This document shows positions 1 to 64,000 of a stretch of DNA of 64,000 nt, piece by piece. The notes under the pieces were generated by a model, which saw nothing but the letters and a program-made list of their open reading frames with translations, ran no database searches and was not told the DNA's origin. Every line of letters starts with the position of its first letter. Positions within the stretch are counted from its first letter, which is position 1. The stretch comes from Acidobacteriota bacterium. GTDB lineage: Bacteria; Acidobacteriota; Blastocatellia; Pyrinomonadales; Pyrinomonadaceae. The stretch is taken from positions 124,001 to 188,000 of the forward strand of contig JAHBSL010000001.1 in NCBI GenBank assembly GCA_019639135.1. Direction: 5' to 3'. The position numbers and the translations under genes were made by a program.

Positions 1-302
1 GTTTCTACGAATGCCGTGACAATAGCAAGTTCCCCGCCATAAACGATGAAGGTAAAAAAAACTATGGCATCGGAGAAACTGAGGGTCAGGTTCGATCCGG
101 AAAGATCGAGTGTCATCCTCGGTGCGGCGAAGATCGCAAAGGCGAGAATGAAGATGTATCCGACTCCGATATTAGTGAACCAGGCGGCAGTCATTGATGC
201 TAAAAGCGCAAGAATGCCTATCGCCGAAACCACCATCTTAATGTGGTAAGAAGGCTCAGTGCGTGAGTGGAGTTCGGCAGTTGTGACTAACGGATTCTCC
301 AT
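1..302 (-). CDS. Partial multi-pass membrane protein (N-terminal part)
   Basis: The gene runs off the left edge; 100 codons are visible, from the ATG at 302. About 22 hydrophilic residues are followed by hydrophobic segments at roughly 23-42 and 46-60, the stretch PRMTLDLSGSNLTLSFSDA, and a further hydrophobic segment at about 80-98. A string of helices with a short PRMTL.....LSFSDA loop is reminiscent of the membrane sensor domains found at the N terminus of GGDEF or HD-GYP signalling proteins in Acidobacteriota, but the output domain lies outside the window, so that identity is a guess. The reading frame itself is clear: it is open throughout with codon use like that of its neighbours. It is transcribed away from the rest of the window. 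Confidence 0.6.
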   Translation of the reverse strand, partial: MENPLVTTAELHSRTEPSYHIKMVVSAIGILALLASMTAAWFTNIGVGYIFILAFAIFAAPRMTLDLSGSNLTLSFSDAIVFFTFIVYGGELAIVTAFVE

Positions 303-714
303 CCGGGATTGTGGAAGATTCGGATTCTCGATAAAGCTTGATTAGTTAAGGCCCAAATCACAGGCGGTATAATAATATCATCTGACCGCAAAATAATCCA
401 GAAGATAATCTTGACCGAGGTTAGTTGTGTATATCTGCTAAACAGAAAGCTGTCGTATACAAAATATACACTCCTGTAAATGCTGCAAATACTAAGGTTG
501 CATACGATTGTCTGTGTCTTCGTATATTCACTATCCGGCGTTCAAGCTATTATCCCGAACAGCGGGCGATCACAAGTGATCGAGGATAAGTGCAATGAAC
601 ACAATAGTTTACACTTCGTTGAAGGCCTAGATTAAGCAGTGGCACAACGGTTGTATTTATTCAGGCAGCGAGAGACAAATGCTCTCAACAAAAAAAGGGA
701 GAAGAGAGAAAACA
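303..714. other. Intergenic region, AT-richer than its surroundings
   Basis: There is no convincing gene in these roughly 410 bases. The region separates a leftward membrane protein from the rightward GIIIN-repeat gene, so promoters for both should lie here. The only structured element I see is a perfect palindrome CGATCAC-AA-GTGATCG at 567-582. The segment around 400-520 is clearly richer in A+T than the coding DNA around it. Confidence 0.6.
567..582. promoter_or_regulatory. 16-bp perfect palindrome, possible operator
   Basis: The sequence is CGATCAC, a two-base AA centre, then GTGATCG. It lies about 130 bases upstream of the GIIIN-repeat gene and in a divergent intergenic region. The size and symmetry are those of a dimeric repressor site, but no regulator can be named from sequence alone. 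Confidence 0.3.
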
Positions 715-1017
715 ATGAGGAACCTAAAGAACATCGCAGCAACAATCGCACTTGCCGGAATGATCATGCTTGGCACAACAGTCGCTAACGCAGGCATCAT
801 AATCAACAACGGAATTATCATCAACAATGGTGTAGGTAAAGAGACCAAAACGACCCAACAGTGCTCGGACAACTCCGAGAAGAAAGAATGGGGAATCATC
901 ATCAACAACTTCGTTGGAATTATCATCAACGACCTTGTTGGTATCATCATCAACAACGCGACTCCGCGGCAGGATTGCGGAATCATCATCGACAACGGCA
1001 TCCTCGTAATGGACTGA
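715..1017 (+). CDS. Secreted small protein with six GIII[ND][ND] repeats
   Basis: A 100-residue protein of a family I do not recognise. The start at 715 follows a purine-rich GGAGAAGAGAG site; an upstream in-frame ATG at 679 would only add a lysine-rich extension. Residues 1-26 form a typical Sec signal peptide ending in ANA, so the mature protein would begin at the first repeat. The mature part has six copies of GIIINN, GIIIND or GIIIDN, at roughly residues 27-32, 33-38, 60-65, 68-73, 76-81 and 89-94. They are separated by a charged linker with a cysteine (QQCSDN) and a second cysteine (RQDCG). The even spacing of beta-branched residues and asparagines suggests a stacked beta-strand, solenoid or amyloid-like fold, possibly closed by a disulfide; this is inference. 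The gene is followed by a strong hairpin. Confidence 0.8.
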   Translation: MRNLKNIAATIALAGMIMLGTTVANAGIIINNGIIINNGVGKETKTTQQCSDNSEKKEWGIIINNFVGIIINDLVGIIINNATPRQDCGIIIDNGILVMD

Positions 1018-1051
1018 TTTCGTTGATCAAAGAGTGTTAGCCCCACACCTT

Positions 1052-1080
1052 GAGGCGACCGTTCGTGCGACGGTCGCCTC
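1052..1080. terminator. Hairpin between convergent genes
   Basis: A 10-bp perfect stem, GAGGCGACCG paired with CGGTCGCCTC around a 9-nt loop, lies between the stop of the GIIIN-repeat gene and the stop of the convergent desulfurase. It lacks a clear T-run on the plus strand, so it may act as a bidirectional transcription barrier or as a 3'-end stabiliser. Confidence 0.55.
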
Positions 1081-1083
1081 GCC

Positions 1084-2286
1084 TCATTTATGGGACAGCC
1101 CGGCCGAAAGCGATCGAAGTGTCTCGACCGCCTGCGGCAGTGCAAAAAGCAGCCTTTCGATCTCGCTTTCCTTAGTAAATCTGGAAAAACTGAAGCGAAT
1201 AGCACCGCGTGCAAGTTCGTCGTCCCGACCGAGCGCTACGATGACCGGAGATGGCTCGATCGAGCCGCTTGAGCACGCCGCCCCGGTCGAAACGGCAAAT
1301 CCTTGCATGTCCAGGTTGATCAGCAGTCCTTCGCCTTCAATGCCGCGAAAGGATATGTTCGAGATATTCGGGACACGACCGGAACGTTCGCCATTTACAA
1401 AGGCATCAGGGATATTTTCGAGAACAGTGTTCTCGAACGTGTCCCTGAGTTTTTGAAGCCGCTTGGCATTGCCCGTAAGTTCACGGCCGGCGATTTCGGC
1501 CGCCGATCCAAAACCGACGATTTGCGCGACCGGTTCGGTCCCGCCGCGATTGCCACGTTCTTGTCGGCCGCCGATATTTTGCGGATGAAGGCGAACTCCA
1601 CGCCGAATGTATAAAGCTCCTATCCCCTTTGGGCCATGGATCTTGTGGCCCGAGAGTGACAAAAGGTCGCAGCTTAAAACTTCGACATCTACAACCATCT
1701 TTCCCAGGGCCTGTACCGCATCAGTATGGAGCCAAATTCGCTGCCCGGACTCGCGAAGCGAGCGGACAGCGCTTCCTATCTCGGCGATCGGTTGAATGGT
1801 TCCGATCTCATTGTTGACCGCCATCAGGGAAACGAGAATCGTCTCTTCGCGGATTGCGTCCAATACTTTTCGATGATCAATTACACCGCTTTCATTGACA
1901 GGTATAACTGTCAGTTCGCAGAACCGGCCCGCGAGGTCGTCGCAAACCATTTTGACGGCAGGATGTTCGATGGCCGAGATTATTATGTGCGGGAGGGCGG
2001 ATGGGGCCGCGGGATTCTTTCGCCGGACTGCTTCGATGAAGCCGCGAATTGCGAGGTTGTTCGATTCCGTTCCGCCGGAAGTGAAGACTATTTCTGCCGG
2101 ACGGGCATTGATTAGAGCGGCAACCCGGTGACGTGCTTTATCGACTGCGGCGCGAGCCGTTTGGCCAAAGGAATGAATGCTTGAGGCGTTGCCGTAATTG
2201 TCTGTCAAGAACGGTAGCATTTCCTCAAGCACGGCCGGGTCGAGCTGCGTTGTCGCGGCGTTATCGAGATAGACTCGCTCGAACAT
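1084..2286 (-). CDS. Cysteine desulfurase (NifS/IscS family)
   Basis: This PLP enzyme removes sulfur from cysteine, giving alanine and a persulfide used for Fe-S cluster assembly or tRNA thiolation. The 400-residue length is normal for the family. Visible features are the N-terminal YLDNAATTQ motif, His108 in the EHPA motif that stacks on the cofactor, the PLP lysine Lys215 in SGHKIHGPKG, and the active-site cysteine Cys338 in STGAACSSGS. The short active-site loop with its ACSSGS motif places it with the IscS/NifS group rather than SufS. No iscU or other Fe-S gene is adjacent, so its sulfur acceptor is unknown. It is convergent with the GIIIN-repeat gene. Confidence 0.93.
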   Translation of the reverse strand: MFERVYLDNAATTQLDPAVLEEMLPFLTDNYGNASSIHSFGQTARAAVDKARHRVAALINARPAEIVFTSGGTESNNLAIRGFIEAVRRKNPAAPSALPHIIISAIEHPAVKMVCDDLAGRFCELTVIPVNESGVIDHRKVLDAIREETILVSLMAVNNEIGTIQPIAEIGSAVRSLRESGQRIWLHTDAVQALGKMVVDVEVLSCDLLSLSGHKIHGPKGIGALYIRRGVRLHPQNIGGRQERGNRGGTEPVAQIVGFGSAAEIAGRELTGNAKRLQKLRDTFENTVLENIPDAFVNGERSGRVPNISNISFRGIEGEGLLINLDMQGFAVSTGAACSSGSIEPSPVIVALGRDDELARGAIRFSFSRFTKESEIERLLFALPQAVETLRSLSAGLSHK

Positions 2287-2352
2287 AAAGCCAGTCTAAA
2301 ACTTTTTACTTGAGATGTGCAGTTGGGAATCGTGCGGATCGGGGGAACCGAA

Positions 2353-2817
2353 CTAAAACTGATCATCCTCACCGACAAAAAGGATGTCGGTAACGTCCTT
2401 TTGGACCTCGATAACATAGGCAGGGAACGCGAAGAGATATTTACGATGGGCGACCGAAACAACATAAGTCTTGTTCGGAACAACATCATGAAAGACAAAT
2501 TGCCCAAATGTACCGGTACGGGCATATCTGAGCACGTTTTCTTCATCCATCAAAACGACGATGGAATTCGGGATATATGCTCCGCTGGCATCAGTCACTC
2601 GGCCGGCGACAATAACGTTGTTGCCAGTCGATGTGAACAGAGAAAGTATCCTCCCTATAGGACGCTTGATCTTGGTCCTTGCGGCCGGAGATTCGAAAGG
2701 TGATTCGGTTGTTTGGGCCGCGATTTGGGCAGTGGAGACGATAACGACAAAAGCGACCGCGACCAAAGTGCGAGACAATGCTGAAGGGATGAGCAAATCG
2801 AACAATATTGACCGCAT
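2353..2817 (-). CDS. Secreted carboxypeptidase-regulatory-like domain protein
   Basis: A 154-residue protein with a hydrophobic export signal (residues about 15-35, ending IAAQT), then a short linker and one Ig-like beta-sandwich of the carboxypeptidase regulatory / CarboxypepD_reg type at about residues 65-150. The signature is VAGRVTDASGAYIPNSIVVLMD, followed later by the GQFVFHDVVPNKTYVVSVAHRKY pattern typical of these domains. Such single-domain proteins are common in Acidobacteriota and probably bind or scaffold in the periplasm or outside the cell; no catalytic residues are expected. It lies 66 bases upstream of the desulfurase gene on the same strand, which could mean co-transcription but implies no shared function. 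Confidence 0.8.
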   Translation of the reverse strand: MRSILFDLLIPSALSRTLVAVAFVVIVSTAQIAAQTTESPFESPAARTKIKRPIGRILSLFTSTGNNVIVAGRVTDASGAYIPNSIVVLMDEENVLRYARTGTFGQFVFHDVVPNKTYVVSVAHRKYLFAFPAYVIEVQKDVTDILFVGEDDQF

Positions 2818-3076
2818 ACAAGATGTGGATTGCGTGTTTAGGCGCGATTAACGACCGAACAAAACAGCGAATATGAGTAAGTTTCAGAAAAACTTGAGAC
2901 GAGCGACGCTAAATTAACGGAATAATAACACTTTTCGGATTTATTGCAAGAATTTTTTATTTGGATTTTCGTGCGAATGAGGCCCAAGTAGATTTCCTTT
3001 GATCAGCGAATGAGATAAATTATAGATAGACGAATGCCGGGAAAGTCCGGCTTAATTGTCGAGGTGTGGCTAAAAG

Positions 3077-4237
3077 ATGGATTTTACGACAAAAGAGATC
3101 TTCAAGCGGTATGCGAGCATTCTGATCGGGAAGCCGATATCGCCGATATTTTTGAACATTCTGGTGACGAGCGTTTGCGACATGCGCTGTACGCATTGCT
3201 TTTTCACCGAGGAGCTCGATGACCGCCCGCGGAAAAAACTCCAGATGAAGACGGACGAGATCGCGAAGATCTCCGAAACGCTCGGGGGTAATTTGGGTGT
3301 GCTTGTGCTCGCCGGCGGCGAGCCGTTCACGCGGAAAGACCTCCCGGAGATCGTTCGGGCTTTCTATGAGAATAACAAGCTCGACTCGGTTTACCTGATG
3401 TCCAACGGACAGATCCATCAGCGGATCTTTCCGGATGTGACGCGTATCCTCGACGAATGCCCCGACCTTAACGTTACGGTCGCGCTCGGCATCGACGGGA
3501 TGAAGGAAGCCCACGAAAAGATCCGCCGCAAAGAGGGAAGCTGGGACAAGGCGATCCATACTGCTCGCACGCTGCAGCAGATGAAGCAGGAGCAATATCC
3601 GCGGCTTGATATCCAGACCTGTACCTGTGTGATGCACTCAAACCAGGACACGATCTTCGATTGGTATGACTTCCTGAAATACGACCTCAAGCCGGACAAG
3701 GTGAACATCAACTACATTCGCCCGCCTTCGGCAGACCCGGTAGAGCTTGAATTTGATCCAGAGAGATATGCTCAGCTTTCGCATATGATCCTTGAGGACA
3801 CGAAAAACGCCGCCCTTAAGAATATGTACGGCGGTAAATCGGGCATCTTCAAGGCAGCGGTCGATATCTACATGCACGACGTCATCACCAAGACTAAAGA
3901 AGAGAACAAGGCCCAACTTAAGTGCTACGCCGGCAGTGCCGGTGCGGTGATCTACGACACGGGTGCTCTTTCCTCCTGTGAGAACAAGGCCGACGTGCTG
4001 AATCTTCGTGATTACGAGTGGAATTTCCAGACTGCTTGGAACACGGACCTGATGAAGGCCCGGCGGAAAGAAGCCGGTGCGGGCTGCTATTGCACTCACG
4101 AATCGAACTGCTTCTATCCCTCGTTGCCGTTCAATGCAGGCCACCTCGTGAAAATCAAGAAACTCGAGCGTGACATCCGCAAGGCTGCAAAGGAATCGGG
4201 TTTTGCCGTCGGGCGTGAGGTTGCCTTAAAGGCTTAG
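3077..4237 (+). CDS. Radical SAM protein with SPASM-like C-terminal cysteines
   Basis: A 386-residue radical SAM enzyme. The [4Fe-4S] cluster that cleaves S-adenosylmethionine is bound by Cys34, Cys38 and Cys41 in CDMRCTHC; the GGEPFTR motif that contacts SAM follows at about residue 80. The C-terminal third carries further cysteines in a SPASM/twitch-like arrangement: one at LKCYAG, one at SSCEN after a DTGAL turn, then CYC and NCF. This points to auxiliary Fe-S clusters as in peptide- or sugar-modifying enzymes. The substrate is unknown. The stop is only 9 bases before the start of a diacylglycerol-type glycosyltransferase, so the two are almost certainly in one operon and may act on the same lipid or glycan. 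Confidence 0.88.
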   Translation: MDFTTKEIFKRYASILIGKPISPIFLNILVTSVCDMRCTHCFFTEELDDRPRKKLQMKTDEIAKISETLGGNLGVLVLAGGEPFTRKDLPEIVRAFYENNKLDSVYLMSNGQIHQRIFPDVTRILDECPDLNVTVALGIDGMKEAHEKIRRKEGSWDKAIHTARTLQQMKQEQYPRLDIQTCTCVMHSNQDTIFDWYDFLKYDLKPDKVNINYIRPPSADPVELEFDPERYAQLSHMILEDTKNAALKNMYGGKSGIFKAAVDIYMHDVITKTKEENKAQLKCYAGSAGAVIYDTGALSSCENKADVLNLRDYEWNFQTAWNTDLMKARRKEAGAGCYCTHESNCFYPSLPFNAGHLVKIKKLERDIRKAAKESGFAVGREVALKA

Positions 4238-4246
4238 GTTCTCGAG

Positions 4247-5431
4247 ATGCAGCAAAACACGCCAAAGATCCTCATCCTATCGTCCGACACGGGCGGCGGG
4301 CATCGCTCTGCGGCTCAGGCGTTGGTCGATGGGGTCGAGCGTTTTTGGCACGGCGAATCGGCTGCGGTTCGGGTGATAAAGGCGATCGAGGACAGCCACC
4401 ATATCACCGAGAAACTGGTCAACATCTATAATTGGGTTCTGCGGCACAAGCAGAGCTGGATGAAGTATCTCTACTGGGCAGTCAACCGGTTCCGCCCGGA
4501 AACGCGTGAGTTCTTTCACCGCCGTTGCATGGTGCACCTGCGCGATGTTTTCGAAAAATGGTGCCCGCACATCGTCGTCAGCGTTCACCCATTGACGCAG
4601 CACATCTTTGCGCGAATTCTCCGCGAACTGAATTTACTTGGCCAGATCCCATTGGTGACCGTCGTCACCGATCCCGGTTACGGCTTTTGGAAAGGCTGGG
4701 CTTGCAACGACGTTTCGCTTTACCTGGTTGCAAATGACGATGCAAAGCGTCAGTTGATCGACTACGGTGTTGAGGAAACGCGGATCAAGGTCTCGGGTAT
4801 GCCGGTCAACCCAAAGTTTCGCGAGGTGAATGAAGCGGACGCCCAGAACGCCCGGAGAGCTTTCGGGCTTGACCCTGATAAGTTCACGGTGTTCGTCAAT
4901 GCCGGCTGGGTCGGCGGCGGTAATATCCCGACGATCTTCAAGGAACTCGTCCGAGGCGAATTGGACGTTCAGGCGATATTCCTTGCCGGAAAGAACGAAA
5001 CTCTCCGTGCAGAAGCTGAAGAGATCGCCAAGCATGCGAAGTTCCCGGTAAAGGTGATCGGCTATTCCGACGAGATCGAGAAGCTGATGCATTCGGCGAA
5101 CGTGATGGTCTCAAAGCTGGGCGGCCTGACAACCTTCGAAGCCCTTGCCTGCCGGCTGCCGATCATAGCCGATGCCACCACTCCTCCGATGCCACAGGAG
5201 GCTGGAACGGTCGATCTGGTCGCCAAGAACGGTGCCGGGATCATCCTTGAGCGTTCCGTGGACATTGTCCCGGCGATCAGGTCGCTGATGGAGGATGAGA
5301 CGAAGTACAGGCGTATGAAGGACGCGACCGCATCAGTTTCGCTGCCGGATTCGACCGAGCGGATAATTCGCGAGATCGCGGCCCTTCTGCCGGCAAGACA
5401 GCCCGAGCGGGTCGAACTTGCGGCTGCCTAA
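4247..5431 (+). CDS. MGDG synthase / processive diacylglycerol glycosyltransferase-like protein
   Basis: A 394-residue GT-B glycosyltransferase. The N terminus KILILSSDTGGGHRSAAQAL is the hallmark of the monogalactosyldiacylglycerol synthase domain, where the glycine-rich loop contacts the lipid acceptor. The C-terminal half has the GT28-type donor domain, with VFVNAGWVGGGN at about residue 210, KVIGYSDEIEKLMHSANVMVSKLGGLT at 275-300 and the acidic end of the donor site shortly after. Family members transfer galactose or glucose from UDP-sugars to diacylglycerol at the inner membrane. Whether the acceptor here is diacylglycerol, a capnine-like lipid or something else cannot be told. It is co-transcribed with the radical SAM gene upstream (9-base gap), and an SDR gene follows after 91 bases. 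Confidence 0.87.
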   Translation: MQQNTPKILILSSDTGGGHRSAAQALVDGVERFWHGESAAVRVIKAIEDSHHITEKLVNIYNWVLRHKQSWMKYLYWAVNRFRPETREFFHRRCMVHLRDVFEKWCPHIVVSVHPLTQHIFARILRELNLLGQIPLVTVVTDPGYGFWKGWACNDVSLYLVANDDAKRQLIDYGVEETRIKVSGMPVNPKFREVNEADAQNARRAFGLDPDKFTVFVNAGWVGGGNIPTIFKELVRGELDVQAIFLAGKNETLRAEAEEIAKHAKFPVKVIGYSDEIEKLMHSANVMVSKLGGLTTFEALACRLPIIADATTPPMPQEAGTVDLVAKNGAGIILERSVDIVPAIRSLMEDETKYRRMKDATASVSLPDSTERIIREIAALLPARQPERVELAAA

Positions 5432-5522
5432 CACACAAATAGTTCCTTCGCTTGCCAGATAATTCCTGTTAATTTAACCTTAGACCTTTGTAACGAGCTC
5501 TTGTTCACGAGGAGAACCCTGC

Positions 5523-6272
5523 TTGAACCTTTTATTAGAAGGAAAAACCGCGTTCGTTTCCGGCGGCACCCGCGGCATCGGTGCCGCACTCTGCGAGATC
5601 TTTGCCCGCGAGGGCGCAGATGTCGCATTCAACTACCACACCAGCGATGATCTAGCCGAATCCGTCAAGGCAAAGATCGAGACCTTTGGCCGCCGGGCTC
5701 TGGCTTTCAAAGTGTCAGTTACAGACCGTCTTGGGATGAAACGTGTTGCCCGCGAGATAGCCGAGACTTGGGGCCACATCGATATCCTTGTCAACAATGC
5801 GGCGGTGAACAAGGCGGATAACTTTGCGACAACGACCGACCGGTCGTGGGATTGGGTCGTCGATACGAACGTCAACAGCCTCTTTGCTGTGACGAAGCCG
5901 ATCTATAAGCAGATGATCCGACGCAGAAGCGGAACGATCTTAAATATCACAAGCATCGGAGCGATCCGTGCACTGCCGACCGCGGTACATTACGCGACCT
6001 CAAAGGCGGCAATGATCGGTTTTACCAAGTGCCTCTCGCGGGAGGCCGCTAACTTCGGGATTACCGTTAATGCGATCGCCGCCGGAATTTTTGATACCGA
6101 TCTCGGTAACACGCTCCCGGCTCGGTTACTCGAAGCCCATGAAAACTGGGTCTCGTTACGCCGGCTGGGGCGGCCTGAAGAGCTCGCCGAATTCGCCGCT
6201 TTTATCGTAAGCCCGCGAAATTCCTATATGAACGGAGAAATAATCACCGTTGACGGTGGAACGATCACCTGA
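5523..6272 (+). CDS. SDR family oxidoreductase (FabG-like)
   Basis: A 249-residue classical short-chain dehydrogenase/reductase. The start is a TTG preceded by a good GAGGAGAA site. Cofactor-binding SGGTRGIG is at residues 13-20, the NNAA motif at 91-94, and the catalytic set is Asn116, Ser144, Tyr157 and Lys161 (YATSK). The C-terminal MNGEIITVDGGTIT pattern is typical of 3-oxoacyl-ACP reductases and related enzymes. Because the fab cluster further right lacks fabG, this could be a housekeeping reductase, but its position behind the radical SAM and glycosyltransferase genes makes a role in lipid or sugar tailoring equally plausible. Substrate unknown. Confidence 0.88.
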   Translation: MNLLLEGKTAFVSGGTRGIGAALCEIFAREGADVAFNYHTSDDLAESVKAKIETFGRRALAFKVSVTDRLGMKRVAREIAETWGHIDILVNNAAVNKADNFATTTDRSWDWVVDTNVNSLFAVTKPIYKQMIRRRSGTILNITSIGAIRALPTAVHYATSKAAMIGFTKCLSREAANFGITVNAIAAGIFDTDLGNTLPARLLEAHENWVSLRRLGRPEELAEFAAFIVSPRNSYMNGEIITVDGGTIT

Positions 6273-6365
6273 CGGCCCGTCTTTTTCTACACAGTTCAAA
6301 CCACGAACACTATCAGCAAATGAAATTGCAATTCAATATTAACTGTTGTAAATAAAGAACTTATC

Positions 6366-6394
6366 TTGACATGTTCAGTTCTGCTTGCTAGACT
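6366..6394 (+). promoter_or_regulatory. Strong sigma-70-type promoter
   Basis: Perfect -35 TTGACA at 6366-6371, a 17-base spacer, and -10 TAGACT at 6389-6394, about 30 bases before the ferritin-like gene. It is among the best matches to the consensus in the window and suggests high constitutive expression. Confidence 0.75.
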
Positions 6395-6425
6395 CTTCCA
6401 ATAGGAAGGAATCCTAGGGAGAGAT

Positions 6426-6887
6426 ATGGGACGACAAGAATTGATCGATAATCTGAATAAGGCGTTGGCCTGCGAACTCGCCGGCGTCATCCAGTATTCT
6501 CAGCACAGCTACTTGGTAACAGGGACGGACCGCGAGGTCTTCAAGGGCTTTTTCCGTGATCAGGCCGAAGAGGCTCAGGACCACGCGGAAGTGCTCGGCG
6601 ATAAGATCGTTGCGCTCGGTGGCATTCCGACCGTAGAACCGGCGATGATCAGGCAGTCGGTCGAACTAAAGGACATGCTTTCGCAGGCTCTTGAGCTTGA
6701 AAGGGAAGCGATGGCCGCCTACATGGCTGCCTGGGCTGCATGCGACGACAACGACCTGCCGCAAAAGTTCTGGCTCGAGGGGCAGATCTCGGATGAGCAG
6801 ATGCACATCGAGGAACTCGAGAAGCTAACCTCCGAGCGGACGGCAAAGGCCGGAACGGAGCGGATAGTTCTAAGGGAAATCAGTTAA
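6426..6887 (+). CDS. Ferritin-like di-iron protein (bacterioferritin/Dps superfamily)
   Basis: A 153-residue four-helix-bundle protein. It shows the spaced Glu/His pattern of ferritin-like proteins: ELAGVIQYSQHSY in helix A, EEAQDHAEVL in helix B (E..H ligand pair), ELEREAMAAYMAAW in helix C, and EQMHIEELEKL in helix D (E..H pair). These would form the di-iron ferroxidase site. It lacks the heme-ligand methionine context needed to call it a true bacterioferritin. Likely roles are iron storage or protection against peroxide. It is monocistronic, with a consensus promoter upstream and an intrinsic terminator right after it. Confidence 0.85.
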   Translation: MGRQELIDNLNKALACELAGVIQYSQHSYLVTGTDREVFKGFFRDQAEEAQDHAEVLGDKIVALGGIPTVEPAMIRQSVELKDMLSQALELEREAMAAYMAAWAACDDNDLPQKFWLEGQISDEQMHIEELEKLTSERTAKAGTERIVLREIS

Positions 6888-6906
6888 CCAGTTTCAAAGA
6901 AAAAAT

Positions 6907-6942
6907 AGCCGGGCTCATTTCTGGGCCCGGCTTTAGTTTTTT
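6907..6942 (+). terminator. Intrinsic terminator of the ferritin-like gene
   Basis: Stem AGCCGGGC / GCCCGGCT with a 10-base loop, followed by TTAGTTTTTT. It lies 20 bases after the stop codon. Confidence 0.88.
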
Positions 6943-6954
6943 CAGGGGGAAGAA

Positions 6955-7257
6955 CTATGATGAGGACGGGAAACCAAGAATGCGTGCAGAACCGTCAACA
7001 GCTTCGCCGATTTCTGCCGACCGCAGTCGAACACGGGCGCTTGCTAAAGCACGATGGAGGTCTTCAACCAGTTCAGCCTCAAGTGCAATGGTCTTTTGAG
7101 TGTTCCATCCGAGCCCGTCAGTCCAAGTAGCCATCTTGATCACGGCCCGACCGTCTTCGATCGAAACGTCGATGCGTTTTTCATCGTTGGCGATCGGGGC
7201 GAACTGTTGTTTTAACTGTGTCTGCATCAATGTTAAGAAACTGAAAACCAATTTCAT
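6955..7257 (-). CDS. Small conserved-looking hypothetical protein
   Basis: A 100-residue protein that I cannot assign to a family. The central part (IDVSIEDGRAVIKMATWTDGLGWNTQKTIALE) looks like two beta-strands with a turn, followed by an amphipathic helix ELVEDLHRALASARVRLRSAEIGEA. There is no signal peptide once the short hydrophobic start is discounted. A second possible start is the internal ATG at 7227 (MQTQLKQQ). No clear Shine-Dalgarno sequence precedes either. The gene sits alone between two terminators. Confidence 0.6.
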   Translation of the reverse strand: MKLVFSFLTLMQTQLKQQFAPIANDEKRIDVSIEDGRAVIKMATWTDGLGWNTQKTIALEAELVEDLHRALASARVRLRSAEIGEAVDGSARILGFPSSS

Positions 7258-7271
7258 TAAGAGAATACTTT

Positions 7272-7319
7272 AAAAAAAGTATCCCGTCAATCCTAAAGTC
7301 GCAAAGGACGACGGGATAC
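7272..7319 (-). terminator. Intrinsic terminator of the DUF2911 operon
   Basis: Read on the minus strand, a 10-bp stem GTATCCCGTC / GACGGGATAC is followed by TTTTTTTAAAG. It lies just downstream of the DUF2911 gene. Confidence 0.85.
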
Positions 7320-7339
7320 GGAAAAAAATAAGAAACCGA

Positions 7340-8188
7340 TCAGTTAGTTCCTTTCCACTGCTTTATCTGATTCTCCAGATTGGTCAGTGCGTTCTGGCTG
7401 GCCGGCGGATTTGCCGAGCGGCCGGCGGCGAGTGCGGCTTCACCGGCGGCGATCGCATCGGCCTTGCGTCCCATTTCACCAAGCAGCCGGGCCTTTAAAG
7501 AGAGAACGCCAAACGTCTTGTTCATCCGTTCGGCTTCCTCTACCCACGAAAGAGCATCCGCATAGCTTCCGGTCATCTTTTGCGAGAGGACGTAGTTTGC
7601 CAGCGTCATACGCTCGCTCATTGTCCGGCGGCGATTGTCGTTGACGAACCGGGCATTGAAATCGCCGACGTCAACGGTGAAGGGTACGGCAACGTTTTCC
7701 CAACGTATATTGACCTCAGTGGTGCTGCCTACCACCTTTTCGAATTCGATCGCCATCGTTTCATGGAACTCGGACTGCCTCGGCGTTACTTCGACCTTGA
7801 GGATGTCGTCTTTCGGATCGTGGGTAAAAGCGCCCCACTGGTTCCAGTTCTTGTTAAAGATAATAGTCCAGTTGCCAGGGGTCGGGAGTGTGAAAAGTGC
7901 GTATTTACCCTTCGGAAGCTTTTGGCCGTTGATCATCACATCGATCGGCGTTTCGAAAACGGTGGCATTATTTGCACCGGTCCGCCAAACTTCGTTGTAA
8001 GGGACTAGTTCGCCCCAGATCTTGCGGCCCTTGACGTTCGGCCGATGGTAGGAGATCGATATCTTTGTATCACCGATCATCTGCGAGGTCTCCTGGAAAT
8101 TACTTTCGCGGGGAATGGTGACCTGTGCGGAAACCGCCACCGCAAATGCGGCGACTAGCATTAAGAATAGCAACCCTTTTGTTCTCAT
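7340..8188 (-). CDS. DUF2911 domain protein with signal peptide
   Basis: A 282-residue exported protein. Residues 1-21 are a signal peptide ending VSA. The next 150 residues match the DUF2911 family: a QMIGDTKISISYHRPNVKGRKIWGELVPY block, then VWRTGANNAT, LPKGKYALFTLP and WTIIFNKNWNQWGAFTHDP. This family is common in Bacteroidota and Acidobacteriota, is beta-rich and has no known activity. The last 80 residues form a helical repeat (NYVLSQKMTGSYADALSWVEEAERM...) resembling tetratricopeptide units. The start overlaps the stop of the SRPBCC gene by four bases (ATGA), so the two are translationally coupled. Confidence 0.9.
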   Translation of the reverse strand: MRTKGLLFLMLVAAFAVAVSAQVTIPRESNFQETSQMIGDTKISISYHRPNVKGRKIWGELVPYNEVWRTGANNATVFETPIDVMINGQKLPKGKYALFTLPTPGNWTIIFNKNWNQWGAFTHDPKDDILKVEVTPRQSEFHETMAIEFEKVVGSTTEVNIRWENVAVPFTVDVGDFNARFVNDNRRRTMSERMTLANYVLSQKMTGSYADALSWVEEAERMNKTFGVLSLKARLLGEMGRKADAIAAGEAALAAGRSANPPASQNALTNLENQIKQWKGTN

Positions 8189-8670
8189 TTTTCTAGTTTC
8201 TCCTTTGCCCGGGTGATGAATGTCTGGATCATCTCCGTTACCCGGCGTGTCATTTCATTGCTGATGATGGTCTCTCCGGCAAGCCCGGCGAGCGTGTGCA
8301 GGTCGCGGGCACTCTGCCGTCGCATTTCGACCATCTGGGTAAAATGGACGAGCGTTCGGTTTGCGGACCTTTCGAGAAAATCCGCCGAGAAGCGAAGAAA
8401 ATTACGAGTTTCTTCCCTGATCGGGAACCACTCTATGCGGTCTTCGGAATCCTCGGCGAGTTCGAGCATGAACCTCTGCCGCATCAGCCCGACGACCGGT
8501 ATCGTGGTCTCGATCTCCCAATGGGCGACGCCCTTGTTGTCAATGACGACCTTTGCTACGCCCGGCATCAAAGCCGCGAAATTGGTCAGATCGGCAAAAA
8601 ACTCCCGAACGCGTTCAAGCGGAGCCTCAAGCTCGATCTGGTCGCTGTAACTTGCCTTGATAGTGAACAT
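8185..8670 (-). CDS. SRPBCC / CoxG-like lipid-binding domain protein
   Basis: A 161-residue cytoplasmic protein with the START/SRPBCC pattern: IELEAPLERVREFFADLTNFAALMPGVAKVV at the N terminus (as in CoxG and polyketide-cyclase-like proteins), alternating strands, and a long C-terminal helix ending TRAKEKLEK. Such folds bind hydrophobic ligands; the ligand is unknown. It overlaps the downstream DUF2911 start by four bases and lies 11 bases after the M14 peptidase stop, so all three form one leftward operon. Confidence 0.8.
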   Translation of the reverse strand: MFTIKASYSDQIELEAPLERVREFFADLTNFAALMPGVAKVVIDNKGVAHWEIETTIPVVGLMRQRFMLELAEDSEDRIEWFPIREETRNFLRFSADFLERSANRTLVHFTQMVEMRRQSARDLHTLAGLAGETIISNEMTRRVTEMIQTFITRAKEKLEK

Positions 8671-8681
8671 AAAGCCCTACA

Positions 8682-11465
8682 TCAAAAGATACCATTGAAG
8701 AGTATCGAGTTGAAAAACTGCCTGGTCGTTGAGCGTGTCATTCCGCGGTAGAATGGGTCTTCCGCAAATAAGACAACGCGGCCCGCTCCCATCGATTCGT
8801 CCATGATGTACGAGGTTCCCTTGAGCAGCCGCTCGGTATTTCCTTCCCAAACGAAGCCCGAGATCGTCAATGGCCTTGCCGGATTGGCATCAAAAACTAC
8901 GGCGTTTGTTCCTTCCTTTGAATACCGGAAGAAATAGCCGGTTTGGAGCAATACCGGGATCTCGTTCTGGCTGACCCCGTAGTTCAGGTAGGTCGTACGG
9001 TCGACCGTCCCTCGGAACATCGCACCGGCAAGAGCCTCCGGAACTTTATTCGCGTCGGCCGAAGGTGAGGCAACGGGGGGAAGAGGCTGGCCGACCTCAG
9101 GCATCTGGTCATTTGGCGTCGGTGCAGGCGAAGCGGAGGCGGCCGGCTTGTCTTCCGGGATCTTGCCCTTCTGTTCGTCTTCTTCGGAGCCGACCATCTT
9201 TGAAGAAGTCAGCCCGACATCCTTGAGGGTTGCCCAAACGGCCGAGCCGCTCATTGTGACGACCGTGCCGCCCTGCTGGGCGAATTGCTTTATGGCATTT
9301 ACGCCGCCGGGACCGAGTTCCGCCTGAATCCAACCCGGATTTCCGGACGGAATGATCAGTACGTTGTAATTGCGGAGTCCGCCACGGGCGATGTTGCTGA
9401 AAGGCATCGGTGTAAACTTAACGCCGTATTTCTCAATCGTCCACCAGATCGCCCCGTAAGATTCCTGCGTGATGCCGTCGTCGGCCGCGATCGCGATCTT
9501 GGTCTGGCGAAGAGCATTGACATTCTCACCGCCGACGCCGGTGTCGCCTTCGTCAAAGTAGCCGGTGTTGACGGCCGAGACGTTGACGCCCATCTCACGG
9601 GAGTACTGAGCGATCGTGTCGTGGATCGATTCCGGATTTCGCGAAATGCGGATGACGAAAGTGCCGGAAGGATAGTTGCGGCCACCTGCATTCAGCGGGC
9701 GATTAGCCACGTTGACACGGTAGCCCTTCTGCAGCAAACGCATCATCATTGCGGCGGTCGTATCGGTCTCGTAAGGAACGATGTAGGCGATCGCCGCCCG
9801 GCCGGAAACGGTCCCGCGGCGAGCATTATCGAGATAGGCCTGATCGACCATCGAGCTTTGAATCGACGCGGTTTCTTCGGTCCAATGGGCCGTTACTCCA
9901 AATCCAAGCGGAAGCGACCATGCCGTCACATCGTAAAAGCCGTATTGCTCTTTTGGCTGGCCGGGCCCGCGCATCTGGTTGCGGCGAAAGCGTGCCATGT
10001 TGTCCTCAACGAACGCCTTGTCCTGCGGCGTATCCGGTTCGAGGATCGCTTTGATCAGCACTCGCTGCGGCTGGTCGAGGTCGATAACGTACGAGCCGGC
10101 GGGGAAAGTACGCCGCGTCGGCTTCGAGTTTTTGTCCATGTAAGTATGAGCAGTGTTCGATGTGAATGGTGCGGTGGCGACCTTTACTTCGATGTTCGAG
10201 AGCCGAAGTATCTCAACGAGATCGGCGGTCTTTACGCGGTCGGCTGCCGGCTCGAGCACGATCCGCTTCATCTTCGAGTTGGCGTGTTCGGCCATGCCGC
10301 GTGAGCGGAAATCGTAGAAGTCCTTGATGCGTTCTACGCGGTTCTTCGCCGTGGTCTCAAGCGTTGTGAGCGATGCGACGTAGTGCTTGGCGATCGACGA
10401 ACGGAAGGTAAGGATCGTGCCATCTTCGCGGGTGTAGTTAAGTCCTTTCGGGCCGCCGCCGTCGGTCTCGTAGGTCATTCCGGTCGCGCCGTTGAGCGAC
10501 GGATACATATCCCAATATCCGGGATAGAACGCATCGAAAATATCACGGACGTAATAGTCCCATTTGTTGCCGTCAAAGGCGGCGGCATTTGCCCGGCCGA
10601 AAACATCGAGCCATTTGTTGTACTGCGGCTGCGGGAGGTTCGGATTGATCGGCAATGCGACCGGCGGGAAGAAATACTGCTCGGGCTGGCCGTGGAGGTC
10701 AACGGCGACCTGCGGATTCCACTCCAGATAAGCCTTTTGCATATTGCGGCTTTCCTTTTGGGTGAAGGCGAGCGTATCGCGGTTAAGGTTGAAGCGGTAG
10801 TGATTTACGCGTCCCCAGATCGACCACGGCTCGCGCTTCTCGATGGCGAAGCGGTCCGGGCTGCCAACGTTGACCGAGTTGTACCAGGTGACAAAGCGTT
10901 CGTGGCCATCCGGGTTTTCGCCGGCGATGACGACCGTTACGACATTCCTGAGAACGTCGAGAGTTGCGAGGTCGTTGGAAGCGGCAAGCTGATAGACGAC
11001 CTGCATCATCGCCTCAAAAGACGCCGATTCGTTGCCGTGGATCGTATATGCCATCCAGGCAATAGCCGGGTTATTGGCAGCTATTTGATCGGCCTCGGCC
11101 CTCGAGATCTTTCGCGGATCTGTGAGGCGGTTATTTGCCGCGCGTATCTCATCAAGCCGCTGCATATTCTCGGGTGCCGAGATCGCGATGGCGTATTGCA
11201 TCCGATGCTCGGGCGTCGTCCCGATCTCGAAGATCTTTACGCGGTCGGGGGCGGCCTTGGCAATGGCAAATATGACCTGCTCCATCTGGCCGTAGGTCGT
11301 GTGATGCGTACCGACGTCGAAGCGAAGGATCGACTGCGGCCTCGGAACATTCTCCCGATAAGGCCCGCGGGCATAGAAGTCATACGGTGCTTCGGTCTGT
11401 GCGAGAGCGGAGATGCCTGTGACAAGGAGAACGATGACGGCGAACAAGATGAACGATTTTTTCAT
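8682..11465 (-). CDS. Secreted M14-family zinc carboxypeptidase
   Basis: A 927-residue exported metallopeptidase. Signal peptide at residues 1-22 (ISALAQ). The M14 catalytic domain follows; the zinc ligands are His143 and Glu146 in HGNE and His258 in VDLHGQ. The NPDGHER motif at 185-191 is also typical. A large C-terminal part, about residues 400-927, contains a mixed alpha/beta region with IIPSGNPGW and FAQQGGTVVTMSGSA, resembling a glutamine-amidotransferase-like fold, and a proline/alanine-rich linker near residue 770. This architecture recurs in Acidobacteriota and Bacteroidota as putative peptide-degrading enzymes in the periplasm or outside the cell. It is first in an operon with the SRPBCC and DUF2911 genes. 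Confidence 0.92.
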   Translation of the reverse strand: MKKSFILFAVIVLLVTGISALAQTEAPYDFYARGPYRENVPRPQSILRFDVGTHHTTYGQMEQVIFAIAKAAPDRVKIFEIGTTPEHRMQYAIAISAPENMQRLDEIRAANNRLTDPRKISRAEADQIAANNPAIAWMAYTIHGNESASFEAMMQVVYQLAASNDLATLDVLRNVVTVVIAGENPDGHERFVTWYNSVNVGSPDRFAIEKREPWSIWGRVNHYRFNLNRDTLAFTQKESRNMQKAYLEWNPQVAVDLHGQPEQYFFPPVALPINPNLPQPQYNKWLDVFGRANAAAFDGNKWDYYVRDIFDAFYPGYWDMYPSLNGATGMTYETDGGGPKGLNYTREDGTILTFRSSIAKHYVASLTTLETTAKNRVERIKDFYDFRSRGMAEHANSKMKRIVLEPAADRVKTADLVEILRLSNIEVKVATAPFTSNTAHTYMDKNSKPTRRTFPAGSYVIDLDQPQRVLIKAILEPDTPQDKAFVEDNMARFRRNQMRGPGQPKEQYGFYDVTAWSLPLGFGVTAHWTEETASIQSSMVDQAYLDNARRGTVSGRAAIAYIVPYETDTTAAMMMRLLQKGYRVNVANRPLNAGGRNYPSGTFVIRISRNPESIHDTIAQYSREMGVNVSAVNTGYFDEGDTGVGGENVNALRQTKIAIAADDGITQESYGAIWWTIEKYGVKFTPMPFSNIARGGLRNYNVLIIPSGNPGWIQAELGPGGVNAIKQFAQQGGTVVTMSGSAVWATLKDVGLTSSKMVGSEEDEQKGKIPEDKPAASASPAPTPNDQMPEVGQPLPPVASPSADANKVPEALAGAMFRGTVDRTTYLNYGVSQNEIPVLLQTGYFFRYSKEGTNAVVFDANPARPLTISGFVWEGNTERLLKGTSYIMDESMGAGRVVLFAEDPFYRGMTRSTTRQFFNSILFNGIF

Positions 11466-11642
11466 TTTAAGATCTTCGGAACGGGTATATGTTTAAGTGG
11501 AGCAAAGTAACTTGATATTAAACCGAAAAAGAAGAAACGTAAATTTCGCGGTTTCGGTTTCAGGGTATTCACGTGTCGAAACGTCTTCGCTCGAGCTAAT
11601 TGATACTCGGGCTGAGCGGCTGCGGTCTGGTATGCTGATGGT

Positions 11643-11852
11643 ATGGAAACGCGATCCGAAGCGAAAAAAGCGGCCCGCTGCCCGAAGTGCGGAGGCCTCA
11701 GCTTCCGACGCGTTGCTGATCTGGACGCCGACGAGCGGCTGATCTTTGACCGCCTTCCAGCATCTGCCAATTACACAAAAAAAGAGCGTGAACAGCATCT
11801 CTACTGTCCACGATGCGGCCATGAGTCGGAAAGCGGCCCGGCGGCAGCGTAA
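11643..11852 (+). CDS. Small zinc-ribbon protein
   Basis: A 69-residue protein with two CxxC knuckles, CPKCG (Cys13, Cys16) and CPRCG (Cys55, Cys58), separated by a charged segment. This should form one zinc ribbon. There is no family-specific motif beyond that, so a role in DNA, RNA or protein binding is open. A promoter-like TATGCT lies about 10 bases before the ATG, implying a very short leader. It is convergent with the next gene, with only 3 bases between the stops. Confidence 0.7.
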   Translation: METRSEAKKAARCPKCGGLSFRRVADLDADERLIFDRLPASANYTKKEREQHLYCPRCGHESESGPAAA

Positions 11853-11855
11853 AGT

Positions 11856-12296
11856 TTATTTTTTACCCTCTTCTTTAAGCTCGCTAACGGTCACACCCTT
11901 AGCTTTGAACTCAGAGATGACCTGCCGGTGATTGTTTGTACCAAGCTTCAGGACGGCGAAATCGTTTTCCGTCTGCACTACGGCCCAGTGCCGTTTCTTT
12001 TTGACGAAGAGAAATGGGATAGCCACGATAAAACCTACTAAAAGAGCAGTTGCGATAGCTCCTCCGCCGGAGAGCATCGGTTTTTTAGCAAAGGAGTAAT
12101 CGATGTTCTTGATATCCGAATAGGCAAATTCTTTCGCCGATTCTCTCATGCTTGCTTTATCGGGAACGATCGAAACTGTCGTCTCGTTAAATGTTATATC
12201 GGCATCAGTCTCGACCGACTTCTTTCCTTGAGAAACCGCCATTTCTATCGAATAAACAGCCGGCTGCTGGGCGTGAATCGTCGTAACAAGTGTCAA
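11856..12296 (-). CDS. Membrane-anchored protein, paralogue of the 13.7-14.2 kb gene; in-frame amber codon upstream
   Basis: Unknown function. The visible frame from the TTG at 12296 gives 146 residues: the end of a signal peptide (LVTTIHAQ), an extracytoplasmic beta domain, a transmembrane helix (about residues 79-97), and a C-terminal KKKRHWAVVQTENDFAVLKL module. The frame continues upstream to an ATG at 12362 that has a good GGAGAAAA site, but codon 12 is TAG (12327-12329). The residues after the TAG (RSLAFLVVFSLTLVTTIHA) are exactly the hydrophobic core of the signal peptide. Either a nonsense mutation or a sequencing error broke the gene, or translation restarts at CTG/TTG after the stop. 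The paralogue at 13695-14180 has an intact start. Confidence 0.7.
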   Translation of the reverse strand: MTLVTTIHAQQPAVYSIEMAVSQGKKSVETDADITFNETTVSIVPDKASMRESAKEFAYSDIKNIDYSFAKKPMLSGGGAIATALLVGFIVAIPFLFVKKKRHWAVVQTENDFAVLKLGTNNHRQVISEFKAKGVTVSELKEEGKK

Positions 12297-12469
12297 TGAA
12301 AAGACGACAAGAAAGGCCAGCGAGCGCTAAAAGCAGCGAAGACCAGCGGGGGTAGATTTCATACGAGTTTTTTCTCCAAGTGGGTATAAGTCAGCCAAAG
12401 TTTAAGTTCGTCTGCAAAAATAGTCAATCGTATTCTTCGTTTGCCCTGTGGATACGGCGGGGTCTCGAA

Positions 12470-13180
12470 CTACTTGTCTCTTAGTTGCACGAGCGAGCGG
12501 CCGATGTGCCGGGCGAGGTTATCGGCGAGCGAACCCCACGAGGTGGTTTCGCCGGCGGCGAGCACTGCGCCGGAGCGTCGGTCGAAGATGCGATAGACGT
12601 ATCGATGCGTCAGCCATGAGCCCGAAACAAAGCCCATCTCGACAAAAATGTCGGCCTCTTCCTTGTAGCGGAGGATCGTCAGGTTCAGTTGCTTGAAATC
12701 TTTGTTCTTTAGCAATGCCTTTTCGAGGTTCTGGCGAGAAGGATGAGCCGAGGACTTTTTGAAAGCGATCGTCCGGGCCATTCGGATGGCCTCTTTCGGG
12801 TCTGGAACGGGACGCTCGGTCAGGTGGCCATCGGGTTTCGGCTCGGTATCGGGAGGAGCATTCTCTGAGTATGCGGGTTCGGCCGGTTGCCGCGGCGGTG
12901 TCCCGGGCAACACCGAATCGGCGCGTTCAAGCATAAGGGCGATGATGTCGTCCGGCACGCCGCTTTCCTTTAGTTCGATCAGCGCCTTTGCCGTAACATC
13001 AAAGTTCGTGTCCGAGCGAAGTATCTTCGCCCGGATGATATCCGCCGAAAGCCCGGCACGAGACATATCGATGACCGAGCGGTTCGTTACCACTTCGCCC
13101 TGGCCCGTCGAGACCATCACGAAGATAAATAGGACGCAGGAAACAGCAGCTAGCTTATGCATAGATCTCTGAATTTTCAT
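12470..13180 (-). CDS. Exported protein of unknown function
   Basis: A 236-residue protein with a signal peptide (residues about 8-27, ending STGQ). A repeated helical motif follows, SVIDMSRAGLSADIIRAKI and then ALIELKESGVPDDIIALML; this pattern of a helix plus G[LV].DDII occurs in acidobacterial proteins of unknown role. A proline-rich linker (TPPRQPAEPAYSENAPPDTEP) leads to a C-terminal alpha/beta domain with YVYRIFDRRSGAVLAAGETTSWGSLADNLARHIG. The latter looks like the substrate-free core seen in lipoproteins that scavenge or sense, but I cannot name a family. Its ATG overlaps the upstream gene's stop by four bases. Confidence 0.75.
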   Translation of the reverse strand: MKIQRSMHKLAAVSCVLFIFVMVSTGQGEVVTNRSVIDMSRAGLSADIIRAKILRSDTNFDVTAKALIELKESGVPDDIIALMLERADSVLPGTPPRQPAEPAYSENAPPDTEPKPDGHLTERPVPDPKEAIRMARTIAFKKSSAHPSRQNLEKALLKNKDFKQLNLTILRYKEEADIFVEMGFVSGSWLTHRYVYRIFDRRSGAVLAAGETTSWGSLADNLARHIGRSLVQLRDK

Positions 13181-13659
13181 TTCTCCGAATCGTAAAGAAG
13201 ATCGCCTTTTTTTGGTTTTTCTGCCCGCTTTACGGCGGTACCAATACCGGCTCCTAGTCCGACGACAAGGAGAATTCCGTTTGAAGTGTCTTGAGCCTCA
13301 GAAGGAGCTATGGATTCGCGAAATGCGACGAGGCCGACCCCAGCTAGTATTCCCCAGAGTGCCCCGCGTCGTTTCGTTTTCTCCGCATCGCGAAACTCCG
13401 CACGATATACACGAAGCACCGTTGAGCGATCGACAATTAGCTCTATATCTCTGTTCTTAATCGTCAATGCTTGGTCATTCGCTGAGACGACGTGTCCGTA
13501 GATTCGCCTTTTCCCACGTCGTTCAATGATCAGAGCTGAATATGACGGTAACGCCTTTACACGTTCCCAACCCTCTGAGTTGGGAGTTTGAGACAAACCG
13601 ATGACCGAAAGTGCATTGAGGGCCATTGTCGCGATGATGAAAATAGTCAAGGGTCTCAT
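13177..13659 (-). CDS. Exported membrane-associated protein of unknown function
   Basis: A 160-residue protein with a signal peptide at 1-23. A small beta domain (SYSALIIERRGKRRIYGHVVSANDQALTIKNRDIELIVDRSTVLRVYRAEF) is followed by two glycine-rich hydrophobic stretches (GALWGILAGVGLVAF and GILLVVGLGAGIG). The beta-domain-plus-hairpin design resembles the neighbouring paralogues, though the sequence is different. It is translationally coupled to the downstream exported protein through a 4-base overlap. Function unknown. Confidence 0.72.
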   Translation of the reverse strand: MRPLTIFIIATMALNALSVIGLSQTPNSEGWERVKALPSYSALIIERRGKRRIYGHVVSANDQALTIKNRDIELIVDRSTVLRVYRAEFRDAEKTKRRGALWGILAGVGLVAFRESIAPSEAQDTSNGILLVVGLGAGIGTAVKRAEKPKKGDLLYDSEK

Positions 13660-13694
13660 GGTCTTCGATGTTTGGGTTCTCGATAAGATTTAAG

Positions 13695-14180
13695 TCACTT
13701 ACTCTCGCCAACGGCCGTTACCGCGATGCCGGAACGCGTCTCGAATGCCGGGATGAAGAGCTTTCGCTCGGATTTGCTTAGCTTCAGGACAGCGAAGTCG
13801 CTGTCGGTAACGACCGTGAACCAATGGCGGCGGTGCTTTGAAAAGCCGAGCGGCAAGGCGATCAGCCAAAGCGGCGGCAAGGCAACGCCGGCGATGCCGA
13901 GGCCGAGCCCGGTTTTCCACCGCGGTGCTTTGCTATAGGAATACTCGGCCCGACGGATGTCAGCATACTTGAATGTCCGGATGACCGAGCCGTTTTTTCG
14001 GGAAACAACCTGCAAGCTATCCTCGCCAAAGATCACGCGGACATCTCGGGTGTCAGTTCTATCACCAACCCGCTCGATCATTTGAACTTTTTGAAATGAA
14101 TATTGACTCGCCGGCGGTTGTGCCGGCAGTGGGCCGGCGGCGAGAGTAGAAACAAGAAAAATGACGAGAATTCGAAGCAT
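13695..14180 (-). CDS. Exported membrane protein, intact paralogue of the 11.9-12.3 kb gene
   Basis: A 161-residue protein. Signal peptide at 1-20 (AAGPLPAQ), an extracytoplasmic beta domain ending TFKYADIRRAEYSYSKAP, a hydrophobic helix (LGLGIAGVALPPLWLIALPLGF) and the C-terminal block KHRRHWFTVVTDSDFAVLKL. This block aligns with KKKRHWAVVQTENDFAVLKL in the 11856-12296 gene, and the YADI/YSDIK..YS segment before the helix aligns too, so the two are paralogues in the same small cluster. No function is known. Confidence 0.75.
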   Translation of the reverse strand: MLRILVIFLVSTLAAGPLPAQPPASQYSFQKVQMIERVGDRTDTRDVRVIFGEDSLQVVSRKNGSVIRTFKYADIRRAEYSYSKAPRWKTGLGLGIAGVALPPLWLIALPLGFSKHRRHWFTVVTDSDFAVLKLSKSERKLFIPAFETRSGIAVTAVGESK

Positions 14181-14289
14181 CGAGAAGAGTCTAGATCCTT
14201 CGCTGATCCTTTGGGCGTGGCAATGTCACACTTCTTGAAAGTGTCACAGTGTCAATTCCGAGGCCGTCGCGGTTGGTCGGTTTGAGCGG

Positions 14290-16983
14290 CTATTCAAGTA
14301 TGCGGTCAAAGGAGGCCCGGATGGCGATGCGATGGGAGGTGAGGTGTTCGTACAGCTCCTCGGGGCTACGGAGCCCGAGCCGTCGGGCGATGACCTCAAG
14401 CGCCTTTTTGTTCGCATGCGGCAGGCGGGTCGTTCGGCCGACGGTCAGGCGAAGCTCATGATCGAGCCGCGAGAGAAAATTGTAGCCGGCCATTAGCGGT
14501 CGAAAAAGCTCGTCGGAAAGTGAGCCTTGCTCCATCAATTGCTGTAGCGTGTGGCCGGTGGAACGGTCGGGGCCTTTGTCCGGTACGTTGTCGCGAAGCT
14601 GCAGGAAACGAAGGGCAAAGTAGATGTCGAGCATCCCGCCTTCGCCGTACTTAATGTCGATGTCACGTAACGAACGGCGGTCCGCTTTTTCAGCTTCTAG
14701 CCGGTGACGTATCCGACGGGATTCCGTAGCCAGTTTGGCCGGATCGATCTCTCGTCCGCGGCTGTGAATGATCTTTCGCACGCGATGCTCGGCCTCGCGG
14801 GCAAGCCCCGCATCGCCGCCGACGCCGCGCAGCTTCACAAGGGCGAGCAGTTCCCAGATCGCTGCCCGATTCGCCATGTAGTCTTCGAATGCCGCGGCCG
14901 GCGTTGCCAGCGGGCCGTCCTTGCCAAAGGGACGAAGCCGGAGATCGACGCGATAAAGCGAGCCCTCGCGGGTCATCCCGGAAAGCGCGTTCACAAACCC
15001 TTCGGCAAGTTTTGCGGCCGCGAGGCGAAGATCAGGCTCCAAGCCTTCGTCTGCTTGATGGCCATCAGTCGTATAGACAATGATAAGGTCGAGATCTGAG
15101 TCGAGGTCGAGGCCGCCGCTGCCGAGCTTGCCGAGCCCGAGAACCGCCGTTCGGAATAGGCCGAGCTCACGAGAAAATCTGTGTGCCGTCTGCCGTTCGG
15201 AGACCTTGAGGGCGGCCGCAATACTCGCCTCGGCAAGAGCGGTCTGCAGCCGTTTCGACTCAGCCATCGAAATGTAGCCTGCGGCATCCAGATATATTAT
15301 TCGCGTTATCTGCCGGTGCCATTCGCGGCGAAGATCGGCGAGCTGTTTGCCCAAAGGGTCATGCTCTGAAACGGCGGAAAGCATCGCCGCGGCGATCGCC
15401 TCTTTGTCAGCTGGCGTTCCGCTGCTTTCAGGGTCCGATGTGTTTTCCGGCAATGCAGCGAGAAGTTCGGCAAGGCGAGGAAAGTCGGGAATGAGGTGAT
15501 CATTGAGTTCCCGATCGATCGGTTCCGTTGCTGAAGCTGTCGGCGGACTGTTGATAAATGTTTCTTCGCCGGCCGGTCGAGTTACCGCGGCATCCGACGC
15601 TTCAATTGCCACAAGGTCGAAGACTCGCTTGAAGACAGCGTGGACGCCGGTCGTGTGATGCTCGAGAGCGGCCTCGAACTCCGATAGCTCAGCAAACCGC
15701 ATTTTGCGGGCAAGCAGCGTTCGCTTATCAGGTTCGTTGGGAAGTGTGTGGGTCTGCAGGCCATTCTCCATTTGCAGGATGTGCTCCGTCTGCCGCAGGA
15801 ATGCATAAGCCTCGGTGAGCGACGTCAGTTCGGCATCGGATATGCGTCGCCGATCGTGAAGACGGTCGAGCGTGATCAGCGTGTGCGGCGAGCGAATCCA
15901 GTTATCGCGGCCTCCGTAGGCGAGTTGAAGTGCTTGTGCGATGAACTCGATCTCGCGGATGCCGCCGCGGCCGAGCTTTACATCGAATCCGCGTGCGAGG
16001 ATCTGCTCAAGATCGATCTTCTGCTTTGAAAGCAGCACATTCTGGAGAGCCTCCGCGACGTCCTGATCGGCGGCAAAAACGAACGCCTCGACGCGAGTGG
16101 AAAAGTCTTTGAAGATGCCGGCGTCCCCCGCACTTGAACGCGAACGGATCAGTACTTGCCGTTCCCACGGGCGAGCGGTTGCCTCGTAGTACCGCACGGT
16201 TTCTTCCAGGCTAAGTGCGAGCGGGCCGACGCGGCCGTTTGGCCGAAGGCGAAGATCTACGCGATAAGCCGAGCCTTCTCCCGATGCCTCGCCGACCAAC
16301 TTGATGACGCGTTCAGCCAGCTTTACAAAGTATTCGCGGTTCGTGACCGAGCCTCGCGATCCGCTGCCCGAGGTCATCCCGTCATCGGAATAAATGAAAA
16401 GCAGGTCGATGTCGGAGGAATAGTTAAGTTCGCGTGAGCCAAGCTTGCCAAGCGAAACAATGCAAAATTCGGCTGGTGTTTTCCGCCCGCGGGCGTCGGT
16501 CGCGAGCGGCTGGCCGTACCGGTTATCGAGTTCCTGCCGGGCTAGGCGGAGTGCGTGCTCGAGAATGGCATCGGCAAGGGTAGAGATCTCATCGGTGATC
16601 TCGGCGATGGTCGCCAGCCGGCGAATATCGCGAAGGAATATCCGCATTAGCTCGCGGCGGCGAAAACGGGCAAGTTGGACGTGCGGCTCGATCTGCGAGC
16701 TTGTCAGCGAAAAACGGGCGAGCGATTCAAGCATCTCGTCCTTGTCGCGAACTGCGGCTGCCGAACGCCGGCGGCGAAGCCACGCAACGTGCTCCGGGCT
16801 CTGCAATAGGGTTTGGGTGATAAGCGGGCTGAACGATGCGAGGGCGAGCACATCCGAGAGCACGGCCTCGTCCGCCATCAAGCGGCGATGGTCGCGCGGA
16901 TGAAGCTCGGCAAACCGTTCGAGAAACCGGCTTGCATTTGCCGGGTCAGGGAGGTCACTGATTATGGTCTCGAGTTTTATCAC
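14290..16983 (-). CDS. glnE: Bifunctional glutamine synthetase adenylyltransferase/deadenylase
   Basis: An 897-residue protein with the duplicated nucleotidyltransferase layout of GlnE. The N-terminal (deadenylase) half carries [20 protein letters not shown] and the C-terminal (adenylylase) half [20 protein letters not shown]; the paired aspartates in each SDIDL/SDLDL bind metal. GlnE attaches or removes AMP on glutamine synthetase according to nitrogen status, usually under control of PII. No glnA, glnB or glnD is in the window. The ATG overlaps the stop of a NifA-like sigma-54 activator by four bases, so adenylylation control and sigma-54 transcription are linked in one operon. Length is slightly below the E. 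coli enzyme. Confidence 0.95.
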
Positions 16984-18494
16984 GGGCGGAAGCGTTTCGG
17001 ATCGATGCCGTATTTCTTTATTTTGTAACCAACGATGCGTTCGGTCGAGCCGAGTGCATCGGCCGCCCGGACGATGTTCCCGCCGGTCGATTTCAGTGCG
17101 TCCTGGATCATATCCCGCTCGAAAGCAGCAACGGCGGCTTCCAGCGAGAGATCGACGACCGTATCGGTATTTTCCGCCGTCTGGAGCGTCGGCGGCAAAT
17201 GGTGGCCGTGGATGACGTTCGTGTCGCAGACCAGAACGGCACGCTGTATCGCATTCTCGAGTTCGCGGACGTTACCCGGAAAGTGGTATGCCATCAGCAT
17301 ATCGATCGCCGGTGTCGAGATACGGCGAATCCGCTTGCCGTGTTCGGCCTCATATTTTTCAAGAAAATGCTCGGCGAGCAAGAGTATGTCGGACCTTCGC
17401 TCCCGGAGTGGCGGCAGATAGATGGTAAAAACGTTGAGCCGATAGTAGATGTCCTCGCGGAACGAACCTTCGACGATGGCCGCTTCGAGGTCCTTGTTGG
17501 TAGCGGCGATCAGCCGAATATTCGACTTTATCGTCTCGCTCCCGCCGACCCGCTGAAACTCCCGCTCCTGCAAAACGCGAAGAAGCTTCACCTGAGTTTG
17601 CGGCGGAATCTCGCCGATCTCGTCAAGAAACAGCGTGCCGCCCTCGGCGAGTTCGAAGCGGCCCTTGCGTGCCTTATCGGCACCGGTGAAGGCACCTTTC
17701 TCGTGGCCGAAAAGCTCAGATTCGATCAGATTCTCAGGCAAGGCGCCACAATTGACCGCAACGAAAGGACGTTTGCTGCGGAGGCTGTTGTAGTGAATCG
17801 CGCGAGCGATCATCTCTTTCCCGGTACCGCTTTCGCCGCGGAGAAGGACGGTGGCATTCGAACGGGCGACCTGCGTCACCTGCTCATAGACCTGCCGCAT
17901 CGCATTGGAGTTGCCGATAATGTGCGAGAAGTCGTATCGCTCCTTCAACTCGTGGCGAAGCAGATCGTTCTCCTCGCGGAGCCGCTGCCGTTCGCCTTTG
18001 ATCGAGGCTTCGATCCGGTAAGCTTGGCCGATCATCGAGGCAATTACTGGAAATGCATCACGGAGTGTTTCGCTCGGTTCGCCGTCAAATACCGCTCCAA
18101 GCAAGCCGAACGGCCGGCCGGCGACAGCGATAGGAGCAAGTAGGAGCGAGAACTCGGCACGGAAGTCCGACACATGATCGAGCCCGACGACGTTGCGGAG
18201 ATGATCAACGAATGCGATCTCGCCGCCATTTGCCATATCGGGCAGTGGCCCGCGGTTCGCAGCGGCATCTAGCCGCCGAAATTCGGCCGCGCTCAGCCCG
18301 ACGGCATCGGTTAAATTCAGGAGTCCGTTCTCTTCATCGAGTTCGAGAAGAAAAAGATGATCACATCGGGCGGCTTCCGAGAGCGTTTCCAGAACCTTGC
18401 GGAGCCCACCGCGGACATCCCGCGATTCGGCAAGACGAGCATTTACAGCAGCGAATAGGCTGATGGGGTCAATTGATGGTTGCTCAGACGGCAT
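16980..18494 (-). CDS. NifA-like sigma-54 activator with GAF domain
   Basis: A 504-residue transcription activator. A GAF sensor domain occupies about residues 10-165. The AAA+ domain begins near 195, with [18 protein letters not shown], Walker A GESGTGKE, the sigma-54-contacting GAFTGA loop, and [14 protein letters not shown]. The C terminus is a Fis-type helix-turn-helix ending in [21 protein letters not shown], which is the form seen in NifA and NorR relatives. The GAF ligand is unknown. It lies upstream of and overlaps glnE, so a nitrogen role is likely by context, but no nif genes are present and a NifA name would be too specific. A divergent intergenic region with two ACAAATTTGT-type palindromes lies upstream. 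Confidence 0.9.
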
Positions 18495-18544
18495 TATTCC
18501 AAACCACGGGATGATAGCAGATTTCGAACGTAGATTCGACGGGA

Positions 18545-18589
18545 GGTGACAAATTTGTTGGGGTTGTTAAACACGGGTGACAATTTTGT
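18545..18589. repeat. Two direct copies of GGTGACAAATTTGT, 31 bases apart
   Basis: Copy one (18545-18558) is GGTGACAAATTTGT and copy two (18576-18589) is GGTGACAATTTTGT. Each contains a palindromic core, ACAAATTTGT or nearly so. The 31-base period equals three helical turns, so two dimers would bind the same DNA face. The pair sits between the divergent NifA-like gene and the rluA-type gene. Confidence 0.45.
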
Positions 18590-18647
18590 AGGTAAGGCTA
18601 TTGGGTTACGTGCCGATAAGGAATCGATGCGGTAGAATCGCTAAGAG

Positions 18648-19532
18648 ATGACTCAGCGGATCGAAATCGTTGTGCCGGGCGGGATCGTGAGAATGCGGCT
18701 CGACGAATTCTTGTTTCTCCATTTTGGCGGGCTGAGCAAGATGTATCTTCGGAACGTCGTCCGCGACGAAAAGTGCGAGGTGAACGGGCGAAATGAGAAC
18801 CTCGGCTACAAGCTCCGCTCGGGCGATCTGATCGAGATCCAGCTTGACCTTACCCGCGAGACGGCGATGCAGCCGCAGGAAATGCCGCTCGATATTGTTT
18901 ACGAGGATTCGGATCTTCTGGTCGTCAACAAAGCCGCCGGAATGCTTGTCCATCCGAATAACCGCGACAAGAAGGGTACGTTGCTGAACGCCCTTGCGTT
19001 TTACCTGAATCGCGAAAGGGCAACCGAGGAAGCTAGTAGTGAGGCTATCCGGCCCGGGCTTGTGCACCGGCTCGATAAAGATACCTCGGGGCTGATGGTG
19101 ATATCGAAGAACACTAATGCTCAAAAGAAGCTAATGAAGAGCTTCAGCCGCAAGTACGTCCACAAGCGGTACCTTGCTTTGGTTGATGGCATCTTAGCTC
19201 AAGACGTCGGGGTGATCGATCTCGCCGTCGGCCGGTTCGCGGAGCGAAAAATCTGGGATGTTAAAGAGGACGGAAAGCCGGCCGAGACGCGATATGAGGT
19301 GCTCGAACGCCGGAAGGGGCGAACGCTGCTGAAACTTGAGCCCGTGACCGGTAGGACGAACCAGCTCAGGATACACTGTGCCGCCATCGGCCATCCCATC
19401 GTCGGCGACATCCAACGCGGTGGAAGCGAGTACGAGAGGCTCTGCCTTCACGCCGCGGAGTTGGGATTCCGCCATCCGGCAACCCTTGAGGAAGTGATCT
19501 TCTATTCCGAGCCTGAAGGCTTCGCGACATAG
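18648..19532 (+). CDS. RluA-family RNA pseudouridine synthase
   Basis: A 294-residue enzyme that isomerises uridines in rRNA (or tRNA) to pseudouridine. An S4 RNA-binding domain at about residues 15-65 (MRLDEFLFLHFGGLSKMYLR) precedes the catalytic domain. The catalytic aspartate is Asp143 in VHRLDKDTSGLMV, the family signature. Further motifs are YLALVDG near 185 and TGRTNQLRIHCAAIGHPIVGD near 235. The arrangement matches RluD/RluC-like enzymes, but the target position cannot be derived from sequence. The 3' end overlaps the convergent amidohydrolase gene by 31 bases. Confidence 0.92.
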   Translation: MTQRIEIVVPGGIVRMRLDEFLFLHFGGLSKMYLRNVVRDEKCEVNGRNENLGYKLRSGDLIEIQLDLTRETAMQPQEMPLDIVYEDSDLLVVNKAAGMLVHPNNRDKKGTLLNALAFYLNRERATEEASSEAIRPGLVHRLDKDTSGLMVISKNTNAQKKLMKSFSRKYVHKRYLALVDGILAQDVGVIDLAVGRFAERKIWDVKEDGKPAETRYEVLERRKGRTLLKLEPVTGRTNQLRIHCAAIGHPIVGDIQRGGSEYERLCLHAAELGFRHPATLEEVIFYSEPEGFAT

Positions 19533-21112
19533 CCCGGCCCGCGGATGGCCTTGCCGGTCATTGTGCCGGTCATTTTTTCGCCATTAAAGACCACACCGCC
19601 ACTGACAATGACGCTTGAAAAGCCGACGGCATATTGATGAGGGTTTTCGAACGTTGCTTTGTCGCTGACGGTGTTTTCGTCAAATATCACGATATCTGCC
19701 ACAAAGCCTTCGCGGATCTGCCCGCGGTCGCGGAATTCGAAGACGTTTGCAGGCAGCGATGTCATCTTGCGGATCGCATCTTCCAAACTAATTATTTTCA
19801 GATCGCGGACGTATTGCCCGAGCACGCGAGCATTGTTGCCATAGCCGCGAGGATGCGGCACGCCCGAGCCGAACTCGCGGACGCCGCTGTCCGAGGCGAT
19901 CATCGTGAATGGATCCTGCATGATCGTGCGGACGTCGTCCTCGCTCATTACCTGATAGACCATCTGTGCACCGCCCGCCTCATACATCGTGAAGATCTGC
20001 TCGATCTGTTCATCGAGGCTATCGGCATTGCGAACTGACTTCGTGATCTGGGCAATGTTCTTTCCGTTAAATTCGGGATTTGCCCGATGGCTCGCAACGA
20101 ACGCAAACGCGTAGTCCACAAACCCTCGTTCGGCAAGACCTTTTCTCATATCGGCCTTGATCTTGGCCCGGGATTCGGGGTCGGCGAGCCGCTTTTTGCC
20201 TTCCTCGCGGCCGCCGGCTATGGCCCAGGTGGGCATTCTTGCATCCAGCGATGTGGACGATGCCGGGTAAGCGTACTGATCCACCGTCACGTTCAGCCCG
20301 CGTTTTCTCGCATCGCGGACAAGGCCGAGCGCCATCGGAGTTTGTCCCCAAAGTGACTTAGCGGAGATCTTGAAATGCGAGATCTGGACCGGCATATCGG
20401 CTTTTTCGCCAATGTTGATCGCTTCCTTGATGGCATCGACAACTCCGGTTCCTTCATCGCGGATGTGGCTCGCGTAGATGCCGCCGTGCTTTGATGCGGC
20501 CTTGGCGAGCTCGATGACCTCATCTGTCTCGGAATACGTGCCGGGAACGTAGATGAGCCCGGTCGCGAGCCCGACCGCACCGCCTTTCATTGCCTGTTCG
20601 ACGAGCTCGTTCATCTTCTTCTGCTCGTCGGCCGTCGGTGCACGGTTGTCGAGTCCCATCACCTTTTGGCGGACCGAATTATGCCCGATCAGCGTCGAGA
20701 TGTTGATCGCGAGCGGCTTTTCGTTTATGCGGCCGAGGAACTCGCCGACCTCGGTCACCGAGCCGCCGCAATTTCCCGTCACCAAGGTCGTTACGCCCAT
20801 CCGGATAAAATTCTCGGCCATCGGCTGGTCATAAATGTTTTCGGTGTGGGCGTGAACATCAATGAAGCCCGGAGCCACGATCTGCCCCTTCGCATCGATG
20901 ATCTGCTTCGCGTTTGAGCCATCGACCCTTCCGACCTTTACAATGCGACCGTCCTTTATAGCGACCGAAGCTCGGAACCACGGATTGCCGGTGCCATCGA
21001 CAACGCGGCCGTTGATGATGACAAGATCATAAGCGGGAGAACTCTGCCCTAACGAAAACGGGACCGACGAAAGAACGAACGCCGTAAGCAACAGAAAGGA
21101 TTTGATTCGCAT
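19502..21112 (-). CDS. Secreted D-aminoacylase-type amidohydrolase
   Basis: A 536-residue metal-dependent hydrolase of the N-acyl-D-amino-acid deacylase group. A signal peptide is present at residues 1-22 (SVPFSLGQ), so it works outside the cytoplasm. The composite beta-sandwich opens with LVIINGRVVDGTGNPWFRASVAIKDGRI; the metal-binding HxH is in APGFIDVHAHTE; a VTGNCGGSV motif follows, and more ligands lie at GIYASHIRDEGTG (His) and MIASDSGVREFG (Asp). Expected reaction: removal of N-acyl groups from D-amino acids or related dipeptides. The 3' end overlaps the convergent pseudouridine-synthase gene by 31 bases. Confidence 0.9.
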   Translation of the reverse strand: MRIKSFLLLTAFVLSSVPFSLGQSSPAYDLVIINGRVVDGTGNPWFRASVAIKDGRIVKVGRVDGSNAKQIIDAKGQIVAPGFIDVHAHTENIYDQPMAENFIRMGVTTLVTGNCGGSVTEVGEFLGRINEKPLAINISTLIGHNSVRQKVMGLDNRAPTADEQKKMNELVEQAMKGGAVGLATGLIYVPGTYSETDEVIELAKAASKHGGIYASHIRDEGTGVVDAIKEAINIGEKADMPVQISHFKISAKSLWGQTPMALGLVRDARKRGLNVTVDQYAYPASSTSLDARMPTWAIAGGREEGKKRLADPESRAKIKADMRKGLAERGFVDYAFAFVASHRANPEFNGKNIAQITKSVRNADSLDEQIEQIFTMYEAGGAQMVYQVMSEDDVRTIMQDPFTMIASDSGVREFGSGVPHPRGYGNNARVLGQYVRDLKIISLEDAIRKMTSLPANVFEFRDRGQIREGFVADIVIFDENTVSDKATFENPHQYAVGFSSVIVSGGVVFNGEKMTGTMTGKAIRGPGYVAKPSGSE

Positions 21113-21122
21113 AATGAAAAAA

Positions 21123-21158
21123 TGCCGTCAAATACTGAACTAGTCAACATCGACGGCA
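21123..21158 (-). terminator. Intrinsic terminator after terC
   Basis: Inverted repeat TGCCGTC ... GACGGCA with a 22-base loop. On the minus strand the stem is followed by TTTTTTC; on the plus strand by CTTTTT. It lies between terC and the amidohydrolase and would end terC transcripts. Confidence 0.7.
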
Positions 21159-21181
21159 CTTTTTATTCCCATCAGCCGCAG

Positions 21182-21982
21182 TTATACGGTTTCAGGTGCG
21201 GTATCAGGTAAAACCGGGTCGCCGGGCTTGCGATAGGGGTCTTTCAGTTCGACCGGAGCCTTCGACTTGGCTCTCAGACGCATATTCAGTATCTCAACCA
21301 ATATCGAGAACGCCATAGCGAAGTAGATATAGCCTTTCGGTATCTTCTGATGGAAGCCTTCGGCAACCAGCATGACGCCGATAAGGATCAGGAACGATAG
21401 GGCTAGCATCTTCAGGGTCGGATGCCTGTGGACGAATTCGCCTATCGGGCCGGCAAAGGCCATCATCGCGCCGATCGAGATAAGCACCGCGAGGATCATT
21501 ATCCAGATGCCGTTCGGCCCGTATTGATCGCCGATCATGCCGACGGCCGTGATGACCGAATCGAGCGAGAACACGATGTCGAGAAGAACTATTTGGATGA
21601 TAACACCGGTAAAGCTTGCGTATGACTTCTTGACTGCCGTCCCCTCTTCGCCCTCAAGCGAATTGTGAATCTCGTGGGTCGCCTTTGCTATGAGGAACAG
21701 CCCGCCCACCAGCAGGACAAGGTCTTTACCCGAGAACGTCTGCCCCCAAATGGTGAACAGCGGAGCGACAAGCCCGATCACCCAGCTCAACGAGAAAAGC
21801 AGGATAACACGCATCAGAAACGCGAGTCCGAGGCCGATGAATCTCGCCTTCGCCCGCTTTTCAGGCGGAAGCTTTTCGGCAAGGATCGAGATGAAGACTA
21901 CATTGTCAATGCCAAGCACGAGCTCAAGCAGAGTAAGTGTGGCAAACGCTATCCAAACATTAGGATCGGCAAGGAGTTCCAT
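21182..21982 (-). CDS. TerC family integral membrane protein
   Basis: A 266-residue protein with about seven hydrophobic helices. The family signature is the pair of acidic motifs in membrane helices: LELVLGIDNVVFISIL near residue 20 and LLDIVFSLDSVITAVGM near residue 135. Members of the TerC/Alx group are linked to tellurite resistance and, more recently, to manganese export and metal loading of exported enzymes. Residues 105-115 are a charged cytoplasmic loop. It stands alone between two intergenic gaps. Confidence 0.92.
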   Translation of the reverse strand: MELLADPNVWIAFATLTLLELVLGIDNVVFISILAEKLPPEKRAKARFIGLGLAFLMRVILLFSLSWVIGLVAPLFTIWGQTFSGKDLVLLVGGLFLIAKATHEIHNSLEGEEGTAVKKSYASFTGVIIQIVLLDIVFSLDSVITAVGMIGDQYGPNGIWIMILAVLISIGAMMAFAGPIGEFVHRHPTLKMLALSFLILIGVMLVAEGFHQKIPKGYIYFAMAFSILVEILNMRLRAKSKAPVELKDPYRKPGDPVLPDTAPETV

Positions 21983-22084
21983 ACGAGAAAGCTGCTCCGG
22001 AAAATAGAAATTGAACTATGCAGTTTTACATTCGACGCGGTGCGAAATGCAAGGCCGCACGGCAGGGAATTCAGGTATCTTCAG

Positions 22085-22600
22085 TTATTCCGCGATCTTG
22101 CACGGAACGGTCGCCGAGCGGTCAGCCGCACGTCGAGCTTCGGCGTTCTGGTTCCGTGATGGCTTTATGATCTTGGTAACGCAAGCAAGACTTGGAGACA
22201 CCTTCGCGACTATCAGATATGAGGTTGTCTTTGACGAATCCTCGGGGTTTTCGCTGACGTTAAACCGGAAGATCAGGGCGAACGGCGATCTTCCCTTCAT
22301 TCGCCACTCTGCCTTCGGTCCGACAGCCGAAAAAGCCCTGAAATGTTCCCACAGTCGGAGCTCGTGCTCCTTGCCGCCCGGTGCGATCACATTGATCGAC
22401 TGTCGCAGGTCGCCCTCGACGACATGCAGCTTGTAGCCGCCGACGCCGGCGCACTCGCCCTTGTAAGACCCGCCGCCCCCCTCATCGAGTTCGAGCGTCT
22501 TGCACTTTTGGTCATCAAGATCGGTGTAGCGGCTCGTGATCTGTGCGGACGCTACGGTTGAGGCGAAAAGTGTCAGTGCGATAAATGTAATTATTTTCAT
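22085..22600 (-). CDS. Exported hypothetical protein downstream of pyrC
   Basis: A 171-residue protein, start chosen at the ATG at 22600 because a clean signal peptide begins there (MKIITFIALTLFASTVASAQ). This ATG lies 5 bases after the pyrC stop. The mature part starts ITSRYTDLDDQKCKTLELDEGGGGSYKGEC and looks beta-rich with a pair of cysteines near the N terminus and another pair near the C terminus (LACVTK, VPCKIAE), which could form disulfides. I do not recognise a family. Operon placement after pyrC is probably incidental to pyrimidine synthesis. Confidence 0.75.
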   Translation of the reverse strand: MKIITFIALTLFASTVASAQITSRYTDLDDQKCKTLELDEGGGGSYKGECAGVGGYKLHVVEGDLRQSINVIAPGGKEHELRLWEHFRAFSAVGPKAEWRMKGRSPFALIFRFNVSENPEDSSKTTSYLIVAKVSPSLACVTKIIKPSRNQNAEARRAADRSATVPCKIAE

Positions 22601-22605
22601 ACAGG

Positions 22606-23889
22606 TCACATTTGGAAAACGATTCGGCCGCCGACAATCGTTGCAACGGCACGGCCCGTAAATTCCCATCCATCGAACGGGCAGTTTCGCGATTTTGAGC
22701 GCGATTCGGCGTTGCGATAGGTCCATTTGTGGTCGGGGTCGATTATGGTGATATCCGCGACCGAGCCTGGTGCGAGTGTGCCGCGGCCGGCGAGCTTGAA
22801 GATGCGTGCCGGATTGGTCGAGCAAAGCTCTACAAGCCTTTCAAGGCCGATGATGCCTTTGTGGACAAGCTCATTGAACGCAAGGCCGACGCCGGTCTCA
22901 AGGCCGGTGATGCCCATCGGGGCACGGTCGAATTCGAGTGCCTTTTCGTCGTGGTGATGTGGTGCGTGGTCGGTAGCGATTGCATCGATCGTGCCGTCCT
23001 TTATCCCTTCGATAACGGCCTCGAGATGTTCTTCGCTGCGGAGCGGCGGGGCCATCTTGTAGTTCGTATCGTAGCCTTCGACCGATCGATCCGTAAGCGT
23101 GAAGTGGTGCGGCGTTACCTCGCAGGTTACGTTGATGCCTTCGTTCTTTGCCCGCCGGACGGCCTCGACCGCACCTTTGGTGGAAACATGGGCGATGTGA
23201 ATGTGTGCACCGGTTTCCTTTGCCAGGATGATGTCGCGAACGGCGTCGATGTCCTCGGCAAGAGCAGGCATGCCCTTCAGGCCAAGCAGGAGCGACATCT
23301 TGCCTTCGTGCATTACGCCGCCAGCTGAAAGCGATTTGTCCTCGCAGTGGTCGATGACCGGCAGGTCGAAATCCTTTGCATACTGCATCGCCCGCCGCAT
23401 AATGCCGGCATTCGGAACGGGCCGACCATCGTCCGAAACTGCAACCGCACCCGCGGCCTTCATTTCGCCCATCTCGGCGAGTTCGGCACCATCGGAAGAC
23501 TTCGTGATCGCCCCGATCGGGAAGACGTTGGCCAGGCCCGCGTGCTCGGCCTGCTCGATCATGTAACGGGTGATCGCGGCATTGTCGTTTACCGGATTGG
23601 TGTTCGGCATTGGGCAAACGGACGTCCATCCGCCCGCCGCCGCCGCCGCACAGCCCGACGCGATCGTCTCCTTATGCTCCTGCCCCGGCTCACGCAGGTG
23701 AACGTGCAGATCAATAAACCCGGGAGCCACCAACAGACCACTGGCGTCAAAAACCTCGCACCCCTCCGGCACACCGTCCGCGGCCTTTAGCCACGCGGAA
23801 ACCTTGCCGTCCTCGATGAGGACGTTCATGCCAGTGTTCTCATTCGCGGTCGGATCAATAAGATGGCCATTTGCAATCAACAGTTTCAT
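22606..23889 (-). CDS. pyrC: Dihydroorotase
   Basis: A 427-residue class I dihydroorotase, which cyclises carbamoyl aspartate to dihydroorotate in pyrimidine synthesis. The metal-binding HxH is in [29 protein letters not shown] and the histidines in VIDHCED and [10 protein letters not shown] follow; the catalytic aspartate is in [12 protein letters not shown]. This 400+ residue form typically partners aspartate carbamoyltransferase in a complex. It is 6 bases downstream of pyrB on the same strand. Confidence 0.95.
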
Positions 23890-23895
23890 AAAACT

Positions 23896-24879
23896 CTAGC
23901 TGCCCAGACTGCCTCCCGTTGCTAGGTAGAGCACGGCCATGCGGACAGCGACGCCGTATTTTACCTGGTCGAGGATCAGCGAACGCGAGCTGTCGGCGAC
24001 CTCGGAGGCGATCTCGATGCCGCGGTTCATCGGGCCGGGATGTAGGACGATGGCGTCCTTCTTCGCCAGATCGAGCCGGCCATTGGTCAGGCCGTAATGC
24101 ACGGCATATTCGCGGAGTGTCGGGAAATACGCCGAGTCCTGGCGTTCGCGTTGAATTCGGAGGATCATTACGACGTCTGCATCTCGGATCGCGTCCTCGA
24201 CGTGCGGGCAAACAGTTAACGATGCGGTGCTAACGCTTTCGCGACCTCTCGAGGTTCCGGCTTCTTCGATCAGATATCCGAAGTCACGCGGCACCAGCGT
24301 CCCGGGCCCGGCGACGCGGACCTTTGCACCGAGTTTGGTAAGCAAATGTATGTTCGAGCGGGCAACGCGGCTGTGCAGGATATCGCCGACGATCGCGACC
24401 TCCAGGCCCTGGATCTTTTTCTTGTGCTCGCGGATTGTCATCGCGTCGAGCAGTGCCTGCGTCGGATGTTCGTTCGAGCCGTCGCCTGCGTTGACGACGG
24501 CTGCCCGCGAAACCTTCGCGAGCTGGTGCGGAACGCCCGCCGAGCCGTGGCGGACCACGATGCAGTCCGGGTCCATCGCGTCGAGGTTCAACGCCGTATC
24601 GACCAAGGTTTCGCCTTTGCTTACGCTTGAGGACGAAACGCTGATATTGACCGCATCGGCCGAGAGCCTCTTAGCAGCGAGTTCGAATGAAGTACGAGTC
24701 CGCGTCGAGTTTTCGAAAAAGAGATTGATGACGGTCTTGCCGCGAAGAGTTGGGACCTTTTTGATCTCGCGGGTATTGATCTCGCGAAAGTTCTCGGCGG
24801 TATCGAGAATGCCTCGAATGTCTGCTTCGGTTAATTCGCGGATCCCCAAAAGGTCTCTTCGTCTGTACGGCTTTTCCAT
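23896..24879 (-). CDS. pyrB: Aspartate carbamoyltransferase catalytic subunit
   Basis: A 327-residue transcarbamoylase that makes N-carbamoyl-L-aspartate from carbamoyl phosphate and aspartate. The carbamoyl phosphate loop [19 protein letters not shown] is intact, as are [12 protein letters not shown] and the HPGPMNRG motif near the C terminus. There is no pyrI regulatory subunit; this fits the class associated with a class I dihydroorotase. It lies downstream of pyrR, separated by a terminator-like hairpin that may act as an attenuator. Confidence 0.96.
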
Positions 24880-24911
24880 CGCTCGCTATCGGTATGCCTG
24901 AATAAAGGTTC

Positions 24912-24939
24912 AAAAAAAGCAAGGTCGGTAGCCTTGCTT
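24912..24939 (-). terminator. Rho-independent terminator between pyrR and pyrB, candidate attenuator
   Basis: On the minus strand an 8-bp stem AAGCAAGG / CCTTGCTT with a 7-base loop is followed directly by a run of seven T (counting the stem end). It begins 5 bases after the pyrR stop codon and ends about 33 bases before pyrB. In Gram-positive bacteria PyrR binds RNA to promote such terminators in response to UMP. I cannot identify a clear anti-terminator or PyrR binding loop here, so attenuation is inference. Confidence 0.75.
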
Positions 24940-24943
24940 GCTT

Positions 24944-25513
24944 CTATTCACTTGGCTTTTCAAAGATGCCGACGCCTTCGACCTCGTCGTACTCCTTGAG
25001 CATCACGCGGATTATCTCCGATTGTTTGGTCGGCACTGTCTTTCCGACGAAATCGGCCTGGATCGGCAGTTCGCGGTGCTCGCGTCCGCGATCGATCAGT
25101 ACCGCGAGTTGAACCTTTCGCGGCCGCCCAAAATCCATTAGCTGGTCCATCGCGGCCCGGATCGTGCGGCCGGTATAAAGCACGTCATCAACCAGGACGA
25201 TTATCTTGTCGTCAATATCAGTATCAAGTTCGGTCCGGTTTACGATCGGGCTTGCACCCACGGTCGAAAGATCATCGCGGTAAAGCGTTATGTCGATGAT
25301 GCCGAAAAGAGGCATTTCGCCCTCGATCTCGGCGATCTTATCCACAATGCGTTCGGCAAGAGGGACGCCACGGCGACGAATTCCGACGATATAGACATCT
25401 TTCGCTCCTTGATTTTCCTCGACTATCTCAGAGGCGAGCCGCGAGATCGCCCGCTTCATACGGGCAGAGTCCATTATGCGGGATTTTTCGTTCAGGCTTT
25501 TTTCGTCCGGCAT
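24944..25513 (-). CDS. pyrR: PyrR bifunctional regulator / uracil phosphoribosyltransferase
   Basis: About 189 residues. The type I phosphoribosyltransferase PRPP loop is present as [22 protein letters not shown], along with the PyrR-typical opening [34 protein letters not shown]. The C-terminal [10 protein letters not shown] is also standard. PyrR binds pyr mRNA and has weak uracil phosphoribosyltransferase activity. I chose the ATG at 25513 (MPDEKS); an upstream ATG at 25537 and a downstream one near 25474 (MDSARM) are possible. pyrD is divergent, about 100 bases away. Confidence 0.92.
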
Positions 25514-25616
25514 GCGATGCAAATCGTAGCAGAGCATTGGCCAAAGTTCAATCGTATCGGCCCGGACCGGGCTATTTGCGGCACGGCGTTTTAACTCAAG
25601 CCATCGGTCGGCTAAT

Positions 25617-26690
25617 ATGAGCGTTTACGCGATGAGCGGAATTTTCGAAAAACTCTTGCGGCCCTTGCTTTTTCGCCTTCCGGCCGAAACAGCACACGAC
25701 CTCGGGATGTGGGTCCTCCGAAAAGGCCTGGCCGATGGCTCGGGAGTCGTCGAGATACCGTCGCTCAGAACACGCGTATTTGACCTTGATTTCGCAAATC
25801 CGCTCGGCATTGCGGCCGGTTTCGATAAGAATGGTGTCGCTGTGCCCCAGATAGCCCGGCTTGGATTCGGGTTCGTCGAGGTCGGGACAGTCACCTACAA
25901 TCCGCAGCCGGGAAACCCTAAGCCGCGGATGTTCCGGCTTCCGGCGGACAAGGCGTTAATCAACAGGCTCGGGTTCAATAATGATGGTGCCGAAGCCGTC
26001 GCCCGGCGTTTGAATCCGGTCGAGCGAAAATGCGTGATCGGCATAAATGTAGGCAAGAACAAAGATGTACCGAACGACGAAGCGGTCGAGAATTACCTTG
26101 CCTCTTTCGACCTATTGCAGCCCTTGGCCGATTACGTTGCGGTAAATATTTCCTCGCCAAATACGCCGAACCTCCGCGATCTGCAAAAGGGCGAGAATCT
26201 CGATGAACTGCTCGCGGCACTGGAGGGGCGAAATGATGAACTCGGGCCGAAGCCAATATTGGTGAAGATCGCCCCGGATCTTTCCGACGGGGAGATCGAG
26301 GAGGCCGTTGCCGTTTGCCGCGGCCGCCGAATCGCGGGCATAATCGCGACGAACACGACAATATCGCGGGAAGGGCTTCGATCCGCAAATGCGGCCGCGG
26401 TCGGAGCGGGCGGCTTGAGCGGCCGGCCGCTGTTTGAGCGGTCGAACGAGGTCATTCGGAAGATATTTCGCCAAGCGGACGGATCGTTGCCGATCATTGG
26501 TGTCGGCGGTATTTTCACGGCTGAGGACGCCTTTGCGAAGGTCTCGGCCGGTGCGTCACTGCTGCAGGCCTACACAGGTTTCGTTTACGGCGGGCCTTCA
26601 TTTGCTTCGGACGTGCTTTACGGACTGGCGGAGCTATTGGAGCACAATGATATTGGTCATCTTTCTGAAGCGGTCGGGCGTGATGTTTAG
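25617..26690 (+). CDS. pyrD: Dihydroorotate dehydrogenase (quinone), class 2
   Basis: A 357-residue flavoenzyme that oxidises dihydroorotate to orotate with quinone as electron acceptor. The N-terminal extension [23 protein letters not shown], which docks to the membrane, marks it as class 2. Other signatures are [44 protein letters not shown], the active-site region [14 protein letters not shown] (catalytic serine), VKIAPDLSD and the FMN-binding [13 protein letters not shown]. It is transcribed away from the pyrRBC operon. Confidence 0.96.
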
Positions 26691-26704
26691 AGGCAGTAGA
26701 TCGT

Positions 26705-26732
26705 TTGACACTGTTGCCTGTCCCGCTATAAT
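26705..26732 (+). promoter_or_regulatory. Consensus sigma-70 promoter for the yceD-rpmF-fab operon
   Basis: Perfect TTGACA (26705-26710) and perfect TATAAT (26727-26732) with a 16-base spacer, about 60 bases before the yceD start. This suits a strongly expressed ribosomal-protein and fatty-acid-synthesis operon. Confidence 0.82.
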
Positions 26733-26795
26733 TAAGGGTTTGTCCCGTAGGGTGAATCATTTAGAGATTCAACCATCGGACGGTTGTTTGATTTG

Positions 26796-27317
26796 ATGAA
26801 GATCGAAGAGTCGATGCTCGGCACAGAGCCGCTTAAAATTCGTGAGGAGATTCCCGCGGGTGATCTCGGGCTCGGAGAGGAAGCCGGCCTCGCCTTTAGC
26901 GAGCTTGCGTTCGAAGGTACGGCGTCTAAATTCGACAGTGGGATCCGGATCGCAGGCACGATCACAGGTTCTTTGAACGGGCCTTGTGCACGGTGCCTGG
27001 AGGTATTCGAACGAATGCTTTCGATATCGTTCCGATCTGATTTTATTGACAAAGAGTATTTTAACGAGTCCGCAGAGGCCGAGATCGGCCAAGATGAGCT
27101 TGACGCGGATGTGCTCCCGGAAGGGCCGATCAATATCGCGGATGTTGTGCGAGAGCAGATCGTGCTTGCAGAACCGGAAAGGGAAATTTGCAGTCCGAAG
27201 TGCCGAGGGCTTTGCGGCAATTGCGGTGCAAACCTGAACTTGGGCGAGTGCGGCTGCCGCGATGAAGACATCGACCTGAGATGGGAAGCACTAAAGAAAT
27301 TGAAGAAAGAACTATAA
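26796..27317 (+). CDS. yceD: YceD / DUF177 family protein
   Basis: A 173-residue protein of the family that nearly always precedes rpmF and affects 23S rRNA accumulation. Diagnostic features are GPCARCLEVFER in the middle and the C-terminal cysteine cluster CSPKCRGLCGNCGANLNLGECGC, a probable zinc site. The ATG at 26796 was chosen; a TTG 12 bases upstream is an alternative. rpmF starts 23 bases after the stop. Confidence 0.9.
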   Translation: MKIEESMLGTEPLKIREEIPAGDLGLGEEAGLAFSELAFEGTASKFDSGIRIAGTITGSLNGPCARCLEVFERMLSISFRSDFIDKEYFNESAEAEIGQDELDADVLPEGPINIADVVREQIVLAEPEREICSPKCRGLCGNCGANLNLGECGCRDEDIDLRWEALKKLKKEL

Positions 27318-27340
27318 GATAAGTAATTACCGAGGAACTT

Positions 27341-27526
27341 ATGCCGAATCCAAAACGACGACACTCAAAATCACGGACACGTCAGCGCCGTGCTCACGAT
27401 GCCATCGCAACCCCGCAGTTTCAGACCGATAAGGAAACCGGCGAGGCTCGAATGCCGCACCGGATCGACCCGGTGACCGGTATGTACAAGGGGCGTCAGA
27501 TCATAGATGTCAAAGACTCAGAATAG
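27341..27526 (+). CDS. rpmF: 50S ribosomal protein L32 (zinc-free form)
   Basis: A 61-residue protein with the L32 start MPNPKRRHSKSRTRQRRAHDA. The region that carries four zinc-binding cysteines in many L32 proteins reads FQTDKETGEARMPHRIDPVTG here, with no cysteine at all, so this is a C-minus paralogue form. C-minus versions do not need zinc. It lies between yceD and fabH in the usual order. Confidence 0.93.
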   Translation: MPNPKRRHSKSRTRQRRAHDAIATPQFQTDKETGEARMPHRIDPVTGMYKGRQIIDVKDSE

Positions 27527-27566
27527 TCTTTGAAATTTCCAGAATTTTACGTTCTAATTCTTGCCA

Positions 27567-28553
27567 ATGTCTGAAATCAACGCGGGCATTCACGGGATGG
27601 GTCATGCTTATCCGGAAGGTGTTCTAACGAACGCCGACCTGGAAAAGATCGTTGAAACCTCCGACGAATGGATCACCAGCCGAACCGGCATCAAGCAGCG
27701 TCACAAAGCCAAGGAGAACGAATATACTTCGATGTTCGGGACCGCGGCGGCGAAGATGGCATTGGAGCGTGCCGGACTTGAACCGACTGACATTGACCTG
27801 ATCGTTTGTGCAACGACCACGCCGGATCAGATAATGCCCTCGACCGGTGCGTTGATACAGGCCCAGATCGGCGCAACGAATGCCGCCGGGATGGACATCT
27901 TCGCGGCGTGCTCGGGTTTTATCTACGGCCTGACGATGGTCGAATCGATGATCCGGACCGGCCAGATCAGATATGCTCTGGTGATCGGTGCCGAGGTCCT
28001 TACCAAATACGTTGATTATACCGACCGGACGACTTGCGTTATTTTCGGCGATGGTGCCGGAGCTGCGGTCGTCGGCCCGGTCGAAGCTCCAAAGGGAATC
28101 CTGGCCACCAAGATCCGTTCCGATGGCCGTTACGAAGAGCAGCTTTATGCCCCGGGCGGCGGAACCAAGCTCGGCACGACCCACGAGACCATCGACAAAC
28201 GAATGCACTTCTTTAAGATGAAAGGCAACGAGCTTTTCAAGGTTGCGGTGCGTTCGATGGCGGACATTTCCGCGGAAATGCTCGAAAAAGCCGGGTACAC
28301 CGTGGACGACGTGAAGGTGGTCATCCCGCACCAGGCAAATCAGCGGATCACGGACGCCGTCGCTTCGCGGCTCGGCGTGCCGGAAGAAAAGGTCTATTCG
28401 AACATCGCCGAACACGGGAACACGTCGTCGGCCTCGATACCGATCGCGTTGGACGAGTGTATTCAATCAGGCCGGATCAAAGAGGGCGACCTGGTTCTGC
28501 TAACGGCGTTCGGCGGCGGTGTCACGTGGGGAGCCTCCGTAATTCGGTTCTAG
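27567..28553 (+). CDS. fabH: Beta-ketoacyl-ACP synthase III
   Basis: A 328-residue condensing enzyme that starts fatty-acid chains from acetyl-CoA and malonyl-ACP. The catalytic triad is present: Cys115 in IFAACSGFIYG, His in VIPHQANQRI (about residue 253) and Asn in EHGNTSSASIPIAL (about residue 283). TSDEWITSRTGIKQR and the C-terminal AFGGGVTWGA are family signatures. The ATG at 27567 was preferred to a TTG two codons earlier. plsX, usually between rpmF and fabH, is absent here. Confidence 0.96.
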   Translation: MSEINAGIHGMGHAYPEGVLTNADLEKIVETSDEWITSRTGIKQRHKAKENEYTSMFGTAAAKMALERAGLEPTDIDLIVCATTTPDQIMPSTGALIQAQIGATNAAGMDIFAACSGFIYGLTMVESMIRTGQIRYALVIGAEVLTKYVDYTDRTTCVIFGDGAGAAVVGPVEAPKGILATKIRSDGRYEEQLYAPGGGTKLGTTHETIDKRMHFFKMKGNELFKVAVRSMADISAEMLEKAGYTVDDVKVVIPHQANQRITDAVASRLGVPEEKVYSNIAEHGNTSSASIPIALDECIQSGRIKEGDLVLLTAFGGGVTWGASVIRF

Positions 28554-28568
28554 TTTTCAGTTTGCTCC

Positions 28569-29501
28569 ATGGCGAAGGTCGCGTTCATATTTCCCGGACA
28601 GGGAAGCCAGGCGGTCGGAATGGGCAAGGACCTGTTCGACAATTTCTCGGCTGCCCGTGAGGTCTTTGAAGAAGCCGACGAGGCACTGGGTTTTTCGCTT
28701 TCCGAAATGTGTTTTTCGGGCAGCGAGGAAGAACTTGCGATGACCGCGAACACGCAGCCTGCGATCCTGACAACATCGGTCGCCGCGTTCCGGTCGATGG
28801 AAGCGGAAGGTTTTTCGTCTCCGGACTTTGTGGCTGGCCACAGCCTTGGCGAATATTCGGCCCTTGTTGCAGCCGGTGTTTTGGCTTTTGCCGATGCGGT
28901 CCGAACCGTTCGGAAACGCGGGACGTATATGCAGGAAGCCGTACCTGTTGGCGTTGGGGCGATGGCAGCGATACTCGGCGCAGACGTCGAAACGGTCGAA
29001 ATGGCGTGTGCGGACGCCGCTCGAGGCCAGGTCTGCAGCCCGGCAAACATTAACTCGCCTTCGCAGATCGTTATTGCAGGCGATGCAGAAGCGGTTGACC
29101 GAGCGTGTGAGTTGCTAAAGGAACGCGGAGCGAAGAGGGCCGTTAAACTGAATGTTTCGGCTCCGTTCCATTGTTCGCTGATGATGCCGGCACAGGAGCG
29201 ATTGGCGGAGGACCTTCGTTCGTTGGATTACGCGTCGTTCAGGTTTCCGATCGTGCATAACGTTGATGCCGCCGTTAACTCGGATGAAACGCGTGTTTGC
29301 GATGCTCTCACACGGCAGGTTTCCGGGCCGGTGAAATGGCTGCAATCGGTGAGGGAACTGAAAGCGCAAGGTGTGGAAACAGTTGTAGAGATTGGAGCGG
29401 GCAAGGTGCTTTCGGGCCTTGTCCGGCAGATCGACCGGGACGTTCGATGTTTGAACGTTGAGAATTCTGAGAGTTTAAGAAATACTAAGGAAACGCTATA
29501 A
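28569..29501 (+). CDS. fabD: Malonyl-CoA:ACP transacylase
   Basis: A 310-residue enzyme that moves malonyl groups from CoA to ACP. The [14 protein letters not shown] motif opens the protein; the nucleophile is Ser92 in [15 protein letters not shown]; the catalytic histidine is in SAPFHCSLM (about residue 201). It starts 15 bases after fabH and is followed 11 bases later by acpP, so all are co-transcribed. Confidence 0.96.
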
Positions 29502-29512
29502 AAGGAGAAGAT

Positions 29513-29749
29513 ATGTCAGAAGTTCAGGATAAGATCAAACAGATCATTGTTGATGAATTGGGTGTGGATGAAGCGGAGGTCACGGAGAACGCCCGCTTTA
29601 TCGAAGACCTCGGTGCAGACTCGCTCGACCTGGTCGAACTCGTCATGCGTTTTGAAGAAGAGTTTGACATCGAGATCCCGGATGAAGACGCTGAAAAGAT
29701 CCAGAGCGTCCGGGATGCTTACGCATACGTCGAACAGCACAAAGGCTAG
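29513..29749 (+). CDS. acpP: Acyl carrier protein
   Basis: A 78-residue acidic four-helix protein. The phosphopantetheine attachment site is Ser37 in [15 protein letters not shown]. An AAGGAG ribosome-binding site lies 8 bases before the ATG, the best in the operon, in keeping with high ACP demand. A terminator follows immediately. Confidence 0.97.
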
Positions 29750-29757
29750 TTACAGTT

Positions 29758-29809
29758 GTCGGTGGCCGGTTCTCAGTGCGTTCCGGCGCCGACGCTTTTT
29801 TTGTTTTTT
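29758..29809 (+). terminator. Intrinsic terminator between acpP and fabF
   Basis: GTCGGTGGCCGG pairs with CCGGCGCCGAC with one bulge and one wobble, followed by TTTTTTTGTTTTTT. It would end most transcripts from the promoter at 26705, leaving fabF to readthrough or to its own promoter in 29810-29935. Confidence 0.85.
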
Positions 29810-29935
29810 GCCATATCTCTTGGCGAGGCCGCTCTCTGGAAAAGTTTTGAGGCCGGCACATGGGTCAATGGATCCGGTAAAAGCGTGGGCATTCACGTCT
29901 GAAGACCGAATTCTGACCTCTGACCACTGAAGCAT

Positions 29936-31180
29936 ATGAAACGTCGAGTTGTAGTAACCGGAGTCGGGCTCGTCACGCCGATCGGCAACGACGTTCCGAC
30001 CACCTGGAACGGCTTGATGAACGGTGCCAATGGCGCCGACTATATCAAGAAGTTTGACACCGAGAATTTTTCGGTGAAGTTCGCATGTGAAGTGAAGGAC
30101 TTCGATCCATTGAGTTTCCTTGATAAGAAGGAAGCCCGCCGGATGGGAGCCTTTACGCATTTTGCTCTTGCCGCCTCGGATGAGGCGATGAAGCACAGCG
30201 GGCTGGTGATCGACGACTCGAACGCCGAGATGGTCGGAACCTACATAAGTTCGGGCATCGGCGATTTCTGGGCGATCGAGCGTGAGCATGAGAAGCTCTT
30301 GAATTCGGGGCCGGACCGCGTTTCGCCGTTCTTTATCGTTTCGGCGATCGTCAACCTCGCCGCCGGAAACGTGTCGATCCGGCATGGAGCAAAGGGGCCG
30401 AACTCTGCAACAGCGACCGCCTGTTCCGCCGGTGCCCATGCCATCGGCGACAGCTTCAGGATCATCGAACGCGGTGATGCGGATGCGATGATCTGCGGCG
30501 GTGCGGAAAGTGCGATCACACCGATGTCCGTCGCCGGTTTTGCCTCGATGCGGGCACTTTCGACCCGCAACGACGACCCGAAGCGGGCATCGCGTCCGTT
30601 CGATGCGGAACGCGATGGATTCGTCATCGGCGAGGGAGCGGGCATCATGATCCTCGAGGAGCTCGAGTTCGCAAAGGCTCGCGGGGCGAATATCATTGCG
30701 GAGATCGTCGGCTACGGAATGAGCGGCGATGCCTTCCACGTAACGATGCCTGACGAGACCGGTTCGGGAGCGATCCGCGTAATGGAAAAGGCGATCAAGG
30801 ATGCGGGTATTTCTCCCGAACAGATCGGCTATGTAAATGCCCACGGTACTTCGACGCCGTATAACGACAAGTTCGAGTCGCTGGCGATCAAGCAGGTCTT
30901 TGGCGATCACGCAAAGAACGGGCTCGCCGTCAGCTCTACGAAGTCGATGACCGGGCATGCCCTTGGCGCCGCCGGCGGGATCGAAGCTGTCTTCTCGGCT
31001 CTTGCGGTAAAGGAAGGGAAGCTTCCGCCGACCATCAATTACGAGTTTCCCGACCCGGAATGCGACCTTGACTACATCCCGAACGTCGCTCGCGAAACGC
31101 AGGTCGAATACGCTCTTTCGAACAGCTTCGGCTTCGGCGGTACGAATGCGTGTTTGATATTCAAACGATATTCGGAGTAA
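29936..31180 (+). CDS. fabF: Beta-ketoacyl-ACP synthase II
   Basis: A 414-residue elongation condensing enzyme. The start VVVTGVGLVTPIGNDV is typical; the nucleophilic cysteine is in NSATATACSAGAHAIG (about residue 164); catalytic histidines are in YVNAHGTSTPYND and KSMTGHALGAAGG. The C-terminal SNSFGFGGTNACLIF is conserved. Extends acyl-ACP in fatty-acid synthesis. It is separated from acpP by a terminator and about 185 bases, and followed 6 bases later by hicB. Confidence 0.96.
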   Translation: MKRRVVVTGVGLVTPIGNDVPTTWNGLMNGANGADYIKKFDTENFSVKFACEVKDFDPLSFLDKKEARRMGAFTHFALAASDEAMKHSGLVIDDSNAEMVGTYISSGIGDFWAIEREHEKLLNSGPDRVSPFFIVSAIVNLAAGNVSIRHGAKGPNSATATACSAGAHAIGDSFRIIERGDADAMICGGAESAITPMSVAGFASMRALSTRNDDPKRASRPFDAERDGFVIGEGAGIMILEELEFAKARGANIIAEIVGYGMSGDAFHVTMPDETGSGAIRVMEKAIKDAGISPEQIGYVNAHGTSTPYNDKFESLAIKQVFGDHAKNGLAVSSTKSMTGHALGAAGGIEAVFSALAVKEGKLPPTINYEFPDPECDLDYIPNVARETQVEYALSNSFGFGGTNACLIFKRYSE

Positions 31181-31185
31181 CGACC

Positions 31186-31377
31186 ATGACGACTCTTGAG
31201 TATACATATTGGCAAGATGGCGATTTCTTTATTGGCCATTCGATCTCATTTCCTGATTACGAAACACAGGGCACTTCCAAGGAAGAGCTTGTTGAGAATT
31301 TGGTAGAACTTCTCAGCGATCTTGAATCAGGTGAGGTGCCATACGTTAGACGGGTTGAGGAACTCGTCATCGCATAG
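31186..31377 (+). CDS. hicB: HicB-family antitoxin
   Basis: A 63-residue protein with the partial RNase-H-like fold of HicB antitoxins: YTYWQDGDFFIGHSISFPDYETQGTSKEELVENLVELLSDL. The start at 31186 (MTTLEY) lies 6 bases after the fabF stop. No DNA-binding extension is visible, as expected for the short form. The partner hicA begins in an overlapping frame at 31377 but is broken by an in-frame stop, so hicB may now be an orphan. Confidence 0.82.
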   Translation: MTTLEYTYWQDGDFFIGHSISFPDYETQGTSKEELVENLVELLSDLESGEVPYVRRVEELVIA

Positions 31378-31556
31378 TGAAACGCGAAGACCTGATCAAA
31401 AAACTTGAGCAAATAGGTTGCGCGTTGACCCGGCACGGTGGGAAGCATGACTGGTTCACCAACACCGAAACGAAGTGATCTCAACCCGTTCCCAGACACT
31501 CGGAAATAAACGAGAATCTTGCCAAGTCGATAATCAAAAATCTTTTGGCCAGTTAG
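31377..31556 (+). pseudogene. hicA: hicA toxin gene with in-frame TGA
   Basis: Starting at the GTG that overlaps the hicB stop codon, the frame reads a HicA-type start, KREDLIKKLEQIGCALTRHG, followed by GKHDWFTNTETK, then TGA at 31476-31478, and then continues in the same frame with SQPVPRHSEINENLAKSIIK and a natural TAG at 31554-31556. Without the TGA the product would be 59 residues, the normal HicA length, and the residues after the stop are the standard C-terminal half. The catalytic histidine in the HGGKHDW stretch precedes the stop but the remaining part of the double-stranded-RNA-binding-like fold would be lost. The damage is a single nonsense codon with no frameshift. Confidence 0.8.
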
Positions 31557-31562
31557 GTCGTC

Positions 31563-31584
31563 ACTGAATGAGTATTCATTCAGT
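31563..31584. promoter_or_regulatory. FadR-type operator upstream of etfBA
   Basis: A perfect inverted repeat with 9-bp arms, ACTGAATGA and TCATTCAGT, separated by GTAT. The inner 18 bases fit exactly the consensus TGAATGANTANTCATTCA published for the Bacillus TetR-family fatty-acid-degradation repressor FadR, whose regulon includes etfBA. It lies 19 bases before the etfB start. No TetR gene is in the window. Confidence 0.75.
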
Positions 31585-31602
31585 TTGTGATATTTTAATC
31601 TT

Positions 31603-32379
31603 ATGAAGATCATAGTCTTAATGAAACAGGTTGCTAACAAGGACGCCGTCCTTCGCATCGGGCCTGACGAAAAATGGATCAACGAGACGGACATCGCGAT
31701 GCAGACTAACGAGTCCGACGGCTACGCACTCGAAGAGGCTCTTCGGCTGAAAGAGGCCAGGGGTGAAGGCGAGGTCGTCGTCTGCACGCTCGGGCCGCAA
31801 TCGGCGAAATCGGTCATCAAAGATGCTCTGGCACGCGGAGCGGACCGAGCGATCCACGTTGTCGTTGACGACGCGAACAAGCTTTCGCCGTACCAGATCG
31901 CAAAGGCGATAGCCGATGCGATCCGCGAAGAGAACGCCGACCTCGTATTTGCCGGCTTGCAGTCTGACGATGCAAGCTATGGCCAAACGGGCGTCGTGCT
32001 CGCCGAGCTCCTCGGCATTCCGCACGGCACGATCGTCATCGAGGTGGACCGCGGCAGCCTTGGCGAAAGCCTTCGCATCAAGCGCGAGCTTGAGAGCGGC
32101 TGGTATCAGTGGTTTACCTACAAACTTCCGGCACTGTTCACCATTCAATCCGGCATCTCGCAGATACGCTATGCCTCGCTGAAGGGCATCATGGCGGCGA
32201 AGAAGAAAGAGATCCGCGAGGTCACAGCCGCGGTTGAGGCATTCGCCGCCGGGCAAACCATTTCGAAGGTTTACATGCCGCTCAAGACCAAGCAGACCCA
32301 GATACTTGGCAATGGCGACGCAAAGGCCGGAGCGGTCGAGCTGGTCGAAAAACTCAAGACGGAGGTGCGGGCAATATGA
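31603..32379 (+). CDS. etfB: Electron transfer flavoprotein beta subunit
   Basis: A 258-residue subunit that binds AMP and pairs with EtfA. It opens KIIVLMKQVANKDAVLRI and carries LEEALRLKEARGEGEVVVCTLGP and the SDDASYGQTG segment, all family-typical; the recognition-loop region for dehydrogenases is around residue 190. ETF accepts electrons from acyl-CoA dehydrogenases and passes them to ETF-quinone oxidoreductase (a gene for which lies at 60.5 kb). etfA starts 4 bases before the etfB stop. A FadR-type palindrome lies 19 bases upstream. Confidence 0.95.
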   Translation: MKIIVLMKQVANKDAVLRIGPDEKWINETDIAMQTNESDGYALEEALRLKEARGEGEVVVCTLGPQSAKSVIKDALARGADRAIHVVVDDANKLSPYQIAKAIADAIREENADLVFAGLQSDDASYGQTGVVLAELLGIPHGTIVIEVDRGSLGESLRIKRELESGWYQWFTYKLPALFTIQSGISQIRYASLKGIMAAKKKEIREVTAAVEAFAAGQTISKVYMPLKTKQTQILGNGDAKAGAVELVEKLKTEVRAI

Positions 32380-33344
32380 TCCTCGTATTCATCGAACACA
32401 AGAATTGCGTATTGAACAAGACCTCGCTCGAGGCGATCGCGGCGGCACAGGCGATCGGTGCTGACCTCGGGATGAAGGCCGCTGCCGTAATTCCATGCAC
32501 AGGCGAATGTCCGCTGGTGCAGGAGATCGCCGGTTACGATCTTGAGAAGGTGATCGTTGCCAAAAGCGACAAGCTCGGCACATACACGCCGGATGCATAC
32601 GCAGACGCGTGGGAACAGGTGATCAAGGCGACGAATCCGCAGTACATCGTGATGTCGCATACCTATCAGGTACGCGATTTTGCTCCGAAGGTCGCGACCC
32701 GCTTTGGCCGCGAATTGGTCGGCGACGTCATCCGCTATCGGGCCGAGGGCGGAAAGCTCGTGCTTACGCGGCGTATCTTTCTTGGAAAGCTCGATGCCGA
32801 CCTGACCGTCGGCGGCGATGCTCCATATTTCGTCACGTTCCAGTCCGGTGCTTTCCGCGGCGATAGTGCCGCAAAGGGAAGTGCCGCTGTCGAGACTATC
32901 GACGTCAATATCGGCGAGATACGGATGACCGCCGAAGAGCCGTTCCAGGAGGCCAAGGCATCGGTCGATCTGACCAAATCGGAAGTGATCGTCGCGGTCG
33001 GCCGCGGCATCAAGTCGCAGGAGAACCTCGCACTCGCACAGCAGCTTGCCGATGCGCTCGGTGCCGATCTCGCCGCGTCGCGGCCGATCTGCGACAACGA
33101 ATGGCTGCCGATCGACCGCCAGATCGGTTCCTCGGGCCAGACCGTTGCTCCGAAGCTCTACATAGCCCTCGGCATCTCCGGTGCCATTCAGCACATCGTC
33201 GGGATGAAGAACTCCGGCACCATCGTCGCTATCAACAAGGACGGCGAGGCTCCCATCTTCGACATTGCCGATTACGGCATCGTCGGCGACCTCTTCGAGG
33301 CCGTGCCCGTCCTGATCGAAGAGATCAAAAAGGCCAGGGCCTGA
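32376..33344 (+). CDS. etfA: Electron transfer flavoprotein alpha subunit
   Basis: A 322-residue FAD-binding subunit. The C-terminal FAD domain shows VGRGIKSQENLALAQQLADALGADLAASRPICDNEWLP, QIGSSGQTVAPKLYIALGISGAIQH and the closing INKDGEAPIFDIADYGIVGDLFEAVP. The start overlaps the etfB stop by four bases. It is followed by a hairpin that separates it from a convergent terminase gene. Confidence 0.96.
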   Translation: MILVFIEHKNCVLNKTSLEAIAAAQAIGADLGMKAAAVIPCTGECPLVQEIAGYDLEKVIVAKSDKLGTYTPDAYADAWEQVIKATNPQYIVMSHTYQVRDFAPKVATRFGRELVGDVIRYRAEGGKLVLTRRIFLGKLDADLTVGGDAPYFVTFQSGAFRGDSAAKGSAAVETIDVNIGEIRMTAEEPFQEAKASVDLTKSEVIVAVGRGIKSQENLALAQQLADALGADLAASRPICDNEWLPIDRQIGSSGQTVAPKLYIALGISGAIQHIVGMKNSGTIVAINKDGEAPIFDIADYGIVGDLFEAVPVLIEEIKKARA

Positions 33345-33374
33345 TATTCAATTTTCAAAGAACGCAGCGGGGCG

Positions 33375-33402
33375 ACGCCCGGATTCCCGAGAGTCCGGGC
33401 GT
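33375..33402. terminator. Hairpin between etfA and the convergent terminase gene
   Basis: A 9-bp perfect stem ACGCCCGGA / TCCGGGCGT with a 10-base loop; a short TTTT follows on the plus strand. Probable end of the etfBA transcript. Confidence 0.6.
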
Positions 33403-33410
33403 TCCGCATT

Positions 33411-35261
33411 TTAGAAGCCCGCCGAGCGCCTAGTTTTGCGGGCAAGTGCGGCGACGGCGACCGAAACAGCGTCGATCTGGTCGTTGTGGTCCGATCCCGG
33501 AAATGCAGATGCCTCGTCGAGAAAATCGCCGATCCAGCCGCCGCGAACGAGGACGACCTTGCCCTCCTCGGCGAGCGGCGACCAGGTAAGGGCACGCGTC
33601 ACCTTGTCGGCCGCGACCGCGATACCACGGAGCAGGTTGCCGCGGATGGAACGTTCGCGGCGAAGGTCCTGGAGGAGAGCACTTCCGTGGAGAGCCTTTT
33701 CAACAGCGTGGAGGGTATCCGGTTCGCTTCGGATGCGTTCGATGACGAATCTCCGCTGATCCGGATACTCAATGCGGCAGCGGAAGCCATCGGCGATGTA
33801 GAGGTCGCCGTTCGAGTCGAAAGCACAGCGGAGGCTGGCGGTGTAGCTCGCAGCCGTGCTCTGCGAGACGGCGAGGTCGTATCCGCGTGCCCAGCGAAGT
33901 CCCGGCGGGGCTTCGGCGACGATCCGGGCAAACCAGTTCCGCTTGAAGATGCCGCCCTCGGCCGGTGTCGGCCGCTGCTGGTAAAGTGCTGAAAACGAAT
34001 AGGTTCCGAGCTGTCGTCTCAATTTTTCGAGAGCTTCGCCATCGAATCTCTCGGGGCAAAGAGCCTCGCCCTTTTGACGCCAGTCTTGCGTTCTCGTAAA
34101 GATCAATGCGGGAGGCAAGTTCCCGGATGCGGCGTACGTCCGGGCGGGATCATCATCCGGCGGTGCGGGTGTGGTCGAAGGCTTTTCCTCGGCGATAGCC
34201 GGAAGGGAAATCACGTCCCATTTCTCTTTTTGTTCAAGCATATTTTGCAGCAACCGGCCGGCGAGGTCGTCCTCGTGCCAGCGGGTCTGGATAAGGATCA
34301 TCGCGGCATCGGGTTCGAGCCGGGTATAAAGGTCGTCGTTGAACCAGTTCCAGATGCGTTCGCGAAACCTGAAGCTTTCGGCCTCGGCACGCGACTTAAT
34401 CGGGTCATCGATGATGACCAGATCGGCGCCGAAGCCGGTGATGCCGGCCCCGACCCCGACGGCACGAAAGCCGCCGCCGACGGTCGTCTCCCATTCCGAG
34501 ACGGCATTTTTCCGCCTTGGCCGCGAGAAGGGAAAAGGTGAGACGGCGGCTGGAGCGGCTTCGGGCTCGGCGGGCAGAGCATCGGCGGTCATTTTGTTTC
34601 TCGTTCGGGCACCTTCGGGCCGCGGCATTCTGGCGGACGCAGTTTCCGGTGTAACGGAACCCGCGGCGGTGTCGAAACCGGCATCGGCGAGCCGAATCTG
34701 TTCGGAATCGACGATCACATTGCGGACCTTGCGCGAAAAGCGGTTGGCGAGCTGCTGGTTATAACTCGCGAGGATGACGTTGAGCTTTGGGTTCGTGGTC
34801 ATTCGGAAGGCCGAATAGCGAACTGAGACGAGTTCGGATTTTCCGTGACGCGGCGGTACGAAGATCATCAGCCGTTTGCTCTCGCCGCGGGTGACGCGGT
34901 CGAGGGCATCGATAATGACCTGCTGATGCTTCCAGTCCCAATGCATTGTCGGTGAGACGCGGCGAAGCCACGAGCGGAAGTCGGCCGTACCCTGAGGCAC
35001 GCCGGCAGCCGGAGCACCGGCATCATCGGCAGCAGCGGACGGCGATCGCATTTGCGAGAGATCGCGCCAAGCGAAGCGCTCGATCCAGCCGGGCTTTACG
35101 ACGCCATTTTCGTTGCGCGTATATAGCGAACGACGATTGAAGCAATGGCCGCGGCGGCGAAGTTCGCGTTCGATGGCGACAAGATTGCGGCCCCGGCTGG
35201 CTATGAAAAGCTCGAGGCACTCACGATAAACGGCGGTTGAAGTAATATCTTTCCTGCTCAT
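33411..35261 (-). CDS. Phage-type terminase large subunit, apparently alone
   Basis: A 616-residue protein with the layout of DNA-packaging motors. An N-terminal helical segment is followed by the ATPase domain: Walker A in MIFVPPRHGKSE near residue 135 and Walker B in DLVIIDDPIK near residue 290, then the coupling motif region MILIQTRWHEDDLAGRLL. The C-terminal nuclease domain has aspartates in RGYDLAVSQ and SDHNDQIDAV. Between Walker A and B lies a long alanine/proline-rich insertion (about residues 190-265) not usual for the family. No portal, capsid, protease or tail gene is adjacent; neighbours on both sides are cellular metabolism. It may be a prophage remnant or a domesticated gene. 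The reading frame is intact. Confidence 0.85.
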   Translation of the reverse strand: MSRKDITSTAVYRECLELFIASRGRNLVAIERELRRRGHCFNRRSLYTRNENGVVKPGWIERFAWRDLSQMRSPSAAADDAGAPAAGVPQGTADFRSWLRRVSPTMHWDWKHQQVIIDALDRVTRGESKRLMIFVPPRHGKSELVSVRYSAFRMTTNPKLNVILASYNQQLANRFSRKVRNVIVDSEQIRLADAGFDTAAGSVTPETASARMPRPEGARTRNKMTADALPAEPEAAPAAVSPFPFSRPRRKNAVSEWETTVGGGFRAVGVGAGITGFGADLVIIDDPIKSRAEAESFRFRERIWNWFNDDLYTRLEPDAAMILIQTRWHEDDLAGRLLQNMLEQKEKWDVISLPAIAEEKPSTTPAPPDDDPARTYAASGNLPPALIFTRTQDWRQKGEALCPERFDGEALEKLRRQLGTYSFSALYQQRPTPAEGGIFKRNWFARIVAEAPPGLRWARGYDLAVSQSTAASYTASLRCAFDSNGDLYIADGFRCRIEYPDQRRFVIERIRSEPDTLHAVEKALHGSALLQDLRRERSIRGNLLRGIAVAADKVTRALTWSPLAEEGKVVLVRGGWIGDFLDEASAFPGSDHNDQIDAVSVAVAALARKTRRSAGF

Positions 35262-35812
35262 ATCTCACAAACGGAGGCAACGGGGCACGCCTCCCGAGGG
35301 TGAGCTTAGCGAAACCATGGCCGCGAAAAAATACCGATATGGGCGATATGGATGAAAAGACGTGAATTGAATGATATGGAAGAAAAGCGCCGAAACGGGA
35401 GAAAAATAAGATTTGGATGATCTGGATGGCAAAAGACCCATCAATGCCGCAAGGAAAAAGGAAAGGGCCCGTACCTTTCGAGCACGAGCCGCTTATCTTT
35501 TCCTTAAACCCTATCTACGATCAAGAGCAAATGTGCCGACAAGATCCTCAAAGGTGTTCTCGATTTCCGTTGGTCCAAATGCTAATTTCCGAGCCGGATT
35601 TCACATATTGGCAGTAACCGAGCCGGGAGCCTACCTACAAACTCCCTGATGTACGTAACGCGTTATGTAGGTAAATAATAAGCCGAATAGAGCGAAAAGT
35701 CAAGACTTTTTTTTCGGCTGGCACTCAACTTTTTTTAGTGCTAATTTCTTGCCTTTCGGGGGCCCGTTTTCGGAAGACATTAGCCAACTTCCATCGCGGG
35801 GTCTTCCACGAC
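35262..35812. other. Low-GC intergenic region with inverted repeats
   Basis: About 550 bases between the terminase and the PIN toxin gene. The base composition is visibly more A+T-rich than flanking genes. It holds a candidate small reading frame (35426-35617), a 10-bp palindrome TAACGCGTTA at 35656-35665 nested inside a 7-bp inverted repeat TACCTAC (35632-35638) / GTAGGTA (35667-35673), and a T-rich stretch with a GCACT/AGTGC hairpin near 35724-35744. The features fit an accessory or formerly mobile segment. Confidence 0.5.
35426..35617 (+). CDS. Possible small protein (63 codons), uncertain
   Basis: An ATG-started frame giving MAKDPSMPQGKRKGPVPFEH and then a segment with two cysteines (MCRQDPQRCSR) and an aromatic end (FTYWQ). 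It has mixed codon use, no strong Shine-Dalgarno sequence and no recognisable family, and overlaps a longer frame in another phase. I list it only because it is the best coding candidate in this gap. Confidence 0.25.
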   Translation: MAKDPSMPQGKRKGPVPFEHEPLIFSLNPIYDQEQMCRQDPQRCSRFPLVQMLISEPDFTYWQ

Positions 35813-36235
35813 CTACGTACCGCTCCAGATATTCAGGATCGTTACGCCGGACGCATCGAAGTCGGATTCATTACGGGTGACGAGCGCTAGATCGTGCTCA
35901 AGAGCGGTCGCGGCGATGAGCGAATCGATAATGGGCATTGGCCGGCCGAGCGACTCACGATGGGCCATCAGCTCGGCCCAACGGCGCATCGCCGCCAGGT
36001 CAATATCAATAATGTTTGCTGCAAAGCGCAGCTTTAGCTGACTTAGAAACTGTATCAGTTCCGACTTCCGAGCCGAGCCCGGCAACCTCAAAATGCCTTT
36101 CTCGAGTTCGCCGATACTCAATACACTGATGTACAGATCTTCGTCGGCCGCAGCCGAAACCCAGTTAAGCACGCGGGTCTCGGGACGCGGCTTTCCATAC
36201 TCGGAAAACACACAGGTATCGAGGAGGTATTTCAT
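35813..36235 (-). CDS. PIN-domain ribonuclease toxin (VapC-like)
   Basis: A 140-residue PIN-domain protein. The acidic metal-binding residues are in place: Asp6 in YLLDTCVFSE, Glu in SVLSIGELEKGI (about residue 43), Asp in PIIDSLIAATA (about residue 104) and Asp in RNESDFDASG near 123. Such toxins cut tRNA or rRNA when their antitoxin is lost. The antitoxin gene ends 3 bases upstream, so the pair forms a type II toxin-antitoxin operon. Confidence 0.9.
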   Translation of the reverse strand: MKYLLDTCVFSEYGKPRPETRVLNWVSAAADEDLYISVLSIGELEKGILRLPGSARKSELIQFLSQLKLRFAANIIDIDLAAMRRWAELMAHRESLGRPMPIIDSLIAATALEHDLALVTRNESDFDASGVTILNIWSGT

Positions 36236-36238
36236 CGG

Positions 36239-36526
36239 CTAATCTTCCTCGGTCCTTAAGTCCGGCTCACCAAAGTCAATGGTCGGGCGGCCCAGATCTT
36301 TGTTTCGCGTCAGGTCGAGCCCGTCGCCGATACCGCGAAGGGGGCTGTTCAGCAAAAAGTCCCCGAGCGTGCCGCCCTGTCCGGTCAGCTTTTTGTATTC
36401 GGCGAAAGAGATGACGACGGCGGTCGGTGTTCCGTTCTTTGTAACGATCTGCGGATCGCCTTTGGCTGCATCGGACACCAGTTGGCTGAATTTGTTTTTG
36501 CCTTCGAAAATAGAAAACTGCTTCAC
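36239..36526 (-). CDS. Phd/YefM-type antitoxin
   Basis: A 95-residue protein with the Phd/YefM fold at the N terminus: FSIFEGKNKFSQLVSDAAKGDPQIVTKNGTPTAVVISFAEYKKL. The C-terminal 40 residues, rich in acidic and leucine/glycine residues, should be the disordered segment that wraps the toxin. It precedes the PIN toxin by 3 bases and probably represses its own operon through DNA binding. Confidence 0.9.
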   Translation of the reverse strand: MKQFSIFEGKNKFSQLVSDAAKGDPQIVTKNGTPTAVVISFAEYKKLTGQGGTLGDFLLNSPLRGIGDGLDLTRNKDLGRPTIDFGEPDLRTEED

Positions 36527-36620
36527 TTAGCCAGCTTAGCTAGAAAAGTTCAAAATGTCAATAATTCTTCGTTGCGAATCGGTTCCGCTCTGTAAGTTTT
36601 GAGCGGACCGAGTCTTAAAG

Positions 36621-36655
36621 AAAAAAGCCCGATGACGAAATTTCGCCACCGAGCT
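36621..36655 (-). terminator. Intrinsic terminator of the class III aminotransferase gene
   Basis: On the minus strand AGCTCGGTGGCG pairs with CGTCATCGGGCT through Watson-Crick and G-U pairs around AAATTT, and is followed by TTTTTTC. It sits 20 bases after the aminotransferase stop. Confidence 0.8.
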
Positions 36656-36675
36656 TGTTAGAATCGAGGCCGAAG

Positions 36676-38031
36676 CTAAAGTGAAGCAGCGATCGCGGCT
36701 TCGAATATCTCGAGGGCAACGTCCGCGTTTTCCTTCGTCAGGATGAGCGGCGGCGACCAGCGGATGGTGCTCGTTCCGCAGCCGAGAATGATCAGGCCGC
36801 GTTCGAAGCAGGCCATCTCGATCCGGTCACGGAGAGCGGCGTCGGGCTTACGTGATGCTTTATCGGTCACGAACTCGACGCCGAGCATCAAGCCCATTCC
36901 GCGGACATCGCCAATGCACTCAAATTTTTCTTTGAGCTTCTCGAGGCCTGCTTTGAGATGGGCGCCGACCTCTGCCGAGTTTGCGACCAGACCGCCCTCG
37001 AGCAGCTCGATGGTCTTAAGTGCCGAGGCGATGGCGACCGGGTTGCCGCCAAAGGTCGAGGCGTGAGCCCCCTTGTGCCAATCCATGATGTCCGCCTTCG
37101 CGGTGCAAACGCCTATCGGCATTCCGGAGCCGATGCCCTTTGCCATGCAGACGATATCGGCCTTCACACCTTCGTGATGATCAAGAGCGAACATCTTGCC
37201 GGTTCGGCCCATGCCGGACTGGACCTCATCGACGATAAGCATAATGCCGTGCTTATCACAGATCTGCCGGATCGCCTTAACGACCTCGGTCGGTGCGGGG
37301 ACGTAGCCGCCTTCGCCCTGCACGACCTCAAGCACGATGCCTGCTACCTCTTCGGGGGGCGTGGTCGTGTTGAAGAGCCGGTCCTCGATCCAGCTTATGG
37401 TGCCCATGCAGCACGACCCATCGCCGCATTTGCCGAGGTTGAACGGGCACTGGTAGCAATTTGGATAGGGAACGTGAACAACGTCCAGCGCTTGGCGGGC
37501 AAAGCCGAGCCGTTGGGCTTTCTTTGACGAAGTAAGCGAAAGAGCACCGAGCGTCCGGCCATGGAACGAGCCGAAGAACGAGATGAATTTCTGCCGCTTG
37601 GTGTGATACATCGCGAGCTTGAGGGCCGTTTCGATCGCCTCGGCACCGCTGTTGGCAAAGTGCGACTTGGTCGGGCCGTCGATCGGTACGATCTCGTCGA
37701 GCTTACGCCCAAGCTCGGGCATATGCTTGTAGTAATAGTCGGTACCGCAAAGGTGGATGAGCTTTGCCGCCTGGTCGCTGATCGCTTTGACGATGTCCGG
37801 GTGGCAGTGGCCGGTCGAGCAAACGGCGACGCCGGCGTTGCAGTCAAGAAAGACGTTTCCGTCCGGGTCCTCGACCCAAACGCCGTAGGCCTTTTCCGCG
37901 ACGAGCTTGTAATCGGGCCGAGGATAGCTCGGGGTAACGTATTTGGCGTCGGCTTCGACGATGGCACGTGCGTTCGGGCCGGGAAGCTCGGTCTTGATGA
38001 TCGGCCGCTGCAATTCTGTTGAGGGTGTCAT
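36676..38031 (-). CDS. Class III (acetylornithine/GABA-type) aminotransferase
   Basis: A 451-residue PLP enzyme. Signatures include the GVWVEDPDGNVFLDCNAGVAVCSTGHCHP opening, NSGAEAIETALKLA, SFHGRTLGALSLT, the cofactor aspartate in LIVDEVQSGMGRTG and the PLP lysine in CMAKGIGSGMPIG. A cysteine-rich insert NCYQCPFNLGKCGDGSCCMG at about residue 190 resembles that in archaeal GABA/ornithine-type aminotransferases, a family that also includes amino-acid racemases, so the substrate should not be assumed to be acetylornithine. An AGGAG site lies 5 bases before the ATG. It has its own terminator. Confidence 0.9.
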   Translation of the reverse strand: MTPSTELQRPIIKTELPGPNARAIVEADAKYVTPSYPRPDYKLVAEKAYGVWVEDPDGNVFLDCNAGVAVCSTGHCHPDIVKAISDQAAKLIHLCGTDYYYKHMPELGRKLDEIVPIDGPTKSHFANSGAEAIETALKLAMYHTKRQKFISFFGSFHGRTLGALSLTSSKKAQRLGFARQALDVVHVPYPNCYQCPFNLGKCGDGSCCMGTISWIEDRLFNTTTPPEEVAGIVLEVVQGEGGYVPAPTEVVKAIRQICDKHGIMLIVDEVQSGMGRTGKMFALDHHEGVKADIVCMAKGIGSGMPIGVCTAKADIMDWHKGAHASTFGGNPVAIASALKTIELLEGGLVANSAEVGAHLKAGLEKLKEKFECIGDVRGMGLMLGVEFVTDKASRKPDAALRDRIEMACFERGLIILGCGTSTIRWSPPLILTKENADVALEIFEAAIAASL

Positions 38032-38345
38032 TTTCTTCTCCTATTTCGTTGAGCCAAAAAGGGATAGGCGGCATCGGGCCGCCCGCCGGACGAGACGGGA
38101 AGAATTAATCGCCGCCGAAGAGTTCGGCACGCTGGCCCATCGGACGGAACTTTGCGATGCATCGAGGGGTCATAGGGTTACGAGAAAGGAGGATTATATC
38201 AGAGGCTTCGGCGGCTGTGAACCCCCTAAATGCCGGGCAAGGCACCAAAACTCGTGGAATAGGCCATCGTTCGGATTGTGCATTTCCGCTCGCTGCTGAT
38301 CACCACGGAGCGAGGAAGATCTGGCGCGTTAGCTAAGGGAAGTGA
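38032..38345. other. Intergenic region upstream of the aminotransferase
   Basis: About 310 bases holding the aminotransferase promoter/leader and the 3' side of the S23-like gene. I see GC-rich segments able to fold (for example around 38076-38094) but no recognisable riboswitch, tRNA or gene. Confidence 0.5.
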
Positions 38346-38696
38346 TCAACCGAGCTTTTGATTCAATCCGCTTAACATCTTACGAACTTCGACGATGCGA
38401 TCTTCATATTCCTTGTGGATCGCGTCACTTAGCAATTCCAGATCTTTCGCAACCAACGCAAAATACTCAAGCCGATTGTTGAGGCCGATCGCTGTTCTCA
38501 ACAGCTTTCCGAACTCCTGATCATTGGCTTTCGAGCAGCCTTCGGCGACGAAGGCCGGAATATCCACGCTAGTTTTCCGCAGTGTATTTCTAAGTCCGAA
38601 AAGCTCCTCTTTGGGAAAGTCGGCCGTTATCCGATAGGTGAACAGTGCCAACTCATGAGCCTTTTGCCATACAAGTAGATTCTTGAAATCTTGCAT
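38346..38696 (-). CDS. Four-helix-bundle protein of the S23 / 23S rRNA intervening-sequence family
   Basis: A 116-residue protein, start chosen at MQDFKNLLVWQKAHELAL, the canonical opening of the family. The rest (FPKEELFGLRNTLRKTSVDIPAFVAEGCSKAN and FGKLLRTAIGLNNRLEYFALVAKDL) matches the family throughout. These proteins form pentamers; relatives include the Avd accessory proteins of diversity-generating retroelements, but no reverse transcriptase is near. Function unknown. The leader contains a block of AGCT-rich short repeats, which often accompany these genes. Confidence 0.9.
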   Translation of the reverse strand: MQDFKNLLVWQKAHELALFTYRITADFPKEELFGLRNTLRKTSVDIPAFVAEGCSKANDQEFGKLLRTAIGLNNRLEYFALVAKDLELLSDAIHKEYEDRIVEVRKMLSGLNQKLG

Positions 38697-38775
38697 ATTT
38701 TTCGAACAGCTTCCAGCTGTTAGCTTCGAGCTTCCAGCCTGCTGGAGGCTGAAAGCTAAAAGCTGGTAGCTGTAC
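38697..38775. repeat. AGCT-rich degenerate short repeats upstream of the S23-like gene
   Basis: A run of variants of (C)AGCTTCCAGC, AGCTGTTAGCTTCGAGCTT, CAGCCTGCTGGAGGCTG and AAAGCTAAAAGCTGGTAGC. They form overlapping inverted and direct repeats able to fold several ways. It occupies the whole leader between the mutase stop and the S23-like start. Confidence 0.6.
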
Positions 38776-38786
38776 AATAACCGAAA

Positions 38787-40460
<1,674 letters not shown>

Positions 40461-40520
40461 AGCTTATAGATGTATAAAGGGAGATTTTAGCATAGGGAAG
40501 CGGGGAGGGGTGAAGAGTAG

Positions 40521-40555
40521 TGAATAGTGAATAGTGAATAGTGAATGGTGAATGG
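40521..40555. repeat. Heptamer tandem repeat TGAATAG/TGAATGG (5 units)
   Basis: Three perfect TGAATAG units and two TGAATGG units in tandem, followed by a degenerate TGAGTGA. The same heptamer family (GTGAATN, or GATTCAC on the other strand) recurs at 46964-46980 and 47249-47318. Confidence 0.85.
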
Positions 40556-40562
40556 TGAGTGA

Positions 40563-40637
40563 TCACTGGGCGTCTTGAAAGCGAGGACCAAATGTCAGAG
40601 CGGAGGAGGAAGAGGTTTCGTCAAGGAGGATCTTCAT
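40563..40637 (-). pseudogene. Truncated DUF5615/PIN-like toxin stub
   Basis: From the ATG at 40637, inside the end of the DUF433 gene, a 24-codon frame begins MKILLDET, the usual opening of DUF5615 PIN-like toxins with its catalytic aspartate, and then becomes a short unrelated tail ending at TGA (40563-40565). A one-base shift after MKILLDE-T gives LPPPL, closer to the usual sequence, before another stop, so both a frameshift and a deletion are likely. The overlap with the DUF433 stop is the normal arrangement for this pair. Confidence 0.5.
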
Positions 40638-40860
40638 TCAGCGTTGCGGGTTCAAGCAGATTCGCCTCTGCGAGGTGGAGAACTTCACGAGCCTGTTCGC
40701 GAGAGACTGACGGGAAATTTTCGAGAAATTCGTCAAGCGTTTCGGTTTCGAGCCAATCGAAGAGCGACCTCACCGGGACTCGCGTCCCGCGGAAGACCGG
40801 GGTGCCGCTCATGATCTCGGGGTCACGGACGATCGGGCTTTCGGCAACAGCAATCGGCAT
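40621..40860 (-). CDS. DUF433 family antitoxin
   Basis: A 79-residue protein with the DUF433 pattern: IVRDPEIMSGTPVFRGTRVPVRSLFDWLETETLDEFLENFPSVSREQAREVL. This is a small winged-helix-like domain found as an antitoxin, usually followed by a DUF5615 PIN-like toxin gene that overlaps its end. Here only a 24-codon stub of such a gene is present, so this antitoxin seems to lack a functional partner. Confidence 0.85.
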   Translation of the reverse strand: MPIAVAESPIVRDPEIMSGTPVFRGTRVPVRSLFDWLETETLDEFLENFPSVSREQAREVLHLAEANLLEPATLNEDPP

Positions 40861-40911
40861 AACTCGATTCTACTCCAAAATAAGAAGCGGCGACAATAAT
40901 CGTTCGATCGG

Positions 40912-42216
40912 TCAATCGAGTTGCTTTCTTGCTCGGGCGGCGAGGAACATTATTATTGCGAGGGCGATGCAGAGGACGGGGATGATCATCATTGCGGATT
41001 GCAGGCCGGCTCCGCGGAAGGGTTCGAGTGCGGCGGCCGTGAGTTCGTTGACGCCGCCGGCTAGGGCAGCGGTTCGGGTAAAGTGGTCGCTCATTGCTCC
41101 GACGACGTAAGGGCCGAGGGCACCGCCGAGCAGGTACATCGCCATAAAATAGACCGCCATCGCCGTGCCGCGAAGTTCGCGTGGAGTGATGTCCGCGATG
41201 GTCGCGTAGGTGATCGAGTAATAAAAGTACATCAGGGCAAAAGCCGAGCCCATCGCAAGCAGAAAGACGGTCGTGCTGCCGGCCTCGGCCATGATCGCCG
41301 TGTAGAAAAGCGGCACCGAGAGCAGCGTTGCGGCGGCGACGACGATCAGCCCGCCGTTCGTTCGCCATCGCTTTGCGAGGTCGCCGGCGATGCCGCCGAG
41401 GATCAATCCGGGAAGGGTAAAGATGCCGTTAACGAGCATCGCGATGATGTTCGCGTCGCGGATGTCGAGGTCGTGGAACCGCATCAAGTACGGCGTCATG
41501 AAAGAGCTGAGCGCGTAGAGGCTGAAGTTGTGAACGGCTCCCGAAAGGATCAGCCAAAACATCGTTTGCGATGAGAAGACGCGGCGAAACGGCTCCCACG
41601 AGAAACTTGTCGTCGAGGCGACGGTCGGTGCATCGCTGCGGAGCGGTTCGCGGATAAAGAGAGCCGCAACGGCGAGCAGCAGCCCCGGAAATCCGGCGAC
41701 GAAGAACGCCGTCCGCCAGCCGTATTCCTGGGCCACCCAGCCGCTAACGGCAAAGCTTAGTGCGATCCCGACCGGCAGGCCGAGCATAAAAATGCTCATC
41801 GCACGGGCGCGTTTGTCCTCGGGGAAAAGGTCGCTGATCAGCGACGTCGCCGCCGGTGCACAAGATGCCTCGCCAACTCCGACGCCGAGCCGGAGCAAGA
41901 AGATCTGCGTAAAATTGCGGGCAAATCCGGATGCAAAAGTAAGCAGGCTCCAGACGAAAACGCCCGCCGCGAGGATGCGTTTCCGCGGGACACGATCGGC
42001 GAGGCGGCCGAACGGTATCCCGACAAATGCGTACAGCAATGTGAAGGCCGTGCTGAGCAGGCCGAGCGATGTGTCGCTCAGTTCAAACTCCCTGCGGATC
42101 GGTTCGCCGACGGCGCCGATGATCAGCCGGTCAAAGAAATTGACCGTGTTGATAAGGAAAAGGATCAGCAATGCGTACCACGCACCGCGGACGGGAAATC
42201 GCTTGTCGTTCGTCAT
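40912..42216 (-). CDS. MFS transporter (Spinster-like)
   Basis: A 434-residue major facilitator protein with 12 predicted helices. The loop 2-3 signature GIPFGRLADRVPRKRILAAG is intact, the first helix shows NTVNFFDRLIIGAVGEPIRREF typical of Spinster-type members, and RLGVGVGEASCAPAATSLISDLFP follows in helices 4-5. Substrate unknown; relatives move lipids, sugars or aromatic acids. It is divergent from the lipoprotein gene, and the two starts are 66 bases apart. Confidence 0.9.
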   Translation of the reverse strand: MTNDKRFPVRGAWYALLILFLINTVNFFDRLIIGAVGEPIRREFELSDTSLGLLSTAFTLLYAFVGIPFGRLADRVPRKRILAAGVFVWSLLTFASGFARNFTQIFLLRLGVGVGEASCAPAATSLISDLFPEDKRARAMSIFMLGLPVGIALSFAVSGWVAQEYGWRTAFFVAGFPGLLLAVAALFIREPLRSDAPTVASTTSFSWEPFRRVFSSQTMFWLILSGAVHNFSLYALSSFMTPYLMRFHDLDIRDANIIAMLVNGIFTLPGLILGGIAGDLAKRWRTNGGLIVVAAATLLSVPLFYTAIMAEAGSTTVFLLAMGSAFALMYFYYSITYATIADITPRELRGTAMAVYFMAMYLLGGALGPYVVGAMSDHFTRTAALAGGVNELTAAALEPFRGAGLQSAMMIIPVLCIALAIIMFLAARARKQLD

Positions 42217-42281
42217 TCGCAGGGTCGCCGGCCGTTCTTACTCTTTTGCAAACCGCAGCCGGCGGGAATAGAATCTTTTGC

Positions 42282-42817
42282 GTGTTAAAGACTTTTTCTT
42301 GCAAGATTGTAGCACTAATATCTTTCGCATCAATCGCACTATTCGCGGGCTGCAGCGGCGGCCCCGAAATAGCCAATAACTCCGCTCCGGTCTCGCCGCG
42401 GGAGCTAAACGAAAAGAACACGCCGCAGGTGAATGAAAAGCCCGAGGAACTCGGCATGCTGATCAAGGTGCCGTTCGTGCCGGTCGAGGTAGTTTTTATG
42501 GAACAGCCCGCGGTTGCCGAGCCCGGCCGCTCGCCGGGGCCGAACGACAAGAAGCTACGTGCTGTCATCCTTTATGAGAAAGCCGATGCCGACATGCTCG
42601 CGGCGGAGGCCGCAAAGCTCGCCGAACCGACGGCCGTTGAGATCGATGCCGATACGTGGTTTCCGGCCGAGCTTGTCTCGCAGAGCGAATTGAACGAGGG
42701 CCAGAAGCTCAAGGGCAAGGCTTTCCCGGCGGATATGCTTTTTCAGGCGCCGTATCTGGCCGGAACGCTTGTCCGCATCGACGAGACGAATTACTTCGTC
42801 GCCGAGATGTACACGCG

Positions 42818-42821
<4 letters not shown>
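42282..42821 (+). CDS. Lipoprotein of unknown function
   Basis: A 179-residue protein starting with GTG at 42282; upstream extensions of the frame are shadowed by the divergent MFS start. A lipoprotein signal is clear: FSCKIVALISFASIALFAGC with cysteine as the +1 residue. The mature part is low in aromatic residues at first (SPRELNEKNTPQVNEKPEEL), then a domain with LRAVILYEKADADMLAAEAAKLAEP and a C-terminal ETNYFVAEMYT. The family is not recognised. Its stop overlaps that of the convergent regulator gene by 4 bases. Confidence 0.72.
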
Positions 42822-44155
<1,334 letters not shown>

Positions 44156-44254
44156 CACCCCTAGATTCTGCCCCCAATCCCCCAAATAAACAACGCCGCC
44201 GTGTAGGTAAGAATGTTGTATCTATGCTAATTTCGGCGTGAGACCTAAATCGAA

Positions 44255-44260
44255 TATAAT
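44255..44260 (+). promoter_or_regulatory. Perfect -10 box directly before the methyltransferase
   Basis: TATAAT at 44255-44260, only 10 bases before the ATG at 44270. Transcription would begin at or just before the start codon, so the methyltransferase mRNA is probably nearly leaderless. The -35 region (around 44232) is weak. Confidence 0.6.
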
Positions 44261-44269
44261 CCTGAAACA

Positions 44270-45220
44270 ATGAGCAGATTCTTCAGTGAACTTTCGGACA
44301 GCGTTACTTACGAGATCAGAAATTCTGAATCGTTGGCGACCCTAAAGACATTCGAGAACGGAAGATTTGATTTGGTTCTGTCCTCGCCTCCGTACAACGT
44401 CGGCAAAGAGTATGAGACGAAAACAAGCATCGAAAGCTACCTTGAAAGCCAAGAGGCGATAATCGAGGAGCTTATTCGGACGCTCTCAGAGCGAGGGAAT
44501 CTATGCTGGCAGGTTGGAAACTACGTTGATCGCGGCGAAATTTTTCCACTCGATATATTTTACTATCAGCTTTTTAAGAAACACGGAATGAAGCTTCGCA
44601 ACCGGGTTATTTGGCATTTCGGACACGGTTTGCATGCTTCTAATCGGTTCAGTGGACGCTACGAAACATTGCTTTGGTTCAGCAAATCCGACAATTATAT
44701 TTTTAACTTGGATGATGTACGGATTCCAGCAAAGTATCCTGGAAAGCTTCATTTCAAAGGACCAAATCGCGGAAAGCCATCAGGCAATCCTCTTGGGAAG
44801 AATCCTAGCGATGTTTGGGAAATTGTTGCTCGGGATTGGGAGACGGCGATGTGGAATATCCCGAATGTTAAGAGCAATCATCCCGAGAAAACGCCCCATC
44901 CGTGTCAGTTCCCAATCGAGCTTGTGGAACGTTGTGTTTTGGCTCTTACGAATAAGGGTAGTTGGGTCCTCGATCCGTTCGCAGGCGTTTGCTCGACTGT
45001 GATTGGAGCAATAATCCACGAGAGGAATGCGATTGGTATTGAGCGTGAATCGGACTATTGTTCGATTGCAGAGGGCAGAATACGTGACCTCAGAGAAGGA
45101 AAACTTAAGATTCGACCGATTACGAAGACCATTCATGTACCTTCTGCAAATGACAAAATTGCTAGAATCCCTCAGGAATGGGTGAATAGCAAAGCATTGT
45201 TTAAAGTATCGGATCAATGA
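44270..45220 (+). CDS. DNA methyltransferase of the BstYI-like R-M system
   Basis: A 316-residue DNA methyltransferase. The catalytic motif IV SSPPYNVGKEY (residues 41-51) comes before the SAM-binding motif I region VLDPFAGVCSTVIGA (about 240-254), the order of beta-class N4-cytosine and N6-adenine enzymes. SPPY rather than DPPY favours N4-cytosine. The partner endonuclease gene starts 15 bases after the stop. By its partner, the expected recognition site is RGATCY, but that is inference. Codon use and GC content are lower than for neighbours, pointing to transfer. A TATAAT box sits 10 bases before the ATG. Confidence 0.9.
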   Translation: MSRFFSELSDSVTYEIRNSESLATLKTFENGRFDLVLSSPPYNVGKEYETKTSIESYLESQEAIIEELIRTLSERGNLCWQVGNYVDRGEIFPLDIFYYQLFKKHGMKLRNRVIWHFGHGLHASNRFSGRYETLLWFSKSDNYIFNLDDVRIPAKYPGKLHFKGPNRGKPSGNPLGKNPSDVWEIVARDWETAMWNIPNVKSNHPEKTPHPCQFPIELVERCVLALTNKGSWVLDPFAGVCSTVIGAIIHERNAIGIERESDYCSIAEGRIRDLREGKLKIRPITKTIHVPSANDKIARIPQEWVNSKALFKVSDQ

Positions 45221-45235
45221 GAGACCGAAAAGCCA

Positions 45236-45850
45236 ATGAAAATCGCGCAAAAGTATTCGCATCTCAACGGTGAGGAGTATCTCATCGTCCACCACAAAGA
45301 GCTTTACAAGGAAATAAAACAAGTCATCGCATCTGTTGACGCTGAGCTTCATAAGACAAAGATCAGTAAGGAAAAGACGAAGGTGGATAAACTCCTTTAT
45401 TCGCCGACAGCGATAAACGTTGCTTTCAAAGAGGAATTCCGTGCCTGTCAGTGGGAGGAAAGCCGATACAACTACTACATAACGCTTGATCGGGACCTCA
45501 TGGAGCAAAGTATTCCCATGGCTGCAAAAGAGCAAAAGGAATTTCTAATCGCGAATGGTCAAAACGATCCGATTTACAGCTACAACCAGACTGATTTCGT
45601 TAAAAACATGGTCGCGGTTGAAGTTCAATTCGGTAAGTATTCCTTCGTGGCTTACGATCTTTTCGTTAAGCATATGCTGTTTTATTCGGGCGGCAAGATC
45701 AATCTCGGAGTCGAGATTTTGCCGACCAAGAAAATGCAACAACAGATGAGTAGCGGTGTCGCCTACTATGAAGGCGAGGTTTACAACGTCATGCGGCAGG
45801 GACGGAATAGTCCGCCAGTTCCGCTATTGATTCTTGGAATCGAGCAGTAG
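45236..45850 (+). CDS. BstYI-like type II restriction endonuclease
   Basis: A 204-residue protein that resembles BstYI along its length by recollection of that sequence: the opening YSHLNGEEYLIVHHKELYKEI, KEKTKVDKLLYSPTAINVAFKEEF, YNQTDFVKNMVAVEVQFGKYSFVAYDLFVKHM and SSGVAYYEGEVYNVMRQGRNSPP. The EVQFGKY segment, with preceding aspartate in TDF, should supply the metal-binding catalytic residues of the BglII/BstYI fold. BstYI cuts R^GATCY. It follows its methyltransferase by 15 bases and has the same low-GC composition. Confidence 0.9.
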   Translation: MKIAQKYSHLNGEEYLIVHHKELYKEIKQVIASVDAELHKTKISKEKTKVDKLLYSPTAINVAFKEEFRACQWEESRYNYYITLDRDLMEQSIPMAAKEQKEFLIANGQNDPIYSYNQTDFVKNMVAVEVQFGKYSFVAYDLFVKHMLFYSGGKINLGVEILPTKKMQQQMSSGVAYYEGEVYNVMRQGRNSPPVPLLILGIEQ

Positions 45851-45886
45851 GCCGCAAACAGCCTTAACCTTGTCATTTCGGGCGTT

Positions 45887-46075
45887 GGAACGGTTTTACC
45901 ACGCGTCGGAACGGTTTGACGGCTTGGCGGAACGGTTTGACGGCTTGGCGGAACGGTTTGACGGCTTGGCGGAACGGTTTGACGGCTTGGCGGAATGGTT
46001 TGACGGCTTGGCGGAATGGTTTGACGGCTTGGCGGAATGGTTTGACGGCTTGGCGGAATGGTTTGCGGGCCTCGG
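45887..46075. repeat. 21-bp tandem repeat (minisatellite), nine units
   Basis: Units of GGAACGGTTTGACGGCTTGGC begin at 45887, 45908, 45929, 45950, 45971, 45992, 46013, 46034 and 46055. The first and last units are degenerate. The four units starting at 45908, 45929, 45950 and 45971 have GGAACGG, and those from 45992 on have GGAATGG, which shows the array grew by block duplication. As 21 is a multiple of three, both strands stay open (ERFDGLA on plus, NHSAKPS-like on minus), but neither frame has a convincing start site. Confidence 0.93.
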
Positions 46076-46256
46076 AAATCCGTTTTGCGGCGTGAGAAAA
46101 AAAATGAGCAAAAGCGCTTGCGCTTCGTCCAAAAATCGATTTATACTTACGCCGAATTTGATGGAGCCCACGTAGATCAAGTTACCTTTTAACTCTCCGA
46201 TCTTTCCCGCTTCCTCAGTTCAAAATAATACAAAAAAACAGGAGAGGATTTCCCGT

Positions 46257-46952
46257 ATGGCAAGAACATATTGGCTACCGAAGAATCGGGCTGCTAGGGT
46301 TACGCTTTTTACTAATTTTCAGGCGAAGATCGAGGGTTATGCGGCGACGTTGGGGTTGACGGTGCCGGAGGTGACGCGGCTTTTGTTGATCTGCGAGACG
46401 TTTTTGACGCTGGATACCTACGTTGAGAACACGAAGGCGACGATGGAGTCGCTGATCGAGTGGCGGGACCGGATCTATGAGGACGAGACGGACAAGAACC
46501 CGCCGGGGCCGGCGCCGACATTTGGCAGCTATGCGTTGCCGGTCGGGGCGTTTTACGGCATCCTCGACGAGTTTCGGCGGATGGTCGATCAGATCAAAAC
46601 TCGGAACGGCTATACGCTGGAGATCGGCGAAGATCTGATGATAGTCGGCAACGAAGTGCCGCCGACGCCGGAGAACATCAGCCCGCAATTGACGCTCGAA
46701 GCGCGGCCGAACTACGGCGTGCGGGTCGCGGGGCAGATGAAGGGAATGAGCGCCGTCCGCGTGGAATATCGGCGAAAGGGCGGGCCGAGCTGGACGACCG
46801 CCGGCGTGCTGACCAACCTGCCGAGCGAGATAACCATCGCCCCGCAAACGCCCGGCGAGCCGGAATCCGGCCACATCCGCGCCATCTACCTAATAAAAAA
46901 CACCCCCGAAGGCGACTACTCGCCCGAATATCCGATAACGATCGACGAATAA
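46257..46952 (+). CDS. Conserved hypothetical protein with C-terminal fibronectin-like segment
   Basis: A 231-residue protein with a good GGAGAGGA site. The N-terminal half is helical (ARVTLFTNFQAKIEGYAATLGLTVPEVTRLLLICETFLTLDTYVENTKATM); the C-terminal half (about 135-230) is beta-rich with PQLTLEARPNYGVRVAGQMKGMSAVRVEYRRKGG and ends GHIRAIYLIKNTPEGDYSPEYPITI, like a fibronectin type III-style domain seen in a family common in soil bacteria with many paralogues. No known function. There is no signal peptide. Confidence 0.75.
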   Translation: MARTYWLPKNRAARVTLFTNFQAKIEGYAATLGLTVPEVTRLLLICETFLTLDTYVENTKATMESLIEWRDRIYEDETDKNPPGPAPTFGSYALPVGAFYGILDEFRRMVDQIKTRNGYTLEIGEDLMIVGNEVPPTPENISPQLTLEARPNYGVRVAGQMKGMSAVRVEYRRKGGPSWTTAGVLTNLPSEITIAPQTPGEPESGHIRAIYLIKNTPEGDYSPEYPITIDE

Positions 46953-47047
46953 ATCGTTCGTCAATCGTGAATCGTGAATCGTTTGGTTGAGCTGACATGG
47001 CGATTCACGATTCATCATTTATCAATTATCATCTATCAATTAATTGC

Positions 47048-47084
47048 GCCCTCCCTCACGGTCGGGCTACTGACACGGCGATTC
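47048..47084. repeat. 37-bp direct repeat, copy 1
   Basis: Begins GCCCTCCCTCACGGTCGGGC and ends ACACGGCGATTC. An identical copy starts at 47217. Confidence 0.9.
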
Positions 47085-47123
47085 CGCATTCGGTATTCCG
47101 AGTTCCGCATTGGATGAACCGCC

Positions 47124-47219
47124 CTTACTTACGTGCGGGCTTCTGCATTGGAGCCCTTGCTTACGCGCGGGCTTGTGCATTGGAGCCCTTGCTTACGCGC
47201 GGGCTTGTGCATTGGAGCC
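47124..47219. repeat. Three tandem copies of a 32-bp unit
   Basis: Units start at 47124, 47156 and 47188. The consensus begins CTTGCTTACGCGCGGGCTTG and ends TGCATTGGAGCC. Copies two and three are identical; copy one differs at three positions. Confidence 0.92.
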
Positions 47220-47253
47220 CTCCCTCACGGTCGGGCTACTGACACGGCGATTC
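47217..47253. repeat. 37-bp direct repeat, copy 2
   Basis: Identical to 47048-47084. The two copies bracket the 32-bp tandem array, like a duplicated flank. Confidence 0.9.
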
Positions 47254-47318
47254 ACTATTTACGATTCACGATTCACGATTCACGATTCACGATTCACGAT
47301 TTACGATTCACGATTCAC
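47249..47318. repeat. Heptamer tandem repeat GATTCAC (10 units)
   Basis: Eight GATTCAC units plus one TATTTAC and one GATTTAC, in tandem without gaps. It ends 35 bases before the penicillin acylase start. Complementary in sequence to the GTGAATN heptamers at 40521-40555. Confidence 0.92.
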
Positions 47319-47352
47319 GCGCTTTCGGCGAATCCTGATATATTTTGTGGAT

Positions 47353-49773
47353 ATGAGAAAGAGCTTTCTTTTTGGTCTTTTGGCGGCGGTTTGTGCGGCG
47401 GCGGCGTTTGGGCAGCCGGCGAGGAGCGAGGCGAGGCTTGCGGGCCTGCAGAAAGAGGCGACGGTCACGCGGGACGGCCGGTCGATTCCGTATATCGAGG
47501 CGGCGAGCGAGGCAGATCTTTACTTTATGCAAGGCTACACGGTGGCGAGCGACCGGCTCTGGCAGATGGACCTGCTGCGGCGGGTGGCCCGGGGCGAGAC
47601 GGCCGAGATCTTTGGCCGGACGACCATCGAGGAGGACAAGCGTTGGCGGCGGTACGGCTTTGCGGCGATCGCCGAGGCGACTCTGCCGAACCTGCCGGCC
47701 GATGCCCGTGCGGCGCTTGAGAACTACGCCCGCGGCGTCAATGCTTACATCGCCACGCTGACCGAAGAGACGACGCCGATGGAGTTCCGCATTCTGCGAT
47801 ACAAACCGCGGGAATGGACGCCGGCGGACACCATCGTCATCGGCAAGATACTCGCCGACGCGCTTAGCAACACGTGGCAGGGCGACCTCCAGAGGCTCGC
47901 TCTGCAGGGCATCGATAAGCAGAAATACGCCGACCTCTACGGGAAGACGACGGCGTTTGATGTGATCTTGTTTGGTAAGGACGCGAGGGACGGAGAAGGG
48001 GAGAAGGGGAGAAAAGGAGAAGAGGAGAAGGAGAGAAAAGGAGAAAAGGAGACGCGGGGACGCGGGGACGCGGGGAACTCGAGTAGTTCAGTTTCCGACG
48101 ATTTCTCAAATGACCCTGTGATCTCTTTGGCAAAACTTTCCGTGCCCTCTGTGGCGGATGATGAGGAAATTCGGAGGCGGTCGCTGGAGCGGGTCGGGCT
48201 TTATGCCGAGGGCCTGGCGGCGAGCAACAACTGGGTCATTTCCGGCAAGCGGACGGCGGATGGAAAGCCGATCCTGGCGAACGATCCGCACCTGATGCCG
48301 GCGGCTCCGGGCATCTGGTATCTGGTTCATCTCGCGGCTCCGGGAATGCGGGTCGCGGGCGTTACGTTCCCGGGGGTGCCGGGCGTCGTGCTCGGTCATA
48401 ACGAGCATTTTGCCTGGGGAGCGACGAACGTCGGGCCGGATGTGCAGGACCTTTATCTCGTTACGATTCAGGACGGCAAGATCGCGACGCCCGACGGCTG
48501 GGCTGAGCCGACCGTCCGCAAAGAGGTGATCAAGTTCCGGGCAAATCCGCTCAATCCCGAGCTTTCGAGCGAAGAGTTGCTCGTTACCGAAACCCGCAAC
48601 GGCCCGGTCATCGTCGAACGCGGCGGCAAGAGCTACGCCCTCCGCTGGACGGCACTCGACCCGAAGAACGACGACCTAACCGCGTTTCTTGAGATAAACC
48701 GGGCAAAGGACTGGAACGGCTTCAAGCAGGCGCTCAGCAAATACGCCGGTGCGATGCAGAACTTCATCTACGCCGATACGAAGGGCAACATCGGCTGGTA
48801 CGCGGCGAGCAAGATCCCCGTCCGCCGAAAAGGCGACGGCTCGCTGCCATACGATGGAGCGACGACCGAAGGCGACTGGGTCGGCACGGTGCCGTTTGCC
48901 GAACTTCCGAATCTTTACAATCCGCCCGAAGGGTTCATAATGACGGCCAATCAGCGGATCGCCGGAACGGACTACAAGCATCAGCAGATCATTCGCGATT
49001 TCGCTCCGCCATGGCGTGCCCGCCGGCTCTACGACCTGCTCTCTAAGGACACGAAAGCGACGCTCGAGTCCTCAGAGGCGGCCCAGTTCGATGCTTACAA
49101 CATCCCGCTTGCGATGCTGGCGAAGGATATCACCGATCTCGGTGCGGTCGGCGAGGCGGACACCAAGGCCCTGAAAGAATGGGACGGCCGAATGATGCCG
49201 GATTCCTACCCGGCATTGCTCGTAAATGAGCTTCGCAACTGCGCAGCGAACAAAATGGCGGCTTCCAATCAGCCTGTTTCGGCAGGTGCCATCCGCGAAC
49301 GCGTGCTTTTCTGGGCGGTCCGCGAACGGACGGCGCGCTGGCTGCCATCGGGCGTTTCGAGCTACGGCGACCTGTTCAAGGCATGCGACGCGGAAGCGAA
49401 GGCCCGCTTTGCGAAGGACTACGGTGCCGAATCCTCGAATTGGACATGGGGCCGCGTCGTAACGGCACGCTTTCCGCATCCGCTCGCGGCGGCACCGTTG
49501 ATCGGGGCGCAGTTCGCAACGCCGAATGTCCCGATCCGCGGCAGCGGCCAGACGCCAAATGTCGCCTCGGCCGTTTCGATGCGGCACATCGTCAGCCCGG
49601 GAAACTGGGACACGAAGCGTTTCGTCATTCCGCTCGGACAGAGCGGCGACCCGCGTTCGCCGCATTTTAAGGACCAGTTCGAGGCGTGGAGCGGCGCCAA
49701 AGCTCCGGTCTTTGTGTTCAGCAAAGATGCGGTAGCAAAGGCGGCGGCGAGCGTTACGGCCTTTCGGCCCTGA
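47353..49773 (+). CDS. Penicillin acylase family N-terminal nucleophile hydrolase
   Basis: An 806-residue exported hydrolase. A signal peptide covers residues 1-20 (AAAAFGQPA). The precursor is expected to cleave itself into two chains at Ser291, in GLAASNNWVISGKRTADGKPILANDPHL, the Ntn nucleophile and start of the beta chain. The alpha-chain part has YFMQGYTVASDRLWQMDLLRR and NWQGD-like segments. Family members hydrolyse amide bonds of acyl-homoserine lactones, acyl-peptides or beta-lactams; the substrate here is not known. Just before the nucleophile, residues about 209-272 are a lysine/glutamate-rich and then unusual segment that looks like an in-frame insertion of simple repeats. The start at 47353 was chosen because the signal peptide begins there. 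Confidence 0.92.
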   Translation: MRKSFLFGLLAAVCAAAAFGQPARSEARLAGLQKEATVTRDGRSIPYIEAASEADLYFMQGYTVASDRLWQMDLLRRVARGETAEIFGRTTIEEDKRWRRYGFAAIAEATLPNLPADARAALENYARGVNAYIATLTEETTPMEFRILRYKPREWTPADTIVIGKILADALSNTWQGDLQRLALQGIDKQKYADLYGKTTAFDVILFGKDARDGEGEKGRKGEEEKERKGEKETRGRGDAGNSSSSVSDDFSNDPVISLAKLSVPSVADDEEIRRRSLERVGLYAEGLAASNNWVISGKRTADGKPILANDPHLMPAAPGIWYLVHLAAPGMRVAGVTFPGVPGVVLGHNEHFAWGATNVGPDVQDLYLVTIQDGKIATPDGWAEPTVRKEVIKFRANPLNPELSSEELLVTETRNGPVIVERGGKSYALRWTALDPKNDDLTAFLEINRAKDWNGFKQALSKYAGAMQNFIYADTKGNIGWYAASKIPVRRKGDGSLPYDGATTEGDWVGTVPFAELPNLYNPPEGFIMTANQRIAGTDYKHQQIIRDFAPPWRARRLYDLLSKDTKATLESSEAAQFDAYNIPLAMLAKDITDLGAVGEADTKALKEWDGRMMPDSYPALLVNELRNCAANKMAASNQPVSAGAIRERVLFWAVRERTARWLPSGVSSYGDLFKACDAEAKARFAKDYGAESSNWTWGRVVTARFPHPLAAAPLIGAQFATPNVPIRGSGQTPNVASAVSMRHIVSPGNWDTKRFVIPLGQSGDPRSPHFKDQFEAWSGAKAPVFVFSKDAVAKAAASVTAFRP
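47980..48170. repeat. Low-complexity insertion inside the penicillin acylase gene
   Basis: A purine-rich run of GGAGAA/GGAGAG variants (about 47990-48055), three GACGCGGG units (about 48050-48077), then about 85 bases that resemble intergenic repeat DNA (CCTGTGATCTCTTTGGC and TTCCGTGCCCTCTGTGG). All stay in frame. It lies in the linker before the autocleavage site, where extra residues are removed or tolerated. Confidence 0.65.
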
Positions 49774-50293
49774 GGCGTTCGAGAACGTCGGATAAGATGA
49801 TGGCCGCGGCTTCGCTATCAACGAGGCGGCGGCTTTCTTCTACCGAAAGGCCGCGTTCCCAGAGCCTAGCCTTTGCGGCGTAGCTCGTGACGCGTTCGTC
49901 CTCCATTGCGACCGGAATATCGAGCGAGAGCGAGAACTTGCGCGCCATGTCGCGTGCTTCGGCGGACATCGGGTTTTCTGTGCCGTCCGATTCCAGCGGC
50001 AAACCGATGACCAGCCCGACGGCATCAAACTCCGAGACGATGGCCCGAACCTTTTCAAGCAGTTTTTTCCAGGAAGTCCGCTCGATCCGGCCGAGCGGGC
50101 TTGCTACGGTCTGAGTCTCATCGCTTATCGCGACGCCGACACGCTTTGTGCCGGGGTCGAGCGCAAGAAGACGGCCCTGACGCGGGAGATCGGAGATGTC
50201 TGCAACGCGGGAAGTATTGGTTGTATATAAATCTTGCGTCAACGGCCTTGATATTCGATAATTGCAGGAATGCGGCTTTGGAAACTTCGGCAC
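49754..50293 (-). CDS. ruvX: Putative pre-16S rRNA nuclease / Holliday junction resolvase YqgF (RuvX)
   Basis: Up to 179 residues. The RNase-H-like core is complete: RLLALDPGTKRVGVAISDETQTVASPL with the first aspartate, AVGLVIGLPLESDGTENPMSAEARDMA, the second acidic site in MEDERVTSYAA, and the third in VDSEAAAIILSDVLE. The N-terminal 30 residues are not typical, so translation may start at a TTG near 50242. It overlaps the convergent acylase gene by 20 bases and is divergent from the S41 homologue. Confidence 0.9.
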   Translation of the reverse strand: MPKFPKPHSCNYRISRPLTQDLYTTNTSRVADISDLPRQGRLLALDPGTKRVGVAISDETQTVASPLGRIERTSWKKLLEKVRAIVSEFDAVGLVIGLPLESDGTENPMSAEARDMARKFSLSLDIPVAMEDERVTSYAAKARLWERGLSVEESRRLVDSEAAAIILSDVLERLRAERP

Positions 50294-50342
50294 CGCCGAA
50301 GCGTATTAATCAGAGCCGTTTCCGGGCTTTCGAGGTAATTAT

Positions 50343-51644
50343 ATGTCATTTCGCGGAAAAATGTGGACGCTGCTGATCTCATCGGTAGTCGCGGCGTATG
50401 TTTTGGTCGGCGGTCTGCCGTTTGTCGGGACAATGCTCCAGACGCAGGCACAGCAGCCGATCAACGACCCCGGAGCACAGCTGCGGATCTTCGAATCGGT
50501 GCTCCAGCATATTCAGAACGACTACGTCGATGAGCCGGACCTCGCGAAGGTCCGTGCCGGTGCACTCCGCGGATTGGTCGCCGGGCTCGACCCGTATTCT
50601 TCGTATCTGACACCCGAACAGGTCAAGGAATTCGGTTCGCCGCAGAACGGCAGGAAGGTCGGCATCGGTGCCGAGCTTTCTCAGGTCTCGCAGTATCTTT
50701 ACGTTATATCTGTCGTGAAGGGTTCGAACGCGGAGAAGGCGGGCCTCAAGGCCGGTGACGTTATCGAATACATCGAGAACAAGGCAACGCGCGATATCTC
50801 GCTCTACGACGCAAGGCAGATGGTAATGGGCGAGCCGGGAACCGAGGTTTCGATGCGTGTGCTTCGTGCCGGCGAGCGTCCGCAGGTGATCAAGATCACC
50901 CGCGGAACCTATCAGGTACCGAAAGCGGAATCGACCATCGCCGAGGGCAGGACGGGCGTCATCAAGGTATTTAGTCTTGAGATAGGCGAAGCGGAGGACA
51001 TCCGCGGACAGGTCGAATCGCTCAAGAAGCAGGGCGTTGAGAAGATCGTGCTCGACCTTCGCGGCGTGGCTGCCGGCAAACTGCAGGAAGCCGTCGCGGT
51101 CGCGAATCTGTTCATCCGCGAGGGTGAGATCGCAAAGGTCATGGGCCGGGATAATAAGGTGATCAGCACGTTCTCGGCCGACCCGGCAAAGCACCTCTTT
51201 GACGGAAAACTCGCGGTACTGATCGATTTCAGTTCGGCCGGTGCTGCCGAAGCGGTCGCGGCCGCCGTGCTTGACCGCAAACGCGGCGAGGTCGTCGGCG
51301 AGCGGAGCTTTGGAGCCGGTGCCGAGCAGCAGCTCTTTACTCTCCGCGGCGGCGATGGGCTATACCTTACTACGTCGAAGTGGGCGTCGCCGAACGGTGT
51401 GCCTTTCCTCGGCGATAGCCGCGACTCGATGGGCGTGAAGCCCTCGGTCGAGGTAAAGCGGCCCGAAACACCTGAGGCGGCCGAGGTCGAGGAATTGATC
51501 GAACAACAGGACGAGGACGCACCGCAGCAGCCGCAGCCGACGGCAACTCCTAAGCCAGCCGCCAAACCCGCGGTCGAGGACATACAGCTTAAGCGGGCGA
51601 TAGAGGTGCTGAATGGCAAGGCTCAGGCGGCAAAGGCCGGCTAA
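50343..51644 (+). CDS. S41-family C-terminal-processing protease homologue, catalytic residues lost
   Basis: A 433-residue exported or membrane-anchored protein (hydrophobic segment at residues 9-30). It has the CtpA layout: helical N terminus (LRIFESVLQHIQNDYVDEPD), PDZ domain (about 95-180: ISVVKGSNAEKAGLKAGDVIEYIENKAT), and the S41 core. The expected nucleophile motif G-S-A-S-A-S-E reads SSAGAAE, with glycine at the serine position (Gly300), and the lysine motif SFGKG reads SFGAG (Ala325); the NNPGG turn is also missing (LDLRGVAAGKLQEAV). The glutamine after the lysine motif is retained. It is therefore most likely a pseudo-protease. A proline- and alanine-rich tail follows. A strong terminator lies after the gene. 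Confidence 0.88.
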   Translation: MSFRGKMWTLLISSVVAAYVLVGGLPFVGTMLQTQAQQPINDPGAQLRIFESVLQHIQNDYVDEPDLAKVRAGALRGLVAGLDPYSSYLTPEQVKEFGSPQNGRKVGIGAELSQVSQYLYVISVVKGSNAEKAGLKAGDVIEYIENKATRDISLYDARQMVMGEPGTEVSMRVLRAGERPQVIKITRGTYQVPKAESTIAEGRTGVIKVFSLEIGEAEDIRGQVESLKKQGVEKIVLDLRGVAAGKLQEAVAVANLFIREGEIAKVMGRDNKVISTFSADPAKHLFDGKLAVLIDFSSAGAAEAVAAAVLDRKRGEVVGERSFGAGAEQQLFTLRGGDGLYLTTSKWASPNGVPFLGDSRDSMGVKPSVEVKRPETPEAAEVEELIEQQDEDAPQQPQPTATPKPAAKPAVEDIQLKRAIEVLNGKAQAAKAG

Positions 51645-51667
51645 GCCGGACATGGTTTAAGATACAA

Positions 51668-51701
51668 AGCCGGGCCGGCTGTGCCCGGCTTTTTTATTTT
51701 T
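51668..51701 (+). terminator. Intrinsic terminator of the S41 homologue
   Basis: Stem AGCCGGGC / GCCCGGCT with a 7-base loop, followed by TTTTTATTTTT. It begins 24 bases after the stop. Confidence 0.9.
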
Positions 51702-51742
51702 CGATTGTTGCAAGGACGCAAGACTGGTAGAATCGCTTCGTA

Positions 51743-52198
51743 ATGGACAGCGGACCGATAACTATTCGACCGATCGTCGAGTCTGACCTCGACGAATGGA
51801 TGCGGCTCCGGATCCGTCTTTGGGACGAGAACTCCGAAGACGACCATCGCAGCGAGATGCTCGAGATACTGGCCGATCCCGAATCGCAGCAGGTCTTTGT
51901 CGCCGAGGCCGGGCCGAACAATCTGGTCGGGTTCGTCGAGGCCGGGATTCGGCCGTTCGTCGAGGACTGTATGACGGACCAGGTCGGCTACCTCGAAGGC
52001 TGGTATGTGGAGCCGGCGTTCCGCCACGGCGGTGTCGGAGCGGGGTTGGTCAAGGCCGCTGAAGACTGGGCCCGGAGCCTCGGCTGCACAGAAATGGCCT
52101 CGGATGCCGAGATCGGTAATGAACTCGGCATTGAGGCGCATGCCAAGGTCGGCTATCAGGAAACCTCGCGGCTCGTCCATTTTCGCAAAGATCTCTAG
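51743..52198 (+). CDS. GNAT acetyltransferase similar to aminoglycoside 6'-N-acetyltransferases
   Basis: A 151-residue N-acetyltransferase. The pattern follows AAC(6')-I enzymes along its length: WMRLRIRLWDE, HRSEMLEILADPESQQVFVAEA, GFVEAGIRPFVEDCMTDQVGYLEGWYVEPAFRHGGVGAGLVKAAEDWARSLGCTEMASDAEIGN, and ETSRLVHFRK. The acetyl-CoA loop is RHGGVGAGL, a variant of R/Q-x-x-G-x-G/A. These enzymes acetylate the 6' amine of aminoglycosides, but chromosomal homologues may have other natural amines as substrates. The stop codon is directly followed by the ATG of the next gene. Confidence 0.85.
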   Translation: MDSGPITIRPIVESDLDEWMRLRIRLWDENSEDDHRSEMLEILADPESQQVFVAEAGPNNLVGFVEAGIRPFVEDCMTDQVGYLEGWYVEPAFRHGGVGAGLVKAAEDWARSLGCTEMASDAEIGNELGIEAHAKVGYQETSRLVHFRKDL

Positions 52199-53137
52199 AT
52201 GCCTCACCCGATGCGAATGCGTTATCTGAATTCGTTTCTTTACATTGTGATCGCTGCGTCGGCTGCCGGCTTTTTGTCGTTGGAAGCCGACGCGCAATCG
52301 AACGACCAGCGGTACCCGACGCCCGTAACCCGCAGCGAGGTCCGCGGGCGGATCGAAGCGAGGCCGGTCGGCGATGCGCGGCTGACCCAGCACTTTTATG
52401 TGTTCGACGGCGAACAGGGCGATATCTTCGTTAATATAGTTGCCGAAAACTTCACGGGCGACATCGACATTTTTATTCAGGACGGGCTGCGGCTACTTTC
52501 GAAGATAGTCTTCTACGCCGATTACCAGAACAACGAAACCGGCCGGGTGCTTTATCTCAGGAAGCGCGAGCGGCTTCTCCTGCGAGTTCAGGGGCGGACG
52601 CCGAACGATGATCCGGCGAGCTACGTGATCAAATTTGCGGGGAGCTTTGTTGCGGTAAATGCGGCCGATTTTCCGGACGCCCCGGAGCTTCCGGTCATAA
52701 CGCGTTCCGAGCCGGTAAGGACCGAGGGGCCGGCGAGAGAGGAAGCCAGAGCTGAAACACGTCGGACAGAGACCGCTCCGGTCAGGGCCGAGCGGGCCGA
52801 AGCGGAAAGCCGTCCGGGAGTTCCGGCCAGGAAAGAGGAAACGGCGGTTGTCCGAAAAGAGGAAGTTCCGGCAAAGGAAGAAGAAGAAACGCCGGCGGCT
52901 CCGCGAGGCGAGACTGCAACCCCGCGAGCACCCGAACGCGAGGCGGCAAGATCTGCCGCTCCGCGGGCAAGAATACTCAAGCTTGTGATCGAATTTACGG
53001 ACGGCTCGCGGATCGAGCGCCCGATGACGGAGATCAGCCGCTTCTCGGTCGAGGGCGACACGCTGGTCGTGCTCCCGAAAGGCGGGCCGGTCCGGCGGTA
53101 TTCAATGGCGACGGTCAACCGCGTCTCTATTGAGTAG
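52199..53137 (+). CDS. Exported protein with PPC-like domain and long charged linker
   Basis: A 312-residue protein. Signal peptide at about 12-33 (LSLEADAQS). Residues 45-155 form a beta-sandwich like bacterial pre-peptidase C-terminal (PPC) domains: GRIEARPVGDARLTQHFYVFDGEQGDIFVNIVAENFTGDIDIFIQDG... LLLRVQGRTPNDDPASYVIKFAG. Then about 90 residues of low-complexity Glu/Ala/Arg/Pro sequence, and a C-terminal 50-residue strand-rich module (LKLVIEFTDGSRIERPMTEISRFSVEGDTLVVLPKGGPVRRYSM). The linker suggests a spacer across the periplasm. It is fused to the acetyltransferase gene at a TAG-ATG junction. Confidence 0.78.
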   Translation: MPHPMRMRYLNSFLYIVIAASAAGFLSLEADAQSNDQRYPTPVTRSEVRGRIEARPVGDARLTQHFYVFDGEQGDIFVNIVAENFTGDIDIFIQDGLRLLSKIVFYADYQNNETGRVLYLRKRERLLLRVQGRTPNDDPASYVIKFAGSFVAVNAADFPDAPELPVITRSEPVRTEGPAREEARAETRRTETAPVRAERAEAESRPGVPARKEETAVVRKEEVPAKEEEETPAAPRGETATPRAPEREAARSAAPRARILKLVIEFTDGSRIERPMTEISRFSVEGDTLVVLPKGGPVRRYSMATVNRVSIE

Positions 53138-53801
53138 CGGCCTTTCCTTCAAGTATATCCCGCAAACGCTGCTTTAATTGAGGATCGGCGGTCGTGGCGT
53201 CGAGTTTTGCTAGGAACTCGAACGCCTTGTCTTTTTGCTCTTTCCGGTGATTTGCAATGGCCGAGTAATACAATGCCGCCGTATGGTTCGGGTCTTTTTC
53301 GAGCACTTTTGCAAATTCGGCGAGAGCCTTGTCGAGGTCCGGTTCGGGCCGCTCGACGAACGTTGCGCCGTAATCTGAACGAGCGTTGAGGTCGTCGTCC
53401 TTTAGTTCGAGAACCTTTGAGTAATGCTTCGCCGCATTCTCGAACTGCTTTCCGTCGAAATAAGCATTTGCGAGAACGAGGTTCGCCAGATAATCGTTCG
53501 GTTTGAGTTCGACGCCCCGCTTGTAATACTCGATCGCCTCGTTGAAGCGGCCGATCTGGGCATAGAGGTCGCCGGTCTTCATCTGGGTGACGAAGTCCTG
53601 CGGCTTAGCGGCCGCCTGATCGAGAAGTTCCTGTATGTCGGCCGGGTTTTGTCCGGTAAGGCCGACCGAGGCCGGATCGATGTTCGTACCGACGAGCGGA
53701 GCATCCGCCGCAACGTTCTTATTGAGCCGATTGGCTCCCCAGAATCCAAGCCCGAGACCCAGAAGAAGGCCGCAAAGGCCGAAGACTATCGCTTTCTGCA
53801 T
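53127..53801 (-). CDS. Tetratricopeptide-repeat protein of the cytochrome c maturation row
   Basis: A 224-residue membrane-anchored protein: one N-terminal hydrophobic helix (VFGLCGLLLGLGLGFWGANRL) and then about four TPR units (e.g. GDLYAQIGRFNEAIEYYKRGVELKPNDYLANLVLANAYFDGKQFENAAKHYSKVL). It resembles CcmH/NrfG-type TPR proteins that hold apocytochrome c. It sits 28 bases downstream of ccsA on the same strand, so this role fits. Its 3' end overlaps the previous gene by 11 bases. Confidence 0.82.
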   Translation of the reverse strand: MQKAIVFGLCGLLLGLGLGFWGANRLNKNVAADAPLVGTNIDPASVGLTGQNPADIQELLDQAAAKPQDFVTQMKTGDLYAQIGRFNEAIEYYKRGVELKPNDYLANLVLANAYFDGKQFENAAKHYSKVLELKDDDLNARSDYGATFVERPEPDLDKALAEFAKVLEKDPNHTAALYYSAIANHRKEQKDKAFEFLAKLDATTADPQLKQRLRDILEGKAATQ

Positions 53802-53829
53802 TGCAAAAAATAACGCTCAAACGCCAAGG

Positions 53830-55428
53830 CTATGCGTAGCTGTGAAGCCCCGGCAGCAAATAACTGACTCCAAGATAAGTAAAGATGACCAAAAGGAAGC
53901 CGACGATGGCAAAGTATGCCGAGGAACGGCCCGTCCAGCCCCGCGAGATTCGCGTGTGAAGAAACGCCGCATATGTCAGCCAGGCGACGAGTGCGCCCGT
54001 CTCTTTCGAGTCAAATCCCCATGGCCGGCCCCAACTTTCATTTGCCCAGATGGCTCCGGTGATCAGCAGCATCGCGAGCCCGGCAAATGCGAGACAGGCG
54101 GTCTTGTACATCAGCACGTCGAGCGATTCGAGGCTCGGCAAACGCTCAATTAGCTTCTCGGTCCGGAAGCCAAAAAGGATGACAAAGAAAGTTCCGGCAA
54201 GAGCGGTGATCAGGCCCGAAAGCTCGACCGGGTTCGTATTGAGCGAAGAATATAGCTGCGGCCCGTAAACCTGCAGGTACGAGCGGGCCATCTGCTCCAT
54301 CTGGAGCGGCGTCAGTGCAGCGTATTCCTTCGCCGTCAGGTCCTGACGCTCGGCAATCGCACGTCCGGCAACGACATACTGGCTCGGGTCTTCCTTGAGC
54401 TGCTGTTCGAGCCGCGGAAGCGGATTCTCGACACTGCGAACGCCATTTACCAGGAAGCCGACTGCGACGATGTTGACGAGAAGTGCGGCCTTGAGAAGGG
54501 CGTGGCCGACCTTCTTCGCAGGTTCGTTGTTGCCGTAAAGATAGAAGAGAAAAGCGATTATTACCCCGAGATACAAAAGCCCGGCGATCGCAAGAGTTTC
54601 GCCAACCCACGGAAGTTCAAGGCGGAACGGGGCAGAGAAAGGCTTGCCGCCGTTCGTATTCGGCATGAACAGGCCGGTACGGTAAACGAACTCTGTAAAG
54701 ACGGAGAACTTGCTGACGGTTCCGATAACGCCGAGTGCGAAAACGCTCGACCAGATGGCCATTGATTCGACCTTGACGCGATCCTTCAGCAGGTAGATCA
54801 CGGCGATCGCAAAGCAAACGAGAGCGACGCCGTAGCTCAGCGAAGCGACGCCGACGTGGATCGGCCGCCAGTAGGAATCGAGAACCGGTGGAAGGTCGAT
54901 AAATTCATCGCCGATGAACCTTGCAAGAACAAGAATTATCGCAGCGAGCGGCAGCGTGAATGCCGTCAGGATCTGATATGAGCTTCGGCGGATCAGAAGC
55001 AGCGTTGCGATACCGGCGCCGAAAGCAAACGCGATGCTGAGGTCATAGAGATTCGCGAACGGCACATAACGAAACACCCACGGCATCTCGGTGTAGCCGC
55101 TTTGGCGGAGGACGGCGGTCTCGAGTTCGTAGGCCGTGACCCAGCGGACGAGCCAGCTTGAGAGGTTGAAGAACACCCCGAGAGTCGCCGTCCAGAGCGA
55201 GATCTTGCGGGCCATTTCTGACGGTGCGTAGAGGTTCGTCAATTGGAACAACCCCGCGAGGATGTAGCAGGCGAGTGCGACCATCATCAATGCGCCGTCG
55301 GACATGAACGACTGGCCCATCTGGATCCGCAATCCGAGCATCACCAGCGAGCCGCCCAACGCAAGAATGGCCGGAAGATATGAGGTCCAGCCTGTTCCGA
55401 TCTCTCTTTCGTAAATTTCCTGTGCCAT
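53830..55428 (-). CDS. ccsA: System II cytochrome c biogenesis protein CcsA
   Basis: A 532-residue membrane protein with many helices. The heme-handling tryptophan-rich motif is ESWGRPWGFDSKETGALVAWLTYAAFLHTRI near the C terminus (WG.PWGFDSKE form), preceded and followed by histidine-bearing helices (RPIHVGVASLSYGVALVCFAIAVIYL). It is longer than many CcsA proteins because of an N-terminal extra membrane part and a soluble insert with a helical domain (EDPSQYVVAGRAIAERQDLTAKEYAAL). With ResB it delivers heme to apocytochromes. Starts 9 bases after the resB stop. Confidence 0.9.
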   Translation of the reverse strand: MAQEIYEREIGTGWTSYLPAILALGGSLVMLGLRIQMGQSFMSDGALMMVALACYILAGLFQLTNLYAPSEMARKISLWTATLGVFFNLSSWLVRWVTAYELETAVLRQSGYTEMPWVFRYVPFANLYDLSIAFAFGAGIATLLLIRRSSYQILTAFTLPLAAIILVLARFIGDEFIDLPPVLDSYWRPIHVGVASLSYGVALVCFAIAVIYLLKDRVKVESMAIWSSVFALGVIGTVSKFSVFTEFVYRTGLFMPNTNGGKPFSAPFRLELPWVGETLAIAGLLYLGVIIAFLFYLYGNNEPAKKVGHALLKAALLVNIVAVGFLVNGVRSVENPLPRLEQQLKEDPSQYVVAGRAIAERQDLTAKEYAALTPLQMEQMARSYLQVYGPQLYSSLNTNPVELSGLITALAGTFFVILFGFRTEKLIERLPSLESLDVLMYKTACLAFAGLAMLLITGAIWANESWGRPWGFDSKETGALVAWLTYAAFLHTRISRGWTGRSSAYFAIVGFLLVIFTYLGVSYLLPGLHSYA

Positions 55429-55437
55429 AACTCCTCT

Positions 55438-57093
55438 CTATTCTGGTGAGTTTCTAATCTGCTTTTCCTGCCCGAGGCCATGTGCGGCCTCGGCGTCCAC
55501 TTTGTTGAATATATCCTCGAATGCCTTATGGTTGCGGTTCGTGTGCCCGCCGAGGATGACTTTTACTGAGCCGTCGGCCTGCTCTTCCACATTGGCCCAA
55601 ATGCGGCGATGCGAGAAAAAGAAAACGTAAACCAGGGCCGCCATCAGTCCGACGCCGCCAAAGTACCAGGCGATGAACGCACCGTTGTACGGGTCGTATT
55701 TGATCGATAAGATATGGGCGAACGGAGCCTTCTCAAACTCATTGAGCTGCCACTTATAGCCGGCCTTCGGAGCACTTATCGGGATGTTGTCCGGAACGGT
55801 CGAGCCGAATGCGAAAACGCGTTGCCGCTCGCCGCCGGGCGGAGTAACGCTGAGCACCGCCGCCGGATTGTTGTATTCGCCGGAGCGAGTGTCAGGTTCG
55901 CCGTTCTGGTTGAAGGTAAAATCCGGAAGGAACTGATCGTATTCGATGACCGTGCCGTCGGCCAGCGTGGTGCTTCCGAGCCGCATGATGTTTACCGTCT
56001 GCGGTTCGCCGCCATCGACCGGCACGGCCTGGATCTTGATCTCGCGTGCATTGCCGATCGGGACCGTCTGAGCCTGGAAGAACCGGAACCCGCGGTAGTG
56101 GAACGGGTTGTTCATGCTGACATCCGCAATCGTTGTCCCGTATTCGGGGTCGTCGATCCTGATCTGCGTACGCCAATCAAGCGTATTGGTAACGTCGATC
56201 GCACCGCTCGGATCGATCAGCTTTTGCTGAACGTCCGTGCAGGTGACCGTGAAGGGAAGCTGGACGGCGAAACGCTCTCGCTTATCGAGTTCGAACCGGA
56301 TCATCTCGATCTGGTCGCTGGCATCGCCGGGGATCATCCTGACGTCCGCGTCAAATCCGGTCATCAGGGCGAGAGCGTGGCCAAGAAAGAGGGTCAGCAG
56401 CGTAACGTGAACAATGTACGCACCGAGGCGGTTGTATTTGCCGCGTTCACCAAAGAGAACCGCCTGTTTACTTTCGATCGTCCGCGAGAAATCTTTCTTG
56501 CCGCTTTCATCGATGGCGTAGGATTTCGTCGTCGTTTCTGTCACCTCGGGCGCGAAACCGCGGCGGGCAAAGACGCCCCGCAGTTTATCCACCACGCTCT
56601 CAACGTTCGCTCCCGACACAACGTATTCGGAACTGACCTGCTGCTGCTTGAGCCACTCGGCGGTTGCGGTCTTTTTAGGGCTGCGGATGTAGCTCCACGC
56701 CGAAGGGAATCGCTCGATGGACGCCAGGACGATATTGAGCGAAAGGACGAGCAGCAGAAGGTTGTAGTACCAGGCGTGGTAGATGTCGAAGAGCCCGAGA
56801 GCTCCATAGACCGTCCTTTCGGCCGGCGTCAAAGACGCGTAATAGGAATCGAATCCATCGACGTTCTGCTGAATGATGAGCATCCCGATCATCGAGAGGA
56901 TGACCAAAATGACGAGCAAGGTCACGCCGAACCTGACCGAGCTCAGGAACTTGAGCACAGTTTCGACATAACCCATTAAGTTCGTTCCGGAAGCAGCCTT
57001 TGCAGGGGAGGCCGGCGGGCCGGGTTTAATGCTTTCTTCGTTGACGGACATTTGTCTATCAAGAATATTAGAACAGGGCCGGTAAATTGTCAC
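55438..57093 (-). CDS. resB: System II cytochrome c biogenesis protein ResB
   Basis: A 551-residue protein of the ResB/Ccs1 family. Four membrane helices frame a large extracytoplasmic domain: the opening LKFLSSVRFGVTLLVILVILSMIGMLIIQ and FDIYHAWYYNLLLLVLSLNIVLASIERFP are characteristic, as is YNRLGAYIVHVTLLTLFLGHALALMTG with its histidines; the last helix is AWYFGGVGLMAALVYVFFFSHRRIWA. ResB pairs with CcsA to hold reduced heme and attach it to CXXCH motifs. The start follows a GGACAA..-like context; an in-frame later ATG (MSVNEES) is an alternative start. Confidence 0.9.
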   Translation of the reverse strand: MTIYRPCSNILDRQMSVNEESIKPGPPASPAKAASGTNLMGYVETVLKFLSSVRFGVTLLVILVILSMIGMLIIQQNVDGFDSYYASLTPAERTVYGALGLFDIYHAWYYNLLLLVLSLNIVLASIERFPSAWSYIRSPKKTATAEWLKQQQVSSEYVVSGANVESVVDKLRGVFARRGFAPEVTETTTKSYAIDESGKKDFSRTIESKQAVLFGERGKYNRLGAYIVHVTLLTLFLGHALALMTGFDADVRMIPGDASDQIEMIRFELDKRERFAVQLPFTVTCTDVQQKLIDPSGAIDVTNTLDWRTQIRIDDPEYGTTIADVSMNNPFHYRGFRFFQAQTVPIGNAREIKIQAVPVDGGEPQTVNIMRLGSTTLADGTVIEYDQFLPDFTFNQNGEPDTRSGEYNNPAAVLSVTPPGGERQRVFAFGSTVPDNIPISAPKAGYKWQLNEFEKAPFAHILSIKYDPYNGAFIAWYFGGVGLMAALVYVFFFSHRRIWANVEEQADGSVKVILGGHTNRNHKAFEDIFNKVDAEAAHGLGQEKQIRNSPE

Positions 57094-57203
57094 CTTTCGG
57101 CTTATAAGCTCTGCTTCTAAAAATAAGCAGGCTCATCAAGAGGGCTTAGCTTTGAAAAACCGGCAGGGAAGGCTATTCTTTAGCATTGCGGAGCCTGGAC
57201 CCT

Positions 57204-58109
57204 ATGAGCATGTCAGTCGCAGAGATCGGCGAGGCCGCTGAGCCCCTGAGCCTTCGGGATCGCCTGAACGCATATGTGGTGTTGACCAAACCGCGTATCG
57301 CGTTCATGTTGGTGCTGACTGCGGCAGCCGGATATTACGTAGGTTCGGGAAGCCCGATCGACTACGCACTTTTCGGATGGTCGATGACCGGCATTTTGCT
57401 TCTTGCTCTCGGCGTCGCGGCGCTGAACCAATGGTTCGAGCGGGCAACCGATTCGCTGATGGAGCGGACGGCGAAAAGGCCGCTGCCGGCGGGGAAGGTC
57501 AGTTCGATCGAGGCGTTCGTGTTTGGGTCGGCATTGACAATAGCCGCAGAACTGGTTTTCTTCTTTTTCGTTAATCCGTTAACAGCATTGCTCGGATTGG
57601 TCGTCATCGTCGGCTATGTGCTGATGTACACGCCGCTCAAGACCCGAAGCACGATCTGCACGGCGGTCGGGGCCGTGCCCGGAGCGATGCCGCCGCTTAT
57701 GGGCTGGACATCGGCCGCGAATGAAATTTCACTTGGAGCCTGGGCTCTCTTCGCATTGCTTTTCCTTTGGCAATTCCCGCATTTTCTGGCCATTGCCTGG
57801 CTTTACCGCGATCAGTACGAGCGGGCCGGTATAAAAATGCTCCCGGTCGTCGATAAGTCGGGTGTGATCACGGCCCGGCAGATACTTTTGTTCGGCTTTC
57901 TGACGTTACCGGTCAGCCTGGCCCCCTTCTTTTTTGGTCACGCGGGTTTTATATACCTTGGGGCGGCACTTTTTGCAGGCATTTGGTTTCTTGTCGAATC
58001 CTTCCGGATGTCGCGGGCGAAGAACGATAAAGCGGCCCGACGGCTTCTTCTTGTCTCGGTCCTTTATCTTCCGATAGTCTTCGGGGCGCTTGTTATAAAC
58101 AGCCGTTGA
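57204..58109 (+). CDS. ctaB: Protoheme IX farnesyltransferase (heme O synthase)
   Basis: About 301 residues with nine predicted helices. The UbiA-type active site is present: ALNQWFERATDSLMERTAKRPLPAGKV (N..x..D....D motif) and the second aspartate-rich loop YRDQYERAGIKMLPVVDKSG. It farnesylates heme b to heme o for heme-copper oxidases. The ATG at 57204 is preferred because GGAG lies 10 bases upstream. The stop overlaps the ATG of coxIII by one base. Confidence 0.94.
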   Translation: MSMSVAEIGEAAEPLSLRDRLNAYVVLTKPRIAFMLVLTAAAGYYVGSGSPIDYALFGWSMTGILLLALGVAALNQWFERATDSLMERTAKRPLPAGKVSSIEAFVFGSALTIAAELVFFFFVNPLTALLGLVVIVGYVLMYTPLKTRSTICTAVGAVPGAMPPLMGWTSAANEISLGAWALFALLFLWQFPHFLAIAWLYRDQYERAGIKMLPVVDKSGVITARQILLFGFLTLPVSLAPFFFGHAGFIYLGAALFAGIWFLVESFRMSRAKNDKAARRLLLVSVLYLPIVFGALVINSR

Positions 58110-58813
58110 TGATGCGAGAAGGAGTAACAGCAACATCAGACCGGGCACCGGGCACTACTGTCGAGGATATTCTCTCCGGCAGGGGCGGCGGGCCGGGCGG
58201 TTACGACCGCGGACCGGGCGGAGGCCCTAACGATTTCTTTGACGACGAGGACGACGAGCGGCCGGATAAGGCCAAAGTGATCACCTGGTTCGTCCTGCTG
58301 GTCGTGCTTATGACCTTTGGCGGTCTGCTCGGGGCTTATATCGTTATCGCGACGAACAATGTGCTCGAGTGGAAGCCGTTCGAACTTCCGATCCCGATCT
58401 GGATCAGCACCTTCACGATCGTTCTCAGCAGTTTTGCCTATCATGCGGGGAAGCTTGCGGTAGATCGAAGCGACTGGGCGGCCTCGCGGAATTATTTCGT
58501 CGCGACCACAGTGCTCGGCGGTATTTTCATTGCATCGCAGCTTCTCGCATGGATAGCACTTTGGCGGACCGGCCTTTACGTTGAAGGAAATCCCTACGCC
58601 GGGTTCTTTTATATCCTGACGGCGGCCCATGCGATTCACGTCGTCGGCGGCATCGTGGCACTAGCGGCGGTCGTGCTGCGGAACTGGCAGGGAACCTCGA
58701 ACTACGACGAGCGGGACTATCGACGGAAACTTGCCCGGTCGGTCGGCTGGTATTGGCACTTCATGGGCGGTCTCTGGCTTGCGATCGTCGTCCTGCTCGC
58801 GTTCTGGAAGTGA
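58109..58813 (+). CDS. coxC: Cytochrome c oxidase subunit III
   Basis: A 234-residue membrane protein with five helices. A glycine- and aspartate-rich N-terminal segment (SGRGGGPGGYDRGPGGGPND) precedes the helices. COX3 signatures include FVLLVVLMTFGGLLGAYIV, AAHAIHVVGGIVALAAVV and VGWYWHFMGGLWLAIVVLLAFW. Subunits I and II are not in the window. A DUF420 gene follows 9 bases later. A start two codons in (ATG at 58112) is possible. Confidence 0.92.
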   Translation: MMREGVTATSDRAPGTTVEDILSGRGGGPGGYDRGPGGGPNDFFDDEDDERPDKAKVITWFVLLVVLMTFGGLLGAYIVIATNNVLEWKPFELPIPIWISTFTIVLSSFAYHAGKLAVDRSDWAASRNYFVATTVLGGIFIASQLLAWIALWRTGLYVEGNPYAGFFYILTAAHAIHVVGGIVALAAVVLRNWQGTSNYDERDYRRKLARSVGWYWHFMGGLWLAIVVLLAFWK

Positions 58814-58822
58814 TCTTTCTTT

Positions 58823-59272
58823 ATGGAACAGCTTCTCGGCATCTTTCCCCATTGGAATTCGTTCCTTAACGCGACCTCGGCGGTTTTCCTGGTCATCGGT
58901 TTCTATTTCATAAGGCAAAAGGCGATCCCGAAGCATAAAGCGTGTATGCTGACGGCGTTTACGGTATCGACCATATTTTTGGCGAGTTATCTGACCCACC
59001 ATACCCTGCGAAGCTACTATTTCGGTATCGGGCCGACACGATTTACCGGCGAGGGTCTCGCGAGGCCGATCTATTTCACCATCTTGACCTCGCACACGAT
59101 CCTCGCGGCGATCGGGGCTCCGTTCATCATCGCGGCCCTTTATCTGGCTCTGAAAGGCCGATTCGATAAGCATAAAAAGCTCGCGAGATTCGTTTTTCCG
59201 GTATGGCTTTACGTGTCGGTAACGGGCGTTATCGTCTATATAATGCTCTATCACCTCTATCCGGCACGCTGA
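58823..59272 (+). CDS. DUF420 family membrane protein
   Basis: A 149-residue protein with four helices. The family pattern is clear: PHWNSFLNATSAVFLVIGFYFIRQKAIPKHKACMLTAFTVSTIFLASYLTHHTLRS, then SHTILAAIGAPFIIAALYLALKGRFDKHKKLARFVFPVWLYVSVTGVIVYIMLY. These proteins occur next to cytochrome oxidase genes and are thought to help in oxidase assembly, possibly copper delivery; conserved histidines in helices 2 and 3 fit metal or heme binding. It ends the ctaB-coxIII row. Confidence 0.9.
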   Translation: MEQLLGIFPHWNSFLNATSAVFLVIGFYFIRQKAIPKHKACMLTAFTVSTIFLASYLTHHTLRSYYFGIGPTRFTGEGLARPIYFTILTSHTILAAIGAPFIIAALYLALKGRFDKHKKLARFVFPVWLYVSVTGVIVYIMLYHLYPAR

Positions 59273-59337
59273 GATCGGAAAAAATGTCGGGTTTCTCCGC
59301 AGTTTTCTTGCTCTTAGCCGAAACAAAGTGCTAATAT

Positions 59338-59492
59338 CTACACGTTGAAAAGTTGATCACCGAGGTCGGGATGACCCGACGCGGGGGAACCACCGAGAAA
59401 GGACGTGTCCGATCTCAGGGGCGAAGCAGGTCTTTAGAGGCTTGCGGGGATAACTTTCGTTCCTAGCCCGTCAGCTAACCTCGTAGGTGTGG
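59338..59492 (+). ncRNA. c-di-AMP riboswitch (ydaO/yuaA type) with no recognisable gene behind it
   Basis: The plus strand has the conserved elements of the ydaO/yuaA class in order: GACGCGGGGGAACCACCGAG (59377-59396), AGGGGCGAAGCAGG (59417-59430), GGGGATAAC, and the highly conserved tail GCCCGTCAGCTAACCTCGTA (59466-59485) before GGTGT. The outer stem is ACAC (59340-59343) with GTGT (59487-59490). These RNAs sense cyclic di-AMP and usually control cell-wall hydrolase or potassium/osmolyte transport genes. Here the next plus-strand gene with a good start is ETF-QO, a kilobase away, beyond an antisense lipoprotein gene. Confidence 0.92.
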
Positions 59493-59596
59493 CAAAGAAG
59501 TTACTGCAGAAGAAAAGACTTAAGGTCGCGAATTTTGTGTGTGCTTCGCGCTCTGCTTTCTCAACGAAACAAGCAGAAATCCGGTCTTCTCAAGGA

Positions 59597-59630
59597 CGTA
59601 ATACCCGCGGAGCGATTCGCGGGTATTACG
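59597..59630. repeat. 13-bp perfect inverted repeat after the riboswitch
   Basis: CGTAATACCCGCG, loop GAGCGATT, CGCGGGTATTACG. A very stable hairpin on both strands, one base before the stop codon of the convergent lipoprotein gene. There is no direct T-run, so it is not a classical terminator; it may be a 3'-end barrier or a fragment of the riboswitch's expression platform. Confidence 0.75.
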
Positions 59631-60392
59631 TTAGGGGTAGTAACGCTTTTTCAGATAGCCCGCATTCCACGGATCATCGCTAAAATAAAATACCCGACGG
59701 CCCGGTTTGAGACCGGCAAGCGGAGCTTCATCCACCGATAACCCGTAACTCGCACGGCAAAGCGGCTCCGTCCAGTCGTTCCCGGCGCGAAGGAAGGCGC
59801 GGATGGGTTCGGCATCGGCACCCATCACGAATGCCATCGGAACTGCCTCATCAACATCCAAATCCTGCAGCCAGCGGTCGCCGACACACCACGACGCAAG
59901 CGCCGTGATCGTCAGCGGCGTCCCGTCGGGAAGTCCGGAACGAAGTGCAGAGACAAGTTTTCGATAAAAGGGCCGTTCGGAGAGCGTCGCGTCAAAATCG
60001 ATCTGGATCCCGCGGGCGTTCGGCCGCTCAAGGGCGGACTGTGCGAGTTCGACGATCTCGGCGATCTGGCCGTCGCTCAAGTTAGGCCGCCGTTCGGTCT
60101 CCTTGACGGTCTCGATGCGGATCACTGCCGTGAGATAGGTGCCATCGGGAACAGCCAGCGGCTGGCGGCGCGGTTCGCGGCGGATCGAATCACGCTCAAG
60201 CGTCAGCGTCATCGCGAGGAATGCGACGCCGGTCGTTCCGGGGTCGATGAAACGCAGGTCTTCATTTCGTTCCCATGCCCAGAGCACGGTCGCCGGTGCC
60301 TCCGAAGTACGCGGAAGCCGCACGGCCCGATCGGTACTGCAGGCGGCGACGAGCGAAACTAAAGCAAAGAGGATGAACGAGCGGGACTGCAC
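59631..60392 (-). CDS. DUF3142-like lipoprotein
   Basis: A 253-residue lipoprotein (signal ILFALVSLVAAC with cysteine +1). The body fits the DUF3142 family: ATVLWAWERNEDLRFIDP, VAFLAMTLTL near the start; then GIQIDFDATLSERPFYRKLVSALRSGLPDGTPLTITALASWCVGDRW, the core pattern, which resembles a TIM-barrel glycoside-hydrolase-like fold; and SVDEAPLAGLKPGRRVFYFSDDPW at the end. Activity is unknown. It lies antisense to the region where a target of the c-di-AMP riboswitch would be expected. Confidence 0.85.
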   Translation of the reverse strand: MQSRSFILFALVSLVAACSTDRAVRLPRTSEAPATVLWAWERNEDLRFIDPGTTGVAFLAMTLTLERDSIRREPRRQPLAVPDGTYLTAVIRIETVKETERRPNLSDGQIAEIVELAQSALERPNARGIQIDFDATLSERPFYRKLVSALRSGLPDGTPLTITALASWCVGDRWLQDLDVDEAVPMAFVMGADAEPIRAFLRAGNDWTEPLCRASYGLSVDEAPLAGLKPGRRVFYFSDDPWNAGYLKKRYYP

Positions 60393-60448
60393 GGAGAAAT
60401 TCTACCATTACCGCAGCAAACCGTTTATTACCTTCAAGTTCGATTTGC

Positions 60449-60483
60449 TATACTTGTGAAAACTGAATCGCTATTCATTTTTT
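60449..60483 (+). promoter_or_regulatory. ETF-QO promoter (-10) with operator related to the etfBA site
   Basis: A TATACT -10 box at 60449-60454 is followed at once by ACTGAATCGCTATTCATT (60462-60479) plus TTTT. Aligned without gaps to the 22-bp palindrome before etfB, 16 of 22 positions agree, including TGAAT...TATTCATT. The site lies where a bound repressor would block initiation, 26 bases before the ATG. Confidence 0.6.
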
Positions 60484-60508
60484 GCCTGAAAGAATCATCG
60501 GAGAAAAT

Positions 60509-62215
60509 ATGATCGAAAGGGAACAGATCGAGATGGACGTGGTCTTCGTCGGGGCCGGGCCGGCAAACCTTGCGGCGGCTCTGCACCTCAAGGCCGAGAT
60601 AAGGCGACACGACGAACTGATCGACCGCGGGATAAAGCACGGCAACAAGATCGGCGAGATAGAGATCGCCATCGTCGAAAAAGGCTCGTTCGTCGGAGCA
60701 CACATCCTTTCGGGAGCCGTAATGGACCCGAAAGCGATCCGCGAGCTGATGCCGGATTTTCTCGAAAAGGGCTGTCCGGTCGATACGGTCGTGACAGAGG
60801 ACGCCGCGTGGTACCTGACGCCTTCGAAGATGATCAACGCACCGATCGTCCCTCCGCCATTGAAGAACAAAGGCAAGTACATCCTGAGCCTCTCGAAGAT
60901 GTGCGAATGGCTTGGAGAAAAATGTGAGGAAGCCGGGATCAATATCTTTCCCGAGTTTCCGGCGTCCGAATTGCTCTACGATGAGAACGATCGCGTTATC
61001 GGCGTAAGGACCGGCGATAAGGGAATCGACAAGGAAGGCCATCAGAAGGCGAATTTCGAGCCCGGCGTCGAACTACTCGCCAAGGTCACAGTGCTCGGAG
61101 AGGGCTCGCGAGGCTCGCTTGCCAAGCAGGCGATGCAGCGGCTTGGGCTGATGGAAGGCAAAGAGCCGCAGGTGTTCTCGATCGGCGTCAAGGAACTTTG
61201 GGAAGTCCCGGCCGGAAATTTTCCGGAAGGCAAGGTCGTCCATACGCTCGGGTTTCCCTCGGATACGCAGACCTACGGCGGCGGTTGGATCTATGGAATG
61301 AAGAACAATGTCGTCAGCATCGGTTATGTGACCGGGCTTGATTACGTCGATCCGAACATCGATCCGCATGCGGAGTTTCAAAAGTTCAAAACACACCCTG
61401 CGGTAGCAGAGATTCTCAGCGGCGGAAAGATGATCAAGTATGGAGCCAAAACGATCAACGCCGGCGGCTATTGGACGATGCCGAAGCTTTACGCCGACGG
61501 GCTGCTGATGGTCGGCGACTCCGCGTCCTTCCTGAACGGCCAGCGGATCAAGGGCATCCACACGGCGATGAAGTCGGGAATGCTTGCGGCGGAGACGATA
61601 GTCGGTGCTCTCGAGCATGAAGATTTCAGCGAGCGAACGCTTCGCCACTACGATGAGAAGGTCAATCTAAGCTGGATATACGATGAGCTTTACCCGGTAC
61701 GGAATTTCCACGCGTCGTTCCAGAAGGGACGCTGGTCGGCGCTGATAAATTCGGGACTTCAATATCTGACGAAAGGCCTCGCGTGGGGCTTTATGCCCAA
61801 AGAGCACCACGTTGCCGGCCACGAGAGAATGGCAAAGCTAGGTGAACTCAACGGCAGCGCCGACCCCGACCGATATGCAGAGCTGAAGTTTGATAAAGAA
61901 CTTACCTTTGACAAGGTAACGAACGTATTCCACGCCGGAGTCTCGCACGACGAGGATCAGCCGTCACATCTGCACGTCCTTGATACGGAGATCTGTGCGA
62001 CGCGATGCGCGGCGGAATACGGCAATCCATGCGAGCGATTCTGTCCGGCGGCGGTTTATGAGATGGAAGAGAATGCAGCGACCGGCAGGCGGGAATTGAA
62101 GGTGAACTTCTCAAATTGCGTTCACTGCAAGACCTGCGACATCGCCGATCCGTACCAGATCATAAATTGGGTAACGCCCGAGGGTGGCGGTGGACCGAAC
62201 TACAAGGGAATGTAA
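60509..62215 (+). CDS. Electron transfer flavoprotein-ubiquinone oxidoreductase
   Basis: A 568-residue membrane-associated flavoprotein that takes electrons from ETF to the quinone pool. FAD-binding MDVVFVGAGPANLAAALHL near the N terminus, LIDRGIKHGNKIGEIEIAIVEKGSFVGAHILSGAVMDPKA next, GWIYGMKNNVVSIGYVTGLDY in the middle and the FLNGQRIKGIHTAMKSGMLAAE motif. The C-terminal 4Fe-4S domain carries the cysteines CATRCAAEYGNPCERFCPAAVYE and NCVHCKTCDIADPYQIINWV. Start at 60509 chosen for the GGAG site 7 bases upstream. Length is normal. Its promoter holds a site like that in front of etfBA. Confidence 0.96.
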   Translation: MIEREQIEMDVVFVGAGPANLAAALHLKAEIRRHDELIDRGIKHGNKIGEIEIAIVEKGSFVGAHILSGAVMDPKAIRELMPDFLEKGCPVDTVVTEDAAWYLTPSKMINAPIVPPPLKNKGKYILSLSKMCEWLGEKCEEAGINIFPEFPASELLYDENDRVIGVRTGDKGIDKEGHQKANFEPGVELLAKVTVLGEGSRGSLAKQAMQRLGLMEGKEPQVFSIGVKELWEVPAGNFPEGKVVHTLGFPSDTQTYGGGWIYGMKNNVVSIGYVTGLDYVDPNIDPHAEFQKFKTHPAVAEILSGGKMIKYGAKTINAGGYWTMPKLYADGLLMVGDSASFLNGQRIKGIHTAMKSGMLAAETIVGALEHEDFSERTLRHYDEKVNLSWIYDELYPVRNFHASFQKGRWSALINSGLQYLTKGLAWGFMPKEHHVAGHERMAKLGELNGSADPDRYAELKFDKELTFDKVTNVFHAGVSHDEDQPSHLHVLDTEICATRCAAEYGNPCERFCPAAVYEMEENAATGRRELKVNFSNCVHCKTCDIADPYQIINWVTPEGGGGPNYKGM

Positions 62216-62218
62216 CGA

Positions 62219-62245
62219 AAAAAGTCCGTTTCGAGCGGACTTTTT
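62219..62245. terminator. Bidirectional intrinsic terminator
   Basis: AAAAGTCCG, loop TTTCGAG, CGGACTTTTT. It begins right after the ETF-QO stop and serves both this gene and, on the other strand, the yicC-gmk-rpoZ operon. Confidence 0.9.
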
Positions 62246-62266
62246 CATTAAGCTATTTCGTGCATA

Positions 62267-62515
62267 TCAGGAGTTGGGTTTTTCGTTCTGGTCGGTGAAG
62301 CTGAAGTTGACCTTACGTTCTTCAAATTCCTTAAGGGCAATGCGCGTCGGCTTGGTCTTGCGCGGATCGACGTCAACCCGCGGCAAGGCTCCACGCTGAA
62401 GCTGCTTGCTCCGCTGGGCTGCCAGGATTATCCGCCGATATTTCGAATCGATCTCAGGCGGATCGATCTCATCAAGGTTCACTTCATTCTCAAGAAGCTC
62501 TGTTTCTTCGGTCAT
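62267..62515 (-). CDS. rpoZ: DNA-directed RNA polymerase omega subunit
   Basis: An 82-residue protein with the omega core: PPEIDSKYRRIILAAQRSKQLQRGALP and KPTRIALKEFEERKVNF. The N-terminal acidic leader and a short tail are variable in the family. It helps assemble RNA polymerase. It follows gmk by 6 bases in the common yicC-gmk-rpoZ order. Confidence 0.93.
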   Translation of the reverse strand: MTEETELLENEVNLDEIDPPEIDSKYRRIILAAQRSKQLQRGALPRVDVDPRKTKPTRIALKEFEERKVNFSFTDQNEKPNS

Positions 62516-62521
62516 ATCTGG

Positions 62522-63160
62522 TCAAATTCCGATCGTAGAATGGTTCGCTCCCGCGAAACTTTCAATTATAGTCGCTATCCGATCGGTTTGTCTATCGCAG
62601 CGTTGCCTTTCACCGCAGATGACCGAAGCCAGTTGGCGCGAGGCGAGCGACACATCTTCATTGACGATCACGTAATCGAACCGGACATAATTCTGGACCT
62701 CGGCAAATGAATTACGGAGGCGAAGGGCCAGGTCGTCCGCATCTTCGGTATTGCGAGCCGTCAGCCGGGCACGAAGCACTTCGAACGACGGCGGGAGGAT
62801 GAAAATACTGACCGCCGTCGGCACTTTTTCCATGACCGTAAGAGCACCCTGGACGTCTATCTCGAGAATAGCGTCGCGACCCGAGGCTGTTATGTCCTCG
62901 ATCTGCTCGCGAGAGGTGCCGTACATATTTCCATGCACTTCGGCATATTCGAGAAAGCGGCCTTTGGCAATGCTCTCGTCAAATTGTTCACGAGAGACGA
63001 AGTAGTATTCCCGACCGTGCTCCTCGCCGAATCGCGGCTTGCGGGTCGTGTGAGAGATCGAATAACCGAGGTCGGGAACTGAAGGCATTATCTCCCGGAT
63101 CAGCGTTCCCTTGCCGCCGCCCGAGGGAGAACTAATGATTATCAGGTTTCCTTTTTTCAT
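62522..63160 (-). CDS. gmk: Guanylate kinase
   Basis: A 212-residue enzyme that phosphorylates GMP to GDP. The P-loop is IISSPSGGGKGTLIREIM at residues 7-24; YSISHTTRKPRFGEEHGREYYFVSREQF follows as the GMP-binding region, and DAILEIDVQGALTVM and IFILPPSFEVLRARLTARNTED lie downstream. The fit to the family is complete. The start is 3 bases after the yicC stop. Confidence 0.96.
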   Translation of the reverse strand: MKKGNLIIISSPSGGGKGTLIREIMPSVPDLGYSISHTTRKPRFGEEHGREYYFVSREQFDESIAKGRFLEYAEVHGNMYGTSREQIEDITASGRDAILEIDVQGALTVMEKVPTAVSIFILPPSFEVLRARLTARNTEDADDLALRLRNSFAEVQNYVRFDYVIVNEDVSLASRQLASVICGERQRCDRQTDRIATIIESFAGANHSTIGI

Positions 63161-63163
63161 TTC

Positions 63164-64000
63164 TCACTCGATGTTCTGTACCTGTTCTCTTATCTTTTCT
63201 ATCTCGCTCTTGATGGCAAGAGCGTTCTCCTTGACGATCAGATTAGCGGTTTTCGAGGTAATGGTATTTGCCTCGCGGTTAAGTTCCTGCGTTAGGAAAT
63301 CGAGCCGTTTGCCGACCTCGCTTTCCTCATCCATTATTGCCCGAAAATGCGAGATATGGGCGCGAAGCCGGGTTATCTCCTCGCTTATGTCCGAGCGGTC
63401 GGCAAGGTATGCGACCTCCTGGGCAAGCCTGCCTTCGTCAATTTCAATTCGGGCCTCGGCCTTTTCAAGAAGTTCGCCTATCCGCTTCGAAAGCTTTTTG
63501 AAATATTCCTCGGAGACGTTCGCACTCTCCGACTCGATCGGCCCGAGGTGCCGCTCTATATTGTCGAGTCTCAGGGCAAGCTCGTCGTAAAGCGAGGCAC
63601 CTTCGTTCGCCCGCATTTCCTGTAGCCGCTCGATGACATTGCCGACCGCATCGGCCAGGAGGCGTTCGAGCGTTTCGTCGGCGGCAGGCTCCCTGGTAGT
63701 CAGAACTCCTGGTAGCTTTGCGATCGTGGAGATATCAACCTCGCCGCCGAGTGAAAATTCCTCGCCGATCTCACGAAATGATGCCAGGTAGCCGGCGACG
63801 AGTTCCTTATTTATATGGTAACTGACCTCTGCCGCACGCTCCATTTGGATCGAAACATCGACACGCCCGCGGGTCAGACTGGCCGAAATTTGCTTTTTAA
63901 GGGGAGCCTCAAACGCCTGAAGGCTCGAGGGCATGCGCATATGTACGTCGAGAAAGCGGTTGTTGACCGTCTTCATCTCGACCGAGACCGTCGTCCCTGC
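63164..64000 (-). CDS. yicC: YicC family protein (N terminus outside the window)
   Basis: 279 codons are visible; the frame is open to the window edge and reads AGTTVSVEMKTVNNRFLDV at its left, so the usual MTGFGRA start lies just beyond. Features of the family: VNNRFLDVHMRMPSSLQAFEAPLKKQI, RGRVDVSIQME, then the C-terminal KRLDFLTQELNREANTITSKTAN with metal-binding acidic residues. YicC/YloC proteins are endoribonucleases or stress-related RNA-decay factors in E. coli and Bacillus. It precedes gmk and rpoZ. Confidence 0.93.
   Translation of the reverse strand, partial: AGTTVSVEMKTVNNRFLDVHMRMPSSLQAFEAPLKKQISASLTRGRVDVSIQMERAAEVSYHINKELVAGYLASFREIGEEFSLGGEVDISTIAKLPGVLTTREPAADETLERLLADAVGNVIERLQEMRANEGASLYDELALRLDNIERHLGPIESESANVSEEYFKKLSKRIGELLEKAEARIEIDEGRLAQEVAYLADRSDISEEITRLRAHISHFRAIMDEESEVGKRLDFLTQELNREANTITSKTANLIVKENALAIKSEIEKIREQVQNIE

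Follow-up and report, generated by a model that had tools for sequence, protein, structure and literature searches.

A single-copy gene family of Acidobacteriota encoding matching hexapeptide units, a candidate precursor of a short peptide signal

The gene at 715-1017 of the window (the whole stretch of 64,000 nucleotides that was analysed) belongs to a single-copy gene family that is nearly confined to one Acidobacteriota family. Its proteins carry several matching copies of a hydrophobic peptide roughly six residues long (GIII-[ND]-[ND] in this gene). The explanation we favour, tentatively and at slightly below an even chance, is that the protein is a multi-copy precursor and that the short peptide would be its working product. 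Signalling by short peptides has been described chiefly in Firmicutes, and the finding, if true, would extend it to Acidobacteriota, a large and little-studied Gram-negative phylum. The matching copies reveal the peptide sequence of each species directly, so that synthetic peptides could be tested at once. The full picture would be a Gram-negative phylum with a multi-copy hexapeptide pheromone, having up to seven species-specific copies per exported precursor, a private sigma-54 activator, a GGDEF-EAL receptor and, in some lineages, bare 8-codon ORFs; taken as a whole, we consider it doubtful. The features of the region are as follows.

1-302, minus strand: first part of the divergently encoded GGDEF-EAL membrane protein of 767-768 aa (assigned by Pfam), the rest lying beyond the window
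428-444, no strand: predicted operator 1, palindrome TGTATATCTGCTAAACA
454-470, no strand: predicted operator 2, palindrome CGTATACAAAATATACA
521-537, no strand: third operator-like site, weak, CGTATATTCACTATCCG; scored by eye at 9 of 12, under the threshold
640-657, plus strand: sigma-54-like promoter TGGCACAACGGTTGTATT, 75 nt ahead of the ATG
715-1017, plus strand: multi-copy hexapeptide gene, 100 aa, ATG to TGA, from translation and homologues
715-792, plus strand: predicted Sec-type signal peptide, residues 1-26, ending ...TTVANA before G; read from the sequence, recurring in most homologues
793-828, plus strand: units 1-2, GIIINN (793-810) and GIIINN (811-828)
862-864, plus strand: conserved Cys 50, an invariant column of the 23-member alignment
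892-957, plus strand: units 3-5, GIIINN-FV-GIIIND-LV-GIIINN (892-909, 916-933, 940-957), at 8-residue spacing
976-978, plus strand: conserved Cys 88, immediately ahead of unit 6, an invariant column of the 23-member alignment
979-1014, plus strand: units 6-7, GIIIDN and GILVMD, the last flush with the C-terminus
1051-1081, plus strand: 3' hairpin, -29.1 kcal/mol, z -3.0, folding better than its shuffles

The first-pass annotation had described six GIII[ND][ND] units in a 74-aa mature chain with two cysteines. The translation agreed with this, residues 1-26 being the leader and the cysteines lying at 50 and 88, and it added a diverged seventh unit, GILVMD. The signal peptide and its cleavage site between ANA and G were called by reading the sequence. 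The pattern GGNATHATHATHRAYRAY occurred 6 times in the window, all within this ORF, against 0.01 expected from shuffles, and the whole 4.09 Mb genome gave the same 6 matches in this ORF only; a second gene with the hexamer motif, such as a partner, was not found in the genome. The ribosome site, signal peptide and hairpin that had been offered as marks of a real gene were all present, although the Shine-Dalgarno-like GGGAGAAGAGAG stands slightly far from the ATG and the T run after the hairpin is only weak. A search of 250-1150 for riboswitches and known RNAs gave nothing above gathering score.

The protein search proposed in that annotation found homologues with the repeat in related genomes, with matches in 28 of 98 genomes drawn from the own genome, its genus, family and class, and the existence of these homologues makes 715-1017 a real gene. 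A family profile was built from 23 members, and its search of the order matched 53 of 119 genomes with one match each; within the own genus it matched 36 of 41 genomes. When the phylum was sampled evenly, 21 of 396 genomes matched, 20 of them from the same family as the window genome; the 21st match was weak and lay inside a 1361-aa frame. Two of the 53 profile hits were not counted as members (G044, where the match lies inside a 992-aa frame, and G118, which is RiPP-like and has no promoter), while G008, G058 and G120 were added by reading the slot beside the neighbour gene, which brought the count to 54 of 119. The sole named record among the family matches was an Acidobacteria metagenome bin (L029). 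Profile searches of Pfam, NCBIfam, PADLOC and PDB gave no credible match to the family, the NCBIfam precursor families gave none with a meaningful E-value, and literature searches directed at this family or at Acidobacteria turned up no description of it; it thus stands as the undescribed family that it had been taken for.

A typical member starts with a Sec-type leader and goes on with one or two units and a hydrophilic linker containing a Cys; three or four units then follow at intervals that are mostly 7-9 residues long (commonest 8), with a Cys near the last unit, which ends the chain. The leader and the two Cys are kept in most members, and the 23-member alignment has no variation at either Cys or at several Gly. 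Unit statistics were taken from 46 of the 53 loci, leaving out G044, G118 and the truncated or degenerate G004, G016, G036, G102 and G116; of these 46 members, 39 end flush with their last unit.

The copies were far more alike within a protein than between genomes. Unit identity was 0.81 within a protein versus 0.53 between genomes (maximum of 1000 shuffles, 0.561), and at positions 5-6 of the unit it was 0.68 versus 0.23. All copies were identical in 13 of the 46 members, and those 64 copies were written in 62 DNA versions. The sister genomes G017 and G003 showed an I/L difference at the same position of three units while the synonymous codons largely remained unit-specific, and G000 differed from G019 and G031 in the same manner, most units having an N/D exchange at position 5. 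When the main hexamers of 37 genomes, 25 states in all, were placed on a tree built from the GGDEF-EAL part of the neighbour, 27 changes were required. Such a match at the protein level despite differing DNA shows that selection holds the peptide copy by copy: it keeps the copies alike within a protein while their shared sequence drifts between species. Codon sharing among identical copies was 0.55 versus 0.38 expected from long frames of the same loci (1473 of 2667 versus 1037 expected over all loci), and it was near expectation in several genes (G039, G012, G035); the excess points to some DNA-level homogenisation or codon bias as well. The residue preceding the unit was T in 69, D in 46, A in 27 and C in 21 of 241 units, with others in the rest, and no conserved protease site was found before these 241 units.

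Three further forms, each read from the sequence of a single genome, bear on what the product may be. The slot of G058, next to the same neighbour, holds two tandem 8-codon ORFs, each encoding MKGIIVVG behind a strong ribosome site, and it keeps the promoter and weaker operators at the usual places. A terminator after these mini-ORFs was unsupported (z -0.8), and no further mini-ORF of the MKGIIVVG type was found in 1.19 Mb of loci scanned, both strands counted. G008 has two tandem leaderless genes with GIIVSDFSR-type arrays, and G120 has a variant with a signal and GIVT units. The bare and leaderless forms suggest that the short peptide, and not a folded repeat protein, is probably the product, and a large folded repeat structure appears unlikely as the essential product. 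The missing leader in G058 and G008 also raises the question of the peptide's route out of the cell.

The control region is conserved together with the gene. The TGGCAC-N5-TTG[TA] element scored at least 10 of 12 upstream in 48 of 53 loci, compared with 0.75% of control windows. The usual sigma-54 -12 element is TTGC; the -12 part here, TTG[TA], lacks the usual C, and for this reason we only infer the sigma factor. With the promoter in 48 of 53 loci, upstream sites in 42 of those 48 and RpoN present in the genome, the gene would be sigma-54-controlled. The strict element occurred at 37 sites in the 41 genus genomes, and the reversed pattern at 0. The peptide gene accounted for 19 of these sites; of the 18 that remain, 14 were read, 8 of which stand ahead of a type IV pilin. 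Another site lies ahead of a pilin in the own genome. Type IV pilins with the same TGGCAC-N5-TTG[TA]A element were seen at L139 and at L158, L161, L164, L170, L179, L180, L183 and L184. The element was also observed in the own genome about 87 nt ahead of a signal-bearing, subtilisin-type-protease-like protein with a propeptide (L141), which is a possible candidate for the processing enzyme, and in two genomes ahead of a small hydrophobic protein, MLETIIVI..LL.WL.GM (L155, L162).

Of 48 loci, 42 had palindromes of the form TGTATA-N5-TATACA near -212, -186 and -118 from the promoter, 89 sites in all, while controls had 0.002 per window. The weak site CGTATATTCACTATCCG of the window lies at -118/-119, where many relatives carry a site. 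With one mismatch allowed, the own genome had 0 such palindromes elsewhere, none was present at the nine pilin promoters examined, and in G007 and G025, which lack the neighbour or have it unlinked, the operators remain at the peptide gene. The own genome contains 18 strong matches to sigma-54 activators. Promoter and operators can be read directly as sequence, and since the operators are private to the locus, the simplest reading is that one dedicated activator controls the peptide gene, possibly the divergent GGDEF-EAL gene too.

The divergent neighbour is a candidate partner. The GGDEF-EAL cluster was present at 43 of 53 loci, nearly always divergent and adjoining the peptide gene, with a prolyl oligopeptidase beyond it at 31 loci and a cysteine desulfurase downstream of the peptide gene at 39. 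The cut for the GGDEF-EAL type was placed in an E-value gap from 1.7e-31 to 9e-25 and includes some paralogues; by this cut the type occurred in 55 of 119 genomes, with both genes in 51, GGDEF-EAL alone in 4 (two at contig ends) and the peptide gene alone in 3. The GGDEF-EAL gene is not beside the peptide gene in G007, G025, G104 and G111, and it is present without a peptide gene in G015. At L138 (G007), no GGDEF-EAL gene lies between the prolyl oligopeptidase and the peptide gene, and the peptide gene and its operators are kept. Synteny is general in this neighbourhood, which makes linkage by itself weak evidence, and with some paralogues inside the cut the co-occurrence gives support, not proof.

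The sensor half of the GGDEF-EAL protein evolves faster than the GGDEF-EAL part (mean distance 0.60 versus 0.32). Co-evolution of hexamer and sensor was not specific (partial r 0.20 for the sensor given GGDEF-EAL and 0.19 reversed), and among four neighbours compared with hexamer distance only the prolyl oligopeptidase reached p 0.02, uncorrected. This sensor part, of about 260 residues and multiple helices, matched no Pfam family and was found in 106 of the 119 order genomes, often as several paralogues. The neighbours scanned were the GGDEF-EAL protein, the prolyl oligopeptidase, a Trans_reg_C-TPR protein, the cysteine desulfurase, a radical SAM protein, a glycosyltransferase and an SDR; no RRNPPA-type (Rgg/RopB) receptor was found among them, and none of the neighbours tested carried the hexamer core of the genome to which it belongs. 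The last three form a block at 3077-6272 of the window (radical SAM/SPASM-like, diacylglycerol-glucosyltransferase-like and SDR), whose parts recur in the vicinity of the peptide gene at 26, 18 and 12 of 53 loci, respectively.

Taken together, the family has one gene per genome, with multiple matching units in each protein and mostly a Sec-type leader; selection conserves the peptide under differing codons, and the slot of one relative holds only two MKGIIVVG ORFs, that of another leaderless arrays. All this fits a peptide precursor. Trimming of the exported precursor would yield peptides that serve as a species-specific self-signal. More speculatively, the divergent membrane GGDEF-EAL protein might read this signal and alter cyclic di-GMP, and a link to pili or surface life might be considered because pilins have the same promoter type.

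The main rival is a functional amyloid or surface-active coat, chaplin- or curli-like, in which identical glycine-bounded beta segments would stack extracellularly and matching copies would stack best. We consider it unlikely, yet of some weight: the exported chain is short (74 aa) with two Cys and hydrophobic, beta-prone segments, the match within a species and drift between species are what homotypic stacking demands, the pilin-type promoter and the cyclic di-GMP enzyme next door fit biofilm use, and an 8-mer such as MKGIIVVG could perhaps form fibrils itself. On the other hand, neither the window protein nor the 23 members matched Pfam curlin or chaplin, the leaderless and bare-peptide forms of two relatives would act in the cytoplasm, and CsgA-type repeats are termed imperfect repeats in the source excerpts used, unlike the hexapeptide copies. 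The first-pass annotation had itself suggested stacked strands, a solenoid or amyloid, for which no measurement speaks in favour; an AlphaFold2 model of the window protein and the L029 protein (two-sequence alignment, pLDDT 31, pTM 0.17) says nothing either way. The Asn/Asp ladder suggested with it was not retained as a family feature, the relatives having AG, GG, TD, SD, TG, AK, VG and others there.

A RiPP or bacteriocin-like precursor, whose repeated cores would be modified by enzymes from other loci and set free as bioactive peptides, seems rather improbable to us. The plain Sec leader of most members and the NCBIfam precursor families, which gave no match with a meaningful E-value, count against it. 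A radical SAM/SPASM-like gene does lie 2 kb downstream in the window, and its cluster is present at 26 of 53 loci, but it stays far below every NCBIfam cut-off shown (best 57.9 versus 425), and a gene of housekeeping type, the cysteine desulfurase, shares its synteny. The non-orthologous precursor of G118, whose KGILVGD cores adjoin a radical SAM C-methyltransferase, lends this reading some support. An intracellular or periplasmic regulatory peptide that binds the cell's own protease, chaperone or membrane protein, with no cell-to-cell role, is quite improbable in our view: the leaderless forms of G008 and G058 need no export and the flush C-terminal unit (39 of 46) looks as if a free end were read, whereas most members keep the Sec-type leader and two Cys, and the own genome has no second motif-bearing gene. 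Hardly credible is an ordinary low-complexity repeat maintained by slippage or gene conversion, its unit having no specific role. The codon sharing of 0.55 versus 0.38 would suit it, but 64 identical copies in 62 DNA versions and parallel changes with synonymous marks preserved contradict it, and the conservation of promoter, operators and Cys speaks against it as well.

At G118, a leaderless precursor (L117:4818-5003) ends at its C-terminus in three KG[IL][LI][VI]GD cores, with a methyltransferase-like gene upstream and the radical SAM C-methyltransferase TIGR03975 (616 bits versus a cut-off of 282) at L117:5146-7047. This locus is probably a RiPP cluster with look-alike cores and not an orthologue. 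Its repeated KG-[IL]-[LI]-[VI]-G-D cores resemble the family's units, and the one such locus seen differs in its hydrophilic non-Sec leader, its linked maturase and the lack of a sigma-54-like site. Chaplins carry two Cys, and chaplins and curli CsgA, as far as the source excerpts describe them, are likewise small exported proteins with hydrophobic repeats; the present family differs in having no match to those families, far stricter unit identity and bare 8-mer forms. Yeast alpha-factor type precursors are exported and contain several identical short peptides per chain, as here, but here no processing signal, dibasic or dipeptide, is conserved between the copies, and the sequences are unrelated as far as known.

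The closest likeness is to the SIP/RopB and SHP/Rgg systems of Firmicutes. In the portion of PMC10518010 used here, the leaderless communication peptides of Firmicutes are hydrophobic, mostly 8-10 aa in length and species-specific in their codes, and RopB binds the promoter that drives its own peptide gene. Within what that portion covers, the likenesses are short hydrophobic peptides of species-specific sequence, their two kinds of source, a bare 8-codon ORF or a longer propeptide that bears a secretion signal, and a candidate regulator encoded beside the peptide gene. The promoter-side operators described above are compatible, and only compatible, with peptide feedback on its own promoter. 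Measured against the same portion, the present family differs in its occurrence in Acidobacteriota, in several copies per precursor, in a Sec leader with two Cys, in a sigma-54-like promoter with private operators, in a neighbour that is a membrane GGDEF-EAL protein and not a cytosolic RRNPPA regulator, and in being known from sequence alone. Because no linked RRNPPA receptor was found among the neighbours, the family is not a member of the Firmicute system as described there, but by analogy it appears to work most like these short hydrophobic and leaderless communication peptides.

Follow-up and report, generated by a model that had tools for sequence, protein, structure and literature searches.

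Riboswitches are generally taken to be cis-regulators, and the few exceptions known to us that feed non-coding RNAs, such as Rli55, SreA and AspocR, sense B12 or SAM. In EutX of Enterococcus, an aptamer occupies the 5' end of a non-coding RNA that acts elsewhere. Listeria holds several riboswitches that feed or become regulatory RNAs (PMC8079631): Rli55 joins a B12 riboswitch to a non-coding RNA, the terminated product of the SAM riboswitch SreA pairs with prfA mRNA, and AspocR is an antisense RNA to pocR that carries a B12 riboswitch. The c-di-AMP riboswitches, by comparison, are described as 5'-leader cis-regulators of adjacent genes for K+ transport, amino-acid transport and the cell wall (PMC7266159). 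No c-di-AMP riboswitch of the stand-alone non-coding RNA kind came to light in the open-access literature that we searched, which is a part of the whole literature.

Here we describe a locus in the window, the 64,000-nucleotide stretch of an Acidobacteriota contig that was analysed as a whole, at which a c-di-AMP aptamer forms the 5' half of what is probably a stand-alone non-coding RNA gene of ~290 nt. As judged from sequence comparison, this RNA would be c-di-AMP-responsive and probably trans-acting. It shares with Rli55 and EutX a 5' aptamer on a non-coding RNA that would act elsewhere, and in many species a candidate internal terminator (T1) lies inside its tail. It differs from both in its ligand and in its much shorter tail; no ANTAR-type protein-binding element was identified in the RNA, and T1 is weak and not universal. 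Like SreA, it could be a terminated riboswitch RNA that regulates by base pairing, but SreA also controls a cis gene, whereas the present RNA has no such gene, and searches for a pairing target found none. Like AspocR, it faces a convergent gene; in contrast to AspocR, the convergent gene is not the same one in all species, and the RNA stops at it or short of it. If this reading is true, a large group of environmental bacteria would possess a dedicated RNA gene through which c-di-AMP can act in trans, and gene-less riboswitches would not always be relics.

Aptamer and promoter

Analysis of the window with cmscan identified a full-length match to the ydaO/yuaA family RF00379 (model positions 1-134) at 59348-59504 on the plus strand, with an E-value of 2.7e-15 and a score of 73.9 bits, well above the gathering score of 38. 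The element is thus a member of this family, and the ydaO/yuaA blocks and invariant tail that a first-pass annotation had read from the letters alone are confirmed by the Rfam search it had called for. No Rfam family besides RF00379 matches the RNA significantly. The features of the locus are as follows.

59308-59337, plus strand: promoter, with a -35 box TTGCTC at 59308-59313, an 18-nt spacer and an extended -10 box TGC-TAATAT at 59332-59337 (comparative alignment)
59344-59351, plus strand: predicted 5' end of the RNA, GUUGAAAA, near-invariant in the alignment and ~7 nt 3' of the -10 box
59348-59504, plus strand: c-di-AMP (ydaO/yuaA) riboswitch aptamer, RF00379 (cmscan, 73.9 bits, full length)
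59472-59489, plus strand: invariant aptamer tail, CAGCTAACCTCGTAGGTG
59492-59595, plus strand: conserved non-coding tail, model R1 (own match E 2.9e-19)
59497-59547, plus strand: tail hairpin P8, closed by GAAG (59497-59500) and CUUC (59544-59547), part of the predicted fold of most relatives once the aptamer is formed
59527-59562, plus strand: candidate internal terminator-like hairpin T1, CGCGAA (59527-59532) and UUCGCG (59545-59550), then CUCUGCUUUCUC
59552-59577, plus strand: hairpin P10, UCUGCUU/AAGCAGA, with loop ...UCAAC... (comparative pairing)
59584-59595, plus strand: 3' motif GUCUUCUCAAGG, consensus GUCUUCUCAAAG (conservation)
59595-59632, plus strand: 3' hairpin in terminator position, GACGTAATACCCGCGGA-GCGA-TTCGCGGGTATTACGTT, 17 pairs, overlapping the stop codon of the convergent gene

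The element is the sole RF00379 match in the 4.09-Mb assembly and the only c-di-AMP riboswitch detected in the window's species, as is also the case in 18 other genomes of the genus, several of them incomplete. It has the aptamer sequence and structure of known ydaO/yuaA members, including the pairing of the P7 loop with sequence 3' of P1; this pairing shows covariation between genera. Known members stand before an adjacent gene (PMC7266159), whereas here no gene is conserved and a tail of ~85 nt precedes the terminator. The complete 291-nt RNA folds more stably than its shuffles (z -3.64). Genes for a diadenylate cyclase (DAC; E 9.3e-42) and for Hfq (E 9.7e-22) are present in the genome, and the element would be expected from its aptamer to bind c-di-AMP.

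When the genus loci were aligned on GTTGAAAA, a promoter-like site was found at about the same distance in 36/36 of them. Its mean score was 9.36, compared with 7.08 (s.d. 0.95) for shuffled upstream sequence, and the conserved columns are -14 (G), -12 (T), -11 (A) and -7 (T). A fixed-consensus promoter scan of the window sequence alone returned no site because the -35 box is weak. The predicted RNA start GUUGAAAA is present in all 61 analysed sequences.

A structured tail and a 3' terminator

In the genus alignment, the ~85 nt between aptamer and terminator contain invariant pieces. Mean pairing predicted from the alignment with the aptamer formed comprises a contact between the 5' end and UUCAAC (P0), P8, and a small hairpin before the 3' motif; the P10 loop ...UCAAC... 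is complementary to the 5' GUUGA of the RNA. P10 has at least four enclosing pairs in 49 of 60 sequences, and its stems differ (CUGCUU/AAGCAG and UUUGAUUU/AAAUCAAA). In an arm-swap test on 60 sequences, the values of which are inflated by relatedness, own arms outperformed swapped arms for the aptamer pseudoknot (z -6.0), the P8 region (z -4.2) and P10 (z -5.4), each with 0/2000 permutations, and the terminator arms covaried strongly (z -20.4). The same test gave no covariation signal for P0 or for the anti-P1 hairpin, and the P9 arm proved almost invariant. The closing helix of P8 is paired in 100% of cells, yet is nearly invariant. Within A3, an alignment limited to the genus, P10 and the closing pairs of P8 are paired in 89.1% of cells, as against 32-49% when slid by 1-3 columns. 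Covariation of P8 and P10 was not significant in A3, where 64/500 shuffles reached the score; much of the support for these two hairpins therefore stems from differences between genera.

T1 is mutually exclusive with the outer pairs of P8. T1-like hairpins with changed pairs occur in many, not all, relatives (CGCGA/UCGCG, GGUGCGA/UCGUGCC and GCACAA/UUGUGC). The arm-swap test was unsupportive (z +1.0), and a terminator scan gave a weak match, with 1 found and 0.5 expected. A T1 hairpin followed by a U-rich run in many, though not all, species is suggestive of an internal terminator.

Toward the 3' end, GUCUUCUCAA is identical in 36/36 genus loci, and the 3' motif has few variants among the 61 sequences. 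Its predicted accessibility in ensembles from constrained folding is about unchanged between the aptamer-formed (0.40) and free (0.39) states.

Most relatives carry a U-tract intrinsic terminator at the equivalent place, 86-121 nt past the aptamer core. In clear ordinary members of the genus and class, the terminator usually lies 27-48 nt past the core and a gene follows; an expression-platform terminator near the aptamer is therefore lacking here. The hairpin that the first-pass annotation had placed at 59597-59630 is real, spanning 59595-59632, but it has no U-tract in the window's species, whereas it is canonical in most relatives. Along with G019 and G031, two near relatives, this species has kept the hairpin and lost the U-tract. 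Having lost the U-tract and overlapping the convergent stop codon, the hairpin at 59595-59632 may now serve both strands. With its own promoter in 36/36 loci and, in relatives, an intrinsic terminator whose U-tract is missing from these three, the unit has the makeup of a small-RNA gene. The earlier proposal of a regulatory transcript that ends at the hairpin is supported, and extended, by this comparative evidence.

Distribution in the family

RF00379 was searched in a sample of 60 relatives. The window-type copy, which carries CAGCTAACCTCGTAGGTGTNGCAAAGAAG, occurs in 36 of the 37 genus genomes first examined, all but G005, once in each and always directly after DUF420. In these genomes it forms a conserved unit that comprises an extended -10 promoter at fixed spacing, the GUUGAAAA start, the aptamer, a tail ending in GUCUUCUCAAAG, and the terminator. 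R1, a covariance model built from just the tail and, with its 5 pairs, nearly a sequence profile, matched 63 of 162 class genomes, one match each and all within one family. The match in G060 (E 0.003) is false, there being no aptamer. The tail is thus genuine in 62 genomes from 8 genera, all of a single family that the record names give as Pyrinomonadaceae, with one copy each, and Acidobacteria bacterium OLB17 and several records named Pyrinomonadaceae bacterium carry the unit. Among 396 genomes of the phylum, R1 under strict filters found none outside the family. Rfam confirmed the aptamer in 19/20 of the tail-matched loci scanned, G060 being the exception.

For the genus in total, 38/41 genomes match the tail model. 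In G062, the locus runs off the contig inside the tail, and in G005 and G060, which are without the unit, the DUF420 locus is also missing from the assemblies. G109 has a diverged copy after DUF420. No plasmid copies of the RNA were found. In another genus of the family, G094 and G095 (L311 and L314) hold a c-di-AMP riboswitch that has no gene behind it and whose tail and terminator resemble those of the unit, on a contig other than that of DUF420; the unit may therefore move independently of the cox cluster.

Genomic context and alternative explanations

Upstream of the element in the window lies DUF420 (58823-59272), preceded by COX3 and a UbiA-type protein (ctaB-like). Downstream is a convergent gene on the opposite strand (59631-60392), which matches DUF3142 weakly (26.8 bits, below the curated cut-off of 30), and then ETF-QO on the plus strand. 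Given the RF00379 match and this convergent neighbour, the first-pass observation of an orphan riboswitch stands. A conserved controlled gene, as expected directly downstream of a cis-riboswitch, was not found. Among the 35 loci with enough sequence, the next gene is convergent in 25 and in sense orientation in 10, and the sense genes belong to 7 families, none of them present in more than three genomes.

The tail likewise holds no credible gene on the plus strand, as had been noted from the window alone. The frames that begin at the GTG codons at 59487 and 59489 run for 84 and 64 codons in the window's genome; over 61 sequences, their median stops come after 30 and 24 codons, with minima of 2 and 1, and the start codon at 59489 is lost in 22/61. 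In none of these sequences does the tail hold the start of an ORF that has at least 20 codons and is led by a Shine-Dalgarno-like sequence. A small protein in the GTG frames was rejected on these three grounds, and an intact conserved small gene at 59487 or 59489 was not seen in the relatives. What remains, an ORF-less succession of aptamer, conserved non-coding domain and terminator, is an arrangement like that of Rli55 and EutX.

Deletion of the target gene, one of the explanations first offered, is rejected by conserved gene-less synteny: the arrangement recurs in 36/36 genus loci and across 8 genera, its promoter, tail and terminator being kept, and the 7 families of downstream sense genes are unrelated. 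A conserved stand-alone unit, without a conserved downstream gene or ORF and with part of the tail structure, is well supported by these comparisons. As no consistent gene lies downstream despite this conservation, the RNA probably acts elsewhere in the cell.

We considered whether the cytochrome oxidase cluster could instead have the element as its regulated 3' UTR: cox mRNA would run on into it, and c-di-AMP would control how stable that mRNA is or where it ends, or else an RNA derived from the 3' UTR would be set free. The RNA lies directly 3' of ctaB-COX3-DUF420 in 60/60 loci with enough upstream DNA (36 from the genus and 24 further), and a terminator-like hairpin separates DUF420 from the RNA in only 3/36 loci, so the RNA's terminator may also end the cox mRNA. 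However, a pure 3'-UTR element would need neither an own conserved promoter nor a fixed 5' end, a similar RNA lies away from DUF420 in G094 and G095, and the shared position may be plain inheritance. This explanation appears unlikely.

An ordinary cis-acting transcriptional riboswitch that reaches a distant target by read-through, here ETF-QO ~900 nt away and past the convergent gene, is improbable. RF00379 members are normally cis-regulators (PMC7266159), the terminator of the window's species has no U-tract, and a sense gene does come next in 10/35 loci, for example a D-Ala-D-Ala-ligase-like gene in three. Against these points, the next gene is convergent in the other 25 and the sense genes are unrelated, while ETF-QO is present at this place solely in the window's species and its two near relatives. 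Swapping of terminator and antiterminator arms with upstream sequence gave no own-partner advantage (17.1 versus 16.8 for swapped arms), a weak argument because ordinary riboswitches also lack the signal, which makes this comparison uninformative.

The RNA might also act as a sink, its aptamer on a terminated transcript buffering free c-di-AMP. Its complete aptamer, own promoter and terminator, together with the picomolar affinity reported for c-di-AMP riboswitches (PMC7266159), would suit such a role, but the near-invariant tail motif and the tail structure would be left unexplained, and we consider it very improbable.

It is hardly credible that the element is the relic of a decayed riboswitch, or that it makes an antisense RNA dedicated to the DUF3142 gene: both readings would fit the missing downstream gene and the convergent neighbour in the window's genome, but the whole unit is conserved in 8 genera with different neighbours, the DUF3142 gene follows in only 3/35 loci, and the terminator comes before or at the convergent gene's end, leaving the antisense role proposed earlier unsupported as a conserved one. 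Judged by this conservation, the element is not a decayed relic.

Proposed mechanism and candidate targets

Returning to the stand-alone non-coding RNA, we infer that it is transcribed, binds c-di-AMP, has its tail switched by binding and acts in trans. Promoter, aptamer, structured tail and 3' terminator are inherited together, with no cis gene of their own to control. In the proposed mechanism, binding of c-di-AMP would most probably alter the folding or length of the tail, via P8 and P10 and the UUCAAC loop contacting the 5' GUUGAAAA, or via the weak internal terminator T1. The tail, ending in GUCUUCUCAAAG, may subsequently act in trans on an mRNA or a protein. We see about an even chance that the RNA is a c-di-AMP-sensing, trans-acting sRNA that captured the aptamer as its sensor domain and provides the main or only riboswitch output of c-di-AMP in these bacteria, possibly linking the signal to respiration.

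Searches for base-pairing partners covered several patterns. With the antisense seed TTTGAGAAGAC in 41 genus genomes, the 80 sites read showed recurring matches within the coding sequence of conserved proteins rather than at start sites. TTGAGAAGA near ATG gave no recurring start-site target in 8 genomes, and no recurrent target was found within 7 kb of the RNA. Exact complements of the 3' motif fell in coding sequence or at unrelated genes, with no conserved site for the patterns tried. In the window's genome, a histone-H1-like, Lys/Ala-rich gene (L361; G000 C5:108273-108288) carries TTGAGAAGAAACTATG at its start, a 9-nt complement of the tail motif. The identical string recurs in one near relative only (G019, C29), and the gene is a plausible candidate target on the basis of this complementarity.

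Ordinary c-di-AMP riboswitches in the same genus and class

The genes behind ordinary copies encode an NAD_binding_9-type FAD protein, KUP- and APC-like transporters (names read from sequence, not from profiles) and solute-binding-like lipoproteins. The FAD protein (MKRITIIGGGASGTLL...) follows ordinary copies of the genus at L034, L035, L037, L039, L040, L052, L074, L075 and L013; to our knowledge, it is not a known c-di-AMP target. In the class, c-di-AMP riboswitches at L044, L045, L053 and L033 precede sulfate- or phosphate-binding-like lipoproteins, named from sequence only. Before the NAD_binding_9-type gene, the 5' arm of the terminator, often GAGGUU, could pair with AACCUC of the aptamer.
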